Positions 1-48,267 of a stretch of 48,267 nucleotides of DNA are shown piece after piece. The notes beneath the pieces were generated by a model, which made no database searches, was not told the origin of the DNA, and worked only from the letters and a program-made list of their open reading frames with translations. Location of the stretch: positions 1-48,267 of the IMG/VR virus record IMGVR_UViG_3300037558_001699; one strand, given 5' to 3'. The position numbers and the translations under genes are program-made. This stretch comes from a virus. The number at the start of each line of letters is the position of its first letter. Position 1 is the stretch's first letter.

Positions 1-2
1 GT

Positions 3-716
3 AATCCTCCACAGGCAATTCCAATATACCCACCCGTGACTTCACAGGTGGGTATTCCTATTATTAATATGCCTGGATGTGTTGAGTCGCATAGGGATAG
101 TAGTGAGAATCAAACACTTAAAGAAGATGATAAGGATGGTGTTCGGGTATTCTGTGATGCAGGAACTCCTAGTTACAATCCAATAGATTATGATCCTCGT
201 AGATTAAAGATAACAACAGAGTCTTCCCCACCTCTACCAGTCATCCCAAACACTCCAGAAGCACCAGAGACTCCTGCTGCACCAGCACCACCTAGAACTG
301 ATGCTGCATTAGCAGAGTGTCCTAGTAGAGCACAAGAATTAAAAAACCCCGTAGGAAAGATCCTAGAGGGCAATAAGAAGATTACTGGGTATGAGACAGT
401 AGGAAAAGAATGTCTCCCCGTATTTGAAAATTTAAATATACCTGATCAGATTATACAGAACATACCATCAGCAGGTATGATAACTGTTACCGCCTCAATT
501 GCTGTAGTCGCGACGACCTCTGCACTGCTTGCAAAGCCTCTTGCTGATCTTTTGTTAAAGGTTGTGAAACCGACTGTGAAGAAGGTAATAAAGAAGATTG
601 CTGCCTTGCGGGGTAAGAAGCCCCCTGTATTGTCTGCTGCTGAGAGGAAGGCTGAGCAACGGGATCGGAATCGGGCGATAAAGATCTTACGTTCGGCACT
701 GAAACCGAAGGGATAG
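3..716 (+). CDS. Proline-rich membrane protein, 5' end outside window
   Basis: The frame is open to the left edge of the window, so the true start probably lies outside it; a GTG at 36 is the first possible internal start. The visible part has an N-terminal globular stretch, a proline/alanine-rich linker around 190-300, one hydrophobic segment near 480-540 (predicted membrane helix) and a lysine/arginine-rich C-terminal tail. No enzymatic motif is seen. Its last 230 nt overlap the opposing gene that ends at 487. In the overlap it uses CGG, AGG and AAG codons far more than upstream, consistent with constraint from both strands. I infer a phage membrane or virion-associated protein; function unknown. 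Confidence 0.75.
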   Translation, partial: NPPQAIPIYPPVTSQVGIPIINMPGCVESHRDSSENQTLKEDDKDGVRVFCDAGTPSYNPIDYDPRRLKITTESSPPLPVIPNTPEAPETPAAPAPPRTDAALAECPSRAQELKNPVGKILEGNKKITGYETVGKECLPVFENLNIPDQIIQNIPSAGMITVTASIAVVATTSALLAKPLADLLLKVVKPTVKKVIKKIAALRGKKPPVLSAAERKAEQRDRNRAIKILRSALKPKG

Positions 717-1506
717 AGTGACGATGTTGCTTAACGGTATTAACATTATTAACTACCACGTCCGCACATATTTTTCTATAAGGGCTGCGTGGATGAAAAG
801 AAATTCCTTGCTGCATTAACTGCCCACAATTCTTAAGTCTAGCCAATTCAAAGTCTAATCTTTTATTAGCAACCAATTGTTGTTGCATTTGGATCTGAGT
901 ATCTGCTGCTTGCTTACAACGCTCCTGCATTCCACCATCAAGGGGAAAGGAAATTGTTGCCGACAATCCAAGACTTGTACTGTTATTAATTGCATCACCA
1001 GTTCTTACTGGTTTCTGCCAGAGTTCACGACCAGGATTATCAGGCACACCATCACCCATCATTTCCATAACGGTGATAGACATATCCGCACCATCTTCAT
1101 AGGCACGAACAGTCTCACCTTCTGCATTGGTGTAACTTCTATCATCATAATGTGGTGACCAAGGAAAGTTCTTTACTACTTTCTGAGTCTCTACCATCTG
1201 ACCGTTAAAATCTCTGTTGTCATACTGTGGTTCATAATAGTAGGTCTCAAATGGATCCTTCTGATTACGAGCATGAGTAATGAATGGTGTGATATTAGCA
1301 GTCGGTCCTTGACATGCAATACCACCACCATATTGATTAGTGATGTATGGTCCTTGTAATACCTGAATAGCTTGGTTCGTAACTGAGCCTGAACTATTAG
1401 CTATTGGATTCGCTGTTGCACTTACACCCCCGACATCTGCCGCCAGTGTGGCAGGGACAGTCGCAAGTTGAGTTAGACATAGTACTACTGGGTAAAGATA
1501 CTTGTG
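487..1506 (-). CDS. Secreted hypothetical protein lacking a visible start codon
   Basis: A long open frame encodes a clear export signal (KYLYPVVLCLTQLATVPATLA, shown here as its core region) followed by a globular domain rich in Tyr, Asp and Gly with two CxxxA-type Cys positions, then a Gln/Ser/Pro-rich tail. The signal peptide begins at codon 1503, but no ATG, GTG, TTG, CTG or ATT/ATC/ATA lies in frame at or shortly before it. The frame continues open to an ATG at 1776, which would place about 90 residues overlapping the upstream gene before the signal peptide, so that start is unlikely. The start given here is a guess. It follows the 147-residue secreted protein directly. Function unknown. 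Confidence 0.6.
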   Translation of the reverse strand, partial: HKYLYPVVLCLTQLATVPATLAADVGGVSATANPIANSSGSVTNQAIQVLQGPYITNQYGGGIACQGPTANITPFITHARNQKDPFETYYYEPQYDNRDFNGQMVETQKVVKNFPWSPHYDDRSYTNAEGETVRAYEDGADMSITVMEMMGDGVPDNPGRELWQKPVRTGDAINNSTSLGLSATISFPLDGGMQERCKQAADTQIQMQQQLVANKRLDFELARLKNCGQLMQQGISFHPRSPYRKICADVVVNNVNTVKQHRHSIPSVSVPNVRSLSPDSDPVAQPSSQQQTIQGASYPARQQSSLLPSSQSVSQPLTKDQQEALQAVQRSSRLQQLRR

Positions 1507-1928
1507 GTGTCGGTTACGCTGGTGACCTCGGTGAGTCTTTGAATCACAGTTTGATTTGAGACCCCTGGACCGCTGTAAGTTTGAGTAAACTGAAAAGCCG
1601 CACCCGGATTTGTTATCTTGAAGTTTTGATTGGACATGCTTAATGACGAGTTGGTGCTCGTTATCTGCCCCTCTGTGCCCCCGAGAGGATTTACTAGCAC
1701 TGAGTTTGTTGTTTGTGATGGAGTCAATGATTGACCGCCATTGTCCACATTCGTTCCGCTTACTGAATACTGCCATCCTGTTGCATAATCTATAGAATTA
1801 ATCGTTTCAGTCACTTTGGAGGTTGTCTCCGTGTGGCTAGACATACTTCCCTGAGTGAAATTTGGGACCACCGGGACCGCCATTGCTGGAGATCCCATCA
1901 ATAGGGTCAAGAGAAATATTTTTCTCAT
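1485..1928 (-). CDS. Secreted hypothetical protein, paralogue of next gene upstream
   Basis: A 147-residue protein with a standard signal peptide (MRKIFLLTLLMGSPAMA, cleavage likely after AMA), then a Ser/Thr/Asn-rich mature part expected to be beta-rich. It shares QYSVSGxNV, a following low-complexity Gly/Thr stretch and a similar C-terminus with the 166-residue neighbour, so the two look like an old duplication. It lies 8 nt after that gene and its 3' end overlaps the signal-peptide region of the next gene. No enzyme motif seen. I infer a secreted or envelope-associated phage protein. Confidence 0.75.
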   Translation of the reverse strand: MRKIFLLTLLMGSPAMAVPVVPNFTQGSMSSHTETTSKVTETINSIDYATGWQYSVSGTNVDNGGQSLTPSQTTNSVLVNPLGGTEGQITSTNSSLSMSNQNFKITNPGAAFQFTQTYSGPGVSNQTVIQRLTEVTSVTDTTSIFTQ

Positions 1929-1936
1929 GATAATCC

Positions 1937-2437
1937 TCAGTCAATTACAGTGATTTCACTCACAAATTGGCCAATTGCTGTACTACCAGCACCACCAGCC
2001 GTCACAGTTAGACCACCGTTGGTCCCTACAGTACCTGCTAGAGTTCCTGCTACACCAGCAGTGTAAGAAGTTACACTAGAGAAATTAGGAACATCACCTA
2101 CAGTAGGAGCAGCACTTGGGACTGCATCGCCTTGTAGGAATGAACTACTAAAAGAGAATGCTTCTCCGTTAGTTGCTGAAAGTTGACTTGCTGAAATCGT
2201 ACCAGGAGAATATACTCCAGCAGTGACTGTACCTGCCGAAAGCACACCAGCAGTTGTACCATCGGAGGTGCCAACATTAGAACCAGAGACACTATACTGG
2301 GACCCCAATCTTGTTGATGAACTTCTAGCAGAATCCACAGTTAGTTGGACACTAGAAGACATTTTATGAACGAGACCTCCAGCCATAGCGGGGGTCGTCA
2401 TCAAAGCCATAACAAATAAAAGAGCGACCTTTTTCAT
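1937..2437 (-). CDS. Secreted Ser/Thr/Gly-rich hypothetical protein
   Basis: A 166-residue protein with a signal peptide (MKKVALLFVMALMTTPAMA) and a mature part dominated by Ser, Thr, Gly, Ala and Val. It contains the QYSVSGSNV segment shared with its downstream paralogue and repeated AGT/SAGTV-like units that suggest a beta-strand repeat. A CTAAATA late-promoter-like motif lies 24 nt before the start, so this is probably the first gene of a three-gene secreted-protein operon. Function unknown. Confidence 0.75.
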   Translation of the reverse strand: MKKVALLFVMALMTTPAMAGGLVHKMSSSVQLTVDSARSSSTRLGSQYSVSGSNVGTSDGTTAGVLSAGTVTAGVYSPGTISASQLSATNGEAFSFSSSFLQGDAVPSAAPTVGDVPNFSSVTSYTAGVAGTLAGTVGTNGGLTVTAGGAGSTAIGQFVSEITVID

Positions 2438-2461
2438 CCCTTCTATTGTGTAGATCAGCTC

Positions 2462-2468
2462 TATTTAG
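2462..2468 (-). promoter_or_regulatory. Late-promoter-like motif CTAAATA
   Basis: CTAAATA on the minus strand, 24 nt before the start at 2437. It resembles the T4 late-promoter core TATAAATA. See the finding on this motif family. Confidence 0.45.
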
Positions 2469-2485
2469 ATTATTTTGTCTTGTAT

Positions 2486-3112
2486 CTAGTTATACTTGTA
2501 AGGACCATTATCTGGTTTAAATGTCTTGATAATGATACTACTCCTTAGTCCTCTATACTTATCTGAAGGTGGATTGCCTCTATGGGTAAGGTTACCTTTC
2601 ATAACAATAAGTCTTCCTGGTTTGTAATCAATATGAACAGGTTCTCCAGTATTATGATCAATATATTCAGTAGTACCACCCCATTCAGGTTCCCACTCTA
2701 GGTTAGAATGATATACAAATGAGATACCAGAGTCACAATCACAATCCTTATGATAATCAACCCAATGAATGTATTGTTGCCCGTTAACCATTACTTCATT
2801 TAACTGTGGCTCAATACCAAACTCTTCACATACAGCAAAAAACAACAGCTGATAGATGTGAGGAAAAGGTGCTTGACCACATGGATAAATGATTTGCCTC
2901 CATGCAGGAATCTCTGGATTACTCTCTTCTTTTTCTAAGGTAAGGTCAGATGGTCCGTAACTAAATGTGGTATGTCCCCATTTCCAAATCGCAGATTGAA
3001 ATACAGTATCACTTAGATACCTCATAAAGTATGGTTTAAAAATATCATCAAGAACAACAACTTCGTTATTCTCAACTCTTCTCATCCTATCAATTTTATA
3101 CTGCTCTGTCAT
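2486..3112 (-). CDS. 2-oxoglutarate/Fe(II)-dependent oxygenase
   Basis: A 208-residue protein with a double-stranded beta-helix signature in its second half: an HxD iron site (HKD after WVDY), a GG turn (EWGGTTEY), a distal His (LTHRGN) and an Arg shortly after (GLRSSI) that would bind the 2-oxoglutarate carboxylate. The order and spacing fit prolyl-4-hydroxylase-like enzymes. The substrate cannot be read from the sequence. It is the first of six such oxygenases in this window. Confidence 0.8.
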   Translation of the reverse strand: MTEQYKIDRMRRVENNEVVVLDDIFKPYFMRYLSDTVFQSAIWKWGHTTFSYGPSDLTLEKEESNPEIPAWRQIIYPCGQAPFPHIYQLLFFAVCEEFGIEPQLNEVMVNGQQYIHWVDYHKDCDCDSGISFVYHSNLEWEPEWGGTTEYIDHNTGEPVHIDYKPGRLIVMKGNLTHRGNPPSDKYRGLRSSIIIKTFKPDNGPYKYN

Positions 3113-3137
3113 AGTATATTGATAACTACTGTATGTA

Positions 3138-3335
3138 TCATTGTTCTCTGTGCTTTTTCCACATCTCAGCTACCATATCTACTGCTGGTGGTGTCTGATA
3201 AGGTGGTGATGGTTGTGATTGCCATTTATCAATTGCTTCCTGTGTAGGTACAGCAATTCTAAAAGGAATATCGTCTTTAATAAATTCCTCATTCATATCG
3301 ACATATGTTTGAGGAGTGATCTTAATCTCTTTCAT
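3138..3335 (-). CDS. Small hypothetical protein
   Basis: A 65-residue acidic protein with no recognised motif; its second half is Pro/Gln-rich. It overlaps the end of the upstream gene by 14 nt, as typical for co-translated phage genes. Confidence 0.6.
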   Translation of the reverse strand: MKEIKITPQTYVDMNEEFIKDDIPFRIAVPTQEAIDKWQSQPSPPYQTPPAVDMVAEMWKKHREQ

Positions 3336-3519
3336 TCATTGTACTATCAAGTGTATCGAGAATGCTATCAAACGACCCAATACTGTCAATATCACTAAGT
3401 GTCTTAGCAATCTGTGTACAAACAATTGGACGCTCCTGCCTAGCAGCATATGCTAGTGCATTGCGTAGTGTTGCTGATGCTTCGTTGAGTGATTCTTCAA
3501 CTGATTTAGATAATGCCAT
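3322..3519 (-). CDS. Small helical hypothetical protein
   Basis: A 65-residue protein predicted to be mostly alpha-helical (Ala/Leu/Ser-rich heptads), with no known motif. Its start overlaps the stop of the 99-residue gene by one base, so translational coupling is likely. Confidence 0.6.
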   Translation of the reverse strand: MALSKSVEESLNEASATLRNALAYAARQERPIVCTQIAKTLSDIDSIGSFDSILDTLDSTMNERD

Positions 3520-3818
3520 TACAATGTTCTCTCAAGTCTTTCGGTTGGTTGATCTGGGAAGTCCCTTGGACGATTGTCTAGTGCGTTGTCAGTCTTAGGA
3601 GAACCTTCGTTCGCCTTCATAGTATGCTGATAGTTTGGTCTTGGGTATCTGATACGGAATGGATCAGGCATCCAATAGGTAACTTGCCATTCTTGCTCAG
3701 GACACAACTCAAGATGTTTCTCTACAGTATGAGAGAAACTACCGAGTTGAATGTAACCATCGTGACTGACACATCTGCCGTTCCCAGTATCAACCAGGAA
3801 CATCATTTTACTACTCAC
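3519..3818 (-). CDS. Hypothetical protein, about 95-99 residues
   Basis: The frame starts at a GTG (3818) that overlaps the TGA of the upstream 47-codon gene (GTGA); an ATG pair at 3803-3806 is an alternative start. The N-terminal half is compact, and the C-terminal third is hydrophilic and Arg/Pro/Asp-rich, probably disordered. No motif recognised. Confidence 0.55.
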   Translation of the reverse strand: MSSKMMFLVDTGNGRCVSHDGYIQLGSFSHTVEKHLELCPEQEWQVTYWMPDPFRIRYPRPNYQHTMKANEGSPKTDNALDNRPRDFPDQPTERLERTL

Positions 3819-3958
3819 GAACCTTCTTCGTGATTAGTATAAATTTCTTTCATCTCTTCTTCTTCTGTAAGCTCATATTCCCAGTCAGGAGGATATTCAT
3901 ATATCCCAGTCGCATCGTCCGTAGGAGGAATCTTTTTCTTTCCTTCAGATTTTTGCAT
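3815..3958 (-). CDS. Small acidic protein (47 residues)
   Basis: The protein begins MQKSEGKKKI and ends in an acidic stretch (TEEEEMKE then NHEEGS). It has a strong Shine-Dalgarno sequence (GGGAGGA) about 8 nt before the ATG, its start lies inside the end of talC, and its stop overlaps the start of the next gene. These three points make it a credible gene despite its length. Function unknown. Confidence 0.6.
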   Translation of the reverse strand: MQKSEGKKKIPPTDDATGIYEYPPDWEYELTEEEEMKEIYTNHEEGS

Positions 3959-4598
3959 TTTGTACATCCTCCCAGTCTTTGTTAAAGATTTCTAAACCTT
4001 GATCGGTTAAGATATGATTATACATCTTTTCAAAAATTGATGGCGGCATTGTTACAATTTCTGCACCATTGTACCAAGACCGAACTGCTCTCTGCACACT
4101 ACGAATAGAAGCAGAAAGAACTTTAGTTTCCATCCTATACATACGATATAGTTCAGAAATAGAACGAACTACTTCTAAACCAGCAATAGATTGATCGTCA
4201 AGACGACCAACAAAAGGTGAAACATATGTAGCACCAGCTTTAGCTGCAAGGACTGCTTGAGCAGCACTAAAGATCAATGTTACATTTGTCCTAATACCTT
4301 TACCAGAAAGATAATTACAAATCAAAAGACCCTCTGGAGTACAAGGTAGTTTAACAGTGCAACAATCGCCAAACTTTTGAGAAAGACGCAGTGCCTCAGA
4401 AGTCATCTCTTCTTGAGTACCAACAACCTCCATACTGATATCTTTAATACCAATATCACGGAGTTCTTCGTAAACCTTTTCAGGGTCACGACCACTCTTC
4501 ATGATAAGAGTTGGATTAGTTGTTACACCATCAATTAAACCAGTCAAATAATATTTTTGAATGATTTTTGTATCTGCAGTATCCAGGAAGATCTTCAT
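3945..4598 (-). CDS. talC: Transaldolase TalC (auxiliary metabolic gene)
   Basis: TalC-type transaldolase of the small fructose-6-phosphate aldolase-like family (217 residues). It transfers dihydroxyacetone units between sugar phosphates in the pentose phosphate pathway. Visible signatures are MKIFLDTAD at the N-terminus, DGVTTNPTL, the Schiff-base lysine in TVKLPCTPEG (about K83), and NVTLIFSAAQA followed by SPFVGRLDD. The ATG at 4598 is chosen because the family begins MKIFLDTA; an upstream ATG at 4637 would only add 13 unrelated residues. A CTAAATA motif lies 20 nt before the chosen start. In cyanophages TalC is thought to act with CP12 to push host metabolism toward NADPH and ribose supply. 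Confidence 0.95.
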   Translation of the reverse strand: MKIFLDTADTKIIQKYYLTGLIDGVTTNPTLIMKSGRDPEKVYEELRDIGIKDISMEVVGTQEEMTSEALRLSQKFGDCCTVKLPCTPEGLLICNYLSGKGIRTNVTLIFSAAQAVLAAKAGATYVSPFVGRLDDQSIAGLEVVRSISELYRMYRMETKVLSASIRSVQRAVRSWYNGAEIVTMPPSIFEKMYNHILTDQGLEIFNKDWEDVQNAKI

Positions 4599-4617
4599 AA
4601 TTAAGGTATAATCTTGT

Positions 4618-4821
4618 CTATTTAGTGCTGCTCTCAACTATTAGAGGGTCAACCCACAGAATGCTATCCTCAGGAAGAAAGGTCTGACACATTTCAAGAA
4701 CGCGCATGAACTCATCCATGGTGTCACACTCAAGTGGTTTAGTTTCATCTTGATCTGAGACACACACGAAACGACGCTTGCAAATGTCTACAAGGACGCA
4801 CTCGATGTATTCTTCGGTCAT
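4618..4821 (-). CDS. Small hypothetical protein (67 residues)
   Basis: A compact protein with three Cys and alternating beta/alpha character; no named motif. It precedes talC and has a TATAAT hexamer about 30 nt before its ATG. Confidence 0.6.
   Translation of the reverse strand: MTEEYIECVLVDICKRRFVCVSDQDETKPLECDTMDEFMRVLEMCQTFLPEDSILWVDPLIVESSTK
4619..4625 (-). promoter_or_regulatory. Late-promoter-like motif CTAAATA before talC
   Basis: CTAAATA 20 nt upstream of the chosen talC ATG, inside the 3' end of the preceding gene. Supports the 4598 start. Confidence 0.45.
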
Positions 4822-4844
4822 GGGGCTTGTTTGTTTACTTGTAT

Positions 4845-4867
4845 ATTATAGCAGGTCCATGCATGGA
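4845..4867 (-). promoter_or_regulatory. Possible sigma-70 promoter with palindromic spacer
   Basis: TATAAT (4845-4850) precedes the 67-residue gene. The spacer carries the perfect 12-bp palindrome TCCATGCATGGA (4856-4867). The -35 position is poor, so a regulator bound to the palindrome could be needed. Tentative. Confidence 0.35.
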
Positions 4868-4890
4868 AGGGAAGAGGGGGTGGACAGTCC

Positions 4891-5208
4891 CTAGACTGCC
4901 TCAGCAATGACAGTGATGTTACCAGTGTCTGGTTCTTCAAACACACCAGTAAGAGTGTAGCTAGATCCACCTAACCTTAATGTTAATGTTCCGTCTACTA
5001 CCAGGTTGCCCCTGATAACAGTATTGCCAGATACAGATAAAGAACCTCCAACATCAAGATCGCCTTCAATATCTACATCAACGAGACCGCTAATACTACC
5101 ACTAATAGATGCACCGTTATTAAGTTTTACTGCCTGATCAAATTCACATTTGTGACCAAAAGCACTGCCTTCGTCACCGCTTCTAAATTTTGTTCTTTGT
5201 AGTGGCAT
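4891..5208 (-). CDS. Small beta-repeat baseplate/spike-associated protein
   Basis: A 105-residue protein whose middle is a run of short beta-repeat units (SISGSISG, VDIEGDLDVGGSL, VIRGNLVVDGTL). This resembles the repeated strands of phage spike or fibre proteins and polymer-like adhesins. Its start overlaps the stop of the needle gene by one base (5208). I infer a structural role near the central spike; no catalytic motif. Confidence 0.6.
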   Translation of the reverse strand: MPLQRTKFRSGDEGSAFGHKCEFDQAVKLNNGASISGSISGLVDVDIEGDLDVGGSLSVSGNTVIRGNLVVDGTLTLRLGGSSYTLTGVFEEPDTGNITVIAEAV

Positions 5209-5900
5209 TATGATCCTGAGTTAAAGAAATTATCGAGCCCTGATGCAAAGTCAGCCATATCACCTAATCCACCAATACCAGTGGATGAGAGAACACTATC
5301 TGCAACAAAACCACCGATGCCTCCACCAGCGATAGAATCAAATGCTGCTTGTCCAAATCCAAGAACTGTTGGTGATCCAAATGGTCCAAGAGCTGATTCA
5401 ATTAGGTCACCAGGAACAAAAGAACCAGCGAACATGTTCATACCAAAAGTATTTTCGATCATGTTACCTCTCTTACCCTTATTAGCAACAGTGTTTGCCT
5501 CAAGTAAGATTCTTGATCCTGCTTTGATATTAACATTACGACCTGCCTGCAAATCAATATCTTGATCTGCCTGCACCATAACATTTTTAGCACGAATCTG
5601 AACAATACCCATGTCAGCATTGACAGTGATATTGCCCTGAGCAACACTGATTCTTAGATCAGCTTTACCAGGTTCATTCTTATCACCAGCGCGAACTTCA
5701 ATTGTACCATCTGCTGCGATTCTAGTCAATCCACCTTGTGAGTGTGAAATGACAAAGACATCATCTTTATCATTAACAGCGTATACCTTTACAGCCTCTG
5801 GACCTGCAAGTGATTCTTGTGGGTTACCACTATCGATTCTAAAGTGAGCACCTCTAGAGTCAATAACCCTTCTAGCATGATTTTTTGGTTTATTACTCAT
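5208..5900 (-). CDS. Needle-like beta-helix protein (gp5 C-terminal equivalent)
   Basis: About 230 residues. The ATG at 5900 (MSNKPKNHARR) is chosen because it lies 2 nt after the gp5 stop; a farther start would sit inside gp5. Residues about 70-140 form successive 8-residue strands (GNITVNA, GIVQIRA, NVMVQA, DIDLQA, NVNIKA) like the triple-stranded beta-helix of T4 gp5C and VgrG. The C-terminal part is Gly/Phe/Ser-rich. In T4 this helix is the end of gp5 itself; here it is a separate gene. I infer the membrane-piercing spike. Confidence 0.7.
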   Translation of the reverse strand: MSNKPKNHARRVIDSRGAHFRIDSGNPQESLAGPEAVKVYAVNDKDDVFVISHSQGGLTRIAADGTIEVRAGDKNEPGKADLRISVAQGNITVNADMGIVQIRAKNVMVQADQDIDLQAGRNVNIKAGSRILLEANTVANKGKRGNMIENTFGMNMFAGSFVPGDLIESALGPFGSPTVLGFGQAAFDSIAGGGIGGFVADSVLSSTGIGGLGDMADFASGLDNFFNSGS

Positions 5901-5901
5901 A

Positions 5902-8097
5902 TTAGATACAATCGATAACAGATACAATACCAACTTGACGACCGTCAGGTGACAATCTATCTTTAGGAATTATACCAAAGATAGGTCTTAGTTGTACACC
6001 ACTTCCCGTATCACTATTGATGACAAGTTGTGGCAATTCCTCATTGAATCTGAGGATATTTATTACTGTGACCTTAGAGATTTCTCCACCCTCACCGATC
6101 TCAATTTCATAGATCGGTGATGTTGTTCCAATTCCAATTGCTGGACCAGGGACAATTGGGGTATTAACGGGCAACTCCGGTGGAGAAAGATCGGGATCAC
6201 CTGGTGGTTCATCGACTCCAATAATAGTTGGAACATCTGGACGAGGTATTCTCACCGTTCCAGATGTACTAATACCTGGTAATGTGATTCTATCTCCAGG
6301 TGTATATCCTGTTCCACCAATAGTTACGACAACATCTACAATACCAGTTATATCTCGATCTGGATTATCTTTAGCTGGATAATTCTCTCCTGGGTTATCA
6401 ATAACAATAGCAATCACTTCTTGATTCTCTACGATAGCTCTACCATAAGCACCATAACCAATATCACATTTATCTCTAAAGTTGACAAGAGGAGGATAAC
6501 GGTATCCACTACCAGTGTTTAGAATCTTAGCGCCAACAATCTGACCAGTTCTTTGAACACCACCAACTAGTTTTCTTAGACCAGGCGTATTGTCAATGAA
6601 ACTACCCATCAGAACTTCTGCTACAGCACCAGATCCACCACCACCAAAAATTTCAATGTAAGGACCAGTACAATTTCTTCTAGGTCCAACATAACATCCA
6701 CCTGGAATGGCACTGTTGCCTGCAGATGGTGTCAGATTACCAGAAGAACCACCTACTGTGTTGCCTGTTCCAAATATATCCCACTTACCATACTGCCTCT
6801 CAAAATCAGATGCAAGGTTACCTACACTACGAGAGAAGTTCATAGCGTTCATCACATAATCAAATGGATCTTGCCCTTTCTCTCTACTACTACCACCAAC
6901 AACATATTCTTTATCTTGTGGGCACTTACCTTTATTTGACTGATTGCAATCAAGAAATGCACCAAGATCATATAGATTACTAGCAGCACCTAACAAGAAG
7001 TCTGCTACCTTAAAACCAGGTGCAATAATTTTAGCGACAGTATCCAAAGGACCCGTCATTGCACTCTCAATCTCATCAATAATTTTATTTACAAATGCAC
7101 CAGTAAACTGAGCTCCAGCACATCCTGCATAATGTGTTGCCTCATCAAAGAAATCATAGAGAAGATCTTCAATCGTTCCAGATAATCCTTCAACAACTTT
7201 GTTGGCAACACAAGCAAGAGATTCTTGTAAAAAACTTACTGGTCCAAGTAATGCTGTTTGTGCAGCAACACCAGCAAGGTGTGCAGCAGTTCCTGATCTA
7301 GTTGCCGCGAATACTTTCGCATAAACAAATTTATAGAGTTTAAGTAATCCTTGCTTACCAAGACCTTCCAACTCACTGAACAGATTGTTCATCAAGTTGC
7401 CAACAAACTTGTTAGCTTGTGCCTCAATGATATCTGCAGCAATACTAATCTCACCAGAGAGTCCTGAGATAGCACCTGTCAGTTGTTCTACCTTCATTCC
7501 AAGGTTCTCAACGACATTCGCCATCTTTGAGATAGGATTCGGTCGGCAGGTATCTGCGACTAGAATTACTTGACCAGTACCAGCTTGATCTTTTGCTTTT
7601 CCTTGCGATGCACTACTAGGTGAAGGTTGTGATTTTTTATTCTGTTCGTTTGTTTGATCAGTTTCAACCTTAGCGTTCTGTGGTGTTACATCAGTGTAAC
7701 CAGTAGCAGGTTGGAATGGTCCCGCAGTACTTGTATCCGATACTTCTGATGTTCTTCCAAAGTGCCCAATAATCATGGGAACTTGTGCTTCATCTCCGTC
7801 TAGGAAGAAACCAAATACAGTGTCATTAGGTTGTAATTGTGGAGACTGTGCATAGTTTGCTCCACCACTTCCTGCGGTGACAGGTAGCATTACCTGAGCA
7901 TATGGGAGGTCTTGATCACCAACTTCCTCCGTAAATGGGTGATAACCCATAATACGAACTTTGTAGCGATTGCCCCATCCATCTCCAGTAGAATTTTGGG
8001 TAACCTGAGCTTGTCTAGGAGCGATCTGTCCGATCCACCACCTAAACCCATCCCTACCTACAAATGAACTTTGCCCAAGTAAAGCGTTTTCTATCAT
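5902..8097 (-). CDS. gp5: Baseplate hub protein gp5, without lysozyme domain
   Basis: A 731-residue homologue of T4 gp5. The N-terminal OB-fold is clear: GRDGFRWWIGQIAP, NRYKVRIMGYHP, DLPYAQVMLP, then NDTVFGFFLDGDEAQVPMIIGHFG. A Gln/Ser/Lys-rich linker follows, then a long middle part and a C-terminal region with repeated GxGY beta units (NTGSGYRYPP, IGGTGYTPGD) seen in other cyanophage structural proteins. I see no T4-type lysozyme domain, which in T4 lies in the middle of gp5, and the beta-helix is encoded separately downstream. It lies in an operon with hub genes. Confidence 0.85.
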   Translation of the reverse strand: MIENALLGQSSFVGRDGFRWWIGQIAPRQAQVTQNSTGDGWGNRYKVRIMGYHPFTEEVGDQDLPYAQVMLPVTAGSGGANYAQSPQLQPNDTVFGFFLDGDEAQVPMIIGHFGRTSEVSDTSTAGPFQPATGYTDVTPQNAKVETDQTNEQNKKSQPSPSSASQGKAKDQAGTGQVILVADTCRPNPISKMANVVENLGMKVEQLTGAISGLSGEISIAADIIEAQANKFVGNLMNNLFSELEGLGKQGLLKLYKFVYAKVFAATRSGTAAHLAGVAAQTALLGPVSFLQESLACVANKVVEGLSGTIEDLLYDFFDEATHYAGCAGAQFTGAFVNKIIDEIESAMTGPLDTVAKIIAPGFKVADFLLGAASNLYDLGAFLDCNQSNKGKCPQDKEYVVGGSSREKGQDPFDYVMNAMNFSRSVGNLASDFERQYGKWDIFGTGNTVGGSSGNLTPSAGNSAIPGGCYVGPRRNCTGPYIEIFGGGGSGAVAEVLMGSFIDNTPGLRKLVGGVQRTGQIVGAKILNTGSGYRYPPLVNFRDKCDIGYGAYGRAIVENQEVIAIVIDNPGENYPAKDNPDRDITGIVDVVVTIGGTGYTPGDRITLPGISTSGTVRIPRPDVPTIIGVDEPPGDPDLSPPELPVNTPIVPGPAIGIGTTSPIYEIEIGEGGEISKVTVINILRFNEELPQLVINSDTGSGVQLRPIFGIIPKDRLSPDGRQVGIVSVIDCI

Positions 8098-8324
8098 CAG
8101 TCTTCATATACCAGACATTCTGGTTCCGATGGGTTAGCATCACAATACAATTCCAACGGTGTGGGATCGTGATGATCACCTGCGTCAATCTCTGACTTAT
8201 GATGTTCTACATAGTCTTCTAATTCATGCAGCTCAACTTCGACATGACGCCGCATTTGTGGCGATGTTGTTGAGTTGTCAAGGATCTCTTTATCCTTGTT
8301 AATGTGTTGCTCGATACTATCCAT
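8097..8324 (-). CDS. cp12: CP12-like Calvin cycle inhibitor
   Basis: A 75-residue protein. The C-terminus LELYCDANPSEPECLVYED matches the conserved end of CP12, including the Cys pair that forms a redox disulfide and the C-terminal Tyr-Glu-Asp region that enters the GAPDH active site. The N-terminal half is a charged helix with the MDSIEQHINKDKEIL pattern of marine cyanobacterial and phage CP12; the N-terminal Cys pair of plant CP12 is absent. CP12 bridges GAPDH and phosphoribulokinase and shuts down the Calvin cycle. It is embedded between gp27-like and gp5, overlapping both by 1-8 nt. Confidence 0.8.
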   Translation of the reverse strand: MDSIEQHINKDKEILDNSTTSPQMRRHVEVELHELEDYVEHHKSEIDAGDHHDPTPLELYCDANPSEPECLVYED

Positions 8325-9633
8325 TTTTTGGTTTTCCTCTGAGTCCGTGTGAATCTCTAATTACCCGCATAGCGGTGTATGACTGATTTGGAAGGAGATA
8401 ATGGGTCATCTCTTTGATAATATATAGTCCACTAAGTTGATTGTCCCATTTACCTTTCTTTTTATCAGATACATCTGGGAAGTACAAATTGATCACATCA
8501 CCCGCATTTAAGTTGGTATTTATTGGCACCGTAAGTGCCAATTGTTGTGACATAATTGTACTATACCGTGTGATTGATTGTGCAATATGATCTCCTGGGA
8601 AATCATTTATATCGGTGTTGACATCTCCCTTTTCACCTCCAAATGTTCCTCTACTAAGAATTTGAGTAATTTGACGAGATCCAAGGAAGTTAGCTGGTAT
8701 ATTATCTGGTTGTAGGTAATCAGGTAGTTTATCCTTCTTGCCTAGTTGTTGAGATGGTTCCTCATTAAATCTAGACACGATGAACTGAAATGTCACTGGG
8801 TCAAAAAACATTCTGTGAGATGAATACTCGCCCTTCGCCAAATTACCAGTAACATCATTGTCTGAAATGAGATTCCAAGTAAGAATGTTTGTAGCATTCT
8901 TAAGGTCATTATCTAGAGAGGTGCTGAGAGTCTGGACATAGCGATACTGCTGTACACTATCCTTCTGCTGAACACCAGCCTTTATTATACCGTCTGGAGA
9001 GAGAAAATTAAACCCTGTGTGGGTTTGCCAAAAAAAGAATCCAGCACTCTTACTCTTAGAATCTACAGGAATAGATCTCTTTGCTAACATTGTCAGCAGA
9101 GTAAATGGCTTTCTTAAGTTACCAAAAAAGTTATATGAGTTTTCTGTAGGTTCTAAAACATCAATCTTGACAGTTCCAAGATATTTCATAATAGATGCTA
9201 CAGATTTATCAATAGTTTGGTTCTTAAAAAGAATAGGAACTCTTACCTGTTCATTGATAAATGCTTCTTTAGAAACTAAGTGAAGATCAAATACTTCTGA
9301 TTTTTTCTCAGTATATACATTGCTTATACCATTAACATACATCTCAAGTTTACTAAAGACTTGCTTCCCCTTTATAGCTTTTTCGACAGGGGTATTAAAC
9401 CCAATAATTACTTTTTCTCCACCCCTAATTGGTAGACCGTTAAAGACACCTCTTGACCCATCAATAACTGTACCAGTACTGGTAACTCTTACCTTTGCTG
9501 TATAGATTGGGGAAAATATATCTTCAAAGTACTGAAACTCAATGATGCCACCGATCAGACTGACGGTTGTTTTACCGTCATTAGATGTAATATCAAATTT
9601 ACTATAGACCGATGGTCCGTTTGCGGCTGCCAT
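8317..9633 (-). CDS. Baseplate hub protein, gp27-like
   Basis: A 438-residue protein whose N-terminal region resembles tail-tube-like hub domains (SLIGGIIEFQYFEDIFSPIYTAKV, given in part) and whose C-terminus carries the pattern of gp27/gpD hub proteins (LNAGDVINLYFPD, GLYIIKEMTHYL, YTAMRVIRDSHG). T4 gp27 is about 390 residues. Position next to gp5, and downstream of gp26/gp51 and the tape-measure genes, agrees with T4 order. It would form the trimeric hub that holds gp5. Confidence 0.75.
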   Translation of the reverse strand: MAAANGPSVYSKFDITSNDGKTTVSLIGGIIEFQYFEDIFSPIYTAKVRVTSTGTVIDGSRGVFNGLPIRGGEKVIIGFNTPVEKAIKGKQVFSKLEMYVNGISNVYTEKKSEVFDLHLVSKEAFINEQVRVPILFKNQTIDKSVASIMKYLGTVKIDVLEPTENSYNFFGNLRKPFTLLTMLAKRSIPVDSKSKSAGFFFWQTHTGFNFLSPDGIIKAGVQQKDSVQQYRYVQTLSTSLDNDLKNATNILTWNLISDNDVTGNLAKGEYSSHRMFFDPVTFQFIVSRFNEEPSQQLGKKDKLPDYLQPDNIPANFLGSRQITQILSRGTFGGEKGDVNTDINDFPGDHIAQSITRYSTIMSQQLALTVPINTNLNAGDVINLYFPDVSDKKKGKWDNQLSGLYIIKEMTHYLLPNQSYTAMRVIRDSHGLRGKPKNG

Positions 9634-11324
9634 TAGGTAAACTGGCTATTGTATCTTTTTATCTTTGCGAGGATGTCCCCATCTGGTAACACTGGAAAAT
9701 TAGGAGTGTTAGTAGATCCACCACCTCCCGCTATAACCGTAGTTCCACCACCCTTATTTAGAGGAGGTAATGGGAAGGGAACAGTGATAATCTTAGGATT
9801 GGCAGAAAGATTGATGTTTGCTGGAGGTCCGACAGTTGGATCAGGACCAATGGGATTATTCTTTCCACTAAAGTCTGTCATAAATTGATTATCACCGTCA
9901 CCACCTCTCCAAGATGTTCCTGGCATTCTTCCATTTGCATCAGCTGCAACATCAGTAGCGGGATTACCATCACTATTGACTGATCTAATTGTTGCTGGAC
10001 TACCTCTGAACTGTGTTGCTCCTTTTACAAGTTCTGCTGCTTTCTGTCTCATGGATTGATTTCTCATATCCTTTATAGTTTGTTCAATATCAGTAACAGA
10101 CACACCAGCCCATCGGGCAGCTTCTTCTGCAGTAGTAATTTTTCTAAATGCACCAGCATCTCTTGCTATTGATACTCCAGCAAACTGTCCACCTGCAGCT
10201 AAAACATTAGTGTAGGACTGCCCATTTGCACTTGCTCTATTAGCAACCACTTGTAAAACATCAATGGCAGCTTGACCTTTTGCACCCTCAGTAAGTAAAC
10301 CAGCAGCAACTCTGAACTCTTCACCAGTGCCACTAGTACCTTGAGTCTGTGTACGAGGTATTACTGTGTTTTGTGGTTGTACTGTTGGTTTTGGTTCTGG
10401 TTCTTGAGTAGTACTGCCACCAGTGTTCACCTCAGGTGGTGGTTCATTTTTAGTGGATGGTTGATACTGAGGAGACTTAGAGATTGATTGTAACTGTTTG
10501 GTCGCATCTTTCATCCCCTCGTCATACTGTTTGTTAGTAATCTCTCCATCTTTAAGTTGCTGTTTGAGACTCGTAATTGATTTTTTTACCGAATCAACAG
10601 TCTGCGGTTTTTGTGCTGGATCACCTTCTTCAGTTACATTTTGACCTTGAGATACGGTCTCTGGTACAGGTGGCAGCCCCATTCCAGCTCTAACTTTATT
10701 AAATTCTTCAGCACCAGCATCTCTCATCTCTTTGATAGTTTTTTCTATCTTATCAGTAGTCTGAAAGAAATCTGTTTTTGTTTTCTCTACTGCAGATTGT
10801 GCCTCATCAATTTCTCTCTTAAGTTTACCTTCACTATCAGTGAAATCAAAGTTCTTAATATTCTCTACACCTTGTTTAACAACATCCACCATCTCCGAAA
10901 ACGCATTTTTCAAATTATCAACAAACCTCAACGCACCGTCAAAGGTTTCCTTGATAATTGATGCTACTTTTTGTGCGTAGAATATAATTTCTGGCAGTTT
11001 TGTTACTAAGAATCCCAGTAATAATGCTCCAGCAGCTCGTAACAGTCCACCAAAGAAACTTTTTGTTCCTGACATGGCACCTCTTATGCCACTAGTCAAT
11101 TTTTTCATCGGTTGCTTAAGCAACTCTATTTTATTTTCTTGCTCGTTCTTCTTTCTATTATCAGCAATTACATGCTCTAGTGTCGTAACTCTACTATTTC
11201 TAGTCAGATCTGCACGAACACTCTTACCCAAAGATTTTCGGATACCTTGAGTAGTTTGCCTTACCGCAAGTAAACCAAAATCAACAATATCTAATGCTTC
11301 TGTTGTTGGGATAAAATTATTCAT
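9633..11324 (-). CDS. Tape-measure/hub protein with SleB-like hydrolase domain
   Basis: A 563-residue virion protein. Residues 1-100 are basic and end in a hydrophobic helix (residues about 93-118); 150-300 are coiled-coil and Pro/Gln/Thr-rich linker. Residues about 337-385 read AAGLLTEGAKGQAAIDVLQ, ANRA, SYTNVL and GQFAGV, which fits the Hydrolase_2/SleB cell-wall hydrolase core, with the catalytic-type glutamate at about E346. The C-terminus is Pro/Gly-rich. The N-terminal organisation resembles the next gene upstream, so the two may be paralogues. I infer a tail-interior protein that opens peptidoglycan, replacing the gp5 lysozyme. Assignment as gp29 or another hub protein is uncertain. 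Confidence 0.65.
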   Translation of the reverse strand: MNNFIPTTEALDIVDFGLLAVRQTTQGIRKSLGKSVRADLTRNSRVTTLEHVIADNRKKNEQENKIELLKQPMKKLTSGIRGAMSGTKSFFGGLLRAAGALLLGFLVTKLPEIIFYAQKVASIIKETFDGALRFVDNLKNAFSEMVDVVKQGVENIKNFDFTDSEGKLKREIDEAQSAVEKTKTDFFQTTDKIEKTIKEMRDAGAEEFNKVRAGMGLPPVPETVSQGQNVTEEGDPAQKPQTVDSVKKSITSLKQQLKDGEITNKQYDEGMKDATKQLQSISKSPQYQPSTKNEPPPEVNTGGSTTQEPEPKPTVQPQNTVIPRTQTQGTSGTGEEFRVAAGLLTEGAKGQAAIDVLQVVANRASANGQSYTNVLAAGGQFAGVSIARDAGAFRKITTAEEAARWAGVSVTDIEQTIKDMRNQSMRQKAAELVKGATQFRGSPATIRSVNSDGNPATDVAADANGRMPGTSWRGGDGDNQFMTDFSGKNNPIGPDPTVGPPANINLSANPKIITVPFPLPPLNKGGGTTVIAGGGGSTNTPNFPVLPDGDILAKIKRYNSQFT

Positions 11325-12949
11325 GAATCAAACATTGCTGCTGTAAAATCTCGATAGAAATTATTAGAGTCTGAAGTAAAGATATTTGGGATATTCATAT
11401 CTGCTATGGTTGTGGTGGGGAAGGATGTCATCGAAGGCTCATCTTCAGATTCAGTTGTGAATGGAAGAATGTTTAAGTTAATATTATCGTCCATATCAGC
11501 AACATCTAGATTGCTTGCCTTGGCAAAGTTAAAACCTTTGATTGCACTCTGAGTATCATCCATACTAAATTTTAGCATGTCTGGTGCTCCACCTCCAGAT
11601 GCTGGTGTTGAGGAAACTTGCTGACTTTGAGTTTGAGTATCTGAGGACTGTGGAGCAAGAAGATTATCTGGCGCGTTCTTCAATGTATTCATTCTACTTT
11701 CTACTCTATCAATAGATTTCGCATCAAAATCTGGGAAGTCTCCAAAACCAAAACCTTTGAATCCAGGATCAAGTGTCTTTTTGAAGAATCCAGCATCTCC
11801 ACCCATAACAAAGGCAAATGTCTCTCTTCCTTGTGGAGATAAAGAACTTCTTTGACTCTTGATAAAATCTTGAGAAGCAGAAATCTGCTTACCCAATTGT
11901 TCCATCTTTGCCTTCAGCTTTTCTTTCTCATCAGGATCAGTTGTCGAATCATGTGCTAACTTAGTAACATCATACATCTCCCTATAATTTTTTATCTTCG
12001 ACATCGCTGCTCGCATGTTATTGAACAGTGCCTTATCTGCCTCCGATATATTCTTACCAAGAACATATGCATATGGACCTTTACCATCCATAGCTTCTCT
12101 TATTCTATCCATCTCCTGGCGCATTTGCTGCCGCTCACCTTTAACATCAAACATCCCGTGTTCTTGGAGATGATCTTCATGGAGTTTTTCTAACTCTCTT
12201 AGTGTTGCTTCTGGTCCAACTGTTGCCATTCTTCTCTGCACTTCTTTAGAAGTTGGATTATAGCTTTCAAAACCACTGGTCTTTTCTAATAAGTAATCAC
12301 TCAATGCTAATCCACCAAGAGCAACTGCTGCTCCAAGCCACACATATGGGTTTACAATTAGACCAAAAATAGCAGGCAAAGCTCCTAAAATAGTTCCAGC
12401 TAATGCTCCAGCAGCACCTAGAATCAAACCAATGCCACCATTAAGAGCAACAAATATACCAGCGCCGACAGCGAGTGCTTGTATTAAATCATTCTTTAAA
12501 GCTTCTAATGATTCTTTGTCGCCCTCTGCCCATGCAGTCAAAGCGTCAATCGCTTTCATTCCGACAAATCCAAAGAACAGAGCTTTGAGAGCATCCATGA
12601 TTTTCCCAAATGGACCCTGAATCTTCTGCTTCATTACCTCAATAGGTTTGATGAGAGAATTCTTTATCTTTGTTCCTAAGTTAGATTCTACATCTTGTAT
12701 TCTTGACTCTTGTCGTTCTTGCCGTAATTGTTTCTCGTCTGCTTTATCTTCTGATGCTTCTTGAGTATCTCTTCGTATTAAAAGATCAGCAATCGCTCTA
12801 AGATTGCTTCTGATCGCTAAAATATTTTTATTAAGACCGTTATACTGCTTCTCAGAGACATAACCAGCAGGAACCCCAGGGTTTACTACAGTTCCCTCTG
12901 GTGTCCCTGGTTGCCCTGGTGGAAGTAATTTTGTACGATCAATTGCCAT
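11321..12949 (-). CDS. Tape-measure-like protein (gp29 position)
   Basis: A 542-residue protein with an N-terminal Pro/Gly segment, a charged coiled coil (residues about 60-85), a conserved KxxxxGPFGKIMDALKALFFGF segment (given in part), then a long hydrophobic Gly/Ala-rich region (about 155-215) typical of tape-measure proteins, followed by more helices. It begins directly after gp51, the usual place for the protein served by the gp26/gp51 chaperones. T4 gp29 is 590 residues. It overlaps gp51 by 11 nt and the next gene by 4 nt. Confidence 0.6.
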   Translation of the reverse strand: MAIDRTKLLPPGQPGTPEGTVVNPGVPAGYVSEKQYNGLNKNILAIRSNLRAIADLLIRRDTQEASEDKADEKQLRQERQESRIQDVESNLGTKIKNSLIKPIEVMKQKIQGPFGKIMDALKALFFGFVGMKAIDALTAWAEGDKESLEALKNDLIQALAVGAGIFVALNGGIGLILGAAGALAGTILGALPAIFGLIVNPYVWLGAAVALGGLALSDYLLEKTSGFESYNPTSKEVQRRMATVGPEATLRELEKLHEDHLQEHGMFDVKGERQQMRQEMDRIREAMDGKGPYAYVLGKNISEADKALFNNMRAAMSKIKNYREMYDVTKLAHDSTTDPDEKEKLKAKMEQLGKQISASQDFIKSQRSSLSPQGRETFAFVMGGDAGFFKKTLDPGFKGFGFGDFPDFDAKSIDRVESRMNTLKNAPDNLLAPQSSDTQTQSQQVSSTPASGGGAPDMLKFSMDDTQSAIKGFNFAKASNLDVADMDDNINLNILPFTTESEDEPSMTSFPTTTIADMNIPNIFTSDSNNFYRDFTAAMFDS

Positions 12950-13118
12950 TAGCTTGTTGTGCCTTTAAATTCTGTTCTTCAATGTGTGATTGCAACAGAG
13001 TTAAATAGATCTCTCTTTCCCAAGGGATCATATTTTCAAGTTCACTCAAGCTATATTTATGATGCTGCACTAAGGCGAAATTGATCTTGTAATATGATAC
13101 AAGATCCTCATGCAACAT
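12939..13118 (-). CDS. gp51: Baseplate hub assembly protein gp51-like
   Basis: A 59-residue protein beginning MLHEDLVSYYKINFALVQHH with KYSLSELENMIPWEREIY following, a pattern found in small T4-like gp51 and tail-assembly chaperone C-terminal extensions. The ATG is 2 nt after the gp26 stop and has no Shine-Dalgarno sequence. The same frame is reached by a -1 slip at the T-run just before the gp26 stop. It is therefore probably made mainly as a gp26-gp51 fusion, as with lambda gpG/gpGT. Its end overlaps the tape-measure gene. Confidence 0.75.
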   Translation of the reverse strand: MLHEDLVSYYKINFALVQHHKYSLSELENMIPWEREIYLTLLQSHIEEQNLKAQQANGN

Positions 13119-13120
13119 CG

Positions 13121-13834
13121 CTAACTGAAAAAACTCGCTAATCCCTCAAGTACTACAGCATTTTCTTCGCCAGTGTTTGGGTTCTCAACAACAATAGTAT
13201 GACTAAGCTTAGGCATAGTCTCAAAAAACCTCTCAACTTGTTTAAACTGAGCTGAATTTAACTGTTCAATGAATTGAATCAATTCTTTCTTTGTACTATC
13301 CTTTGCTTCCCACGATTCTTCTTCTGAGAAAATCTGGTCAATACTACCAGCAATCACATCGAATGACTGTTCTAGTTTGTCACCAGCACCAAAGTTTTGC
13401 GCGATAAACTCACTTAGAGACGGATATCTCATACGCATTGTCAGTGTATCATCCAGTTTAATATCTGGATTGTGATCTTCGTGATACTTGATTTTAATCT
13501 CATCAATAGCAATACTTACAGGAACTTTTGTAGTTCCATCGTCTTGACAAGTAATGAGCAAGTCAATGGTTTCTCCAACAGACTTACCACGAACATTCAA
13601 GAACAGGTACTCAATGTCAAAAGTAGATAGTTTATCTACTTTGATGCCACGAGTCAAAATACATGACGAAAGGACATCTTTAATAGCTCTTCCAATATCA
13701 GAGAGATCATCACTCTCCATTGCCATGATAAGAACTTTTTCTTCTTTAACGAGAAAAGGTCTATATTTTACTTTTCTTTTTGATGATGGCAGTGTCAACT
13801 CATAAGTTGGTGTTGCAATCGTTGGTAAAGGCAT
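13121..13834 (-). CDS. gp26: Baseplate hub/tail chaperone gp26
   Basis: A 237-residue homologue of T4 gp26. Signature: MPLPTIATPTYELTLPSSK, then KVKYRPFLVKEEKVLIMAMES, then IEYLFLNVRGKSVGE and a C-terminal helical region. It acts in assembly of the central baseplate hub and is the likely counterpart of lambda gpG tail chaperone. The last codons GCG AGT TTT TTC AGT TAG contain a TTTTTTC slippery site. An ATAAATA motif lies 20 nt before the start. Confidence 0.9.
   Translation of the reverse strand: MPLPTIATPTYELTLPSSKRKVKYRPFLVKEEKVLIMAMESDDLSDIGRAIKDVLSSCILTRGIKVDKLSTFDIEYLFLNVRGKSVGETIDLLITCQDDGTTKVPVSIAIDEIKIKYHEDHNPDIKLDDTLTMRMRYPSLSEFIAQNFGAGDKLEQSFDVIAGSIDQIFSEEESWEAKDSTKKELIQFIEQLNSAQFKQVERFFETMPKLSHTIVVENPNTGEENAVVLEGLASFFS
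13131..13140 (-). promoter_or_regulatory. -1 ribosomal frameshift site between gp26 and gp51
   Basis: On the minus strand T TTT TTC sits in the gp26 reading frame two codons before its TAG stop (T-run at 13128-13133, adjoining C at 13127). Slipping back one base reads CAG TTA GCG ATG directly into the gp51 frame. The heptamer fits the X XXY YYZ rule. I did not identify a clear pseudoknot. Confidence 0.65.
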
Positions 13835-13854
13835 GATGTATTATGTCAGTGGGT

Positions 13855-13861
13855 TATTTAT
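13855..13861 (-). promoter_or_regulatory. Late-promoter motif ATAAATA before gp26
   Basis: ATAAATA (minus strand) 20 nt before the gp26 start and overlapping the stop of the preceding gene. Closest match in the window to T4 TATAAATA, along with 37865 and 45832. Confidence 0.5.
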
Positions 13862-14772
13862 TGTTTGGATGGCCAATATGTACTACCAGAGTAGTCGATT
13901 CCATCAGCAAGACCGCCCTTGTAATTGAAATTAAAGTCTCCAGTGAAAGCGTTGGTTTTGATTTTGGGATCATAATAGTTCTTATTCATATCATACTTAG
14001 AGTAATCAATATTAAGATCAGAGCCACCAAAATCACCAAACTTCATTTTTGATTGTCCTACAGGACTGCTGCTCCGTTTCGGGTTAGTGTTAACGAACTG
14101 GAATGGATCGTTATACTTTCTAAGTTGACCAGATCTATACGATCTACTCAATTTATCTAGTCCACCAAAGAAGTGCCTGTCATATGTGAATGTGACTGAC
14201 AACTCTAGCAATCTACTTTGATCATAAGAAACTGTTATTGGTGCAAGACTCCTGGGAAAAGCATTTACATATGTGTATTCTACATCATGCTTATGATCTT
14301 TGTCAAATTTTTGAATACGCAAAGTTTCACACTTATAGTCTACAGGATATTCCATCCTGTGATAGTAAGCTCTTCTAGTTGGATTCTCTGCCCCACCACT
14401 AGAAATAAATTCCTGCCACAACTCAAAAAATCTAACAACCCGATACTTATCATCGACTATGAAAGACATAGTAAAGTCAGGATAAATCCTTGTATGGGCA
14501 TATTTCTGAATGATTCCCATAGCATGTCCAGACACTTGCGCCGTTGCAAATGATGTTCCTGGTAAGGAAGCAGTTTTACATAAGAGACCAAGATCTCTGA
14601 ATATAAATTTATTAGTTACTTCATCATCTCTGTCTGTAATAAACTTGATGAGCTTTGAAGGTAAGGACTGAAAGAAGACCTCATAGTGACTTGTAGTCGC
14701 TACTTCTTGAAAAAGTTTGCTAATAGATTGGGTCTGTATGCGTCTTGGATCTCTGTCCTTGATTAACCCCAC
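13858..14772 (-). CDS. Tail-tube-fold baseplate protein (gp54-like tube initiator)
   Basis: A 304-residue protein. The first 220 residues look like a tail-tube fold (MSFIVDDKYRVVRFFELW, MEYPVDYKCETLRIQKF, NAFPRSLAPITVSYDQS, LELSVTFTYDRHF), matching the general pattern of T4 gp54/gp19 proteins; the C-terminus is Gly/Asn/Tyr-rich. T4 gp54 is 320 residues. A GTG start at 14772 is supported by GGAG 8 nt upstream. Position before gp26 and opposite gp4/gp48/gp53 fits a baseplate tube initiator. Confidence 0.6.
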   Translation of the reverse strand: MGLIKDRDPRRIQTQSISKLFQEVATTSHYEVFFQSLPSKLIKFITDRDDEVTNKFIFRDLGLLCKTASLPGTSFATAQVSGHAMGIIQKYAHTRIYPDFTMSFIVDDKYRVVRFFELWQEFISSGGAENPTRRAYYHRMEYPVDYKCETLRIQKFDKDHKHDVEYTYVNAFPRSLAPITVSYDQSRLLELSVTFTYDRHFFGGLDKLSRSYRSGQLRKYNDPFQFVNTNPKRSSSPVGQSKMKFGDFGGSDLNIDYSKYDMNKNYYDPKIKTNAFTGDFNFNYKGGLADGIDYSGSTYWPSKQ

Positions 14773-14773
14773 A

Positions 14774-14780
14774 CTAAATA
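14774..14780 (+). promoter_or_regulatory. Late-promoter-like motif CTAAATA before gp4
   Basis: CTAAATA 25 nt before gp4, in the 33-bp divergent gap between gp4 and the gp54-like gene. Confidence 0.4.
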
Positions 14781-14805
14781 CTCCATGTGAAACATTTTTT
14801 AATTA

Positions 14806-15240
14806 ATGGCATATAAAGGTAAGTATCGCCCTAGCAATATTGAAAAATATCGAGGAGACCATAGTAACATTATTTATCGCAGTTTATGGGAAAGAAAGTT
14901 CATGGCATACTGTGATCGCAACCCAAACATATTAGAATGGGGTAGCGAAGAGATTGTTATCCCATATCGCTCACCTCTTGACGGAAGAATACATAGATAT
15001 TTCCCTGATTTTTATATTAAAGTTAGAGAAAAAGGTGGTAAGGTACAAAGGTATATTATAGAAGTAAAACCTAAAAAACAATGCATCGAACCTAAAAAAC
15101 AAAAACAACGAACTCCTACTTATATTAGAGAAGTGACTGAGTATGCTAAGAATCAGGCAAAATGGAGTGCAGCGAAAGAATATTGTAAAGATCACTTATA
15201 TCAATTCAAAATCTTAACAGAAGATAATCTAGGAGTATGA
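14806..15240 (+). CDS. gp4: Head completion protein gp4
   Basis: A 144-residue homologue of T4 gp4. Signature: YRSLWERKFMAYCDRNPNI, LEWGSEEIVIPYRSP, HRYFPDFYI, and YIIEVKPKKQ. The E, D and ExK residues match a TnsA-like restriction-endonuclease fold. It acts in completing DNA-filled heads before tail joining. It overlaps the next gene by 4 nt (ATGA). Confidence 0.9.
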   Translation: MAYKGKYRPSNIEKYRGDHSNIIYRSLWERKFMAYCDRNPNILEWGSEEIVIPYRSPLDGRIHRYFPDFYIKVREKGGKVQRYIIEVKPKKQCIEPKKQKQRTPTYIREVTEYAKNQAKWSAAKEYCKDHLYQFKILTEDNLGV

Positions 15241-15584
15241 GTAGACTTCAACCAATTGTAGATAAATTCAGTGGTTTAGAAAACCCAGAAGATACCATGC
15301 TGGAACTAATGTCAGTTCTAGATGACATGGAGATAGTGCCAGAACCAGGACAATATTATACTTTTTTATATACTGCTAAGACGCCAAATATAAGGTATGA
15401 CCAACACCCACTAATTATGTGTACAGATGTAGAACAGTGGGGTTTTAGGGGATTTAATTTCCACTGGGGTAAGAGCAGAAACTACACTTGGGGAGAATGT
15501 CAAAGTCAGCTATACACGATAAAACCCAATGAAATTGATGATGCACGGTCACTATCCTACGCTAGTTTAAAGATGTCAACATAA
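15237..15584 (+). CDS. Conserved hypothetical protein between gp4 and gp48
   Basis: A 115-residue protein with a well-ordered core: YYTFLYTAKTPNIRYDQHPL, then EQWGFRGFNFHWGKSRNYTW. I recognise the pattern as conserved in T4-like cyanophages but cannot name a function. Overlap with gp4 and location among structural genes suggest a head or baseplate assembly role. Confidence 0.7.
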   Translation: MSRLQPIVDKFSGLENPEDTMLELMSVLDDMEIVPEPGQYYTFLYTAKTPNIRYDQHPLIMCTDVEQWGFRGFNFHWGKSRNYTWGECQSQLYTIKPNEIDDARSLSYASLKMST

Positions 15585-15587
15585 ATA
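15581..15587 (+). promoter_or_regulatory. Late-promoter motif ATAAATA
   Basis: ATAAATA 31 nt before the ATG at 15619, overlapping the preceding stop codon. Confidence 0.45.
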
Positions 15588-15618
15588 TTGGCAAAAGAAT
15601 AGCACTTTTTATATTTTT

Positions 15619-15933
15619 ATGCTTTCCACTCAATATCGCCTCCGATTGGAGTTTATTTGTAAATGTATCGCAAACAATGAAGATGTGAAACTAGATGACA
15701 TGATTTGGGCACAAAAACTTGCTAAGGCAAATACATCTGCCAATGAGATGTTAAAAATGGCAAGACGCCAAGCATCTCAAAACATTGAAGAAGGAAGCAC
15801 CGATGATTTTCTGAATAGGATGGGTTTAGGAGATCCCGATCCATCCAACCATAAAAAGGGATTCAGTGATGCTGACGATATCAAAAATTGGTTCAAACAG
15901 GAGAAACCAGATGATTGGAGGCAAAGAGATTAA
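15619..15933 (+). CDS. Small hypothetical protein (104 residues)
   Basis: An N-terminal helical half (YRLRLEFICKCIANNEDVKL, MIWAQKLAKANTSANEML) and an acidic hydrophilic C-terminal half. No named motif. Its 3' end overlaps the next gene by 23 nt. Confidence 0.65.
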   Translation: MLSTQYRLRLEFICKCIANNEDVKLDDMIWAQKLAKANTSANEMLKMARRQASQNIEEGSTDDFLNRMGLGDPDPSNHKKGFSDADDIKNWFKQEKPDDWRQRD

Positions 15934-16159
15934 CGATTTCGATCTTTACGAAGACGACTGGTATGCAAGTTTTAACATGGGTATACAAGAGGTAAGATCT
16001 CTTTATGCAATTATTTGTTATGCACATGAAACTTGGCCAGGGTCTCCTGCAAGACCTCCTGAAGAACAAGAGCATCTTCGCTCCCTAAAATTGAGATTGT
16101 TTGCAATTATGTCTCAATATGCTTTTGATTGCATGGAGCTAGATGGAGACACTAAATAA
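15911..16159 (+). CDS. Small helical hypothetical protein (82 residues)
   Basis: The ATG at 15911 is chosen because AGGAG lies 7 nt upstream; an earlier ATG at 15866 has no such site. Contains DDWYASFNMGIQEVRSLYA and SLKLRLFAIMSQYAFDCME, both probably helices. Function unknown; it sits directly before gp48. Confidence 0.6.
   Translation: MIGGKEINDFDLYEDDWYASFNMGIQEVRSLYAIICYAHETWPGSPARPPEEQEHLRSLKLRLFAIMSQYAFDCMELDGDTK
16152..16158 (+). promoter_or_regulatory. Late-promoter-like motif CTAAATA before gp48
   Basis: CTAAATA 13 nt before the gp48 ATG, the shortest spacing seen for this motif. Confidence 0.4.
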
Positions 16160-16171
16160 CAATAAAAACTA

Positions 16172-17071
16172 ATGGCTAAAATCTATCGTTACCCATACGA
16201 TATGATGGACCGATCAACAGATTACATGTTGATTGAGTCAATTGAATATAAACCGTCTGGCAAGATGCCAGATTTTACTGGTGCTAACTCTCCCTTTCAG
16301 AGATTGAAGACGGAAAAAGCAAAGTATAATATTGTGCTGCCTATGCCTAATCAGATTGCATCGGCAAATACTGTTGGATGGGGAGAATCTAGAATTAGTT
16401 CGTTAGCAGGTGCTGGATATAACGCGGCAGCAGGCGGTCTCACTTCAGCGACGGCGACGAATGGACTTATGGCTGGTGCTTCAGCTGCTCTTAATACTGC
16501 AAGAGGTACAATTGCTGATAACGCTGGTGCAGCAGGACAACCCGCAGTGGGTACTGAAATAAGAAATTATATTAGAGACTTGGCAGCTGCTTCCGCAATT
16601 AACGCTGTCGCTGGTAGTAATATCAGAGCGGGAGACTTCATGGCAAGAACTCAAGGTAAGATTGTAAACCAAAACCTTGAATTGCTATTTAATGGTGTAG
16701 CATTAAGACCGTTTAACTTTGCTTGGGACTTAACACCTAGAGATGAAAAAGAATCTGGAGAAATTAGAGAGATACTTTACAGATTAAAGAAATCATCAGC
16801 AGCAAGAAGAACAAATAACTTATTCCTTGGCAGTCCTGATGTATGGAGACTTTCATACAGAAAAGGAACACAAGTGCATGGATTCTTAAATAGATTTAAG
16901 ATCTGCGCTCTGACAAATGTTGGTGTCAACTACACTGGTTCTGGTCAGTACGCTAGTTACAATGATAGTATGGGAACTCCAGTTCACATGCAACTATCAC
17001 TCAACTTCACGGAGTTAGAACCTATCTATCGTGAGGACTATGAAACCTATCAAGGAGGCTCTGGTTTCTAA
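16172..17071 (+). CDS. gp48: Baseplate tail tube cap gp48
   Basis: A 299-residue homologue of T4 gp48, which caps the baseplate and primes tube polymerisation. Signature in the C-terminal half: IVNQNLELLFNGVALRPFNF, AWDLTPRDEKE, FLNRFKICALTNVGVNYTGS, GTPVHMQLSLNFTELEPIY. Residues about 75-160 are Ala/Gly/Asn-rich. The stop overlaps the gp53 ATG by one base. Confidence 0.9.
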   Translation: MAKIYRYPYDMMDRSTDYMLIESIEYKPSGKMPDFTGANSPFQRLKTEKAKYNIVLPMPNQIASANTVGWGESRISSLAGAGYNAAAGGLTSATATNGLMAGASAALNTARGTIADNAGAAGQPAVGTEIRNYIRDLAAASAINAVAGSNIRAGDFMARTQGKIVNQNLELLFNGVALRPFNFAWDLTPRDEKESGEIREILYRLKKSSAARRTNNLFLGSPDVWRLSYRKGTQVHGFLNRFKICALTNVGVNYTGSGQYASYNDSMGTPVHMQLSLNFTELEPIYREDYETYQGGSGF

Positions 17072-17718
17072 TGACACAAGACCGATATTTCGATATTTTA
17101 CCTAACTTTAAATACATCAATCCTGCCCAGGAAGGCGGGAAGAGAGAACAGTATGTTGAAGTAAAAAATCTTTTTACTAGAGTCAAGTTAAACAAATCTG
17201 TTCTTGCAAATATTACCAGTTTTCAATCTTATAGTATCTCAGATGGTGAGAGACCTGATAGTGTTGCAGAAAGACTCTATGAAGATCCAGATCTTGATTG
17301 GATAGTTTTGCTATCAGCTAACATTACTAGTGTTCAAGATCAGTGGCCACTTTCATCTAGAATTCTGTATGAAATTGCAGAAGAAAAATATGGAACTGCT
17401 CTGAACGAAGTTCACCATTACGAAACCAAACAGGTTAGGGATAGTAAGGGAAGACTGGTGCTTCCTGGTGGTCTTACAGTTGATCAAGGATTCACCATAC
17501 CAGATCCAAACAACGCCCTGCAGGATCTAGATCCAACAACAGCAGTATCTAACTGGTTGGTAGAAACTAGAAAAAACAACAAAAAAAGAGAGATCCAAGT
17601 ACTGCGTCAGCAGTATGTGAATCAGCTCATTGATGATGCAATTGATTTAGTACAGTATCAGGAGTCGTCTCAGTTTAGTGAGGACGGCGGTAAAGTTGCC
17701 TTTAACGACCTGATCTAG
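17071..17718 (+). CDS. gp53: Baseplate wedge protein gp53
   Basis: A 215-residue homologue of T4 gp53, which locks the six wedges to the hub. Signature: YFDILPNFKYINP, then a LysM-like core DGERPDSVAERLYEDPDLDW followed by IVLLSANI, then a helical C-terminus. It is coupled to gp48 and ends in a 4-nt convergent overlap with the next minus-strand gene. Confidence 0.9.
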   Translation: MTQDRYFDILPNFKYINPAQEGGKREQYVEVKNLFTRVKLNKSVLANITSFQSYSISDGERPDSVAERLYEDPDLDWIVLLSANITSVQDQWPLSSRILYEIAEEKYGTALNEVHHYETKQVRDSKGRLVLPGGLTVDQGFTIPDPNNALQDLDPTTAVSNWLVETRKNNKKREIQVLRQQYVNQLIDDAIDLVQYQESSQFSEDGGKVAFNDLI

Positions 17719-18116
17719 ACTAATGCTTCTAATTCTGCAACAGTGGTTGCAGAGTCGATAGTAGAATATGGAACAGCAGGATTATCCTTCAGAGACGGGG
17801 ACTCTCCCTTCATTTCTGCTAGGGCTGTTGTCTCCTGATTTTCTGTTCTGGTCTGAAGATACTTGCTCTCCAGATTTTTCTTGCAAATTTGTTTTGCACT
17901 TGCAAGATCCACATCCACAGTCGAACTTGAGTGGTTGTACTTCCATGCGTTTCTAAATGTTGTAGTAGGTAACTCGGTGTGGGTGATTACCGAGTATTCA
18001 GACACAGGAACATCCTTTGCGATAATATCCTCATCGGAAAGAACACACTGCTCAGAGGGCACAACGACATTGCAATAACCGTCTGCCCCATTATAGACAA
18101 TCAGTTGACGGGACAT
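17715..18116 (-). CDS. Hypothetical protein, possible tail-fibre accessory
   Basis: A 133-residue protein. N-terminal beta segment (SRQLIVYNGADGYCNVVVPS), then WKYNHSSSTVDVDLASAKQI, a layout seen in small tail-fibre assembly proteins that recognise a W plus a basic helix. Its start overlaps the stop of the 53-codon gene (TAATG). The assignment is inferred and weak. Confidence 0.5.
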   Translation of the reverse strand: MSRQLIVYNGADGYCNVVVPSEQCVLSDEDIIAKDVPVSEYSVITHTELPTTTFRNAWKYNHSSSTVDVDLASAKQICKKNLESKYLQTRTENQETTALAEMKGESPSLKDNPAVPYSTIDSATTVAELEALV

Positions 18117-18277
18117 TAGGTTGGAGTAGAAACTACAATGTTGGTTGCGTTAGTGAATAGGATTGTTACTTTTTTCGAGGCATCTGAGTCATCAGCAGCG
18201 AATACTTCGACTGTTTTTGTATCAGTGCCAGCACCTTCATTAAAGGTTGCCAAATAACGATTTGCTGTAAATGCCAT
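18116..18277 (-). CDS. Small beta-rich protein (53 residues)
   Basis: Begins MAFTANRYLATFNEGAG and ends TILFTNATNIVVSTPT. It is preceded at 26 nt by an ATAAATA motif and its stop overlaps the next start, so it is probably the first gene of a two-gene late operon. Probably a minor virion protein; no motif. Confidence 0.6.
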   Translation of the reverse strand: MAFTANRYLATFNEGAGTDTKTVEVFAADDSDASKKVTILFTNATNIVVSTPT

Positions 18278-18302
18278 AGTTGGACAGCTAACTTGTACTG
18301 GA

Positions 18303-19922
18303 TTATTTATCTACTATATAATCACCAATAACCAAACAATCAATATCCATGCTAAGAAAAGCTTGAACAGCGTAGTATGGTGACTCTACTATTGGGTCTC
18401 CATTATCATTAAATGAGGTATTAACAACTACAGGAGGATCTAGAGTTGTTAGTAACTCATGGAGTTTTGGATTCCATGTTTTCCTAAGTGTTTGAATCCT
18501 ACATGTACCATCAGCATGTGTTATTGCAGGAATTAAATCACTTTTAACAGTTTGAGAGTAAAGCATGTGAGGTGTAGAGAATGCCTCTTCAAAGTATTCA
18601 CTGACATTTTCCTCAGGTATAATCCCAGCAAAGGGTCTCCAAGGTTCTCTGTGCTTAACTCTTTTATTCAGTACATCTTTGTTTTCTGCCTTTGACGGAC
18701 TCATAAAGATGGATCTAGATCCAAGAGCTCTTGGTCCATGCTCAGATCTACCTTGGAACCAAGCCACAATTAAATTGTCTTGTATTCTTTGCGATACCTT
18801 ATCAACATCGTATGGTTGATAATCTAGATCAAACAAATCTAATGCTTTTGTGATATCAGAATTAGTATATTCTTTGCCCAATAACGCTAGATTTGCAGGT
18901 GTAGATATGCTTAGGTTTTCTTCAAAACATCCCCAAATAGCAGCACCAAAGTGTATACCAGAATCATCTGGGAATGGGGGAATATGAATAGATTTAAACA
19001 AACCACTTTCTCTGATCTTGGTATTTGCCAAGATGTTTAAGAATGATCCACCAGCAAAACAAACTCTGTCAGTCAAATGATATCTTCTAAGTTTTTTAAG
19101 AAGTTCAATTAACCCATCCTCAAAATTCTTCTGGAGAGTATATGCAGCATCCTCAACACTATCAATGCCATCAACCCATACCGTATCAAAATTAATATAA
19201 GGAATAGAATGATCTGTTACATTATACAATTTCTGATATTTTTCAGAGTTTCCGTAAGCTGATAGACCCATGATCTTACCAGCGCAACCAATTTGAGTTG
19301 ACCAATTATCTACATCCTTCCCAGTCTTTACAGCGTATATCTGTGATGCTGCAACAGAGTAGATTTGACCAAAGTTATTATAGAATCCTTCAGGCATGTT
19401 ATAGAACCTGAAGATACCCTTCTCTTTGTTAAAAAATCCAATTGAATTATTCTCTATGTAATCAACCATGTCTCTAAATGGATCGTCAATTATAGATCCA
19501 CCACCGTCAAATGTTAGAAAACTTCCCTCATTGAAAGGAGATGTAAAAACAGTAGATGCAGCATGACATAGATGATGCCCCACTGATTTAAGTTCTGCCT
19601 TTGGAAAAGACTTCCTCAGCATCTTGGTCACTGTACCATTCTCAATTTGATGCAGATTTATGACATGACTCGTCGGTACATGATAAACTAAATTTACATC
19701 ATCTTTAGTGATTTGACCAACAGAAAGACAATAATCTATAGATTTTTGTGGATAATTTCCATCATATTTTGTTTTAGTAAGTCTTTCTTCGTTGATGCTA
19801 CAGACATGTTTGCCGTTAATAAAAAGAGTACACCCCGCGTCATGGACGAAGGATGTACTCTCGGATACAAACTCTAGGTTTGCATCCCAATCATAAGCAC
19901 CATAGATGCCAATTATGATCAT
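18303..19922 (-). CDS. Carbamoyltransferase, NodU/TobZ family (copy 1)
   Basis: A 539-residue O-carbamoyltransferase. N-terminal Kae1-like domain: INEERLTKTKYDG (44-55), metal-binding GHHLCHAAS (H116, H117, H120), FDGGGS (138-143). C-terminal YrdC-like domain: FQGRSEHGPRALGSRSI, HREPWRPFAG, VVNTSFNDNGDPIV. The family makes carbamoyl-AMP from carbamoyl phosphate and ATP and transfers the carbamoyl to a hydroxyl. Its ATG overlaps the gp32 stop (ATGA), so it is translated with a replication protein, unlike the copy at 35036. Substrate unknown: a sugar is usual, but a hydroxylated base is conceivable given this coupling. Confidence 0.9.
   Translation of the reverse strand: MIIIGIYGAYDWDANLEFVSESTSFVHDAGCTLFINGKHVCSINEERLTKTKYDGNYPQKSIDYCLSVGQITKDDVNLVYHVPTSHVINLHQIENGTVTKMLRKSFPKAELKSVGHHLCHAASTVFTSPFNEGSFLTFDGGGSIIDDPFRDMVDYIENNSIGFFNKEKGIFRFYNMPEGFYNNFGQIYSVAASQIYAVKTGKDVDNWSTQIGCAGKIMGLSAYGNSEKYQKLYNVTDHSIPYINFDTVWVDGIDSVEDAAYTLQKNFEDGLIELLKKLRRYHLTDRVCFAGGSFLNILANTKIRESGLFKSIHIPPFPDDSGIHFGAAIWGCFEENLSISTPANLALLGKEYTNSDITKALDLFDLDYQPYDVDKVSQRIQDNLIVAWFQGRSEHGPRALGSRSIFMSPSKAENKDVLNKRVKHREPWRPFAGIIPEENVSEYFEEAFSTPHMLYSQTVKSDLIPAITHADGTCRIQTLRKTWNPKLHELLTTLDPPVVVNTSFNDNGDPIVESPYYAVQAFLSMDIDCLVIGDYIVDK
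18304..18310 (-). promoter_or_regulatory. Late-promoter motif ATAAATA
   Basis: ATAAATA 26 nt before the ATG at 18277, overlapping the stop of the carbamoyltransferase gene. Confidence 0.45.
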
Positions 19923-20809
19923 TCTTCAGCGAGCTTCTGGAAATAGGACAGTGCATCGTCTTCACTTTCCTGTGAAGACATCTGTTTTGCAGGAGGATTG
20001 ATATCAGGATCATTGAATCCACCAGTAGACTCCTCATCAAATGTTTCGGGATCAGGACGACTCGATTGTGTCTTGTTACCAAGAACATAGTTAAGACGCT
20101 TCTTCAGATCATCATATGACTTGAACTGATCGGCAGCAGTGATTTCTGCAAGAGAATATTCTTTCTTCCAGATTGCTTCCATAGCTTCATCGTCATCTAA
20201 GAGAGCACCGCCACGAGCAAACTCAGAACTATCGTAGTTCCAGTAACCAGCAACTTTCTTGATTTTGATCTTGAAGTCTGCACCTGCCCAGAAATCAAAG
20301 GGATTGATAGGCTCTTCGTCTTCAAACTCAGGTTGCATGGCAGACATGATCTTATCAAAGATCTTCTTACCAAACTTGTAGAGGAATACTTTACCCTCAT
20401 TATCAGGGTTAGATGGGTCCTTCACAACATAGATGTTGCTGTAATACTGAAGCTTACGCTTCTGCTTACGAGCAGTTTCTTTGTCTGAATCAACACCAGT
20501 GTTCCAAAGTTCACTGTTATATTCAGATACAGGATCCTTAGAACCGTTAGTGGTCAAGGAATTTTCGATGTACCAACCGCCAGGACCTTGGAAGGCGTGA
20601 GAGTACAGTTTTGCCCAGGGAAGGTCTTCACCATCGGGGGCAGGAAGGAAACGGACTACTGCGTAACCGTTACCAGCTTTATCGACTTCGGGTTTCCAAA
20701 GACGATCATCTCCAGAACCACCACCTTTATTGGTTTTTTCTACTTCCTTTACCAGTTTGGCGGTAAGGGCACCAAGGGAGGATTGTTTTTTGAGTGATGC
20801 AAAAGACAT
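19919..20809 (-). CDS. gp32: Single-stranded DNA-binding protein gp32
   Basis: A 296-residue homologue of T4 gp32, which coats ssDNA and organises replication and recombination. Order: basic N-terminal cooperativity segment (SFASLKKQSSLGALTAKLVK), OB-fold core with YAVVRFLPAPDGEDLPW, LQYYSNIYVVKDP, KVFLYKFGKKIFDKIM and PINPFDFWAGADFKIKIKK, then an acidic C-terminal tail (EESTGGFNDPD, SQESEDDALSYFQKLAEE). It has no cysteine, so the zinc ribbon of T4 gp32 is absent. A near-perfect sigma-70 promoter lies about 40 nt upstream. Confidence 0.95.
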   Translation of the reverse strand: MSFASLKKQSSLGALTAKLVKEVEKTNKGGGSGDDRLWKPEVDKAGNGYAVVRFLPAPDGEDLPWAKLYSHAFQGPGGWYIENSLTTNGSKDPVSEYNSELWNTGVDSDKETARKQKRKLQYYSNIYVVKDPSNPDNEGKVFLYKFGKKIFDKIMSAMQPEFEDEEPINPFDFWAGADFKIKIKKVAGYWNYDSSEFARGGALLDDDEAMEAIWKKEYSLAEITAADQFKSYDDLKKRLNYVLGNKTQSSRPDPETFDEESTGGFNDPDINPPAKQMSSQESEDDALSYFQKLAEE

Positions 20810-20850
20810 AAGATTCGGCTTGTGTAATTGGATTTGGTCTTTACAGGTCT

Positions 20851-20879
20851 ATTATAGGGCGGACCCACGCCCATGTCAA
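20851..20879 (-). promoter_or_regulatory. Consensus sigma-70 promoter of gp32 with inverted repeat
   Basis: TTGACA (20874-20879), a 17-bp spacer and TATAAT (20851-20856) on the minus strand. The -35 overlaps the TGA of the upstream DUF1825 gene. The spacer holds GGGCG-TGGGTC-CGCCC, an inverted repeat that would be a hairpin in the upstream transcript or an operator. Confidence 0.8.
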
Positions 20880-21208
20880 GGTTCGATTTGATCCCTGACT
20901 TTAGCAAGTGTTTTCTGCATGTTACCAAACAGAACGGCACAGTCAACATCTTTTGGGAATCCCATAAGAACTGCTGATTGTCTCACAGTCTCTTTCATAG
21001 AGACTGCTCTAGGATCGTCAGACAGACTCAATCTTGTATACAGATTTCTCTGCCTTTCCAGCAGATCGTCTAACTTATTAAGATGAACTAACTTTTCATC
21101 CTTATCCAAATTGGCGAACTCAAACACTTCAGAATAAACTTGCTCCTGAAGCTCATTGATCTCTTCCATTGCTTTTTGGACTACTGGAGAATCGAAAAAG
21201 TCTGACAT
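20876..21208 (-). CDS. DUF1825-family protein
   Basis: A 110-residue all-helical protein. FFDSPVVQKAMEEINELQEQ at the N-terminus, then LVHLNKLDDLLERQRNLYTR and a final helix match the cyanobacterial DUF1825 pattern. The family is almost confined to cyanobacteria and their phages; function unknown. It lies immediately upstream of gp32. CTAAATA lies 19 nt before its ATG. Confidence 0.7.
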   Translation of the reverse strand: MSDFFDSPVVQKAMEEINELQEQVYSEVFEFANLDKDEKLVHLNKLDDLLERQRNLYTRLSLSDDPRAVSMKETVRQSAVLMGFPKDVDCAVLFGNMQKTLAKVRDQIEP

Positions 21209-21226
21209 AATCCTCGTGCCTTGGGG

Positions 21227-21790
21227 TTATTTAGTGGGGAGTATGGTAGTTACTAAAATTACTCTTCTACCTTTAGTTGGACTTTGCATGTAATGTTTAC
21301 CACTAAACAAAATTATATCATCCTCTGAAGGATCGTGGTAATCATAAGTTCCTGGGGATGTACTTTCGCAAAAAGTTTTTCCACCATTATCTGTAAAATA
21401 TATTATAACATTTCCGTGTGGATACTGGTGATCAATATGAGGCAAGCTGTTGTATACTTTATCCTCAGCATGAACGCAATTCAAAGATATTCTCAAATAA
21501 GATGCAAAGTCTATTTTATTAAATTCAAAAATTTCATTTAATGCTTTGATAACTCCATGCCTTTCATCATCATCAGAGTGACCAGGTTTTGGATACTTAT
21601 ATTCATTTTCTGGTCTTTCTAAGATAGTCCTAGTATAAAAAGGAAGATTCTTTTGTTCCCCATCAACACCATCATTATCAATATAATTAGGTGTTGCTGT
21701 GGGAATATAAGACCACATGATATCTGTACCCAAAACCCACCGCTTTAATCTTATATAATTGTCGGATTGCGGATTTTTGAGTCTTTTCAT
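21227..21790 (-). CDS. 2-oxoglutarate/Fe(II)-dependent oxygenase
   Basis: A 187-residue protein. Iron site HxD in SLPHIDHQYPHGNVIIYFTD, then GGKTF, a distal His in LFSGKHYMQSP and Arg in KGRRVILVT. The arrangement fits the cupin-like oxygenase core. It lies between gp33 and DUF1825, so it is near replication and transcription genes rather than the tail fibres. Substrate unknown. Confidence 0.75.
   Translation of the reverse strand: MKRLKNPQSDNYIRLKRWVLGTDIMWSYIPTATPNYIDNDGVDGEQKNLPFYTRTILERPENEYKYPKPGHSDDDERHGVIKALNEIFEFNKIDFASYLRISLNCVHAEDKVYNSLPHIDHQYPHGNVIIYFTDNGGKTFCESTSPGTYDYHDPSEDDIILFSGKHYMQSPTKGRRVILVTTILPTK
21228..21234 (-). promoter_or_regulatory. Late-promoter-like motif CTAAATA
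   Basis: CTAAATA 19 nt before the DUF1825 ATG, overlapping the end of the oxygenase gene. Confidence 0.4.
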
Positions 21791-22041
21791 ATAGGCAGTT
21801 TTGCCCTTGTGGTTTTCTTCATGAAGTTAAGTTCAATAGCATCCCGTTTAATCTTTTCCTTAAGAGGTTTTGAGATTAACTTAGATACCGAATCCACTTC
21901 TATACTATTCTTTTCACAGAATAAAATAATTGCCTCAATATAGTTCACTTTTTCTTCTATCACAAGTCCCTCTATCTCTAGAGAGAATTTGGCAGAATTC
22001 ATGAATTTTTTATCTAAGGCTTTAGATAGTTCATTTTCCAT
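21787..22041 (-). CDS. gp33: Late promoter transcription accessory protein gp33
   Basis: An 84-residue helical protein. It aligns by eye with the central part of T4 gp33: IEGLVIEEKVNYIEAIILF, CEKNSIEVDSVSKLIS, LKEKIKRDAIELNFM. gp33 binds the beta-flap of RNA polymerase and links it to the sliding clamp at late promoters. It overlaps the nuclease gene upstream by 11 nt and the oxygenase by 4 nt. Its presence agrees with the late-promoter motifs in this window. Confidence 0.8.
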   Translation of the reverse strand: MENELSKALDKKFMNSAKFSLEIEGLVIEEKVNYIEAIILFCEKNSIEVDSVSKLISKPLKEKIKRDAIELNFMKKTTRAKLPI

Positions 22042-22696
22042 TTAGTTGCAGATGAAATTCCAGAAAATTACGAATATAGGATACCAACATATTCATATAC
22101 TTCATTTTATCATACTCTTGGTACACTACACAATCACCGTCTTCACATGCCATGATTATGACAAATTTTTTAACTGGAATGCCTGTCAACTCATAGTACA
22201 TACAAGCATATGCTGCACACTGTACAAAATATCCATCAATCCAAGCTCTTGGTTTTGGTTTTGCTGATGTTTTGAAGTCAATAATAGCTAGTTCACCATC
22301 ATATTCTGCAATACAATCAACAGTTCCCGCAACACCAAGTTGCTTGCTGTACATGGATCCTTCTAATGTGTGTATGTTATCAATCTTATTTAAGTTTGGT
22401 TTGGCAATTTTAAATAAGAAATTGGGTAGGGGTTTCACTACAGGAAGACTCTCGTTCTTCAAATAGTATTCAGTCAGCGTGTGCATGTCAGTGCCACGAC
22501 TGGTAGCTTTACGAGTAATCTCGTTTGCTTTATCTTCTCCTACCCTTTTACGCCACTTGACGAATGTATCTCTGTTAAAGAAACTAATAACAGATGTGAT
22601 TGAAACCAGTTTTGAGTCTGGTGTATCATAATATCGAACTCCGTCTATAGTCTCTCTAGAGAGACTTGGGAGTTGTGTGTCAACATGATTAAACAT
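22031..22696 (-). CDS. PD-(D/E)XK exonuclease, RecB/Cas4-like
   Basis: A 221-residue nuclease. The catalytic core reads GTVDCIAEYDGELAIIDFKT (D127, D140, K142), followed by WIDGYFVQCAAYACMYY, which carries the Q-x-x-x-Y helix of RecB-type nucleases. The upstream SRGTDMHTLTEYYL has the motif-I His. Such small enzymes (MGME1-like) usually act as exonucleases on ssDNA ends. It shares one base with phoH, so the two are coupled. Confidence 0.8.
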   Translation of the reverse strand: MFNHVDTQLPSLSRETIDGVRYYDTPDSKLVSITSVISFFNRDTFVKWRKRVGEDKANEITRKATSRGTDMHTLTEYYLKNESLPVVKPLPNFLFKIAKPNLNKIDNIHTLEGSMYSKQLGVAGTVDCIAEYDGELAIIDFKTSAKPKPRAWIDGYFVQCAAYACMYYELTGIPVKKFVIIMACEDGDCVVYQEYDKMKYMNMLVSYIRNFLEFHLQLNGK

Positions 22697-23448
22697 TACA
22701 TACCGAGTGCCAATTTGGTGGTTAGATATTCTTTGCAGAGACCTGACCGAACAATGTCCTCAACACCAAATTCAATGGTAGCGAATGATGGCATTTGTTC
22801 TAGGATTTTCATAAAATCCAGAATACCGTTTTTTTCGTAGGTTTTTGTCAAGTCAGTTTGAGTCGCGTCTCCACAAAAGTGGATTTTGGAGTTTTCTCCA
22901 ACACGAGTGATGATCGAATCAAGTTCGTGGAAATTTAAATTCTGACACTCATCGACAATGACAATAGCATCATCGAGTGTTGTACCGCGAATAAAACTCG
23001 TGGACCAGAATGAAATTGTTTCTTGCTGCTTAAGATTGCCATAGAGCATTTCAAAATCAGCGGAAGACGGCATCTCAAACATATATTTTACCATATTCTT
23101 GTAGGGAATTTGGTAAAGTGCTGATTTGTCTTCATGATCACCAGGTAAGAATCCAATCTCTCTGGTTGAAACAAGAGATCTTACAATATAGATTTTAGTG
23201 TATGGGGAGTTTTCGTCAAGTACATCCCTAAGTGCATTGTAAAGCACAATGAATGTTTTACCTGTTCCAGCTGCACCGTATGCAAAAATGTTTTTTCCTT
23301 TTTTATAGTCTGAGAAAAGAGATTCTTGGTTATCAGTGAGTGGAGTGATATCCACCAAAAGGTCAGTGTTGATCGGTTTTTTCCTTCTCATCTGCTTAGC
23401 AGTGAGTCCAACACCGATTGAACTGTCAGTTTTTCTCTTCCTTGGCAT
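22696..23448 (-). CDS. phoH: PhoH-like P-loop ATPase
   Basis: A 250-residue protein. Walker A GAAGTGKT (58-65), IVRSLVSTREIGFLPGD, Walker B IVIVDECQN (about 162-170), and FCGDATQTDL, the sensor segment of PhoH. Related to the ATPase half of superfamily-1 helicases. phoH is very widespread in marine phages; its link to phosphate stress is by name, and an RNA/DNA helicase role is more likely. Coupled to the nuclease downstream. Confidence 0.95.
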   Translation of the reverse strand: MPRKRKTDSSIGVGLTAKQMRRKKPINTDLLVDITPLTDNQESLFSDYKKGKNIFAYGAAGTGKTFIVLYNALRDVLDENSPYTKIYIVRSLVSTREIGFLPGDHEDKSALYQIPYKNMVKYMFEMPSSADFEMLYGNLKQQETISFWSTSFIRGTTLDDAIVIVDECQNLNFHELDSIITRVGENSKIHFCGDATQTDLTKTYEKNGILDFMKILEQMPSFATIEFGVEDIVRSGLCKEYLTTKLALGM

Positions 23449-23452
23449 AATT

Positions 23453-23704
23453 TTAGTCGAGGGTTAGTTTTTGACGATTTCTACCAGTTTTTTGTGCTCC
23501 TTTGAGCACTTCATTCCATCCTGGGTGGGATTTACGAAGTTTATCTTTCCACTCACCCACTTCACCCACACCTGGGGTGTTTTCTGGTGTATAGAATCTC
23601 TCCCAATCGGGATTGTCCTCAGTCCACTGGTCCCATGCATGAACGCTCATGACGATCTCTTTAGTCTCGCCAGTTTCTTTGTGCTTTACTGGATAAGTTG
23701 CCAT
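23453..23704 (-). CDS. Conserved small cyanophage protein (83 residues)
   Basis: Begins YPVKHKETGETKEIVMSVHA, then WDQWTEDNPDWERFYTP, and ends in a basic tail. The layout resembles FmdB-type zinc-ribbon proteins, but the zinc cysteines are absent. Function unknown. CTAAATA lies 20 nt before the start. Confidence 0.65.
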   Translation of the reverse strand: MATYPVKHKETGETKEIVMSVHAWDQWTEDNPDWERFYTPENTPGVGEVGEWKDKLRKSHPGWNEVLKGAQKTGRNRQKLTLD

Positions 23705-23723
23705 ACCAAATAATAGTGTAGTT

Positions 23724-24365
23724 TTATTTAGACCAATCTAGAGCTTTTCCAACTGTAGGGAATTGCTCGCAGAAAATTACTTTTGCCATTTCAGCAATGT
23801 CCATGTGCTCCTTCTGTGTTCCATTTGCGCTTCTAAGGGCGATGTAGTGCGCCCAGGAGCGACATGAGCCTGTCATGTAGATCTTGGTGGGTACAGCGAG
23901 CGGAAGCACCATTCTAGCGCATTCCTTTGCCACACCATGATCAAGCATAGTTTGATATAGATCCATACCAGAAGCAAAATGCCTCTCGATAGCAATCTCA
24001 AACTCTTGCTTATGAAAAGCATCTAAATCATCAGTAGAATTCTGACGATTCTTTTTATCTTGACGACGCAATTCAGGAATAGGAATTGTATTTGCTAGCA
24101 TAGAACTGTCAGCATACCGTTGTGAGAATTCTTGATATGTGAAAGATCTATGACGAAGGATTTGAGCCGCGATTGCCCTAGAGGTTTCAATCTCCAAAGT
24201 CATATATGCTTGCTCAAACACTGACCAATGACCATGATTAATGCAGTATTTCAACAATCCTTCAAAACTAGGATTATCCTGATTTTTTGGATTTGATACT
24301 CTGGCAATATACGCCATTGTTTCTTCTGCGTCAGGAGTTACCTGCACCAACTTCACTTTCTCCAT
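23724..24365 (-). CDS. thyX: Flavin-dependent thymidylate synthase ThyX
   Basis: A 213-residue ThyX. The signature RHRSFTYQEFSQR (71-83) matches RHRx7S. Other family features: GHWSVFEQAYMTLEIETSRA, ECARMVLPLAVPTKIYMTGS, WAHYIALRSANGTQKE. It makes dTMP from dUMP using methylene-tetrahydrofolate, NADPH and FAD, supplying dNTP for replication. Its start overlaps the end of the small gene upstream. Confidence 0.95.
   Translation of the reverse strand: MEKVKLVQVTPDAEETMAYIARVSNPKNQDNPSFEGLLKYCINHGHWSVFEQAYMTLEIETSRAIAAQILRHRSFTYQEFSQRYADSSMLANTIPIPELRRQDKKNRQNSTDDLDAFHKQEFEIAIERHFASGMDLYQTMLDHGVAKECARMVLPLAVPTKIYMTGSCRSWAHYIALRSANGTQKEHMDIAEMAKVIFCEQFPTVGKALDWSK
23725..23731 (-). promoter_or_regulatory. 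Late-promoter-like motif CTAAATA
   Basis: CTAAATA 20 nt before the ATG at 23704, overlapping the thyX stop. Confidence 0.4.
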
Positions 24366-24507
24366 TCAATCCTCTCATGTGTTTTAACTTTAATCCTTTC
24401 TTGGCGCGTGTCCTCGCCTTCTTCATGTATAGCAGTTCTGCCTCCGTATATAACCAAGGATTCTTAAGTGCTTCCTTGGTTAACCGAATTGTATCTTTCA
24501 TCCGCAT
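24331..24507 (-). CDS. Small basic protein (58 residues)
   Basis: Begins MRMKDTIRLTKEALKNPWLY, then TEAELLYMKKARTRAKKG. The ATG at 24507 is preferred over the one at 24501 because GAGG lies 6 nt before it. A K/R-rich helix dominates. It overlaps both neighbours by about 40 nt. The NPxLYTEAELLYM pattern resembles small proteins in other cyanophages; function unknown. Confidence 0.6.
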   Translation of the reverse strand: MRMKDTIRLTKEALKNPWLYTEAELLYMKKARTRAKKGLKLKHMRGLNGESEVGAGNS

Positions 24508-24721
24508 AATAAACCTCGTAGTACTTGATAATTCCGTGTGTGATCATATTTCCTTGGGATACCCAATCATGGGCACACGCATATATGCTCTGGTTTGAAT
24601 ATTTAGGGGAACCATCGGAATTCAACTCACTACCATAACGCTTGAGTAAGAGTGCCAAAGACTTCTCTCTGACTCCCATTTTATCGGGAGTATATCTCCA
24701 ATCAGTCAGGATATCCGTCAT
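24464..24721 (-). CDS. Small hypothetical protein (85 residues)
   Basis: Begins MTDILTDWRYTPDKMGVREK, then LALLLKRYGSELNS, YSNQSIYACAHDWVSQG and an acidic end. A start 15 nt earlier is possible. The helical content and W/R pairs suggest a nucleic-acid or protein-binding domain, but no known motif. Confidence 0.55.
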   Translation of the reverse strand: MTDILTDWRYTPDKMGVREKSLALLLKRYGSELNSDGSPKYSNQSIYACAHDWVSQGNMITHGIIKYYEVYYADERYNSVNQGST

Positions 24722-24872
24722 CGTCTCCTTCTCCAAAATATTCTACTGGATCATCAAGGTTTTCGCGCTTATCTTGTTGATATGCTTCTTTATCGGAAAA
24801 TACTTCAGATTCTAATTCCAGAACCAGGGCTTTCATGGTCAAGACTAGACCCTTTAAAACTTGTCTATCCAT
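24702..24872 (-). CDS. Small acidic protein (56 residues)
   Basis: The ATG at 24872 (MDRQVLKGLVLTMKALVLEL) is chosen because the sigma-70 promoter at 24894-24922 would start transcription near 24887; an ATG at 24902 would be upstream of that. The protein is one amphipathic helix followed by a strongly acidic tail (DDPVEYFGEGDDDGYPD). Confidence 0.6.
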   Translation of the reverse strand: MDRQVLKGLVLTMKALVLELESEVFSDKEAYQQDKRENLDDPVEYFGEGDDDGYPD

Positions 24873-24893
24873 CAGAATAATAAGGTTTTGTCT

Positions 24894-24922
24894 ATTATAC
24901 ACAAAAAAGGGGTCCCCGTCAA
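24894..24922 (-). promoter_or_regulatory. Sigma-70 promoter embedded in a terminator
   Basis: TTGACG (24917-24922), 17-bp spacer, TATAAT (24894-24899). The -35 hexamer is exactly the 6-nt loop of the terminator hairpin at 24903-24930. Confidence 0.75.
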
Positions 24923-24930
24923 GGAACCCC
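24903..24930 (-). terminator. Rho-independent terminator after the DUF4278 gene
   Basis: Minus-strand hairpin GGGGTTCC / GGGACCCC (one G-T pair) with a 6-nt loop, followed by six T. It ends the gene at 24951 and overlaps the promoter of the next gene. Confidence 0.75.
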
Positions 24931-24950
24931 CGTTATCTATGTAAGTGTGA

Positions 24951-25118
24951 TCACTTAGTATAAGAACGACCACGATAACAGAATGTACCGTGGGCTTCCT
25001 TACTCTCAACACAACGAGTAGAATACTCAACACCACGATATGAGGTGTGAAGAATTTGTGCGTTGTGAACAGCAGATGCTTTGTTGATCTGCTTACGAAT
25101 GAGGTTAAGTGTGTTCAT
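24951..25118 (-). CDS. Small DUF4278-like protein (55 residues)
   Basis: Two YRG-x-x-Y units: SYRGVEYSTRC and CYRGRSYTK, the hallmark of cyanobacterial DUF4278 proteins. N-terminal part is a helix (MNTLNLIRKQINKAS). Strong Shine-Dalgarno AGGAG 7 nt before the ATG. The family occurs in cyanobacteria and their phages; function unknown. Confidence 0.75.
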   Translation of the reverse strand: MNTLNLIRKQINKASAVHNAQILHTSYRGVEYSTRCVESKEAHGTFCYRGRSYTK

Positions 25119-25159
25119 TGTATTACTCCTAAAGTAGTTGGATTTTTAGGTCCGTTCCT

Positions 25160-25321
25160 TTAGTCGTTTGCGTCCCAATAGCAATCAGGAGATGACTCCT
25201 TCATGACCTCAATCAATTCTACCTTGAAAGCATCTGGGATGTTCTCATTTGCTTTCATCCGAAACATAATCGCATCGGCTTGTTGGCAGGTGAGTGATGA
25301 ATATAAAAGAAATTCAATCAT
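25160..25321 (-). CDS. Small hypothetical protein with structured 5' leader
   Basis: 53 residues from MIEFLLYSSLTCQQADAIMF. A longer frame reaches an ATG at 25396, but that codon lies inside the promoter, upstream of the expected transcription start, so it cannot be used. The mature sequence is helical (MKANENIPDAFKVELIEVMK) and ends CYWDAND. Function unknown. Regulation may act through the leader at 25322-25378. Confidence 0.6.
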   Translation of the reverse strand: MIEFLLYSSLTCQQADAIMFRMKANENIPDAFKVELIEVMKESSPDCYWDAND

Positions 25322-25378
25322 GGGATGAACGACTCCGTTCCGCGACTTACTTGCGTCCCCGAAGGGATGAACGACAGG
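25322..25378 (-). promoter_or_regulatory. Structured 5' leader with 12-bp direct repeats
   Basis: A GC-rich leader of about 57 nt. Two exact copies of GTCGTTCATCCC (minus strand; 25364-25375 and 25322-25333) stand 42 bp apart. A CCC-UUCG-GGG tetraloop hairpin lies after copy 1. The single GAACG (25336-25340) can pair with CGUUC of either copy; pairing with copy 2 forms GAACG-GAGU-CGUUC, hiding GGAG. Confidence 0.6.
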
Positions 25379-25382
25379 TCTT

Positions 25383-25411
25383 ATTATAGACCTCATACTC
25401 TATTTAGTCAA
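25383..25411 (-). promoter_or_regulatory. Consensus-like sigma-70 promoter
   Basis: TTGACT (25406-25411), 17-bp spacer, TATAAT (25383-25388). Transcription would start near 25376, just before the repeat leader. A CTAAATA (25401-25407) overlaps the -35. Confidence 0.8.
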
Positions 25412-25440
25412 GTGTCTTCGTATCAACACGAACTATTTTT

Positions 25441-25473
25441 TTAAAAAACCCCAGAGATTAAAAAATACTGGGG
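25441..25473 (-). terminator. Rho-independent terminator
   Basis: Minus strand CCCCAG, 13-nt loop, CTGGGG, then TTTTTT. It follows the gene ending at 25505. The reverse strand also carries a T-run, so it may work in both directions. Confidence 0.7.
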
Positions 25474-25504
25474 AATTTTTTCCCGAATATATGGGAATAA
25501 AAAG

Positions 25505-25741
25505 TCATTTTTGTTTTGGTTCTTTCCAGAGCTTAGGATTCCATTTACCATCACTCTGCTTTATTGAGATAACACTGTGGTACTTGTCGTAATAATGATC
25601 AAAAACCTCAACCAGTTTAGAAGAGATTGTTAAGTCATATTGGATAACACCTTCATTGTCATACTCAACTAGGTATGCAGTGTAGGGTAATGTGGTGTCT
25701 TTAGCATCTTCTGGTTTACAATCTGCTTTTAGAATCTTCAA
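25505..25741 (-). CDS. Conserved small hypothetical protein (78 residues)
   Basis: LPYTAYLVEYDNEGVIQYDL then KLVEVFDHYYDKYHSVISIK and a basic KWNPKLWKEPKQK tail: a mixed alpha/beta domain. It abuts the DUF6433-like gene (starts immediately after its stop) and ends in a terminator. Function unknown. Confidence 0.65.
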   Translation of the reverse strand: MKILKADCKPEDAKDTTLPYTAYLVEYDNEGVIQYDLTISSKLVEVFDHYYDKYHSVISIKQSDGKWNPKLWKEPKQK

Positions 25742-26191
25742 TCAACCACGCCCTCCCCATTCAACATCAGGATAGGCTTCTTTAATCACATTATGTGTGA
25801 CTCTATATTTTTTGTTCATGGTCTTATCTTTGACGAGACAAATAAGTTCTGCCTCATCAGGATGCAACGACTCAAGAAGCTCAATGAAAAGAGATTCTCT
25901 CTTCACTTGCCTCAATGAATCATTACCACCCCTAACATAGTTGTACAGTGTCCTGTACTGACTAGCAAGTTTACTTTGTGCTTCAGGGGTAGGAGCATCA
26001 TTAGGAGTGTAAGGAACAATTCCCTCAGGAATTGCACTCTTTACAGTGTCATCATAGTTCCAAACAAACAAGGAGACCAGAGCAGGAGAACGATACTCTT
26101 GTAGAATTTCGATCTTTTGCTTCTTAGTCTTTGCACTAGATACTGCTTGCAGAATCTCACTTTGCAATGGTTTGGGTGGTAATTTAGCCAT
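25742..26191 (-). CDS. Conserved T4-like hypothetical protein (DUF6433-like)
   Basis: A 149-residue protein. LVSLFVWNYDDTVKSAIPEG, then VPYTPNDAPTPEAQS, LYNYVRGGNDSLRQVKRESL, ELLESLHPDEAELICLVKDK, and YPDVEWGGRG. This is a pattern I recognise across T4-like phages, without a known function. Highly conserved aromatic and charged positions suggest a housekeeping role in replication or transcription. Confidence 0.65.
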   Translation of the reverse strand: MAKLPPKPLQSEILQAVSSAKTKKQKIEILQEYRSPALVSLFVWNYDDTVKSAIPEGIVPYTPNDAPTPEAQSKLASQYRTLYNYVRGGNDSLRQVKRESLFIELLESLHPDEAELICLVKDKTMNKKYRVTHNVIKEAYPDVEWGGRG

Positions 26192-26193
26192 AA

Positions 26194-26421
26194 TTAGTCT
26201 TCGTAATCTTCGTCAGAATTGTTCTCAAAGCGGAAAGCGATTAATGAATCGGGAAGAACATTTCCATGTTCATCATACATCTCAGGATGAAGTTCAGCAG
26301 TATTATTATTTCTATCGTGATGGTACATCATGTACTCTCTGAGCACCCATCCTAGCATGATCCCTAACAAAAGGGCACCTAGTACTAAGAAACTGCCAAC
26401 AACAAGACTGATAGCTAACAT
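26194..26421 (-). CDS. Small single-pass membrane protein (75 residues)
   Basis: Residues 3-27 are a strongly hydrophobic segment (LVVGSFLVLGALLLGIML), followed by an acidic cytoplasmic or periplasmic tail. Overlaps its neighbour by 7 nt. Function unknown. Confidence 0.65.
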   Translation of the reverse strand: MLAISLVVGSFLVLGALLLGIMLGWVLREYMMYHHDRNNNTAELHPEMYDEHGNVLPDSLIAFRFENNSDEDYED

Positions 26422-26651
26422 TTTTCATCCTCCTCGGGACTGTCCTTTTTAATATCCAGAGAGAACTCTAGATACAGGTGCATCTCCCGCTTGAGGAAGC
26501 GCACCATTTTTCCGAACTTAACTTGGAAAGTTTTTGGTGGTGTAGGCTTCCGCTTACCTCCATTAAGTAGTATTTCAACACCTCTATTTAGAGCTGAGTC
26601 AGACAAGATTTTGCTCCCTAAAATAGGCAACAGTTTCCTGGCATCCACCAA
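26415..26651 (-). CDS. Small basic hypothetical protein, start uncertain
   Basis: The full frame needs a TTG start inside the glutaredoxin gene (53-nt overlap). An ATG at 26507 would give 30 residues (MVRFLKREMHLYLEF and an acidic end). A CTAAATA motif at 26585-26591 lies inside the longer frame. Conserved-looking C-terminus, function unknown. Confidence 0.45.
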   Translation of the reverse strand: MVDARKLLPILGSKILSDSALNRGVEILLNGGKRKPTPPKTFQVKFGKMVRFLKREMHLYLEFSLDIKKDSPEEDEKC

Positions 26652-26829
26652 TGTGTTCTTTATTATACACCACTTGAGGGAAAAGTCTTGTATTAAAATT
26701 TAATTCAAATTCTTCTATGGCGAAGTCCTCATCAAGAGTATACACCACATGCTTCTGCTCTGTCAACTCCATGAGTTGCTTTACCTGGCGGCAGTGATTG
26801 CAACCAGGCATCGAATAAATGATGAACAT
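26599..26829 (-). CDS. grx: Glutaredoxin
   Basis: A 76-residue thioredoxin-fold protein: FIIYSMPGCNHCRQVKQLME carries the CxxC active site (C10, C13), here CNHC rather than the common CPYC; then LFPQVVYNKEHIGGCQET with the cis-proline and the GG of glutathione binding. It probably reduces ribonucleotide reductase or other phage enzymes with host glutathione. Confidence 0.85.
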   Translation of the reverse strand: MFIIYSMPGCNHCRQVKQLMELTEQKHVVYTLDEDFAIEEFELNFNTRLFPQVVYNKEHIGGCQETVAYFREQNLV

Positions 26830-26844
26830 GATATCAAATTAATA

Positions 26845-29800
26845 TCAAATATATGTAGCCCCTCCATCTTGACCACCGAGAGTCATGATACTCAGTTCTC
26901 CAAGATCTTCAAGGGCAGGAATACCATTATACACCCTAACCGTATATCCGTTAACCGTTCTGTCAGAAATCCTAAGATTAACAATACCGCCTGGGAAGGC
27001 ATTTGTACCACTCGCGATACCAATGACAGCGTAGTCTGTATCTGCCATGGCATCTGAGAAGTTCACATTGTATGTTCCAGTAGCAGTTTGTTCAATGGAG
27101 CTGACATTATGTGAGCGATCACCAGGAGTGTAGTCACTGTTGCCAACACCAAGATTGCTATTCATGTACCAGGAGGTAGCACGACCCTCATAGAACTGAG
27201 TGTAAGTAGCAGTCTTAAGACCTACAAGGTTCTTAAACTCACCAACTCTGCTGATTTTATGGAAGTCATTGTTGAAAACTTGGATAGAGTTACCCATGCT
27301 TCCAAATTGTGTTCCAACACCAGCACCATAGTACAGAAGCTGAGGTGTGTTCTCATTAATAACAATCTCAGTATATGTTCCAGTCTCAGTTACATTGTCC
27401 TCATATACGACAGGTGTGGTTGTACCGAAACCAACTGGATCACCAGAAGCAGCGTAGTAGAACCTAATTGGGTAGGCTGCTTGCTGTGACGCATTAGTAA
27501 AGCGATAGGTTTGACCTACTTCAAATCTCAGGTAAGGAGATTCATAACCCTGAACATTGATAGAACGATCAGATCCGATGCCATAATATCTGTGATCTGT
27601 TGTCTTTGTACCAATAGTAGTAGGTAGAGGCTTGAACGATCCCTCATGCTCCGTGTAAAGGTTCTTAGCGGTGTCTGCAGCACCCGTGAGGGTGGAGAAA
27701 CTAGCAGCAGATGCAAAGTTAGCATTGAGCGCCTGTGAGGCGATTCCGGCGAGCGTAGCATAGGTAGCAATGCCAGCGACAATAGCCTCAGATGCGATAC
27801 CGGCAAGTGTAGCACGAGGTGCCTCGTTAATCGTTACGGTAACAATACCAGCAGATACTGGACTGACATCAAGACCAGCATTAAAGTTAACTGTTCCTGC
27901 TGTACCAACTGCAGAACCAGAGTCTTGAATGATGACACCAGAACCAGAAGCAACAATGTTAGTCAGCTGAGAACCATCACCAATAAATCTCGGTGCAGTG
28001 ATGTCATTATTGGATGTGATTGTGGCAGCAGCATCCAATTGAGAAGCAAATGCTGCAGTTGTTGCACTGAGTGCAGTTTGTGCAGAGATTGCTGTGTCTG
28101 CACTAACGGCAGTCTCAGCACTGGTTGCATTATTAGCAGTAATTGCTGCGGCAACCACAACTCCAGTGGCAAGACTGTTAGCAGTCTGAGCAATACTTAC
28201 CGTATCTGCTGCAGTAATGGTAACAACACCAGCAGAGATAGGAGATACTGTGAGGTTTTGAGCGAAGTTGACTGTAGCAGCAACGCCAATCGAAGATCCA
28301 CTATCACTAACCTCAATACCACTACCAACAGCAGTGACACCTGTGATACCAGAACCATCACCGAAGAAAGCAGTTGCAGTAATGTTACCGCTGGTGTTGA
28401 CATTAATGTTTGTACCGATACCAGAAGGACCAGGATCCTGAGGTACAGAGTGAGCAACAAATGTTAGGTTGGGTTTAGAACCACGAACAATCAGACTCTG
28501 ACCTTTAGCAAGAGCAAGGTTATCAATCTGAACATCTTGTAGAGGAGCCAGTCTTAAACCAAATACTAAGTAGTCAGACTCTTGGAACTCAGCAATACCA
28601 CCAGAGGACAGACCAACTGACATACCAACAGTAGAGTCAGAGTTCTGGTTAGTGGCATGAACCGTGACCAGACTATCTTCTTGTGCTGTAAAGAACTCAA
28701 GGTTTGTATTGATCTGGAAAGGAGGATTGAAACTCAGAGTACCAGATCTTCTTCTACCATGAACCAAAGCAGAGTCAGGACCAAGTTTGTCAAACTTTCT
28801 AGTAGCAAAGGCAATGAAAGAAATGTTAGGGTCGAAGGAAGATACAAAGATCTTATCACCAGGCTTGACACCAACCTTCTCAATCAGTCTCGTGCCACCT
28901 CTATCAAGAGGAATACCATAAGTAATAAAATCACTCTGTTTGAATCCAGGCGTACTAGAGATACCAATAGAGAATGTAGAACGGAAATCGTTCTGGTTTG
29001 CAACACCGATACTAACTTCCAGTAGGTTATCAGACTCATAGAGCTGAACTGGTTCAACAACACCCCTAGTTAGAGTAGTCTTGATGGATGCCAGTCTACC
29101 TACCTCAGCAAGAGCAGCAGCAGGTGTAGTGAAGCTGACTGTAGCAGAGAAGGGTGAAGTATGTTCAACACCAGATGTACCGTCAGCGTTGGAGAGGTGA
29201 CGACATCTTACATAGAATGTTGTACCAGCAGCAAGACCATCTGAGATGACCTGAGATAGGGAAGTATTATTATCACCTATGCTACTGAATACAATACTGA
29301 TAGGTGTAAACGAAAGGTCACTAGCAACCTCATACTCAACTGCTTTGAGTGTACCAGATACAGCTTCACTATCAATAGAGATAAATGCACTCGATATAAG
29401 AGTGATACCAAATCTCTGCTGCAGAGTAGCTCCACTAGTAGGTGAAGTAATTGTTGGTGCCTGAACACCAGGTGCATTACCTAGCGTGGCGAATGAAACG
29501 ATACCAGCAGAGAAGTTACCAACATATGCAGTGAATGCGGTGCCGTCATCGTTGGATAGATGTCTGACACGGGCATAGTGTGTAGTGAAACCTGCTAACT
29601 GAACATTAACTGATTGAGTTAGATCTAATGACTGTAAACCTACAGAATCCCAAACAACACTAGAGAAATCAGAGTCAGTAGCAAGTTGAAACTCAATTGC
29701 TTTTAGACTACCAGAGACTGTAGTGTCACCAATAGCAGAGTATTCTGATGATCTTAACTGAAGACTCTCAGTGCTAACACCGACATCATCATTAATTGGA

Positions 29801-31800
29801 GACTGAATAGTTGGCTCATTAATACCAGCATTCGCTGTATCAATACCAGCACTTACATCCAAGTAAGTAATGGCAACTTTGCCTGCTGAATCTAGAGTTC
29901 TCTGGTTGAAAGATCCAGTCCACCAGTTAAAGTCAGAAGCACCATAATCAGATGTCTGATGCTGGTCAAATAAGATATCAGTTCCTACAATGGTACTACC
30001 ACCACCAACAGTGACTCCACCACCACCAGCAATGGTTCCAACACCTACACCATAACCATGGTCATTCAACAACCACTTTCTTACATCTGTAGATGTTCCA
30101 GAAGGATTTCTCTGTAGATAGAGAGCAACAAGACCAGCAACTACAGGAGCAGCAGCTGATGTTCCGTTAAAATTGTTGTCATAATGATTGGGATTATCAA
30201 ATCTTCTATAGTCTGCGTAAGTTCCAGAAGGAAGACCAGCAGCAAGAGTATCTTGTGCAGGTGCATAGATGTCAACACCAGGACCACTGTTAGAATACGA
30301 TGCCTTTCTTTCTCTCAGGTCGGATTCAATAACATCATCCAGAGCACCGACATTAATAACAGGATGATACCCTGTAGCCTCATTCCTACCAATACCTTGA
30401 GGGTTCATCCAGTCTCTGTGAGATGTTGGAGTTCTTTGTCCACCAAACTCTGTTCTGGAATCATTAGAATTAAAATATCCATCCTGAACACCATTCAATC
30501 TATGAGGATCTGTAAATCCAATACCAATATACTGGTTGTTATTACCAGAGGCGGCGACATAGATAGCACCTGAGCTCAACAATTCATCACCAGCTTGATT
30601 GGTAGAATTGGATCTAGATGAAGATGACCAAGATTTATAAGCACCTGCGACCTGGTTACTAAAACCAAGAACCATATCTTCAACACCAGATGGAGATCCA
30701 GCAGAAAGTGTATTAGTTTGGAATGTACTGGTGATGCCAGTAAATTTATAACTTATGTTAGATCCATCGTTATTGAGAGCAGCCTGATAACCCCAAGAAC
30801 CATTAACAACAGTTGGGTTTCTTAGACCAAGCTCAACATTAACTGGTTTGTATTGATGGAAGAATGAAATCAGATCATATGCTGTTTCAATATCCATTCC
30901 GACATTATCGGAGATGGCAGGCATGTTCCAGATATTTGCCCTGAATGCCAGACCAAAGTTCTTACCAGCAGCAAGAGATGCTGCAGAAGTACCGTGACCA
31001 CTACCTAAGTTATTAGCACCTGCTGTGCCAATACCCATGGCACCATTTCTATTGTATCCAGAAGGGATAGCAATTTCAGGGAGAAGAACGAACTCAGATG
31101 AACGGGCGTTGTTATCTTCCCACCATGCTTCTGCTCTAGCTGTTTGGATACCAGTAGTACCGTCTGCAAGAGTGTAAATAAATCCGTTACTATTAAAGTA
31201 TCCAGGATCTAGAAAGTAAGGGAAGTCAAGAACAATATCTTTTACTCTACTCGTTCCATCATCATGTAAGAATTCTGGGTGGGATTGCAGAACACCAGAG
31301 TCATGGATAACAATGTCAACATTTCTACCATCATAAAGGTACTCAACATTACCTTGGACTGGAGCAATACTACCAGATGCATTGTCCCATTGAGCAAACT
31401 CACCAGCACTGGTGATACCAGAAATTCTGGGTAGTGCCCAGTTAGTACGATTCTCTTCACCAGCTGTTGCAATACCAGGAGGACCATTACTAGTCAGATC
31501 TCTATAGATTTTGACATCACTTGGAAATCTATTTGCAACTAATTGTGGTTCTGGATAGTTATCTTTGTTATCTTTTAAAGAAAGTTCAATCCATTTGACA
31601 TGAGGATGACGACCGATCTCTGTCGCCTCTTCATCGGTAAGTTCGTATGTACCACGAACCGCACTGATGGAGTGCGTATCAGTACAAGTTACTTTTCTAT
31701 CAGGAATTCCATCCTGATTAGAGTCAATGGTGAGAACACCGTGGATCCCACTCCAATGTTCGGCACTGGTTACAGCCAGGGTATATCTCTTAAGAGTCAT
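26845..31800 (-). CDS. Tail-fibre-like protein with subtilisin (S8) domain
   Basis: 1651 residues. Residues about 1-90 resemble an inhibitor/pro-region. Residues about 150-570 form a subtilase: Asp167 in IVIHDSGV, His269 in GSGHGTSAA, oxyanion Asn420 in YVAASGNN, Ser548 in FNGTSAAAP. Two fibronectin III-like repeats follow (about 660-775 and 780-892; LKAxExxxASDxxF and YxRxRHLSNxDGT are shared). Further on are two GDGSxxTxVxASGSG units and an Ala/Thr coiled stretch, then a C-terminal domain with VYNGIPALEDLGELSIMTLG. The architecture implies a protease on a long fibre, acting on host-surface proteins, or autoprocessing. CTAAATA lies 32 nt before the ATG. Confidence 0.85.
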   Translation of the reverse strand: MTLKRYTLAVTSAEHWSGIHGVLTIDSNQDGIPDRKVTCTDTHSISAVRGTYELTDEEATEIGRHPHVKWIELSLKDNKDNYPEPQLVANRFPSDVKIYRDLTSNGPPGIATAGEENRTNWALPRISGITSAGEFAQWDNASGSIAPVQGNVEYLYDGRNVDIVIHDSGVLQSHPEFLHDDGTSRVKDIVLDFPYFLDPGYFNSNGFIYTLADGTTGIQTARAEAWWEDNNARSSEFVLLPEIAIPSGYNRNGAMGIGTAGANNLGSGHGTSAASLAAGKNFGLAFRANIWNMPAISDNVGMDIETAYDLISFFHQYKPVNVELGLRNPTVVNGSWGYQAALNNDGSNISYKFTGITSTFQTNTLSAGSPSGVEDMVLGFSNQVAGAYKSWSSSSRSNSTNQAGDELLSSGAIYVAASGNNNQYIGIGFTDPHRLNGVQDGYFNSNDSRTEFGGQRTPTSHRDWMNPQGIGRNEATGYHPVINVGALDDVIESDLRERKASYSNSGPGVDIYAPAQDTLAAGLPSGTYADYRRFDNPNHYDNNFNGTSAAAPVVAGLVALYLQRNPSGTSTDVRKWLLNDHGYGVGVGTIAGGGGVTVGGGSTIVGTDILFDQHQTSDYGASDFNWWTGSFNQRTLDSAGKVAITYLDVSAGIDTANAGINEPTIQSPINDDVGVSTESLQLRSSEYSAIGDTTVSGSLKAIEFQLATDSDFSSVVWDSVGLQSLDLTQSVNVQLAGFTTHYARVRHLSNDDGTAFTAYVGNFSAGIVSFATLGNAPGVQAPTITSPTSGATLQQRFGITLISSAFISIDSEAVSGTLKAVEYEVASDLSFTPISIVFSSIGDNNTSLSQVISDGLAAGTTFYVRCRHLSNADGTSGVEHTSPFSATVSFTTPAAALAEVGRLASIKTTLTRGVVEPVQLYESDNLLEVSIGVANQNDFRSTFSIGISSTPGFKQSDFITYGIPLDRGGTRLIEKVGVKPGDKIFVSSFDPNISFIAFATRKFDKLGPDSALVHGRRRSGTLSFNPPFQINTNLEFFTAQEDSLVTVHATNQNSDSTVGMSVGLSSGGIAEFQESDYLVFGLRLAPLQDVQIDNLALAKGQSLIVRGSKPNLTFVAHSVPQDPGPSGIGTNINVNTSGNITATAFFGDGSGITGVTAVGSGIEVSDSGSSIGVAATVNFAQNLTVSPISAGVVTITAADTVSIAQTANSLATGVVVAAAITANNATSAETAVSADTAISAQTALSATTAAFASQLDAAATITSNNDITAPRFIGDGSQLTNIVASGSGVIIQDSGSAVGTAGTVNFNAGLDVSPVSAGIVTVTINEAPRATLAGIASEAIVAGIATYATLAGIASQALNANFASAASFSTLTGAADTAKNLYTEHEGSFKPLPTTIGTKTTDHRYYGIGSDRSINVQGYESPYLRFEVGQTYRFTNASQQAAYPIRFYYAASGDPVGFGTTTPVVYEDNVTETGTYTEIVINENTPQLLYYGAGVGTQFGSMGNSIQVFNNDFHKISRVGEFKNLVGLKTATYTQFYEGRATSWYMNSNLGVGNSDYTPGDRSHNVSSIEQTATGTYNVNFSDAMADTDYAVIGIASGTNAFPGGIVNLRISDRTVNGYTVRVYNGIPALEDLGELSIMTLGGQDGGATYI

Positions 31801-31832
31801 GCCTCAAAATCTACAGGTGAACACCTTTTTTA

Positions 31833-31839
31833 TATTTAG
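31833..31839 (-). promoter_or_regulatory. Late-promoter-like motif CTAAATA
   Basis: CTAAATA 32 nt before the subtilase-fibre gene, in the 73-bp divergent gap with the epimerase gene. Confidence 0.4.
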
Positions 31840-31873
31840 GTGTGGTAGAATATATATTTAAAAGATCCTTGAT

Positions 31874-32686
31874 ATGAATATCGTAACTGGTGCTAAAGGT
31901 TTTATTGGCAATCACTTTGCCTGCACCGTAGACAAACCTCTTGAGGTTGATATTGACAACTGCTTTGAGCTACTCAATAAGTTCAATCATTGGAAAGATG
32001 TTGACATGATCATCCATATGGGTGCATTGTCTTCAACTGTCAATAAAGATGTCGATGCTATCTACAAATATAATATTGATTATAGCATAAAACTATTTGA
32101 AAAAGCCATTGAGTATGGTATTCCTGTAAAGTATGCTTCATCTGCATCAACATACGGTCGCACTGATGACATCATTAATCCTTTGAACTACTATGCAATG
32201 TCAAAGGCGACTGTAGATTACTGGGTGCAAGATAATATGCATCGGTTCTCTCACATTCAGGGGTTCAAGTTCTTTAATGTGTATGGATTTGGTGAGGTTA
32301 ACAAAGGAGAGCAAGCTAGTCTTGTGAGTAAGTTCCAGTGGCAATCAGCGACTGGTGCAATCCATCCATTCCAAGGATCTGATAAGGTTCTTAGAGATTA
32401 TATCTGGGTTGGAGATATTGTTAATGTTGTCCTGACTAACAATGCAGGTAGTGGTATCTTTGATCTAGGTACAGGTAAAGCTATTCCTATTCAACATGTA
32501 GCAGATCTCGTCGCACAAAAAAACGAGGCAAGGGTGGAAGAGATTCCTTTCCCACCAAACCTCGTTGAGAAGTATCAGTTTCATACCCAAGCAGATATGA
32601 GTTGGTTGTCAAATTATAACTTTAGAACTGTTGATGATTATATCAATCATCCAGACCCATCAATCGCCTCTCTTGATCCGTATTGA
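31874..32686 (+). CDS. hldD: ADP-L-glycero-D-manno-heptose 6-epimerase (HldD-like)
   Basis: A 270-residue extended SDR. NAD site VTGAKGFIGNHFA (GxxGxxG), catalytic YAMSK (Y107, K111), FFNVYGFGEVNKG, DYIWVGDIVNVV, IFDLGTGKAIPI, and IPFPPNLVEKYQFHTQADMS, which is the distinctive HldD/RfaD tail. It converts ADP-D-heptose to ADP-L-heptose. It is the only plus-strand gene of the sugar cluster and overlaps the cupin gene end by 27 nt (convergent). Confidence 0.85.
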   Translation: MNIVTGAKGFIGNHFACTVDKPLEVDIDNCFELLNKFNHWKDVDMIIHMGALSSTVNKDVDAIYKYNIDYSIKLFEKAIEYGIPVKYASSASTYGRTDDIINPLNYYAMSKATVDYWVQDNMHRFSHIQGFKFFNVYGFGEVNKGEQASLVSKFQWQSATGAIHPFQGSDKVLRDYIWVGDIVNVVLTNNAGSGIFDLGTGKAIPIQHVADLVAQKNEARVEEIPFPPNLVEKYQFHTQADMSWLSNYNFRTVDDYINHPDPSIASLDPY

Positions 32687-33034
32687 ATCTGAATCAAAGT
32701 GTTGCGTTGAGAACTCAAACAACTCAGAGTCATCCAACGCAATCATTTGATGCCTTAGTCCAGTAGGAACATAAAACTTATCTCCAGGCTCTAAGACTGT
32801 AAGTTCTGCATTACGGAGATCATCATCCCACCCATAATATAATGAGATGAGACCACTCTGTAAGTAGAAGGTCTCATCTTTTATTTTATGGTAATGCCAT
32901 GAACATCTCTTGTTCTTCTTAATAAACAAGAGTTTGCCACAGTATTGTTCATTGTTAACGATCCACTTCTCATATCCCCATCCTTTAGGGACATATTTAA
33001 TTGAAGAATTCTTCTGAGTTGATTCCTTTGTCAT
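32660..33034 (-). CDS. Cupin-fold sugar-associated protein
   Basis: A 124-residue single cupin: PKGWGYEKWIVNNEQYCGKL, then CSWHYHKIKDETFYLQSGLI (metal-binding H, H, E) and LEPGDKFYVPTGLRHQMIAL. It resembles the C-terminal domain of mannose-6-phosphate isomerase/guanylyltransferase and the capsular WbuC/FdtA-type cupins. Its substrate is probably a sugar phosphate or nucleotide sugar of the cluster. Overlaps the HAD gene by 38 nt. Confidence 0.75.
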   Translation of the reverse strand: MTKESTQKNSSIKYVPKGWGYEKWIVNNEQYCGKLLFIKKNKRCSWHYHKIKDETFYLQSGLISLYYGWDDDLRNAELTVLEPGDKFYVPTGLRHQMIALDDSELFEFSTQHFDSDSIRIKRGD

Positions 33035-33320
33035 CGATGTAATAGTCTGCTGCAGGTTTACCTAAGAAAAGTGTGTGGTACTTACATCCCCAGGAGTTTA
33101 GTTGCTCGATAGTAAAATCGTAATACTTATCGTTAGCTTCCTTACGATTATTTTCAAATGTTCCCATACCTCTCGCGGTATGATAGATGATCTCGTGCCC
33201 ATCATCATACAATTTATTTATGATTTGAATCCTAGCCCAGCGTGGGACAGCATGAGTATATCTACTATCTCCCTTGCCAGGGAAGCAGATCGTACCGTCA
33301 ATGTCTACATTATATCTCAT
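32997..33320 (-). CDS. Small HAD-family phosphatase
   Basis: A 107-residue HAD hydrolase. Motif I DIDGTIC (D6, D8), motif II HTARGM, a Lys in LGKPAADYYIDDKG that also carries motif IV acids. It resembles capsule-biosynthesis HAD phosphatases. Within this cluster it could remove the 1-phosphate of heptose-1,7-bisphosphate (the GmhB step), though true GmhB is longer and carries zinc. Confidence 0.75.
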   Translation of the reverse strand: MRYNVDIDGTICFPGKGDSRYTHAVPRWARIQIINKLYDDGHEIIYHTARGMGTFENNRKEANDKYYDFTIEQLNSWGCKYHTLFLGKPAADYYIDDKGINSEEFFN

Positions 33321-33913
33321 TGTACTATATCAAATTCACATTGAACATTAAAACTAATCGTAACACGATCTGTTACAGCTGGATCAACATAGTGATACAT
33401 TTCAGAAGGAAAGATTATGATCTCACCCTCCTTTGCATAGGTTGTGCTGTGCATAAAATCTTGATAAGGTTGATTAGATCCGTTACCAAAGAAGACAGTT
33501 CTATTGTCCTCCTCTAAGTGGTAGAGATAGATTCCTGAGAAAGTTGATGATGGATGCACATGTGGGTGATGACAATTACCACGAGTGTAATATGTGTACC
33601 AAATATCAACTAAGTTTATGTTACTTAGATCTGGCATTTCAAATGGCAGATCATCAGCACAATCAGAAATAGGATCAAACACAATATCCTTGATAAAATC
33701 TAGGTCATGTAAATGATCCATAAATGCTGACGAAGGATCGTTAGCACCTCTGTTGTCCCAAGGAAAAGACAAATCATAAAACTGTGACTCCTTGTCAGCT
33801 TGAATCCAATCCCAAAGAACTCTTTTTATATTAGCATGATTCTTGATCTTCTTCCTATACAGGAAAGGACCAGGGAATAAAGTTAGATCAAATGTTGAGG
33901 ATTCTATCGACAT
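33317..33913 (-). CDS. 2-oxoglutarate/Fe(II) oxygenase (TIGR02466-like)
   Basis: A 198-residue protein. WYTYYTRGNCHHPHVHPSST, then SGIYLYHLEEDNRTVFFG, and EGEIIIFPSEMYHYVDP: an H-x-H type iron site, a beta core, a distal His in EMYHYV and Arg in TDRVTISF. The pattern HPHxHPxSxxSGIYYL is that of TIGR02466 putative oxygenases. Overlaps the HAD gene by 4 nt, the kinase gene by 26 nt. Confidence 0.75.
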   Translation of the reverse strand: MSIESSTFDLTLFPGPFLYRKKIKNHANIKRVLWDWIQADKESQFYDLSFPWDNRGANDPSSAFMDHLHDLDFIKDIVFDPISDCADDLPFEMPDLSNINLVDIWYTYYTRGNCHHPHVHPSSTFSGIYLYHLEEDNRTVFFGNGSNQPYQDFMHSTTYAKEGEIIIFPSEMYHYVDPAVTDRVTISFNVQCEFDIVQ

Positions 33914-34682
33914 CTTCCATTCTCAAAGTGTATGTGCCTGGGTTTTGTACAGCAATTGCAGCTGCCTTGTTTGCGAAAGAAATTGCCTCTTCCATCACAG
34001 GCAATTGAACAAAGTAAAATACTAATGCAGCAAGGAATGTATCACCAGCACCTGTCACATCAAATGTTCTGACGAGATCATTGCAGGGAAATATTTTCTT
34101 ATTCCATGCTGCACCATCATCCCCAAGAGTAACAATCATATTCTCTCCATTAGGAATGTTACCAGGATCTAATGCCTCAAATTCTTTCTTGTTAATTTTA
34201 TAGATGATATTACTGAACTCTGTAACAAGTTTAGTTTTTTTCGTATCCACAAATATTTTAGTATTAGGATACCTGCCAGCAATATCACTGATTATTTTAG
34301 TGTCAGGAATGAATCCTTTGTTATAGTCTGAGATGATAATTGCATCGTAGGTATCATGCAACAGTGCCATCTGCAACTGAGCTGAATGTAACTCTTTTAC
34401 ATCAGGCTCACTGTCAACTCGAATGATCTGCTGATTACTTTTACTATCAATAAACCTGGTCTTCTTTGCTTCTTCCTTGTTACACAAAAAAGTAACAGTA
34501 ATACCAAGAGACTCTAAGTTCTGCTTGACATTACCTGCCATACCAGGAGCAGTATCTTTACCTTGCTCAATAAGAATAGGAACAGGTGCCTCTGGACTTA
34601 AGCGATCACACTCACCATAGACCCATTCATCGGTACAACTATCCCCGATCAATAATACTTTGTATTGTTTTGCTAGTTGCAT
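33888..34682 (-). CDS. hldE1: D-glycero-beta-D-manno-heptose-7-phosphate kinase (HldE N-like)
   Basis: A 264-residue PfkB kinase. VLLIGDSCTDEWVYGECDRL, SPEAPVPILIEQGKDTAPGM, TRFIDSKSNQQIIRVDSEP, and the catalytic DVTGAGDTFLAALVFYF. The QQIIRVDSE and SPEAPVP signatures are specific to RfaE1/HldE kinases. In most bacteria it is fused to the nucleotidyltransferase; here they are separate overlapping genes. Confidence 0.9.
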   Translation of the reverse strand: MQLAKQYKVLLIGDSCTDEWVYGECDRLSPEAPVPILIEQGKDTAPGMAGNVKQNLESLGITVTFLCNKEEAKKTRFIDSKSNQQIIRVDSEPDVKELHSAQLQMALLHDTYDAIIISDYNKGFIPDTKIISDIAGRYPNTKIFVDTKKTKLVTEFSNIIYKINKKEFEALDPGNIPNGENMIVTLGDDGAAWNKKIFPCNDLVRTFDVTGAGDTFLAALVFYFVQLPVMEEAISFANKAAAIAVQNPGTYTLRMEDVDRILNI

Positions 34683-35043
34683 AATCTTCTAGTCTAGGGA
34701 AAAAATGTACTTCGGCAGAGAACATGGATCCGATGACAGACTTTCCTTCCCAGTCAGATCCTACTACCATTATGTCAGGATTTGTAACCTTTACACAGTT
34801 CTCTAGCTCTAGATCAGAGTCAAACAAGAGAACATGATCTACGGTTTTAAGACTTGAGAGCATGTATGCTCTGTCTTCGGCAGTATTTATTGGTCGTGTT
34901 GGACCCTTCTTTTCTTTTACTCTTTCGTCACTATCAATAGCGACAACTACAACATCACCTTGGGACTTTGCATACTCCAGTAGTTCAAGATGACCACGAT
35001 GGAGTATGTCAAAGGTCCCATTAACAAATACTTTCTTAGTCAT
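34639..35043 (-). CDS. hldE2: Heptose-1-phosphate nucleotidyltransferase (HldE C-like)
   Basis: A 134-residue protein: VFVNGTFDILHRGHLELLEY with the HxGH active site (H15, H18), VVVVAIDSDERVKEKKGPTR, INTAEDRAYMLSSL, VVGSDWEGKSVIGS. It transfers AMP from ATP to heptose-1-phosphate giving ADP-heptose. It overlaps the kinase gene by 44 nt, which acts as a split HldE. Confidence 0.9.
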   Translation of the reverse strand: MTKKVFVNGTFDILHRGHLELLEYAKSQGDVVVVAIDSDERVKEKKGPTRPINTAEDRAYMLSSLKTVDHVLLFDSDLELENCVKVTNPDIMVVGSDWEGKSVIGSMFSAEVHFFPRLEDYATSKTIQSIIDRG

Positions 35044-36850
35044 TTGATAATGAAATCAGTTTACCATATTCGGGAAGATACAAATATTCAATCTCAGAAT
35101 TTGCAAGAGTTCTACATGCATCATCCAATGTTTCTACAAGAGGTTCACCACCGAGATTAAACGATGTGTTAAACAAGATAGGACAACCAGTTGCTTCATA
35201 AAAACAATTGATTAGATTGTAGTAGTTCTCATTCTGCTCTTCAGTTACAGTTTGAATACGACATGTATCATCGATATGAATAATAGAAGGAATCTTTTCT
35301 TCAATTCCTGGCAAACAATTAACAGCGTACATCATATGAGGAGTCTCTTCCATGCCACGCAGATCAAACCACTCATGTACATGTTCTTTCAGAATAGATC
35401 CAGCAAAAGGACGGAAGTATTCACGCCGCTTTACTTTATTGACATGATCTTTTCCTTTAGGATCACGAGGATCATAAACAATAGAACGATTGCCTAGAGC
35501 TCTAGGACCAGATTCAGATCTACCTTGGAACATCGCAACAATATTTTTATCAGTGATCAAATCAACTACAGTTTGATCTGTTGCTTCAGATACTTTAGCG
35601 CCATACTTATCAGAGGTGTCTACAATATCACTAAGTTTATAATTATATTCTTTCCCAAGATATAAACTAGTTGCATAAGGACGGACCTTAGAATCACCAG
35701 TAACCCTATGATAATGAAGAAGAGCTGCACCAATAGCAGTGCCTGCATCATTAGAAATGGGTTCAGCATATAGATTGATACCCTCGTCTTTCAGTTGATC
35801 AAGATACCAATAGTTTGCAACACAATTCAGACCATATCCACCAGAGATAACAACATTAGATGTTTCGCTAGATTCAACTGCACTTCTAATCAAAGAAAGA
35901 ACTTGTTGCTGTGATTCAGTTTGGATTTTGTATGCTAAGTCCCTACGATTCTGCATCCTAGTCCAATCATTTCTATCAATCTCAGGATCAGTATGGAGTT
36001 CTGAGCACGCTCCCTCATTAACAAGAGACGCATTTGGATATGTTGGGGAGAGCATGTTTAGATTGGTTGGAACATATCCACCAATCTTATTTTCCTCTGA
36101 AAAGAGAGAAGGAATTTTTTCGTTTGGTTTACCATATGGAAACAGACCCATGGTTTTCCCTGCTTCAATTGCATGGAATCCACAGTATTGAGTTACAGCT
36201 TCGTATGCTTTGACAATACCAGGTGTACAATCAATAACCATAAAAGATGTTCCCTCTTCATCCTGATGAAGTTGAGAGTTATCAAACTGAGGATTAATTT
36301 GTGGCGGAATGCCAACACCATTACCACCTAGGTGTCTGTAAATAGGAACAAATGATGCGGGATAATCACATCCAAATATAGATTCAGTCTCCCAGAAAGT
36401 ATGACTTCTATCACCAAACTTCATTGGAATAAATGTTCCAGCACCATCAACTACAACAGAGACTGCCTTATCAAATCCAGAACGATAAAACGCGCAAGCT
36501 GCATGTAATTTATGATGAATAGTACCATAATCAATCACCTGGTGATGACCATCTGGAGTTTTAGATCTACGATCAATCAGTCCCAACTTCCGTGCCAGTC
36601 CTGTGTAAGGATCTTCTCCGCAATACTCAAGTCTATTACCGCTAGAACTAATTAATTCAGTGTGTGCGACTACAAGATAGTCTAGTCTATCAGTGTACTC
36701 TAGAATCTTTGTCATCGATACTAGAGGAGCTCCATCATACTTTGCTCTAGTAAGTCTTTCTTCTTCTACTGCAAGTACAATCTCACCATCTTTTAAGAGA
36801 CAAACTCCTCCATTATGTCCCCTAGTAATACCAGCAATCCATTGTGTCAT
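35036..36850 (-). CDS. Carbamoyltransferase, NodU/TobZ family (copy 2)
   Basis: 604 residues. EERLTRAKYDG (30-40), HHKLHAACA (H112, H113, H116), VVDGAGT (133-139), GKTMGLFPYGKP, CVANYWYLDQL, then FQGRSESGPRALGNRSI, RREYFRPFAG and NTSFNLGGEPLV. Same enzyme type as the gene at 18303 but only moderately similar and within the heptose operon, overlapping both neighbours by 4-8 nt. Carbamoylation of a heptose hydroxyl is the simplest inference; a 7-O-carbamoyl-heptose is known in the LPS core of Pseudomonas. Confidence 0.9.
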   Translation of the reverse strand: MTQWIAGITRGHNGGVCLLKDGEIVLAVEEERLTRAKYDGAPLVSMTKILEYTDRLDYLVVAHTELISSSGNRLEYCGEDPYTGLARKLGLIDRRSKTPDGHHQVIDYGTIHHKLHAACAFYRSGFDKAVSVVVDGAGTFIPMKFGDRSHTFWETESIFGCDYPASFVPIYRHLGGNGVGIPPQINPQFDNSQLHQDEEGTSFMVIDCTPGIVKAYEAVTQYCGFHAIEAGKTMGLFPYGKPNEKIPSLFSEENKIGGYVPTNLNMLSPTYPNASLVNEGACSELHTDPEIDRNDWTRMQNRRDLAYKIQTESQQQVLSLIRSAVESSETSNVVISGGYGLNCVANYWYLDQLKDEGINLYAEPISNDAGTAIGAALLHYHRVTGDSKVRPYATSLYLGKEYNYKLSDIVDTSDKYGAKVSEATDQTVVDLITDKNIVAMFQGRSESGPRALGNRSIVYDPRDPKGKDHVNKVKRREYFRPFAGSILKEHVHEWFDLRGMEETPHMMYAVNCLPGIEEKIPSIIHIDDTCRIQTVTEEQNENYYNLINCFYEATGCPILFNTSFNLGGEPLVETLDDACRTLANSEIEYLYLPEYGKLISLSND

Positions 36851-37845
36851 TTTCCAAATCCTTTAGGTTCACAGCAAGAAGGAGTCATAACCTTCTGGGG
36901 TTCTTTCGTTACATCACGGAACTTTGGTTTACCAAGTCTCTTACGGCATGAAGAAACGACTTTATCGTATACATCCTTAGACATATTCATACACTCATCA
37001 TTCATCATGTCCTGATAGTCTTCCATCGTCAATCTAATTGGCGAGAATGTTCTATCATTCTCACCAACATCAATTATATCAAATGTAGAATCTTCTGGGT
37101 ATGAAATGTTAACAGGATAGGTAGAACCAATCACAGCTGTTACAGATGTTTCTGTGCTCTTAGCAATGTGTTGTCCTACAGAATCACATCCAACAAAATG
37201 ATCTGCATTCTGAATGATACCAGCCCAAACTCTAATATCTGCTTGTGGCCAGGCAACATGAGGAGTTTGTTCTCCAATTTGGAACTGGAACTCACTCATG
37301 ATCACAACAGCATAATCTTTTCTAAGATTATTAATTAGATCTACTGCATGAGTTGTATGAAAACTTCTAGAAGATGGATCAATAATATATTCCTGCTCTA
37401 CCTGAACACCTCTACCAAATGGTTGGAAGACTACAACTTTTTCCTTGCCAGTTACATTCTTAATTTCCTCAATAGTATTAAGAGCAGTGATCGCTTCTGT
37501 TTTAGATAACTTAATGCTAGGGGAAGGAAGTTCTCTAGGTTCTGTAATACCATTGATTTCCATATCAAAAGCTTGTGCAATATTACACTTCTGATTGTAA
37601 TAATGCCACTGACGATATGGTTCTGGAGTTACACAATCCCTAGACTTGAGGTAATCCTCAAACAGATTCTTATGCCAATTGTCAAACGCATACTTATGGA
37701 GAACGGGATGCGCTTTGTAGAAATTCATTCCACCTTCGCACACGATGATAAAGTCATCATGAGTCTCTGCATACTTTACAAATGCAGGGATAGAACAAAT
37801 CACTCGACCAGCGCCGCCGTTAATGAAAAATGCTTTAGCTCTCAT
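36847..37845 (-). CDS. Glycosyltransferase family 9-like (heptosyltransferase-like)
   Basis: 332 residues. An N-terminal Rossmann-like half (AFFINGGAGRVICSIPAFVK) and a C-terminal half with FVGCDSVGQHIAKSTETSVT then AVIGSTYPVNISYPE, the donor-site pattern of GT9 heptosyltransferases. It is first in the sugar operon; ATAAATA lies 19 nt upstream. The acceptor is unknown. Confidence 0.7.
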   Translation of the reverse strand: MRAKAFFINGGAGRVICSIPAFVKYAETHDDFIIVCEGGMNFYKAHPVLHKYAFDNWHKNLFEDYLKSRDCVTPEPYRQWHYYNQKCNIAQAFDMEINGITEPRELPSPSIKLSKTEAITALNTIEEIKNVTGKEKVVVFQPFGRGVQVEQEYIIDPSSRSFHTTHAVDLINNLRKDYAVVIMSEFQFQIGEQTPHVAWPQADIRVWAGIIQNADHFVGCDSVGQHIAKSTETSVTAVIGSTYPVNISYPEDSTFDIIDVGENDRTFSPIRLTMEDYQDMMNDECMNMSKDVYDKVVSSCRKRLGKPKFRDVTKEPQKVMTPSCCEPKGFGK

Positions 37846-37864
37846 ATTATCTTGAGTAACGGGT

Positions 37865-37871
37865 TATTTAT
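37865..37871 (-). promoter_or_regulatory. Late-promoter motif ATAAATA before sugar operon
   Basis: ATAAATA 19 nt before the glycosyltransferase ATG; suggests the heptose/carbamoyl operon (37845 to 32660) is expressed late, with virion genes. Confidence 0.5.
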
Positions 37872-38582
37872 TTACATGAATAGCACTTGTGCCATTCGAT
37901 CATGGTCGGTAAACATGCCTTCAGAATACCATTGACTATGCAGTAGGTCAGCTTCATAGAGTATACATCTATTATACACCATCTTGAATTCTAATTCAAC
38001 TTTCCAGGGAGATTCTGGATCTACATCAACCCAGTCTCTCAACCATCTATTTTTAGTCAGTTGATTAAACTCATGACCCATTGCTACACAATCTTCAGTG
38101 ATCATGTCTGGTCTAGGAAAAGATTGTTTGCCATAATATGAATAGAGTCTTGTTCCACCCTGACATTCATCTCCTTTATTCAAATAGATTACAGATCCAA
38201 AATTAATATCAAATGAATCTTGATGAGGTATACCACCACCAACATCCATGGTCTTAGCATTCATTATATTGCACATGAATCCAGATTTATTCCAGTTGCT
38301 TTCCCACTCCTGTTCATTAACTGGACTCTTCCATATAGGATGTTGTTTAAGCTGATCGAAGAGTGGTTTAAGATTCTCCTTAACACGAGAGTCTTCTTCA
38401 TAAACTCTCCATCCAGGGAGACCTGCAATCAGATCTGGATCATCTCTATTAGGAGAGTCGATACAATACTGTCTAACCTCATCTGGATTTTTATAGAACC
38501 CATCAATAATTAATGCGTTTCTTTTTTCTTCTCCAATCTCAGATACAACTGTAATATCAAATTCTTTATTTAATTCAAACAT
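37872..38582 (-). CDS. 2-oxoglutarate/Fe(II) oxygenase-like (DUF6445-like)
   Basis: 236 residues. ALIIDGFYKNPDEVRQYCID at the N-terminus, then GGGIPHQDSFDINFGSVIYL with HxD, a GG turn (CQGGTRLYSYYG), distal His in LLHSQWYSEG and Arg in DRMAQVLFM. Matches the DUF6445 pattern of uncharacterised oxygenases. Two nt separate it from the next oxygenase gene. Confidence 0.7.
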   Translation of the reverse strand: MFELNKEFDITVVSEIGEEKRNALIIDGFYKNPDEVRQYCIDSPNRDDPDLIAGLPGWRVYEEDSRVKENLKPLFDQLKQHPIWKSPVNEQEWESNWNKSGFMCNIMNAKTMDVGGGIPHQDSFDINFGSVIYLNKGDECQGGTRLYSYYGKQSFPRPDMITEDCVAMGHEFNQLTKNRWLRDWVDVDPESPWKVELEFKMVYNRCILYEADLLHSQWYSEGMFTDHDRMAQVLFM

Positions 38583-38584
38583 GA

Positions 38585-39220
38585 TTAGTTAATGAATGTT
38601 ATGTTGCCAGCAACTGAAACTCTTTCAATATCAGGAGTTCTAAATGGAACTACTGTATGCATCAAGCTTGATGGAAATAAAAAGAAGTCTCCTCTCTTAG
38701 GTAGGAAAAACTTTCTATTGTCTTGGAATGGAGGAACAGAATCGCCATGAACAAACATGATTGATCCAGGAATAGGTCCATTACCTACCATGTTGAATCT
38801 TTCTTTCTCTGTCTGTAGCTCATCTGGCACATCAAGATACAGAACAAAACTCAAATCACCTCTATGGTTATGTAGGGGATTATAATCATGTTGTTTTTGA
38901 TAATTAATCCATAGACTATCACATTCCCAAGAAGGACTTATACGATTCTCAACATGATGAGACAATCCATCTAAGTATAAAGAGATGTAAGGCTCAATCT
39001 GTTCTTGAAACCAGAGAATATGATTGGGTGTATAGTTCCATTCATCATGCATATCTGCAGCTAACATTCTCTCTGCATTGTACTGTGGAACATCTCTAAT
39101 TTCAGATGCTCTCTCTGCTAGACCATCTAAAATACTATCTTCCGTTGTCATCTGCAATAAAAAAGGTCCCCAAGTAATCGGTTTGCACACGAATTGCCTG
39201 GGGACTTCTGTATTAATCAT
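38585..39220 (-). CDS. 2-oxoglutarate/Fe(II) oxygenase-like
   Basis: 211 residues. SLWINYQKQHDYNPLHNHRG, then LSFVLYLDVPDEL, GSIMFVHGDSVPP, and KRGDFFLFPSSLMHTVVPF: HxH iron-site candidate, distal His in LMHTVVPF, Arg in DIERVSVAGN. Same fold family as the genes at 33317 and 45828. It ends the run of genes before the tail-fibre block. Confidence 0.75.
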   Translation of the reverse strand: MINTEVPRQFVCKPITWGPFLLQMTTEDSILDGLAERASEIRDVPQYNAERMLAADMHDEWNYTPNHILWFQEQIEPYISLYLDGLSHHVENRISPSWECDSLWINYQKQHDYNPLHNHRGDLSFVLYLDVPDELQTEKERFNMVGNGPIPGSIMFVHGDSVPPFQDNRKFFLPKRGDFFLFPSSLMHTVVPFRTPDIERVSVAGNITFIN

Positions 39221-39235
39221 ATCAAACCTTGGGAG

Positions 39236-39266
39236 TCAAAAAATATGGGGGAAATTTTTCCCCCAT
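39236..39266 (-). terminator. Rho-independent terminator of tail-fibre block
   Basis: Minus-strand hairpin ATGGGGGAAA/TTTCCCCCAT followed by ATTTTTTG. It separates the fibre genes from the oxygenase genes downstream. Confidence 0.85.
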
Positions 39267-39298
39267 CAGTGTAATTATATATTCGATTTTGTTTTGGG

Positions 39299-40021
39299 TC
39301 AGTCTGTAATTCCGTTGTTAGGACGCTCACCTGTCGTGACACCCGCTCCAAGTTGATCAGGATCAAGTGGCCAAACAACCAAGTGAGTTGCTGTACCTAC
39401 ACCTGCCCAGTCAGTAGGAAGATTTCTCAACTTAGTACGATAGTCTAACCAGGGTTGCTTGACAGAATCGGGCATGTCAACAGCTGCAACTCTAGAGTCA
39501 CATGCCGTCAGCATTCCATTTCTTGTGTCGCGAATCTGATCCCATCCAAAGCAGACAGTATCAGTATTGACTACTTCGCTAGGTTCATCGTGACTGAATA
39601 GAGGAGTAGACCAGCTGTTAGCTGATGTATCGTAGTAGAAAGATCTGAGATCGAAAGCTTCACTAAAGTGATAGGGATCGCAGACAGTAGGATTGGGTTC
39701 GTTAGATGGACCACACTCTACTTCATACTGTTCAGCAGGGTCTTGCCAACCCCACAGAGCCATAGCATGTAGAGGATATTGCTCCGCATCTAAGGTAACT
39801 TCTACAAATCCAGGAGGGGTAGGAACATCAGCATCGATCGTTCCGACCTCAGCGATTCTATCATTACCATCCAGACCTGGACTAGCTGGATCCCAAATGG
39901 TTTGGATATATCTAGGACCAACATAGGTAGAGATACCAGCTTCATCTGGATCTACCTCGTCTCCCATCCATTCGGTGGGGACTGAGTAAAGTACTGTTTT
40001 TGTGATTTGTGGATTAGACAT
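39299..40021 (-). CDS. Tail-fibre assembly-like protein
   Basis: 240 residues. The C-terminal region RDTRNGMLTACDSRVAAVDM followed by WLDYRTKLRNLPTDW matches the pattern of phage tail-fibre chaperone or DUF4376-like domains (RxxxLxxCDxxVxxDxP then YRxxLRDLP). The N-terminal part is Asp/Pro-rich. It follows the Cys-rich fibre-tip gene, the usual place for such a chaperone. Confidence 0.6.
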   Translation of the reverse strand: MSNPQITKTVLYSVPTEWMGDEVDPDEAGISTYVGPRYIQTIWDPASPGLDGNDRIAEVGTIDADVPTPPGFVEVTLDAEQYPLHAMALWGWQDPAEQYEVECGPSNEPNPTVCDPYHFSEAFDLRSFYYDTSANSWSTPLFSHDEPSEVVNTDTVCFGWDQIRDTRNGMLTACDSRVAAVDMPDSVKQPWLDYRTKLRNLPTDWAGVGTATHLVVWPLDPDQLGAGVTTGERPNNGITD

Positions 40022-40042
40022 TGTTCTTTAGATCTCCTTTAA

Positions 40043-40876
40043 TTACTGCCAGTAGGACACAACAACGAGACCAGCGGCACCGAAGCCACCCCAGCAACAT
40101 CCGCCATCGGTAAACGGCGATGTTCCGCCACCACCAGGGAACAAGGACTGACCTTTACAGCATCCATGAGTGTTACCACCAGAGCAGTTATCCATATTGA
40201 AGTTAGTTGAGGAAGCATAAGGTCCTACACCAGGTCCAGTCCAGGATCTGTCAGTTCCCCTGCAATACTGGTTATTATGCTTACCACCAGAAGGACCAAG
40301 GATCCCAAAGTCTCCACCAAACCAGCAGGCACAAACCTGAAGACATTTCTGGCACTGTGCAGGAGCAACACAAGAGTAGCAACCGCCACCACAGTGGTGC
40401 CATCCCCATGCTCCACCTTCAGCACAGAAGTTAGAAAGACCAGAGCCTGTTACATAACTTTTGCAACCTCGTCTACCACAACATGCTCTACTTGTACACT
40501 GTCGGCAGCAGGAACACTGTGATGTTCCCCCAGCACAAATTGTGTAGGCTGTAGATCCAGGAGTGAAATCTTTGTATGCAAACAGAGTCTTGGTTACAAA
40601 TGCACCAGCTCCACCTGAAGGACCATTGGAGCAACATGCACCGATAGATCCTGTGCCACCGCCAGAGGTCAACTCAAATCGGATACTAGTTGTAAGGGCA
40701 GGAACCGTCCAGTTCAAGCAACAACCACCATTGGAAACACTCCAATAGTTGTTATTATACAAGTAAAACTGATCAGCGATACCTGTAGAAACCCCAGTGA
40801 CCTGTCCAGGACCAACTGAGTTAGCGATAATCGCCTCAGTACCTTGAATCTGTTTATATGTCTGGTAATTAGCCAT
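40043..40876 (-). CDS. Cysteine- and glycine-rich fibre tip/adhesin-like protein
   Basis: 277 residues with about 26 cysteines (CC pairs and clusters such as CSCCRQC and CQKCLQVCAC) and long glycine runs. N-terminal part VSNGGCCLNWTVPALTTSIR then GACCSNGPSGGAGAFVTKTL; C-terminal GGGGTSPFTDGGCC and GGFGAAGLVVVSYW, typical of glycine-rich fibre-tip domains. Disulfides would need an oxidising site or formation after lysis. Likely host-recognition adhesin; CTAAATA lies 36 nt upstream. Confidence 0.7.
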   Translation of the reverse strand: MANYQTYKQIQGTEAIIANSVGPGQVTGVSTGIADQFYLYNNNYWSVSNGGCCLNWTVPALTTSIRFELTSGGGTGSIGACCSNGPSGGAGAFVTKTLFAYKDFTPGSTAYTICAGGTSQCSCCRQCTSRACCGRRGCKSYVTGSGLSNFCAEGGAWGWHHCGGGCYSCVAPAQCQKCLQVCACWFGGDFGILGPSGGKHNNQYCRGTDRSWTGPGVGPYASSTNFNMDNCSGGNTHGCCKGQSLFPGGGGTSPFTDGGCCWGGFGAAGLVVVSYWQ

Positions 40877-40912
40877 TGCTTTTAATATTCTAAAGTGGTG
40901 GAATCGTAATAG

Positions 40913-40919
40913 TATTTAG
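40913..40919 (-). promoter_or_regulatory. Late-promoter-like motif CTAAATA
   Basis: CTAAATA 36 nt before the Cys-rich protein gene, between that gene and the upstream terminator. Confidence 0.4.
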
Positions 40920-40930
40920 GAAAAAGCATA

Positions 40931-40957
40931 ATAAAAAGGGGGGAGATTGCTCTCCCC
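40931..40957 (-). terminator. Rho-independent terminator of large fibre gene
   Basis: Minus-strand hairpin GGGGAGA-GCAA-TCTCCCC followed by CCTTTTT, directly after the stop of the 1334-residue fibre gene. Confidence 0.85.
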
Positions 40958-40964
40958 AGAAGAA

Positions 40965-43900
40965 TCAGATGGTGATGATTCTCCAACCTTGTGTGCCATC
41001 ATAGAAGACCAGTTCAAATGCAGCACCCTCAGTGTTAACTGTCAAGTCTGAAGCGTCTCCCATGATTGGGTTACCGTTTCTACCAATCGTTAATGCGTTT
41101 GAATCAAATGTCTTGGCGACATCAAAGATTCTAACAGTATCACCCTTAACAGGAGATCCAGGTAAGGTAAGTGTGAATCCACCGCTAGTAGTATTACAGA
41201 ATGCTTGCTGTCTGTTTGCCAATGTGGTTCCATTACCACTGACATCTACATTACTGTAAGCACCCAGAGGCAACCAACCAGCACCGTTATAGAATTCAAA
41301 TCCATCAGAGTCGGTATCATAGCGGAGACCACCTTCGATTAGATCAATACCAGTTGGACGCCCAGCTTGGTTACCACGAGGTGGAACAAGAATACCAGAA
41401 GTGGTATCCATCTTACCGCGAGTGAGGAAGCCACGAACTGCTTTCTCAGTAGGACATGCTTGGTTAGAGTCGCCAGATAGGAATTCGTCAGAAGAGAATT
41501 CGTTAACTGCTTCACCAATCTGACCACCAATGGCACCCAGTCTCAGTTCAGAAAGACCTGACAGGTTGAATGCAGAGGCATCCAGGGTAGCAGCACCAGT
41601 CAACTGGTTAACAGAGAAGTATTCACCAACTCTGAAGTTACCACCTTGGTCAGTAGAGACGAAGAAGATCTTACCAGTGTTCAGTACAGTTGTCTCGTTA
41701 CCCTGAGAAGCTGTGTTCTCGTCAACATTTGGATAATTGGTTGCCGAAGTGTTACCTGTACCAATTAGCAGGAAGTCATGACCCGTAAGACGAACCTTGG
41801 AGAACTTAGATCTCATCAAGAACTCTTGATTATCATACGAAGCAGGAGCAGATCCTTTAACTGGTGCAATGTTGATCGTTGCACGACCATTTGCTTGGTT
41901 AACAGCATTAGTTGCTGCACTTACAAATGTATGGGAACTTGTATTTGTAGAAGGAATAGTACCTAGTGACTGGAATGAGAATGTATTCAAAGTCGTTGCT
42001 GAGATAGCAACTAATGTATTATGTAATTCGTCAGGGCTATTAGCGTTAACACCCGTGCCTTTCGCACGAGGATATGTTTTGGTTACTGTGTTTCCATCTA
42101 GAGCACAAGTAAATGATAACGAGTCAGTCTGTAGTTGAATATTATCTCCAACCATCATACCGTGACCATTAGATGTCAACTCTACGATACCGTTTGATGG
42201 GTTATAAGCACCAGCAGTTGGAGTAAAGTTATTACCAGGAACATAGTTACTTACAGTTCTGACGATGTATCCAATTGAATCGGAGAATCCTAATCCAACT
42301 GTAGTAAATCCAATCGTATCACCAACAAGTGGTGTTGTACTCAGTCCGACTACTTCAAATAGTCCATCCTTCTGTCCACCAACGGAGTTAGATGCAGATG
42401 CAATCTTAACATATCCTGTACCACCAGCACCGACAGAATCAAATTCAATGAACTCACCAGGTGTGAAGACAGTAGTACCAACACCAACAGCACCGTTAGC
42501 ACCATCGGCGTTACCAAATCCAGAATTGTACTTAAAGTACAGTTGATCACCAGAGATCTGATTGTTTGTAACTACAGCGCGAGCTCCTGATGTAGCACCA
42601 CGCATCGTAGCACCAACAGAGATAGTACCGGCAGAAGTACCCACTTGGGTTGCCATCTTGTCACCAAAGAGGCGAGCAGAGCGAGCAACTTCTAGTGTAG
42701 AGAATCCAACAGCTAATGCACCGTATGTACCGTAGGAGTTGTTACCTGAGAGAGATCTGATTTCAGATCCATCATCAGAAACATAACCGAAAGCACAGTA
42801 GTAAGTGAAGGAAGAAACAATCTCAGCAAGAGCATCATCTTCAAGCCAGAAACCTACACCACCGGAGTGAATGTTGGTAAAGGCATCGAAGACCATCGAC
42901 TTACCACCTCTACCCTCAGGTTTACCTTCGTGGACACCACCCTCAATAAAGATACCTACAGCACCTTCATGTCCAGTACCATCAGTACATACATTAGAGA
43001 ATGCGGTACAATCTTTAATATAAGGTGAACGCTCAAGAATAGGAGTATCAGGATTAAGTCTGAAGTAGACACCACAAGCTGTAGTACCTACACCAACCTT
43101 GGGTTGCCACTGATCAGTATTGAAAGGATCATTAGTATCATAATCAAATCCTTGCAGACCACGCATCGTGATTGCCTGAACCGTCGTAGAGTCAGACACG
43201 AAGAACATCGTGGAACGCTGATTAGGTGTTACACCATCAGTAGCAAAACCAGCAGCTGGTTCAACAGTCGTACCTCTCAGAACATCACCAGCAATCGAGA
43301 AGTTCTTAGGCAGTGTGATAGGAAGTTGCTCTCTGAATACACCAGCAGACAACTTCAGAATGATAGGAGATACATCAGTAACCTCACCACCGCTCACATA
43401 AGTATGAGCAATCGTAGAGATACCGACATTGGTAGTAAATGAATTGGAGTCAACTACAGAGTCAACTTTAAAGAAGAATCCTTGTGTACTATCTGGGAAG
43501 ATAGTAGTTGTGATACCAGCATGAGCTTGGGCACAAGTGAATCCAATACCCTGCAGTTTAACCTGACCCTGTGAGAACAGACCATGAGCAGCAGCAGTAA
43601 CTGTTGCAATACCGCTAGACTCATCATAAACAAAGTTGGTAATATCTCTTCTAATCTGACCAGCAGTAGAAGCAAATGAGATAGAACCCCAAGCATTATC
43701 AGGTGTAAGACCTGTACTTGTATCCGAACCTTGCTGTGCATCAACATAGTATACCTTGGTACGGAGACCAGGATACTGCCACTCAACCTCATCGCTAGAA
43801 GAGACTCTTAGATATGTACCTTGCGTACCAATACCCTGTCTCGAAGGGCCAGTACCATCTCTGGTAAGCAGGTCACCTTTAGTCGTCAGCAGTGCTGCAC

Positions 43901-44969
43901 TATCACCGATAGCGAACGCTGCCCACATGGTAACAGCAGTACCAGGTTGGACATTAATGTTAGATGATGCAATCGAGATGTAAGCAGAAGATGCAAACTC
44001 AGCGACATCATTAATCTCATATACACCAGAACCACTCCAGGTGCTTCTCCAATTGAAACCACGGTTAATCAGAGACCAACCATTAATACCAGTATCAACC
44101 GATGTAATACCAAGACCTACAGGTCGCTTATCAACTTCAATCTTAATATCGTCAGCAATATATGTAATACCACCAAGGGTTACAGTCTCACCTCTAGAAT
44201 ATGTCTGACTAGGAGCATAGGTAGATCCACCAGCAGTAGCAATACCACTGACAAGCAGAGTCCATTCCTGTGGACTGTCGTTAGGTTGAGAAGATAACGG
44301 GTTAGTACCAATAGCTACATATGATGCACCTTGGAACTCAACAATGTCACCTCTCTCGTAACGAGCCAGGGCATCATAGATACCCTCGTTAGTGAAAGCT
44401 TTACTGAAGTCTACGAAGTTTGATGATGGAGGATAGAAACCATCCGAACCAATACCTGTGAGATCGTGCAGGGATGTAGAGATCCCCTGCATCGATAAGT
44501 CTGCAGCGACTTGGAATGGTACTGTTGTTCGGTATTCTTGTCCGCCGTATCTAACAACATCATTGATGCCGTAGTAGGAGTTCGTAGTAAAGGCACCTCG
44601 GAAGTTCAGTCCCTCGCCGTAGAGCTCCCAGTATGCCGGGAAATCACTACTGTACCAGTTACTTTGGACACCGGTCGAAGTGTGTTGAGCCGTACAGATG
44701 TATTGATTACCGCCTTCCTTGACGATATCGTTTACAACATATCCGGTACTGACTGACCATTCGCCAGCATAATTCTGTCCCTCCGTATGAAGGTCCCAGT
44801 AGGTATTGTCGTTGGGAAATCCGGTAGAGCTGGCATCTGAGGTGTGGTTCCCTGTACATACATAGGAACTTGCACCGAATCTAACGATGTCATCAATAAT
44901 GAATGCGGTAGAGGGTGCCCAGGCACCACGCCAGTTAAATTTCAGTCTACCAAGTCTAAATTCTGCCAT
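40965..44969 (-). CDS. Large tail-fibre protein with CBM5/12-like repeats
   Basis: 1334 residues. The first 350 residues hold about six related units (FNWRGAWAPSTAFIIDDIVR, WSVSTGYVVNDIVKEGGNQY, FRGAFTTNSYYGINDVVRYG) with the W..xxxYxxxDxVxxxGxxYxC pattern of carbohydrate-binding modules 5/12. A pectate-lyase-like beta-helix part follows (VDAQQGSDTSTGLTPDNAWG, ILKLSAGVFREQLPITLPKN), then a beta-rich C-terminus ending AFELVFYDGTQGWRIITI. Likely long fibre with sugar-binding sites. Confidence 0.8.
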   Translation of the reverse strand: MAEFRLGRLKFNWRGAWAPSTAFIIDDIVRFGASSYVCTGNHTSDASSTGFPNDNTYWDLHTEGQNYAGEWSVSTGYVVNDIVKEGGNQYICTAQHTSTGVQSNWYSSDFPAYWELYGEGLNFRGAFTTNSYYGINDVVRYGGQEYRTTVPFQVAADLSMQGISTSLHDLTGIGSDGFYPPSSNFVDFSKAFTNEGIYDALARYERGDIVEFQGASYVAIGTNPLSSQPNDSPQEWTLLVSGIATAGGSTYAPSQTYSRGETVTLGGITYIADDIKIEVDKRPVGLGITSVDTGINGWSLINRGFNWRSTWSGSGVYEINDVAEFASSAYISIASSNINVQPGTAVTMWAAFAIGDSAALLTTKGDLLTRDGTGPSRQGIGTQGTYLRVSSSDEVEWQYPGLRTKVYYVDAQQGSDTSTGLTPDNAWGSISFASTAGQIRRDITNFVYDESSGIATVTAAAHGLFSQGQVKLQGIGFTCAQAHAGITTTIFPDSTQGFFFKVDSVVDSNSFTTNVGISTIAHTYVSGGEVTDVSPIILKLSAGVFREQLPITLPKNFSIAGDVLRGTTVEPAAGFATDGVTPNQRSTMFFVSDSTTVQAITMRGLQGFDYDTNDPFNTDQWQPKVGVGTTACGVYFRLNPDTPILERSPYIKDCTAFSNVCTDGTGHEGAVGIFIEGGVHEGKPEGRGGKSMVFDAFTNIHSGGVGFWLEDDALAEIVSSFTYYCAFGYVSDDGSEIRSLSGNNSYGTYGALAVGFSTLEVARSARLFGDKMATQVGTSAGTISVGATMRGATSGARAVVTNNQISGDQLYFKYNSGFGNADGANGAVGVGTTVFTPGEFIEFDSVGAGGTGYVKIASASNSVGGQKDGLFEVVGLSTTPLVGDTIGFTTVGLGFSDSIGYIVRTVSNYVPGNNFTPTAGAYNPSNGIVELTSNGHGMMVGDNIQLQTDSLSFTCALDGNTVTKTYPRAKGTGVNANSPDELHNTLVAISATTLNTFSFQSLGTIPSTNTSSHTFVSAATNAVNQANGRATINIAPVKGSAPASYDNQEFLMRSKFSKVRLTGHDFLLIGTGNTSATNYPNVDENTASQGNETTVLNTGKIFFVSTDQGGNFRVGEYFSVNQLTGAATLDASAFNLSGLSELRLGAIGGQIGEAVNEFSSDEFLSGDSNQACPTEKAVRGFLTRGKMDTTSGILVPPRGNQAGRPTGIDLIEGGLRYDTDSDGFEFYNGAGWLPLGAYSNVDVSGNGTTLANRQQAFCNTTSGGFTLTLPGSPVKGDTVRIFDVAKTFDSNALTIGRNGNPIMGDASDLTVNTEGAAFELVFYDGTQGWRIITI

Positions 44970-44981
44970 TGTAGGTTCTCG

Positions 44982-45332
44982 TTAAACAGGTTCAGAGTAT
45001 GAGTGGGTTCCATTAACCTGAAGGACTAGATATCCATCAGCGTCTAGGTAATAAAAAAGGTTGCGCCTGTCAAAGCGTATCTGTTGATATTTATCTTGCG
45101 GATTATTAGCAAGTCGCTTCTGCTCAGTAGTCTCTTCGACATAATCATCATAGTCACCAAACTCTTCAACCTGTGTCCCGTCTAAACGGAACGGATCAAA
45201 AGATTCAGATGTGGATGCAGTGCTCACTTTAGTAAAAAACAGCATGTCGTCTGCGTCTCTTCTCAAAGCGTAGACATAATAGCCCGTCGAATCCTGTGGT
45301 TGGAAGTGGGCGTTACTTAAAGTTAAAGCCAT
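44982..45332 (-). CDS. Conserved hypothetical fibre-operon protein
   Basis: 116 residues. NAHFQPQDSTGYYVYALRRD, ADDMLFFTKVSTASTSESFD, IRFDRRNLFYYLDADGYLVL. Beta-rich with an acidic middle. Position between fibre genes suggests a fibre-joining or assembly role; not recognised. Its start overlaps the stop of the gene at 45332. Confidence 0.65.
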   Translation of the reverse strand: MALTLSNAHFQPQDSTGYYVYALRRDADDMLFFTKVSTASTSESFDPFRLDGTQVEEFGDYDDYVEETTEQKRLANNPQDKYQQIRFDRRNLFYYLDADGYLVLQVNGTHSYSEPV

Positions 45333-45802
45333 TAGCTAATAATTCTCCAATAACTGCCAGTCCACAACAGCATTACAGTGATACCAGAAACATCAAGGTT
45401 CACAGGACCATCATCAATATTACCAATCGCATCTTTAAATTGATGCGCTGATGAGGTCAATATAACATTATTTATATTCCAATTTTGTGCGCCATCTGCG
45501 ATCTCAATACTATCGCCAACTGACAAGTTAACGATAGGCATAGTCGCGTTAATAACGCCAGAAGAAGTAGTACCAAGGTATCTCTTGTTGACAACCAACT
45601 GAGTTGTCAAAGGACCAGTCAGCTCGGTAAAAACAGGAGTAGCACCAGTTGCTGCTTGAGCAACTGTTTCTACATTGTTACCCGATCTAATGTAGATTTT
45701 CTGGTCAACTATATTAATAGCCATTTCACCATCTTCCAGATCTATAAGACCAGGAATTTGACCTTGCGTGGTACTTCGTTTTGGTTTAATGCGTGTAGGC
45801 AT
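45332..45802 (-). CDS. Small tail-fibre/collar-type protein
   Basis: 156 residues. N-terminus RIKPKRSTTQGQIPGLIDLE followed by DGEMAINIVDQKIYIRSGNN, a well-known tag at the N-terminus of phage fibre and fibre-attachment proteins. C-terminus VMLLWTGSYWRIIS. It is first in the fibre operon; ATAAATA lies 29 nt before the ATG. Confidence 0.7.
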   Translation of the reverse strand: MPTRIKPKRSTTQGQIPGLIDLEDGEMAINIVDQKIYIRSGNNVETVAQAATGATPVFTELTGPLTTQLVVNKRYLGTTSSGVINATMPIVNLSVGDSIEIADGAQNWNINNVILTSSAHQFKDAIGNIDDGPVNLDVSGITVMLLWTGSYWRIIS

Positions 45803-45827
45803 TATGGTTTACGAAATAGTGTGCGTC

Positions 45828-46406
45828 CTAGTATTTATCATAAAGATTAAACGCAAGTGAATACCTTGGTTCTCTTGACCTGTTTTCATCAACATGATGT
45901 GCCAGGGATCCAGGGAAGAGCATCATCATTCCTGCCGTTGGTTCGTAGGACCATGTTGTAACTTGAAGTTCTGCTAGAGAGTGATTGTCGTGATGATGAA
46001 AAGTAAATTCGCCAGAGTTCTGAGGGAAATCAATCCACAGAACTCCAGCTAAAGGACACCCAGGATGGGTGTGTTGTGAGTTATAACATCCAGTATGATT
46101 AATATTAAACCACATATTAGATAGTTTATATTGATTATCCCAGGAAACATATTCATGTTCCCTGTAAGTTTCAATCATTTTATCTACCCTATCTTCAATG
46201 TAGGATAAGAATTTATCGAACGATGGTTCTAAGTAAAAATTATCTGGACTTTGATACCCATTCACATTACTCCTATTATTTCCCTTATGCTTTAACGAAT
46301 AAGAATCCATCCAGTCCATGATGTCACCTTGAATAGTAGATTCAAAGTTCTTATCTTCATCATGGACAACGATATAGGGAAGGACTTTATGTGTAACGGG
46401 ACTCAT
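45828..46406 (-). CDS. 2-oxoglutarate/Fe(II) oxygenase (TIGR02466-like)
   Basis: 192 residues. MWFNINHTGCYNSQHTHPGC, then PLAGVLWIDFPQNSGEFTFH, MMMLFPGSLAHHVDENRS and RYSLAFNLYDKY: HxH iron-site candidate, distal His in LAHHV, Arg in EPRYSLAFN. Sixth such enzyme of the window. It overlaps the HExxH protein gene by one base. Confidence 0.75.
   Translation of the reverse strand: MSPVTHKVLPYIVVHDEDKNFESTIQGDIMDWMDSYSLKHKGNNRSNVNGYQSPDNFYLEPSFDKFLSYIEDRVDKMIETYREHEYVSWDNQYKLSNMWFNINHTGCYNSQHTHPGCPLAGVLWIDFPQNSGEFTFHHHDNHSLAELQVTTWSYEPTAGMMMLFPGSLAHHVDENRSREPRYSLAFNLYDKY
45832..45838 (-). promoter_or_regulatory. Late-promoter motif ATAAATA before fibre operon
   Basis: ATAAATA 29 nt before the ATG at 45802, inside the end of the oxygenase gene. 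Confidence 0.45.
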
Positions 46407-47068
46407 TATTTAATATAATCGTTTTCAACCAGGTACTTACGAGTCAATGGAGTTGGTTCATATACCTTCCACATCTCACCACCAGCACAAGCAGATAGTG
46501 CAGCTTGTGTCATACCTTCTGTACGACCTGCCCACTGTGCTTCTGCTTCCCATGGCACAGCATTTTTTGGGTATGTACGCTCTGCCATCACACGCCAGAT
46601 CATTGGCACTTCATCTTCAGGTTTGATAATAGCAATCAAACTATTCTGAATAGTTCCTGCCATACAATCCTGAGCAGCGTGCCATCCTTCATGCCGCATG
46701 AGCATCATCAGCGTGCTAGGCTCATCCATATACCTTTTATTCAGATAAAAGTTATTACTTACGGTATGATAAACACCACGATGCATTACTGGGAAGTAAC
46801 GAGAATCAGCAAGATATACATTGACACCAATCTGATTCAGTGTCACCAACAGTTGGTTGAACTCGTTTGCAAATGGCGTGTAACGCTCTGGATCTTTGTA
46901 TTTTGTTGAGATATCAATAAGAGAATATACTTCTTCCACATCTTTTGTACACTCACGCAAGAGCATACAACCCATGGAGTCCATGGAGTTAAATCCCCTT
47001 GTGATTTTATCTTCACCAGCAAAAACTGGTGATGCTGCTAGCAATAAGGCAAGTAGAACTTTTTTCAT
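46406..47068 (-). CDS. Secreted HExxH protein (putative zinc protease)
   Basis: 220 residues. Signal peptide MKKVLLALLLAASPVFA, then HEGWH (126-130) in LMMLMRHEGWHAAQDCMAG, a zincin HExxH, and WEAEAQWAGRTEGM (E174 and E176 as candidate third ligands). At least four cysteines in the mature part suit the periplasm. No close family is named by eye. It could cut periplasmic or cell-wall proteins at lysis. Confidence 0.7.
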   Translation of the reverse strand: MKKVLLALLLAASPVFAGEDKITRGFNSMDSMGCMLLRECTKDVEEVYSLIDISTKYKDPERYTPFANEFNQLLVTLNQIGVNVYLADSRYFPVMHRGVYHTVSNNFYLNKRYMDEPSTLMMLMRHEGWHAAQDCMAGTIQNSLIAIIKPEDEVPMIWRVMAERTYPKNAVPWEAEAQWAGRTEGMTQAALSACAGGEMWKVYEPTPLTRKYLVENDYIK

Positions 47069-47334
47069 ACTGAAAATTCTTCCAATGTCGATTCAGGTAA
47101 TTTTTGTTGAAGCTTTTGTTCACCCACTATGAATTCATAGGGTAGTCCTAGTTGTCCTGGTAATTGATAATCTGTTGTAGCAGTAACATCAATTACTTGG
47201 TCTTGGAGATACTTAGTCTTGTGATAGGTCCTGCCAGGAACCATAGCACAAAGACGAGCAGCATCTCGTTCCAATCCACAGTCTGCATACTTCCTACCGT
47301 CAGGAGTATAGACCGTCCAGTATTCTGATTGCAT
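47065..47334 (-). CDS. Small hypothetical protein (89 residues)
   Basis: Begins EYWTVYTPDGRKYADCGLER, then DAARLCAMVPGRTYHKTKYL and an acidic end. Mixed alpha/beta; two Cys. The start lies directly after the T-run of the terminator at 47335. Overlaps the HExxH gene by 4 nt. Confidence 0.6.
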   Translation of the reverse strand: MQSEYWTVYTPDGRKYADCGLERDAARLCAMVPGRTYHKTKYLQDQVIDVTATTDYQLPGQLGLPYEFIVGEQKLQQKLPESTLEEFSV

Positions 47335-47358
47335 AAAAAAAGAGGGGGGTGTTCCCCT
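47335..47358 (-). terminator. Rho-independent terminator
   Basis: Minus strand GAGGGG-AACACC-CCCCTC followed by seven T, ending the small-gene operon that stops at 47359. Confidence 0.75.
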
Positions 47359-47454
47359 CTAATTATAACACATTTTATCTGCATTGGCACGAGATGGTGG
47401 TCTGAATGGACAGTCTGGACACCCAGCACCACAACATCCTCTATTCTTTGTCAT
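47359..47454 (-). CDS. Small Cys-rich protein (31 residues, CCGxGCxxCP)
   Basis: MTKNRGCCGAGCPDCPFRPP, then SRANADKMCYN. The CCGxGCxxCP motif with an F/Y following matches the short DUF5522-type domain of bacteria. Its ATG overlaps the end of the 72-residue gene by 14 nt. Possibly metal binding; function unknown. Confidence 0.65.
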   Translation of the reverse strand: MTKNRGCCGAGCPDCPFRPPSRANADKMCYN

Positions 47455-47659
47455 AGAGTTGTTCCAGTTTTTCTCTAGAGAGATCTACATACATCAATTC
47501 TTCACCTGCTTGTGGTGCTTCAGGATGCTTTGGCTTACGAGGATTACTAATATCTATAGTATTAATAGATTGAATGTTAGCCCACATCATAGCGAAGGCA
47601 CCACCAGCAATCAGAGAAAAGCATACAAAATAAAGAAGGACTTCAAAACTATTCATCAT
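47441..47659 (-). CDS. Small membrane protein (72 residues)
   Basis: One membrane segment (VLLYFVCFSLIAGGAFAMMW) followed by INTIDISNPRKPKHPEAPQA and GEELMYVDLSREKLEQLYDK. The soluble part resembles short cyanobacterial host proteins, so it may be of host origin. Overlaps the next gene upstream by 4 nt. Confidence 0.65.
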   Translation of the reverse strand: MMNSFEVLLYFVCFSLIAGGAFAMMWANIQSINTIDISNPRKPKHPEAPQAGEELMYVDLSREKLEQLYDKE

Positions 47660-47901
47660 GCTTCCTGAAGAGATTGAACTGTGTTGTGAAGTTCTCCAAT
47701 ATCACGGAGACCTTCAACGCTGAACCATGGGGCATTTGCCCAACTGAATCCTTCACCCATGGTGCTATCGGGTGCCGTAATATACCAATGACAAGCTGTG
47801 TCTGGTACATCTACTGCACACTTAGACCAATCGTCACTCCACTGTGGGACTTGTACCCACATAATGGCAGCAAACATAAGACTGAAGAGTGATTTAATCA
47901 T
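47656..47901 (-). CDS. Small secreted or membrane-anchored protein (81 residues)
   Basis: N-terminal hydrophobic segment (SLFSLMFAAIMWV), then a Trp/Asp-rich soluble part (QVPQWSDDWSKC, CHWYITAPDS) with two Cys. Function unknown. Overlaps the DoxX-like gene by 8 nt. Confidence 0.6.
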   Translation of the reverse strand: MIKSLFSLMFAAIMWVQVPQWSDDWSKCAVDVPDTACHWYITAPDSTMGEGFSWANAPWFSVEGLRDIGELHNTVQSLQEA

Positions 47902-48267
47902 TTGTGAGTCTCCTCATTATGAGGTGGTCTATTGAGAAATTACCAGCGCCAGTTAGAAGAACACATGCTGCACCTCCCCAGTAAAGAACTAGGAGTTCTA
48001 ACAAGTAGATATTAAATCCACCTGTCATAACAGCATGATAGATTGCAAAGGACATAGTGCCTAGGATTGCCAAGGCACCCAGTAGAGTGCCAAGTCCAAA
48101 GATAATCATCCAACTTCCTACAATCTCAGAAAATGCTGCGATGTAGGAGAAGAAGATTGGGAATGGAAGATGTAATGGTCTTACAAATGCATCCGCAAAG
48201 TTTTCAATGTTCTCTAGTTTCTCGTATCCATGATGGATAAGCATGATGCCTACCGATAAACGAAGTA
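47894..48267 (-). CDS. DoxX-like membrane protein, 5' end outside window
   Basis: An in-frame extension upstream of the ATG at 48244 (LRLSVGIMLIHHGYEKLENI) gives the DoxX N-terminal pattern (RLxxGxxxxxHGxxKL), so the true start lies beyond the window. Four hydrophobic segments follow (IFFSYIAAFSEIVGSWMIIF, TLLGALAILGTMSFAIYHAV, IYLLELLVLYWGGAACVLLT). DoxX proteins are small inner-membrane proteins linked to redox or stress. Its job in the phage is unknown. Confidence 0.7.
   Translation of the reverse strand, partial: LRLSVGIMLIHHGYEKLENIENFADAFVRPLHLPFPIFFSYIAAFSEIVGSWMIIFGLGTLLGALAILGTMSFAIYHAVMTGGFNIYLLELLVLYWGGAACVLLTGAGNFSIDHLIMRRLTND

Follow-up and report, generated by a model that had tools for sequence, protein, structure and literature searches.

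Genes 26 and 51 of marine T4-like phages as one probable gene, with a short and a long tail assembly chaperone predicted from a −1 slip at a conserved heptamer

The dnaX signal of E. coli comprises a Shine–Dalgarno-like motif 10 nt upstream, a slippery heptamer (A AAA AAG) and a downstream hairpin, and the slip site of phage lambda is G GGA AAG. In lambda, the G/GT pair lies before the tape measure gene, and a −1 slip shortly before its first ORF ends gives rise to a short form and a long form (PMC5009743). This G-T frameshifting is widely conserved, T4 being the exception (2016 review, PMC5009743). The gp26/gp51 pair described here resembles lambda G/GT in that a tape-measure-like gene comes next and in that slipping by −1 close to where the first ORF stops would give two forms, but it differs from lambda in its heptamer, T TTT TT[C/A/T], and in the size of gp26, which is larger than gpG. 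The pair is like dnaX in having a Shine–Dalgarno-like element at a spacing of 10 nt, a heptamer and a downstream hairpin (weak in the window), but the heptamer, the gene and the purpose are different.

For T4 itself, genes 26 and 51 are said to have been named by Vladimirov and colleagues in 2022 as separate short and long chaperones, and the same work reportedly describes several T4-like groups in which frameshifting is conserved and the slip sites are poly-T. The identification of T4-like chaperone genes is, according to its title, the subject of Vladimirov, Gautam and Davidson (2022, Virology 566:9-15), and papers that cite this work state that some T4-like phages have a separate short gene together with a fused long gene (PMC10885494), and that among T4-like phages the chaperone genes are known to contain −1 signals of the poly-T type (PMC12846349). 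The sequence-only reading of this locus, made earlier, had known of no account of frameshifting for T4-like gp26/gp51; on this point it was wrong, as frameshifting of T4-like chaperones had been reported, to judge by the title and the citing papers (Vladimirov et al. 2022, Virology 566:9-15). Thus, the mechanism is not new, and the pair in the window is a well-supported further case. Compared with what its title and the citing papers convey of that work, the probable additions here are a broad sample, the lineages in which gp51 has no start codon, the Shine–Dalgarno-like motif at 10 nt and the covarying hairpins.

The window (the whole stretch of DNA analysed) is a 48-kb virus contig from IMG/VR, in which the gp26–gp51 pair sits between a tail tube-like gene and a tape-measure-like gene, the match of the latter being weak (E 1e-5) (Table 1). 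On the minus strand, the 3′ end of gp26 reads GGA TTA GCG AGT TTT TTC AGT TAG. The letters and coordinates given in the sequence-only reading are correct, although the strand (minus) was left unstated. The heptamer T TTT TTC that it recognized is at 13133-13127, and the in-frame entry of a −1 slip into gp51 was also seen correctly: no stop interrupts the −1 frame between 13145 and 12939, which leaves a stretch of just 9 codons in which a slip could occur. The predicted −1 fusion of gp26 and gp51 is 298 aa in length, reads LASFFQLAMLHEDLVSYYK across the junction and ends ...LEGLASFFQLAMLHEDLVSYYKINFALVQHHKYSLSELENMIPWEREIYLTLLQSHIEEQNLKAQQANGN. It was likewise confirmed that gp51 starts 2 nt past the gp26 stop (ATG at 13118), with no Shine–Dalgarno sequence 4–16 nt upstream of this ATG in the window; GAGG at 13147-13144 is 25 nt away from the ATG and is beyond reach as its ribosome site. 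In addition, gp51 matches the C-terminal end of PHROG 150, which is a sign that some phages carry both parts as one protein.

Table 1. Positions of the gp26–gp51 locus and of its neighbours in the window
Feature	Position	Strand	Basis
gp26-like gene, putative short tail assembly chaperone (TAC-N), 237 aa	13121..13834	-	ORF; PF12322 T4_baseplate E 7e-72; PHROG 150 E 4e-77
Slippery heptamer T TTT TTC	13127..13133	-	T TTT TT[C/A/T] in 235/237 distinct junctions
Zero-frame stop TAG, one codon 3′ of the heptamer	13121..13123	-	Spacing identical in 203/210 T TTT TT[C/T] junctions
gp51, −1 frame ORF, putative C-terminal domain of the long chaperone (TAC-NC)	12939..13145	-	PHROG 634 E 1.5e-26; 589 synonymous:108 non-synonymous, 63 pairs
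GAGG, Shine–Dalgarno-like, ends 10 nt 5′ of the heptamer	13144..13147	-	GAGG/GGAG ≤26 nt upstream in 118/156 lineages
Weak proximal hairpin, at the site of a strong one in relatives	13094..13118	-	-4.3 kcal/mol without the distal arm; covarying 11-bp stem in relatives
9-bp hairpin GATCTTGTA/TACAAGATC, 20 nt 3′ of the heptamer	13083..13106	-	63-nt stretch 13071-13133, fold z -2.97
Tape-measure-like gene, directly 3′ of gp51, 11-nt overlap	11321..12949	-	Weak match to PHROG 58 tail length tape measure (E 1e-5)
Tail tube-like gene, 5′ of gp26	13858..14772	-	PF23849 E 7e-15; PHROG 45 tail tube E 1.5e-33

With high confidence, gp26 and gp51 are regarded as a single gene from which two tail assembly chaperones would be made, one short and one long, the second of which would arise via a −1 slip. 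The majority of ribosomes would terminate at the TAG codon and release gp26, the short chaperone; in a minority, with tRNA-Phe on TTT TTC in the P site as well as the A site, there would be a slip by −1 onto TTT TTT, and translation would then continue through gp51 to give the long chaperone. The rate of slipping would probably be raised by pairing of the upstream GAGG with 16S rRNA and, in many relatives, by the downstream hairpin. The two forms would probably coat the tape-measure protein and recruit tail tube subunits, in the manner of lambda gpG and gpGT.

The heptamer alone is unremarkable: TTTTTTC occurs 16 times in the window, where 12.7 occurrences are expected. Heptamers of the form X-XXY-YYZ (Y = A or T) number 276 on both strands of the window, and only three of these lie ≤60 nt from where an ORF of 80 codons or more ends and have a −1 frame that spans 40 codons or more. 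The two besides the gp26 site were rejected, one (TTTAAAG at 43472, minus strand) being inside a 1334-aa ORF (40965-44969), hence at no gene junction, and the other (TTTAAAG at +15566) opening into a gene for which there is a separate ATG at 15619. A chance run of T as the explanation is ruled out by conservation at the level of codons, and a +1 slip by the +1 frame, which in none of the close relatives stays open for more than about 65 nt from the stop.

Conservation of the heptamer was followed in IMG/VR and in named phages, which together gave 237 distinct junctions. The sequence is T TTT TTC in 205 of these, T TTT TTT in five (the variant found in HTVC008M and Melnitz-2) and T TTT TTA, the heptamer of HIV-1, in 25 from an uncultured marine group. 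The heptamer is thus kept in every close relative of the window and far beyond (235/237), as expected under the frameshift proposed in the sequence-only reading; it is also present in Stenotrophomonas phages DLP6 and BUCT608, Aeromonas phages 65.2 and AS-zj, Vibrio phage KVP40, and OLIVR5 and ORM_20, the range including phages of Agrobacterium and Ochrobactrum. For codon usage, the junctions were grouped into 156 lineages (<85% gp26 identity), a set preselected for the heptamer, for which the unselected figure is 235/237. All 156 of these heptamer-selected lineages use TTT for the first Phe, against 69% in the pool, and the codon 5′ of the slip Phe (AGT, TCT, AAT, GAT, GCT, GGT or CAT, for six amino acids) ends in T in all 156, whereas across gp26 the T-final codons make up 32% of those for Ala and 64% of those for Ser. 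Of 48 conserved columns, the 12 with the strongest bias include just one without synonymous variation, that of the slip Phe.

The two junctions without an in-frame heptamer are that of Vibrio K476 and that of a contig 99% identical to HTVC008M with a broken frame. The identity of this contig applies to gp26, where it has an early stop, probably a sequencing or assembly error. In Vibrio K476, Vibrio D528 and Aeromonas phiA8-29, the −1 relation of the two frames is kept, with CTT TTT or CTT TTC in place of the heptamer; these junctions represent either another type of slip or the loss of frameshifting. The junction of Vibrio K476 and D528 carries TAATG. With gp26 of KVP40 as the query, scans gave just two loci, and with that of Vibrio K476 they gave none.

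In the gp51 stretch of 63 independent pairs, single changes in the −1 frame were synonymous in 589 cases and non-synonymous in 108, compared with 121:615 and 41:682 in the other two frames; at the sequence level, the −1 frame is therefore under strong purifying selection. The conservation extends upstream of the supposed start of gp51, where the residues FFR[IVL] are also conserved. This bears on the reading that takes gp51 for a protein in its own right, produced through translational coupling: the ribosome would terminate at TAG and begin again at the ATG 2 nt further on, the heptamer being a mere Phe-Phe in AT-rich DNA. Stop-start overlaps are common in phages, and there is an ATG at that codon in the window and in 67 of the 156 lineages. 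However, the position is mostly occupied by Leu elsewhere; the codons 5′ of it change chiefly synonymously in the −1 frame (31:12); and coupling gives no reason for the invariance of the third bases of the slip codons. Furthermore, the first codons of gp51 are without an ATG in 60 of the 156 lineages, and in 50 the 12 codons past the slip include neither ATG nor GTG nor TTG. As there is no start codon near the junction in these 50, re-initiation at the stop is implausible as the source of gp51, and the slip is the sole evident route to its conserved N-terminus. Even where there is an early ATG, a Shine–Dalgarno-like 4-mer precedes it in just 12 of 96 lineages, so the suggestion of the sequence-only reading that gp51 has no ribosome site of its own is borne out in most of the relatives too. 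Re-initiation alone is rejected because so many lineages are without a start, and coupling as the entire explanation is very improbable.

A combination is compatible with the frameshift and would add to it: the slip would produce the fusion, and re-initiation would produce some free gp51 in the lineages that have kept the ATG. The ATG, where present, is at the ideal position for coupling, and in the window its distance of 2 nt from the stop means that stop-coupled re-initiation could give free gp51 as well. On the other hand, the ATG lies in the 5′ arm of a hairpin in its clade, an arm which could by itself conserve the ATG, and a free C-terminal domain has no known function; the combination is thus considered unlikely.

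If gp26 and gp51 are joined by a slip, gp51 of marine T4-like phages is probably no independent gene, and many annotations of cyanophages and pelagiphages would have to be corrected. Most of the start-less lineages reach their first in-frame ATG some 20 codons downstream, and this is the start of gp51 in several database records. Public annotations place it at an internal Met, about 50 nt further on, in S-B64, S-RSM4, P-TIM40, Melnitz-2 and HTVC008M, and have no gp51 directly 3′ of gp26 in Syn10, Aeromonas 65.2 and AS-zj. Syn10 is itself without a start codon close to the junction.

In T4, both gp26 and gp51 are listed as hub assembly chaperones, gp51 being needed for assembly and absent from the particle, and genetic evidence places gp26 in the hub (PMC3004832). 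Gp26 may, for this last reason, be more than a chaperone. Both T4 proteins match PF12322 from end to end of this family model. By profile comparison, T4 gp26 corresponds to residues 11–237 of the predicted fusion (E 3.5e-18) and T4 gp51 to residues 12–282 (E 3.5e-16), i.e., T4 gp51 aligns with the whole of the fusion and T4 gp26 with gp26 alone. Thus, T4 appears to encode as separate genes the two forms predicted here: its homologue of the short form is gp26, and that of the entire fusion is gp51. The gp26-like N-terminal part of T4 gp51 also argues against gp51 of the window being a separate protein made by coupling. Unlike in the window, the two T4 genes are divergently oriented and no frameshift is needed. 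These comparisons support the view that T4 swapped the frameshift for two separate genes, which would explain why it is an exception to the G-T rule (PMC5009743). Genes of the gp51 type and gp26-like type are adjacent on the same strand in the Slopekvirus phiKp_23 (2501-3795), in contrast to their divergent arrangement in T4.

The interpretation as tail chaperones, proposed in the sequence-only reading, agrees with the order of the genes, with the comparison to T4 and, weakly, with the fold. Judged from sequence only, there would be a short form of 237 aa and a long form of 298 aa with a C-terminal extension. The structural model of gp26 has a pLDDT of 89 and matches relatives of gp26 in BFVD. 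Against the PDB, the model had no significant match, the HK97 tail assembly chaperone (2ob9) ranking fifth and being non-significant (E 1.0, probability 0.54, TM 0.42 by target); the gp26 profile gave just weak, unrelated matches to PDB sequences. Near the structural genes, there is a carbamoyltransferase gene at 18303-19922 on the minus strand (PF02543 and PF16861).

Two kinds of candidate stimulatory element accompany the heptamer. The motif GAGG or GGAG is present ≤26 nt upstream in 118 of the 156 lineages, mostly at exactly 10 nt, compared with 11% of control windows; the Glu codon at this element is GAG in 104 of 141 cases, whereas elsewhere Glu before Gly is mostly GAA (39:12). Downstream, many lineages have a covarying hairpin 5–8 nt past the heptamer, and a strong stem (score of at least 14) begins 3–9 nt past the site in 49% of lineages versus 7% of control windows. 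In the P-SSM2-like group (42 sequences), the hairpin GTATGGCTCA/TGAGTCATAC begins 5–6 nt past the heptamer and 90% of its pair cells are standard; 27 cells are changed on both sides, compared with 11.4 in shuffles (reached in 0/500), and, as the shuffles ignore relatedness, these hairpin figures are supportive and are not probabilities. The combinations GCT/GAG, GCG/GCG and GCA/GTG covary in this stem, the partner changes altering amino acids of gp51. An unrelated 8-bp hairpin occupies the equivalent position in the TTTTTTA group. In the window, the near hairpin is weak (-4.3 kcal/mol) and the stable one is 20 nt away, so that a hairpin stimulator is not claimed for this phage.

These elements also bear on the reading that RNA polymerase, and not the ribosome, slips on the run of six T to give a shifted product. 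Such a run is present in nearly all junctions; however, the spacing of the hairpin and the Shine–Dalgarno-like element at 10 nt fit ribosomal frameshift sites, and a run of six bases is short by the standard of programmed slippage in transcription, which makes polymerase slippage extremely improbable. For the ribosomal slip, it is tentatively proposed, at somewhat below even confidence, that there is a composite stimulator, unreported for T4-like chaperone genes, consisting of a Shine–Dalgarno-like motif 10 nt upstream together with a hairpin that different lineages have rebuilt with different sequences in the same overlapping frame, under selection that was enough to change amino acids of gp51. 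The natural variants, with their differing heptamers and hairpins, would be a ready series for how stimulators set the ratio of the chaperones. The hairpin of the marine T TTT TTA group is GGCTCTC/GAGAGCC.
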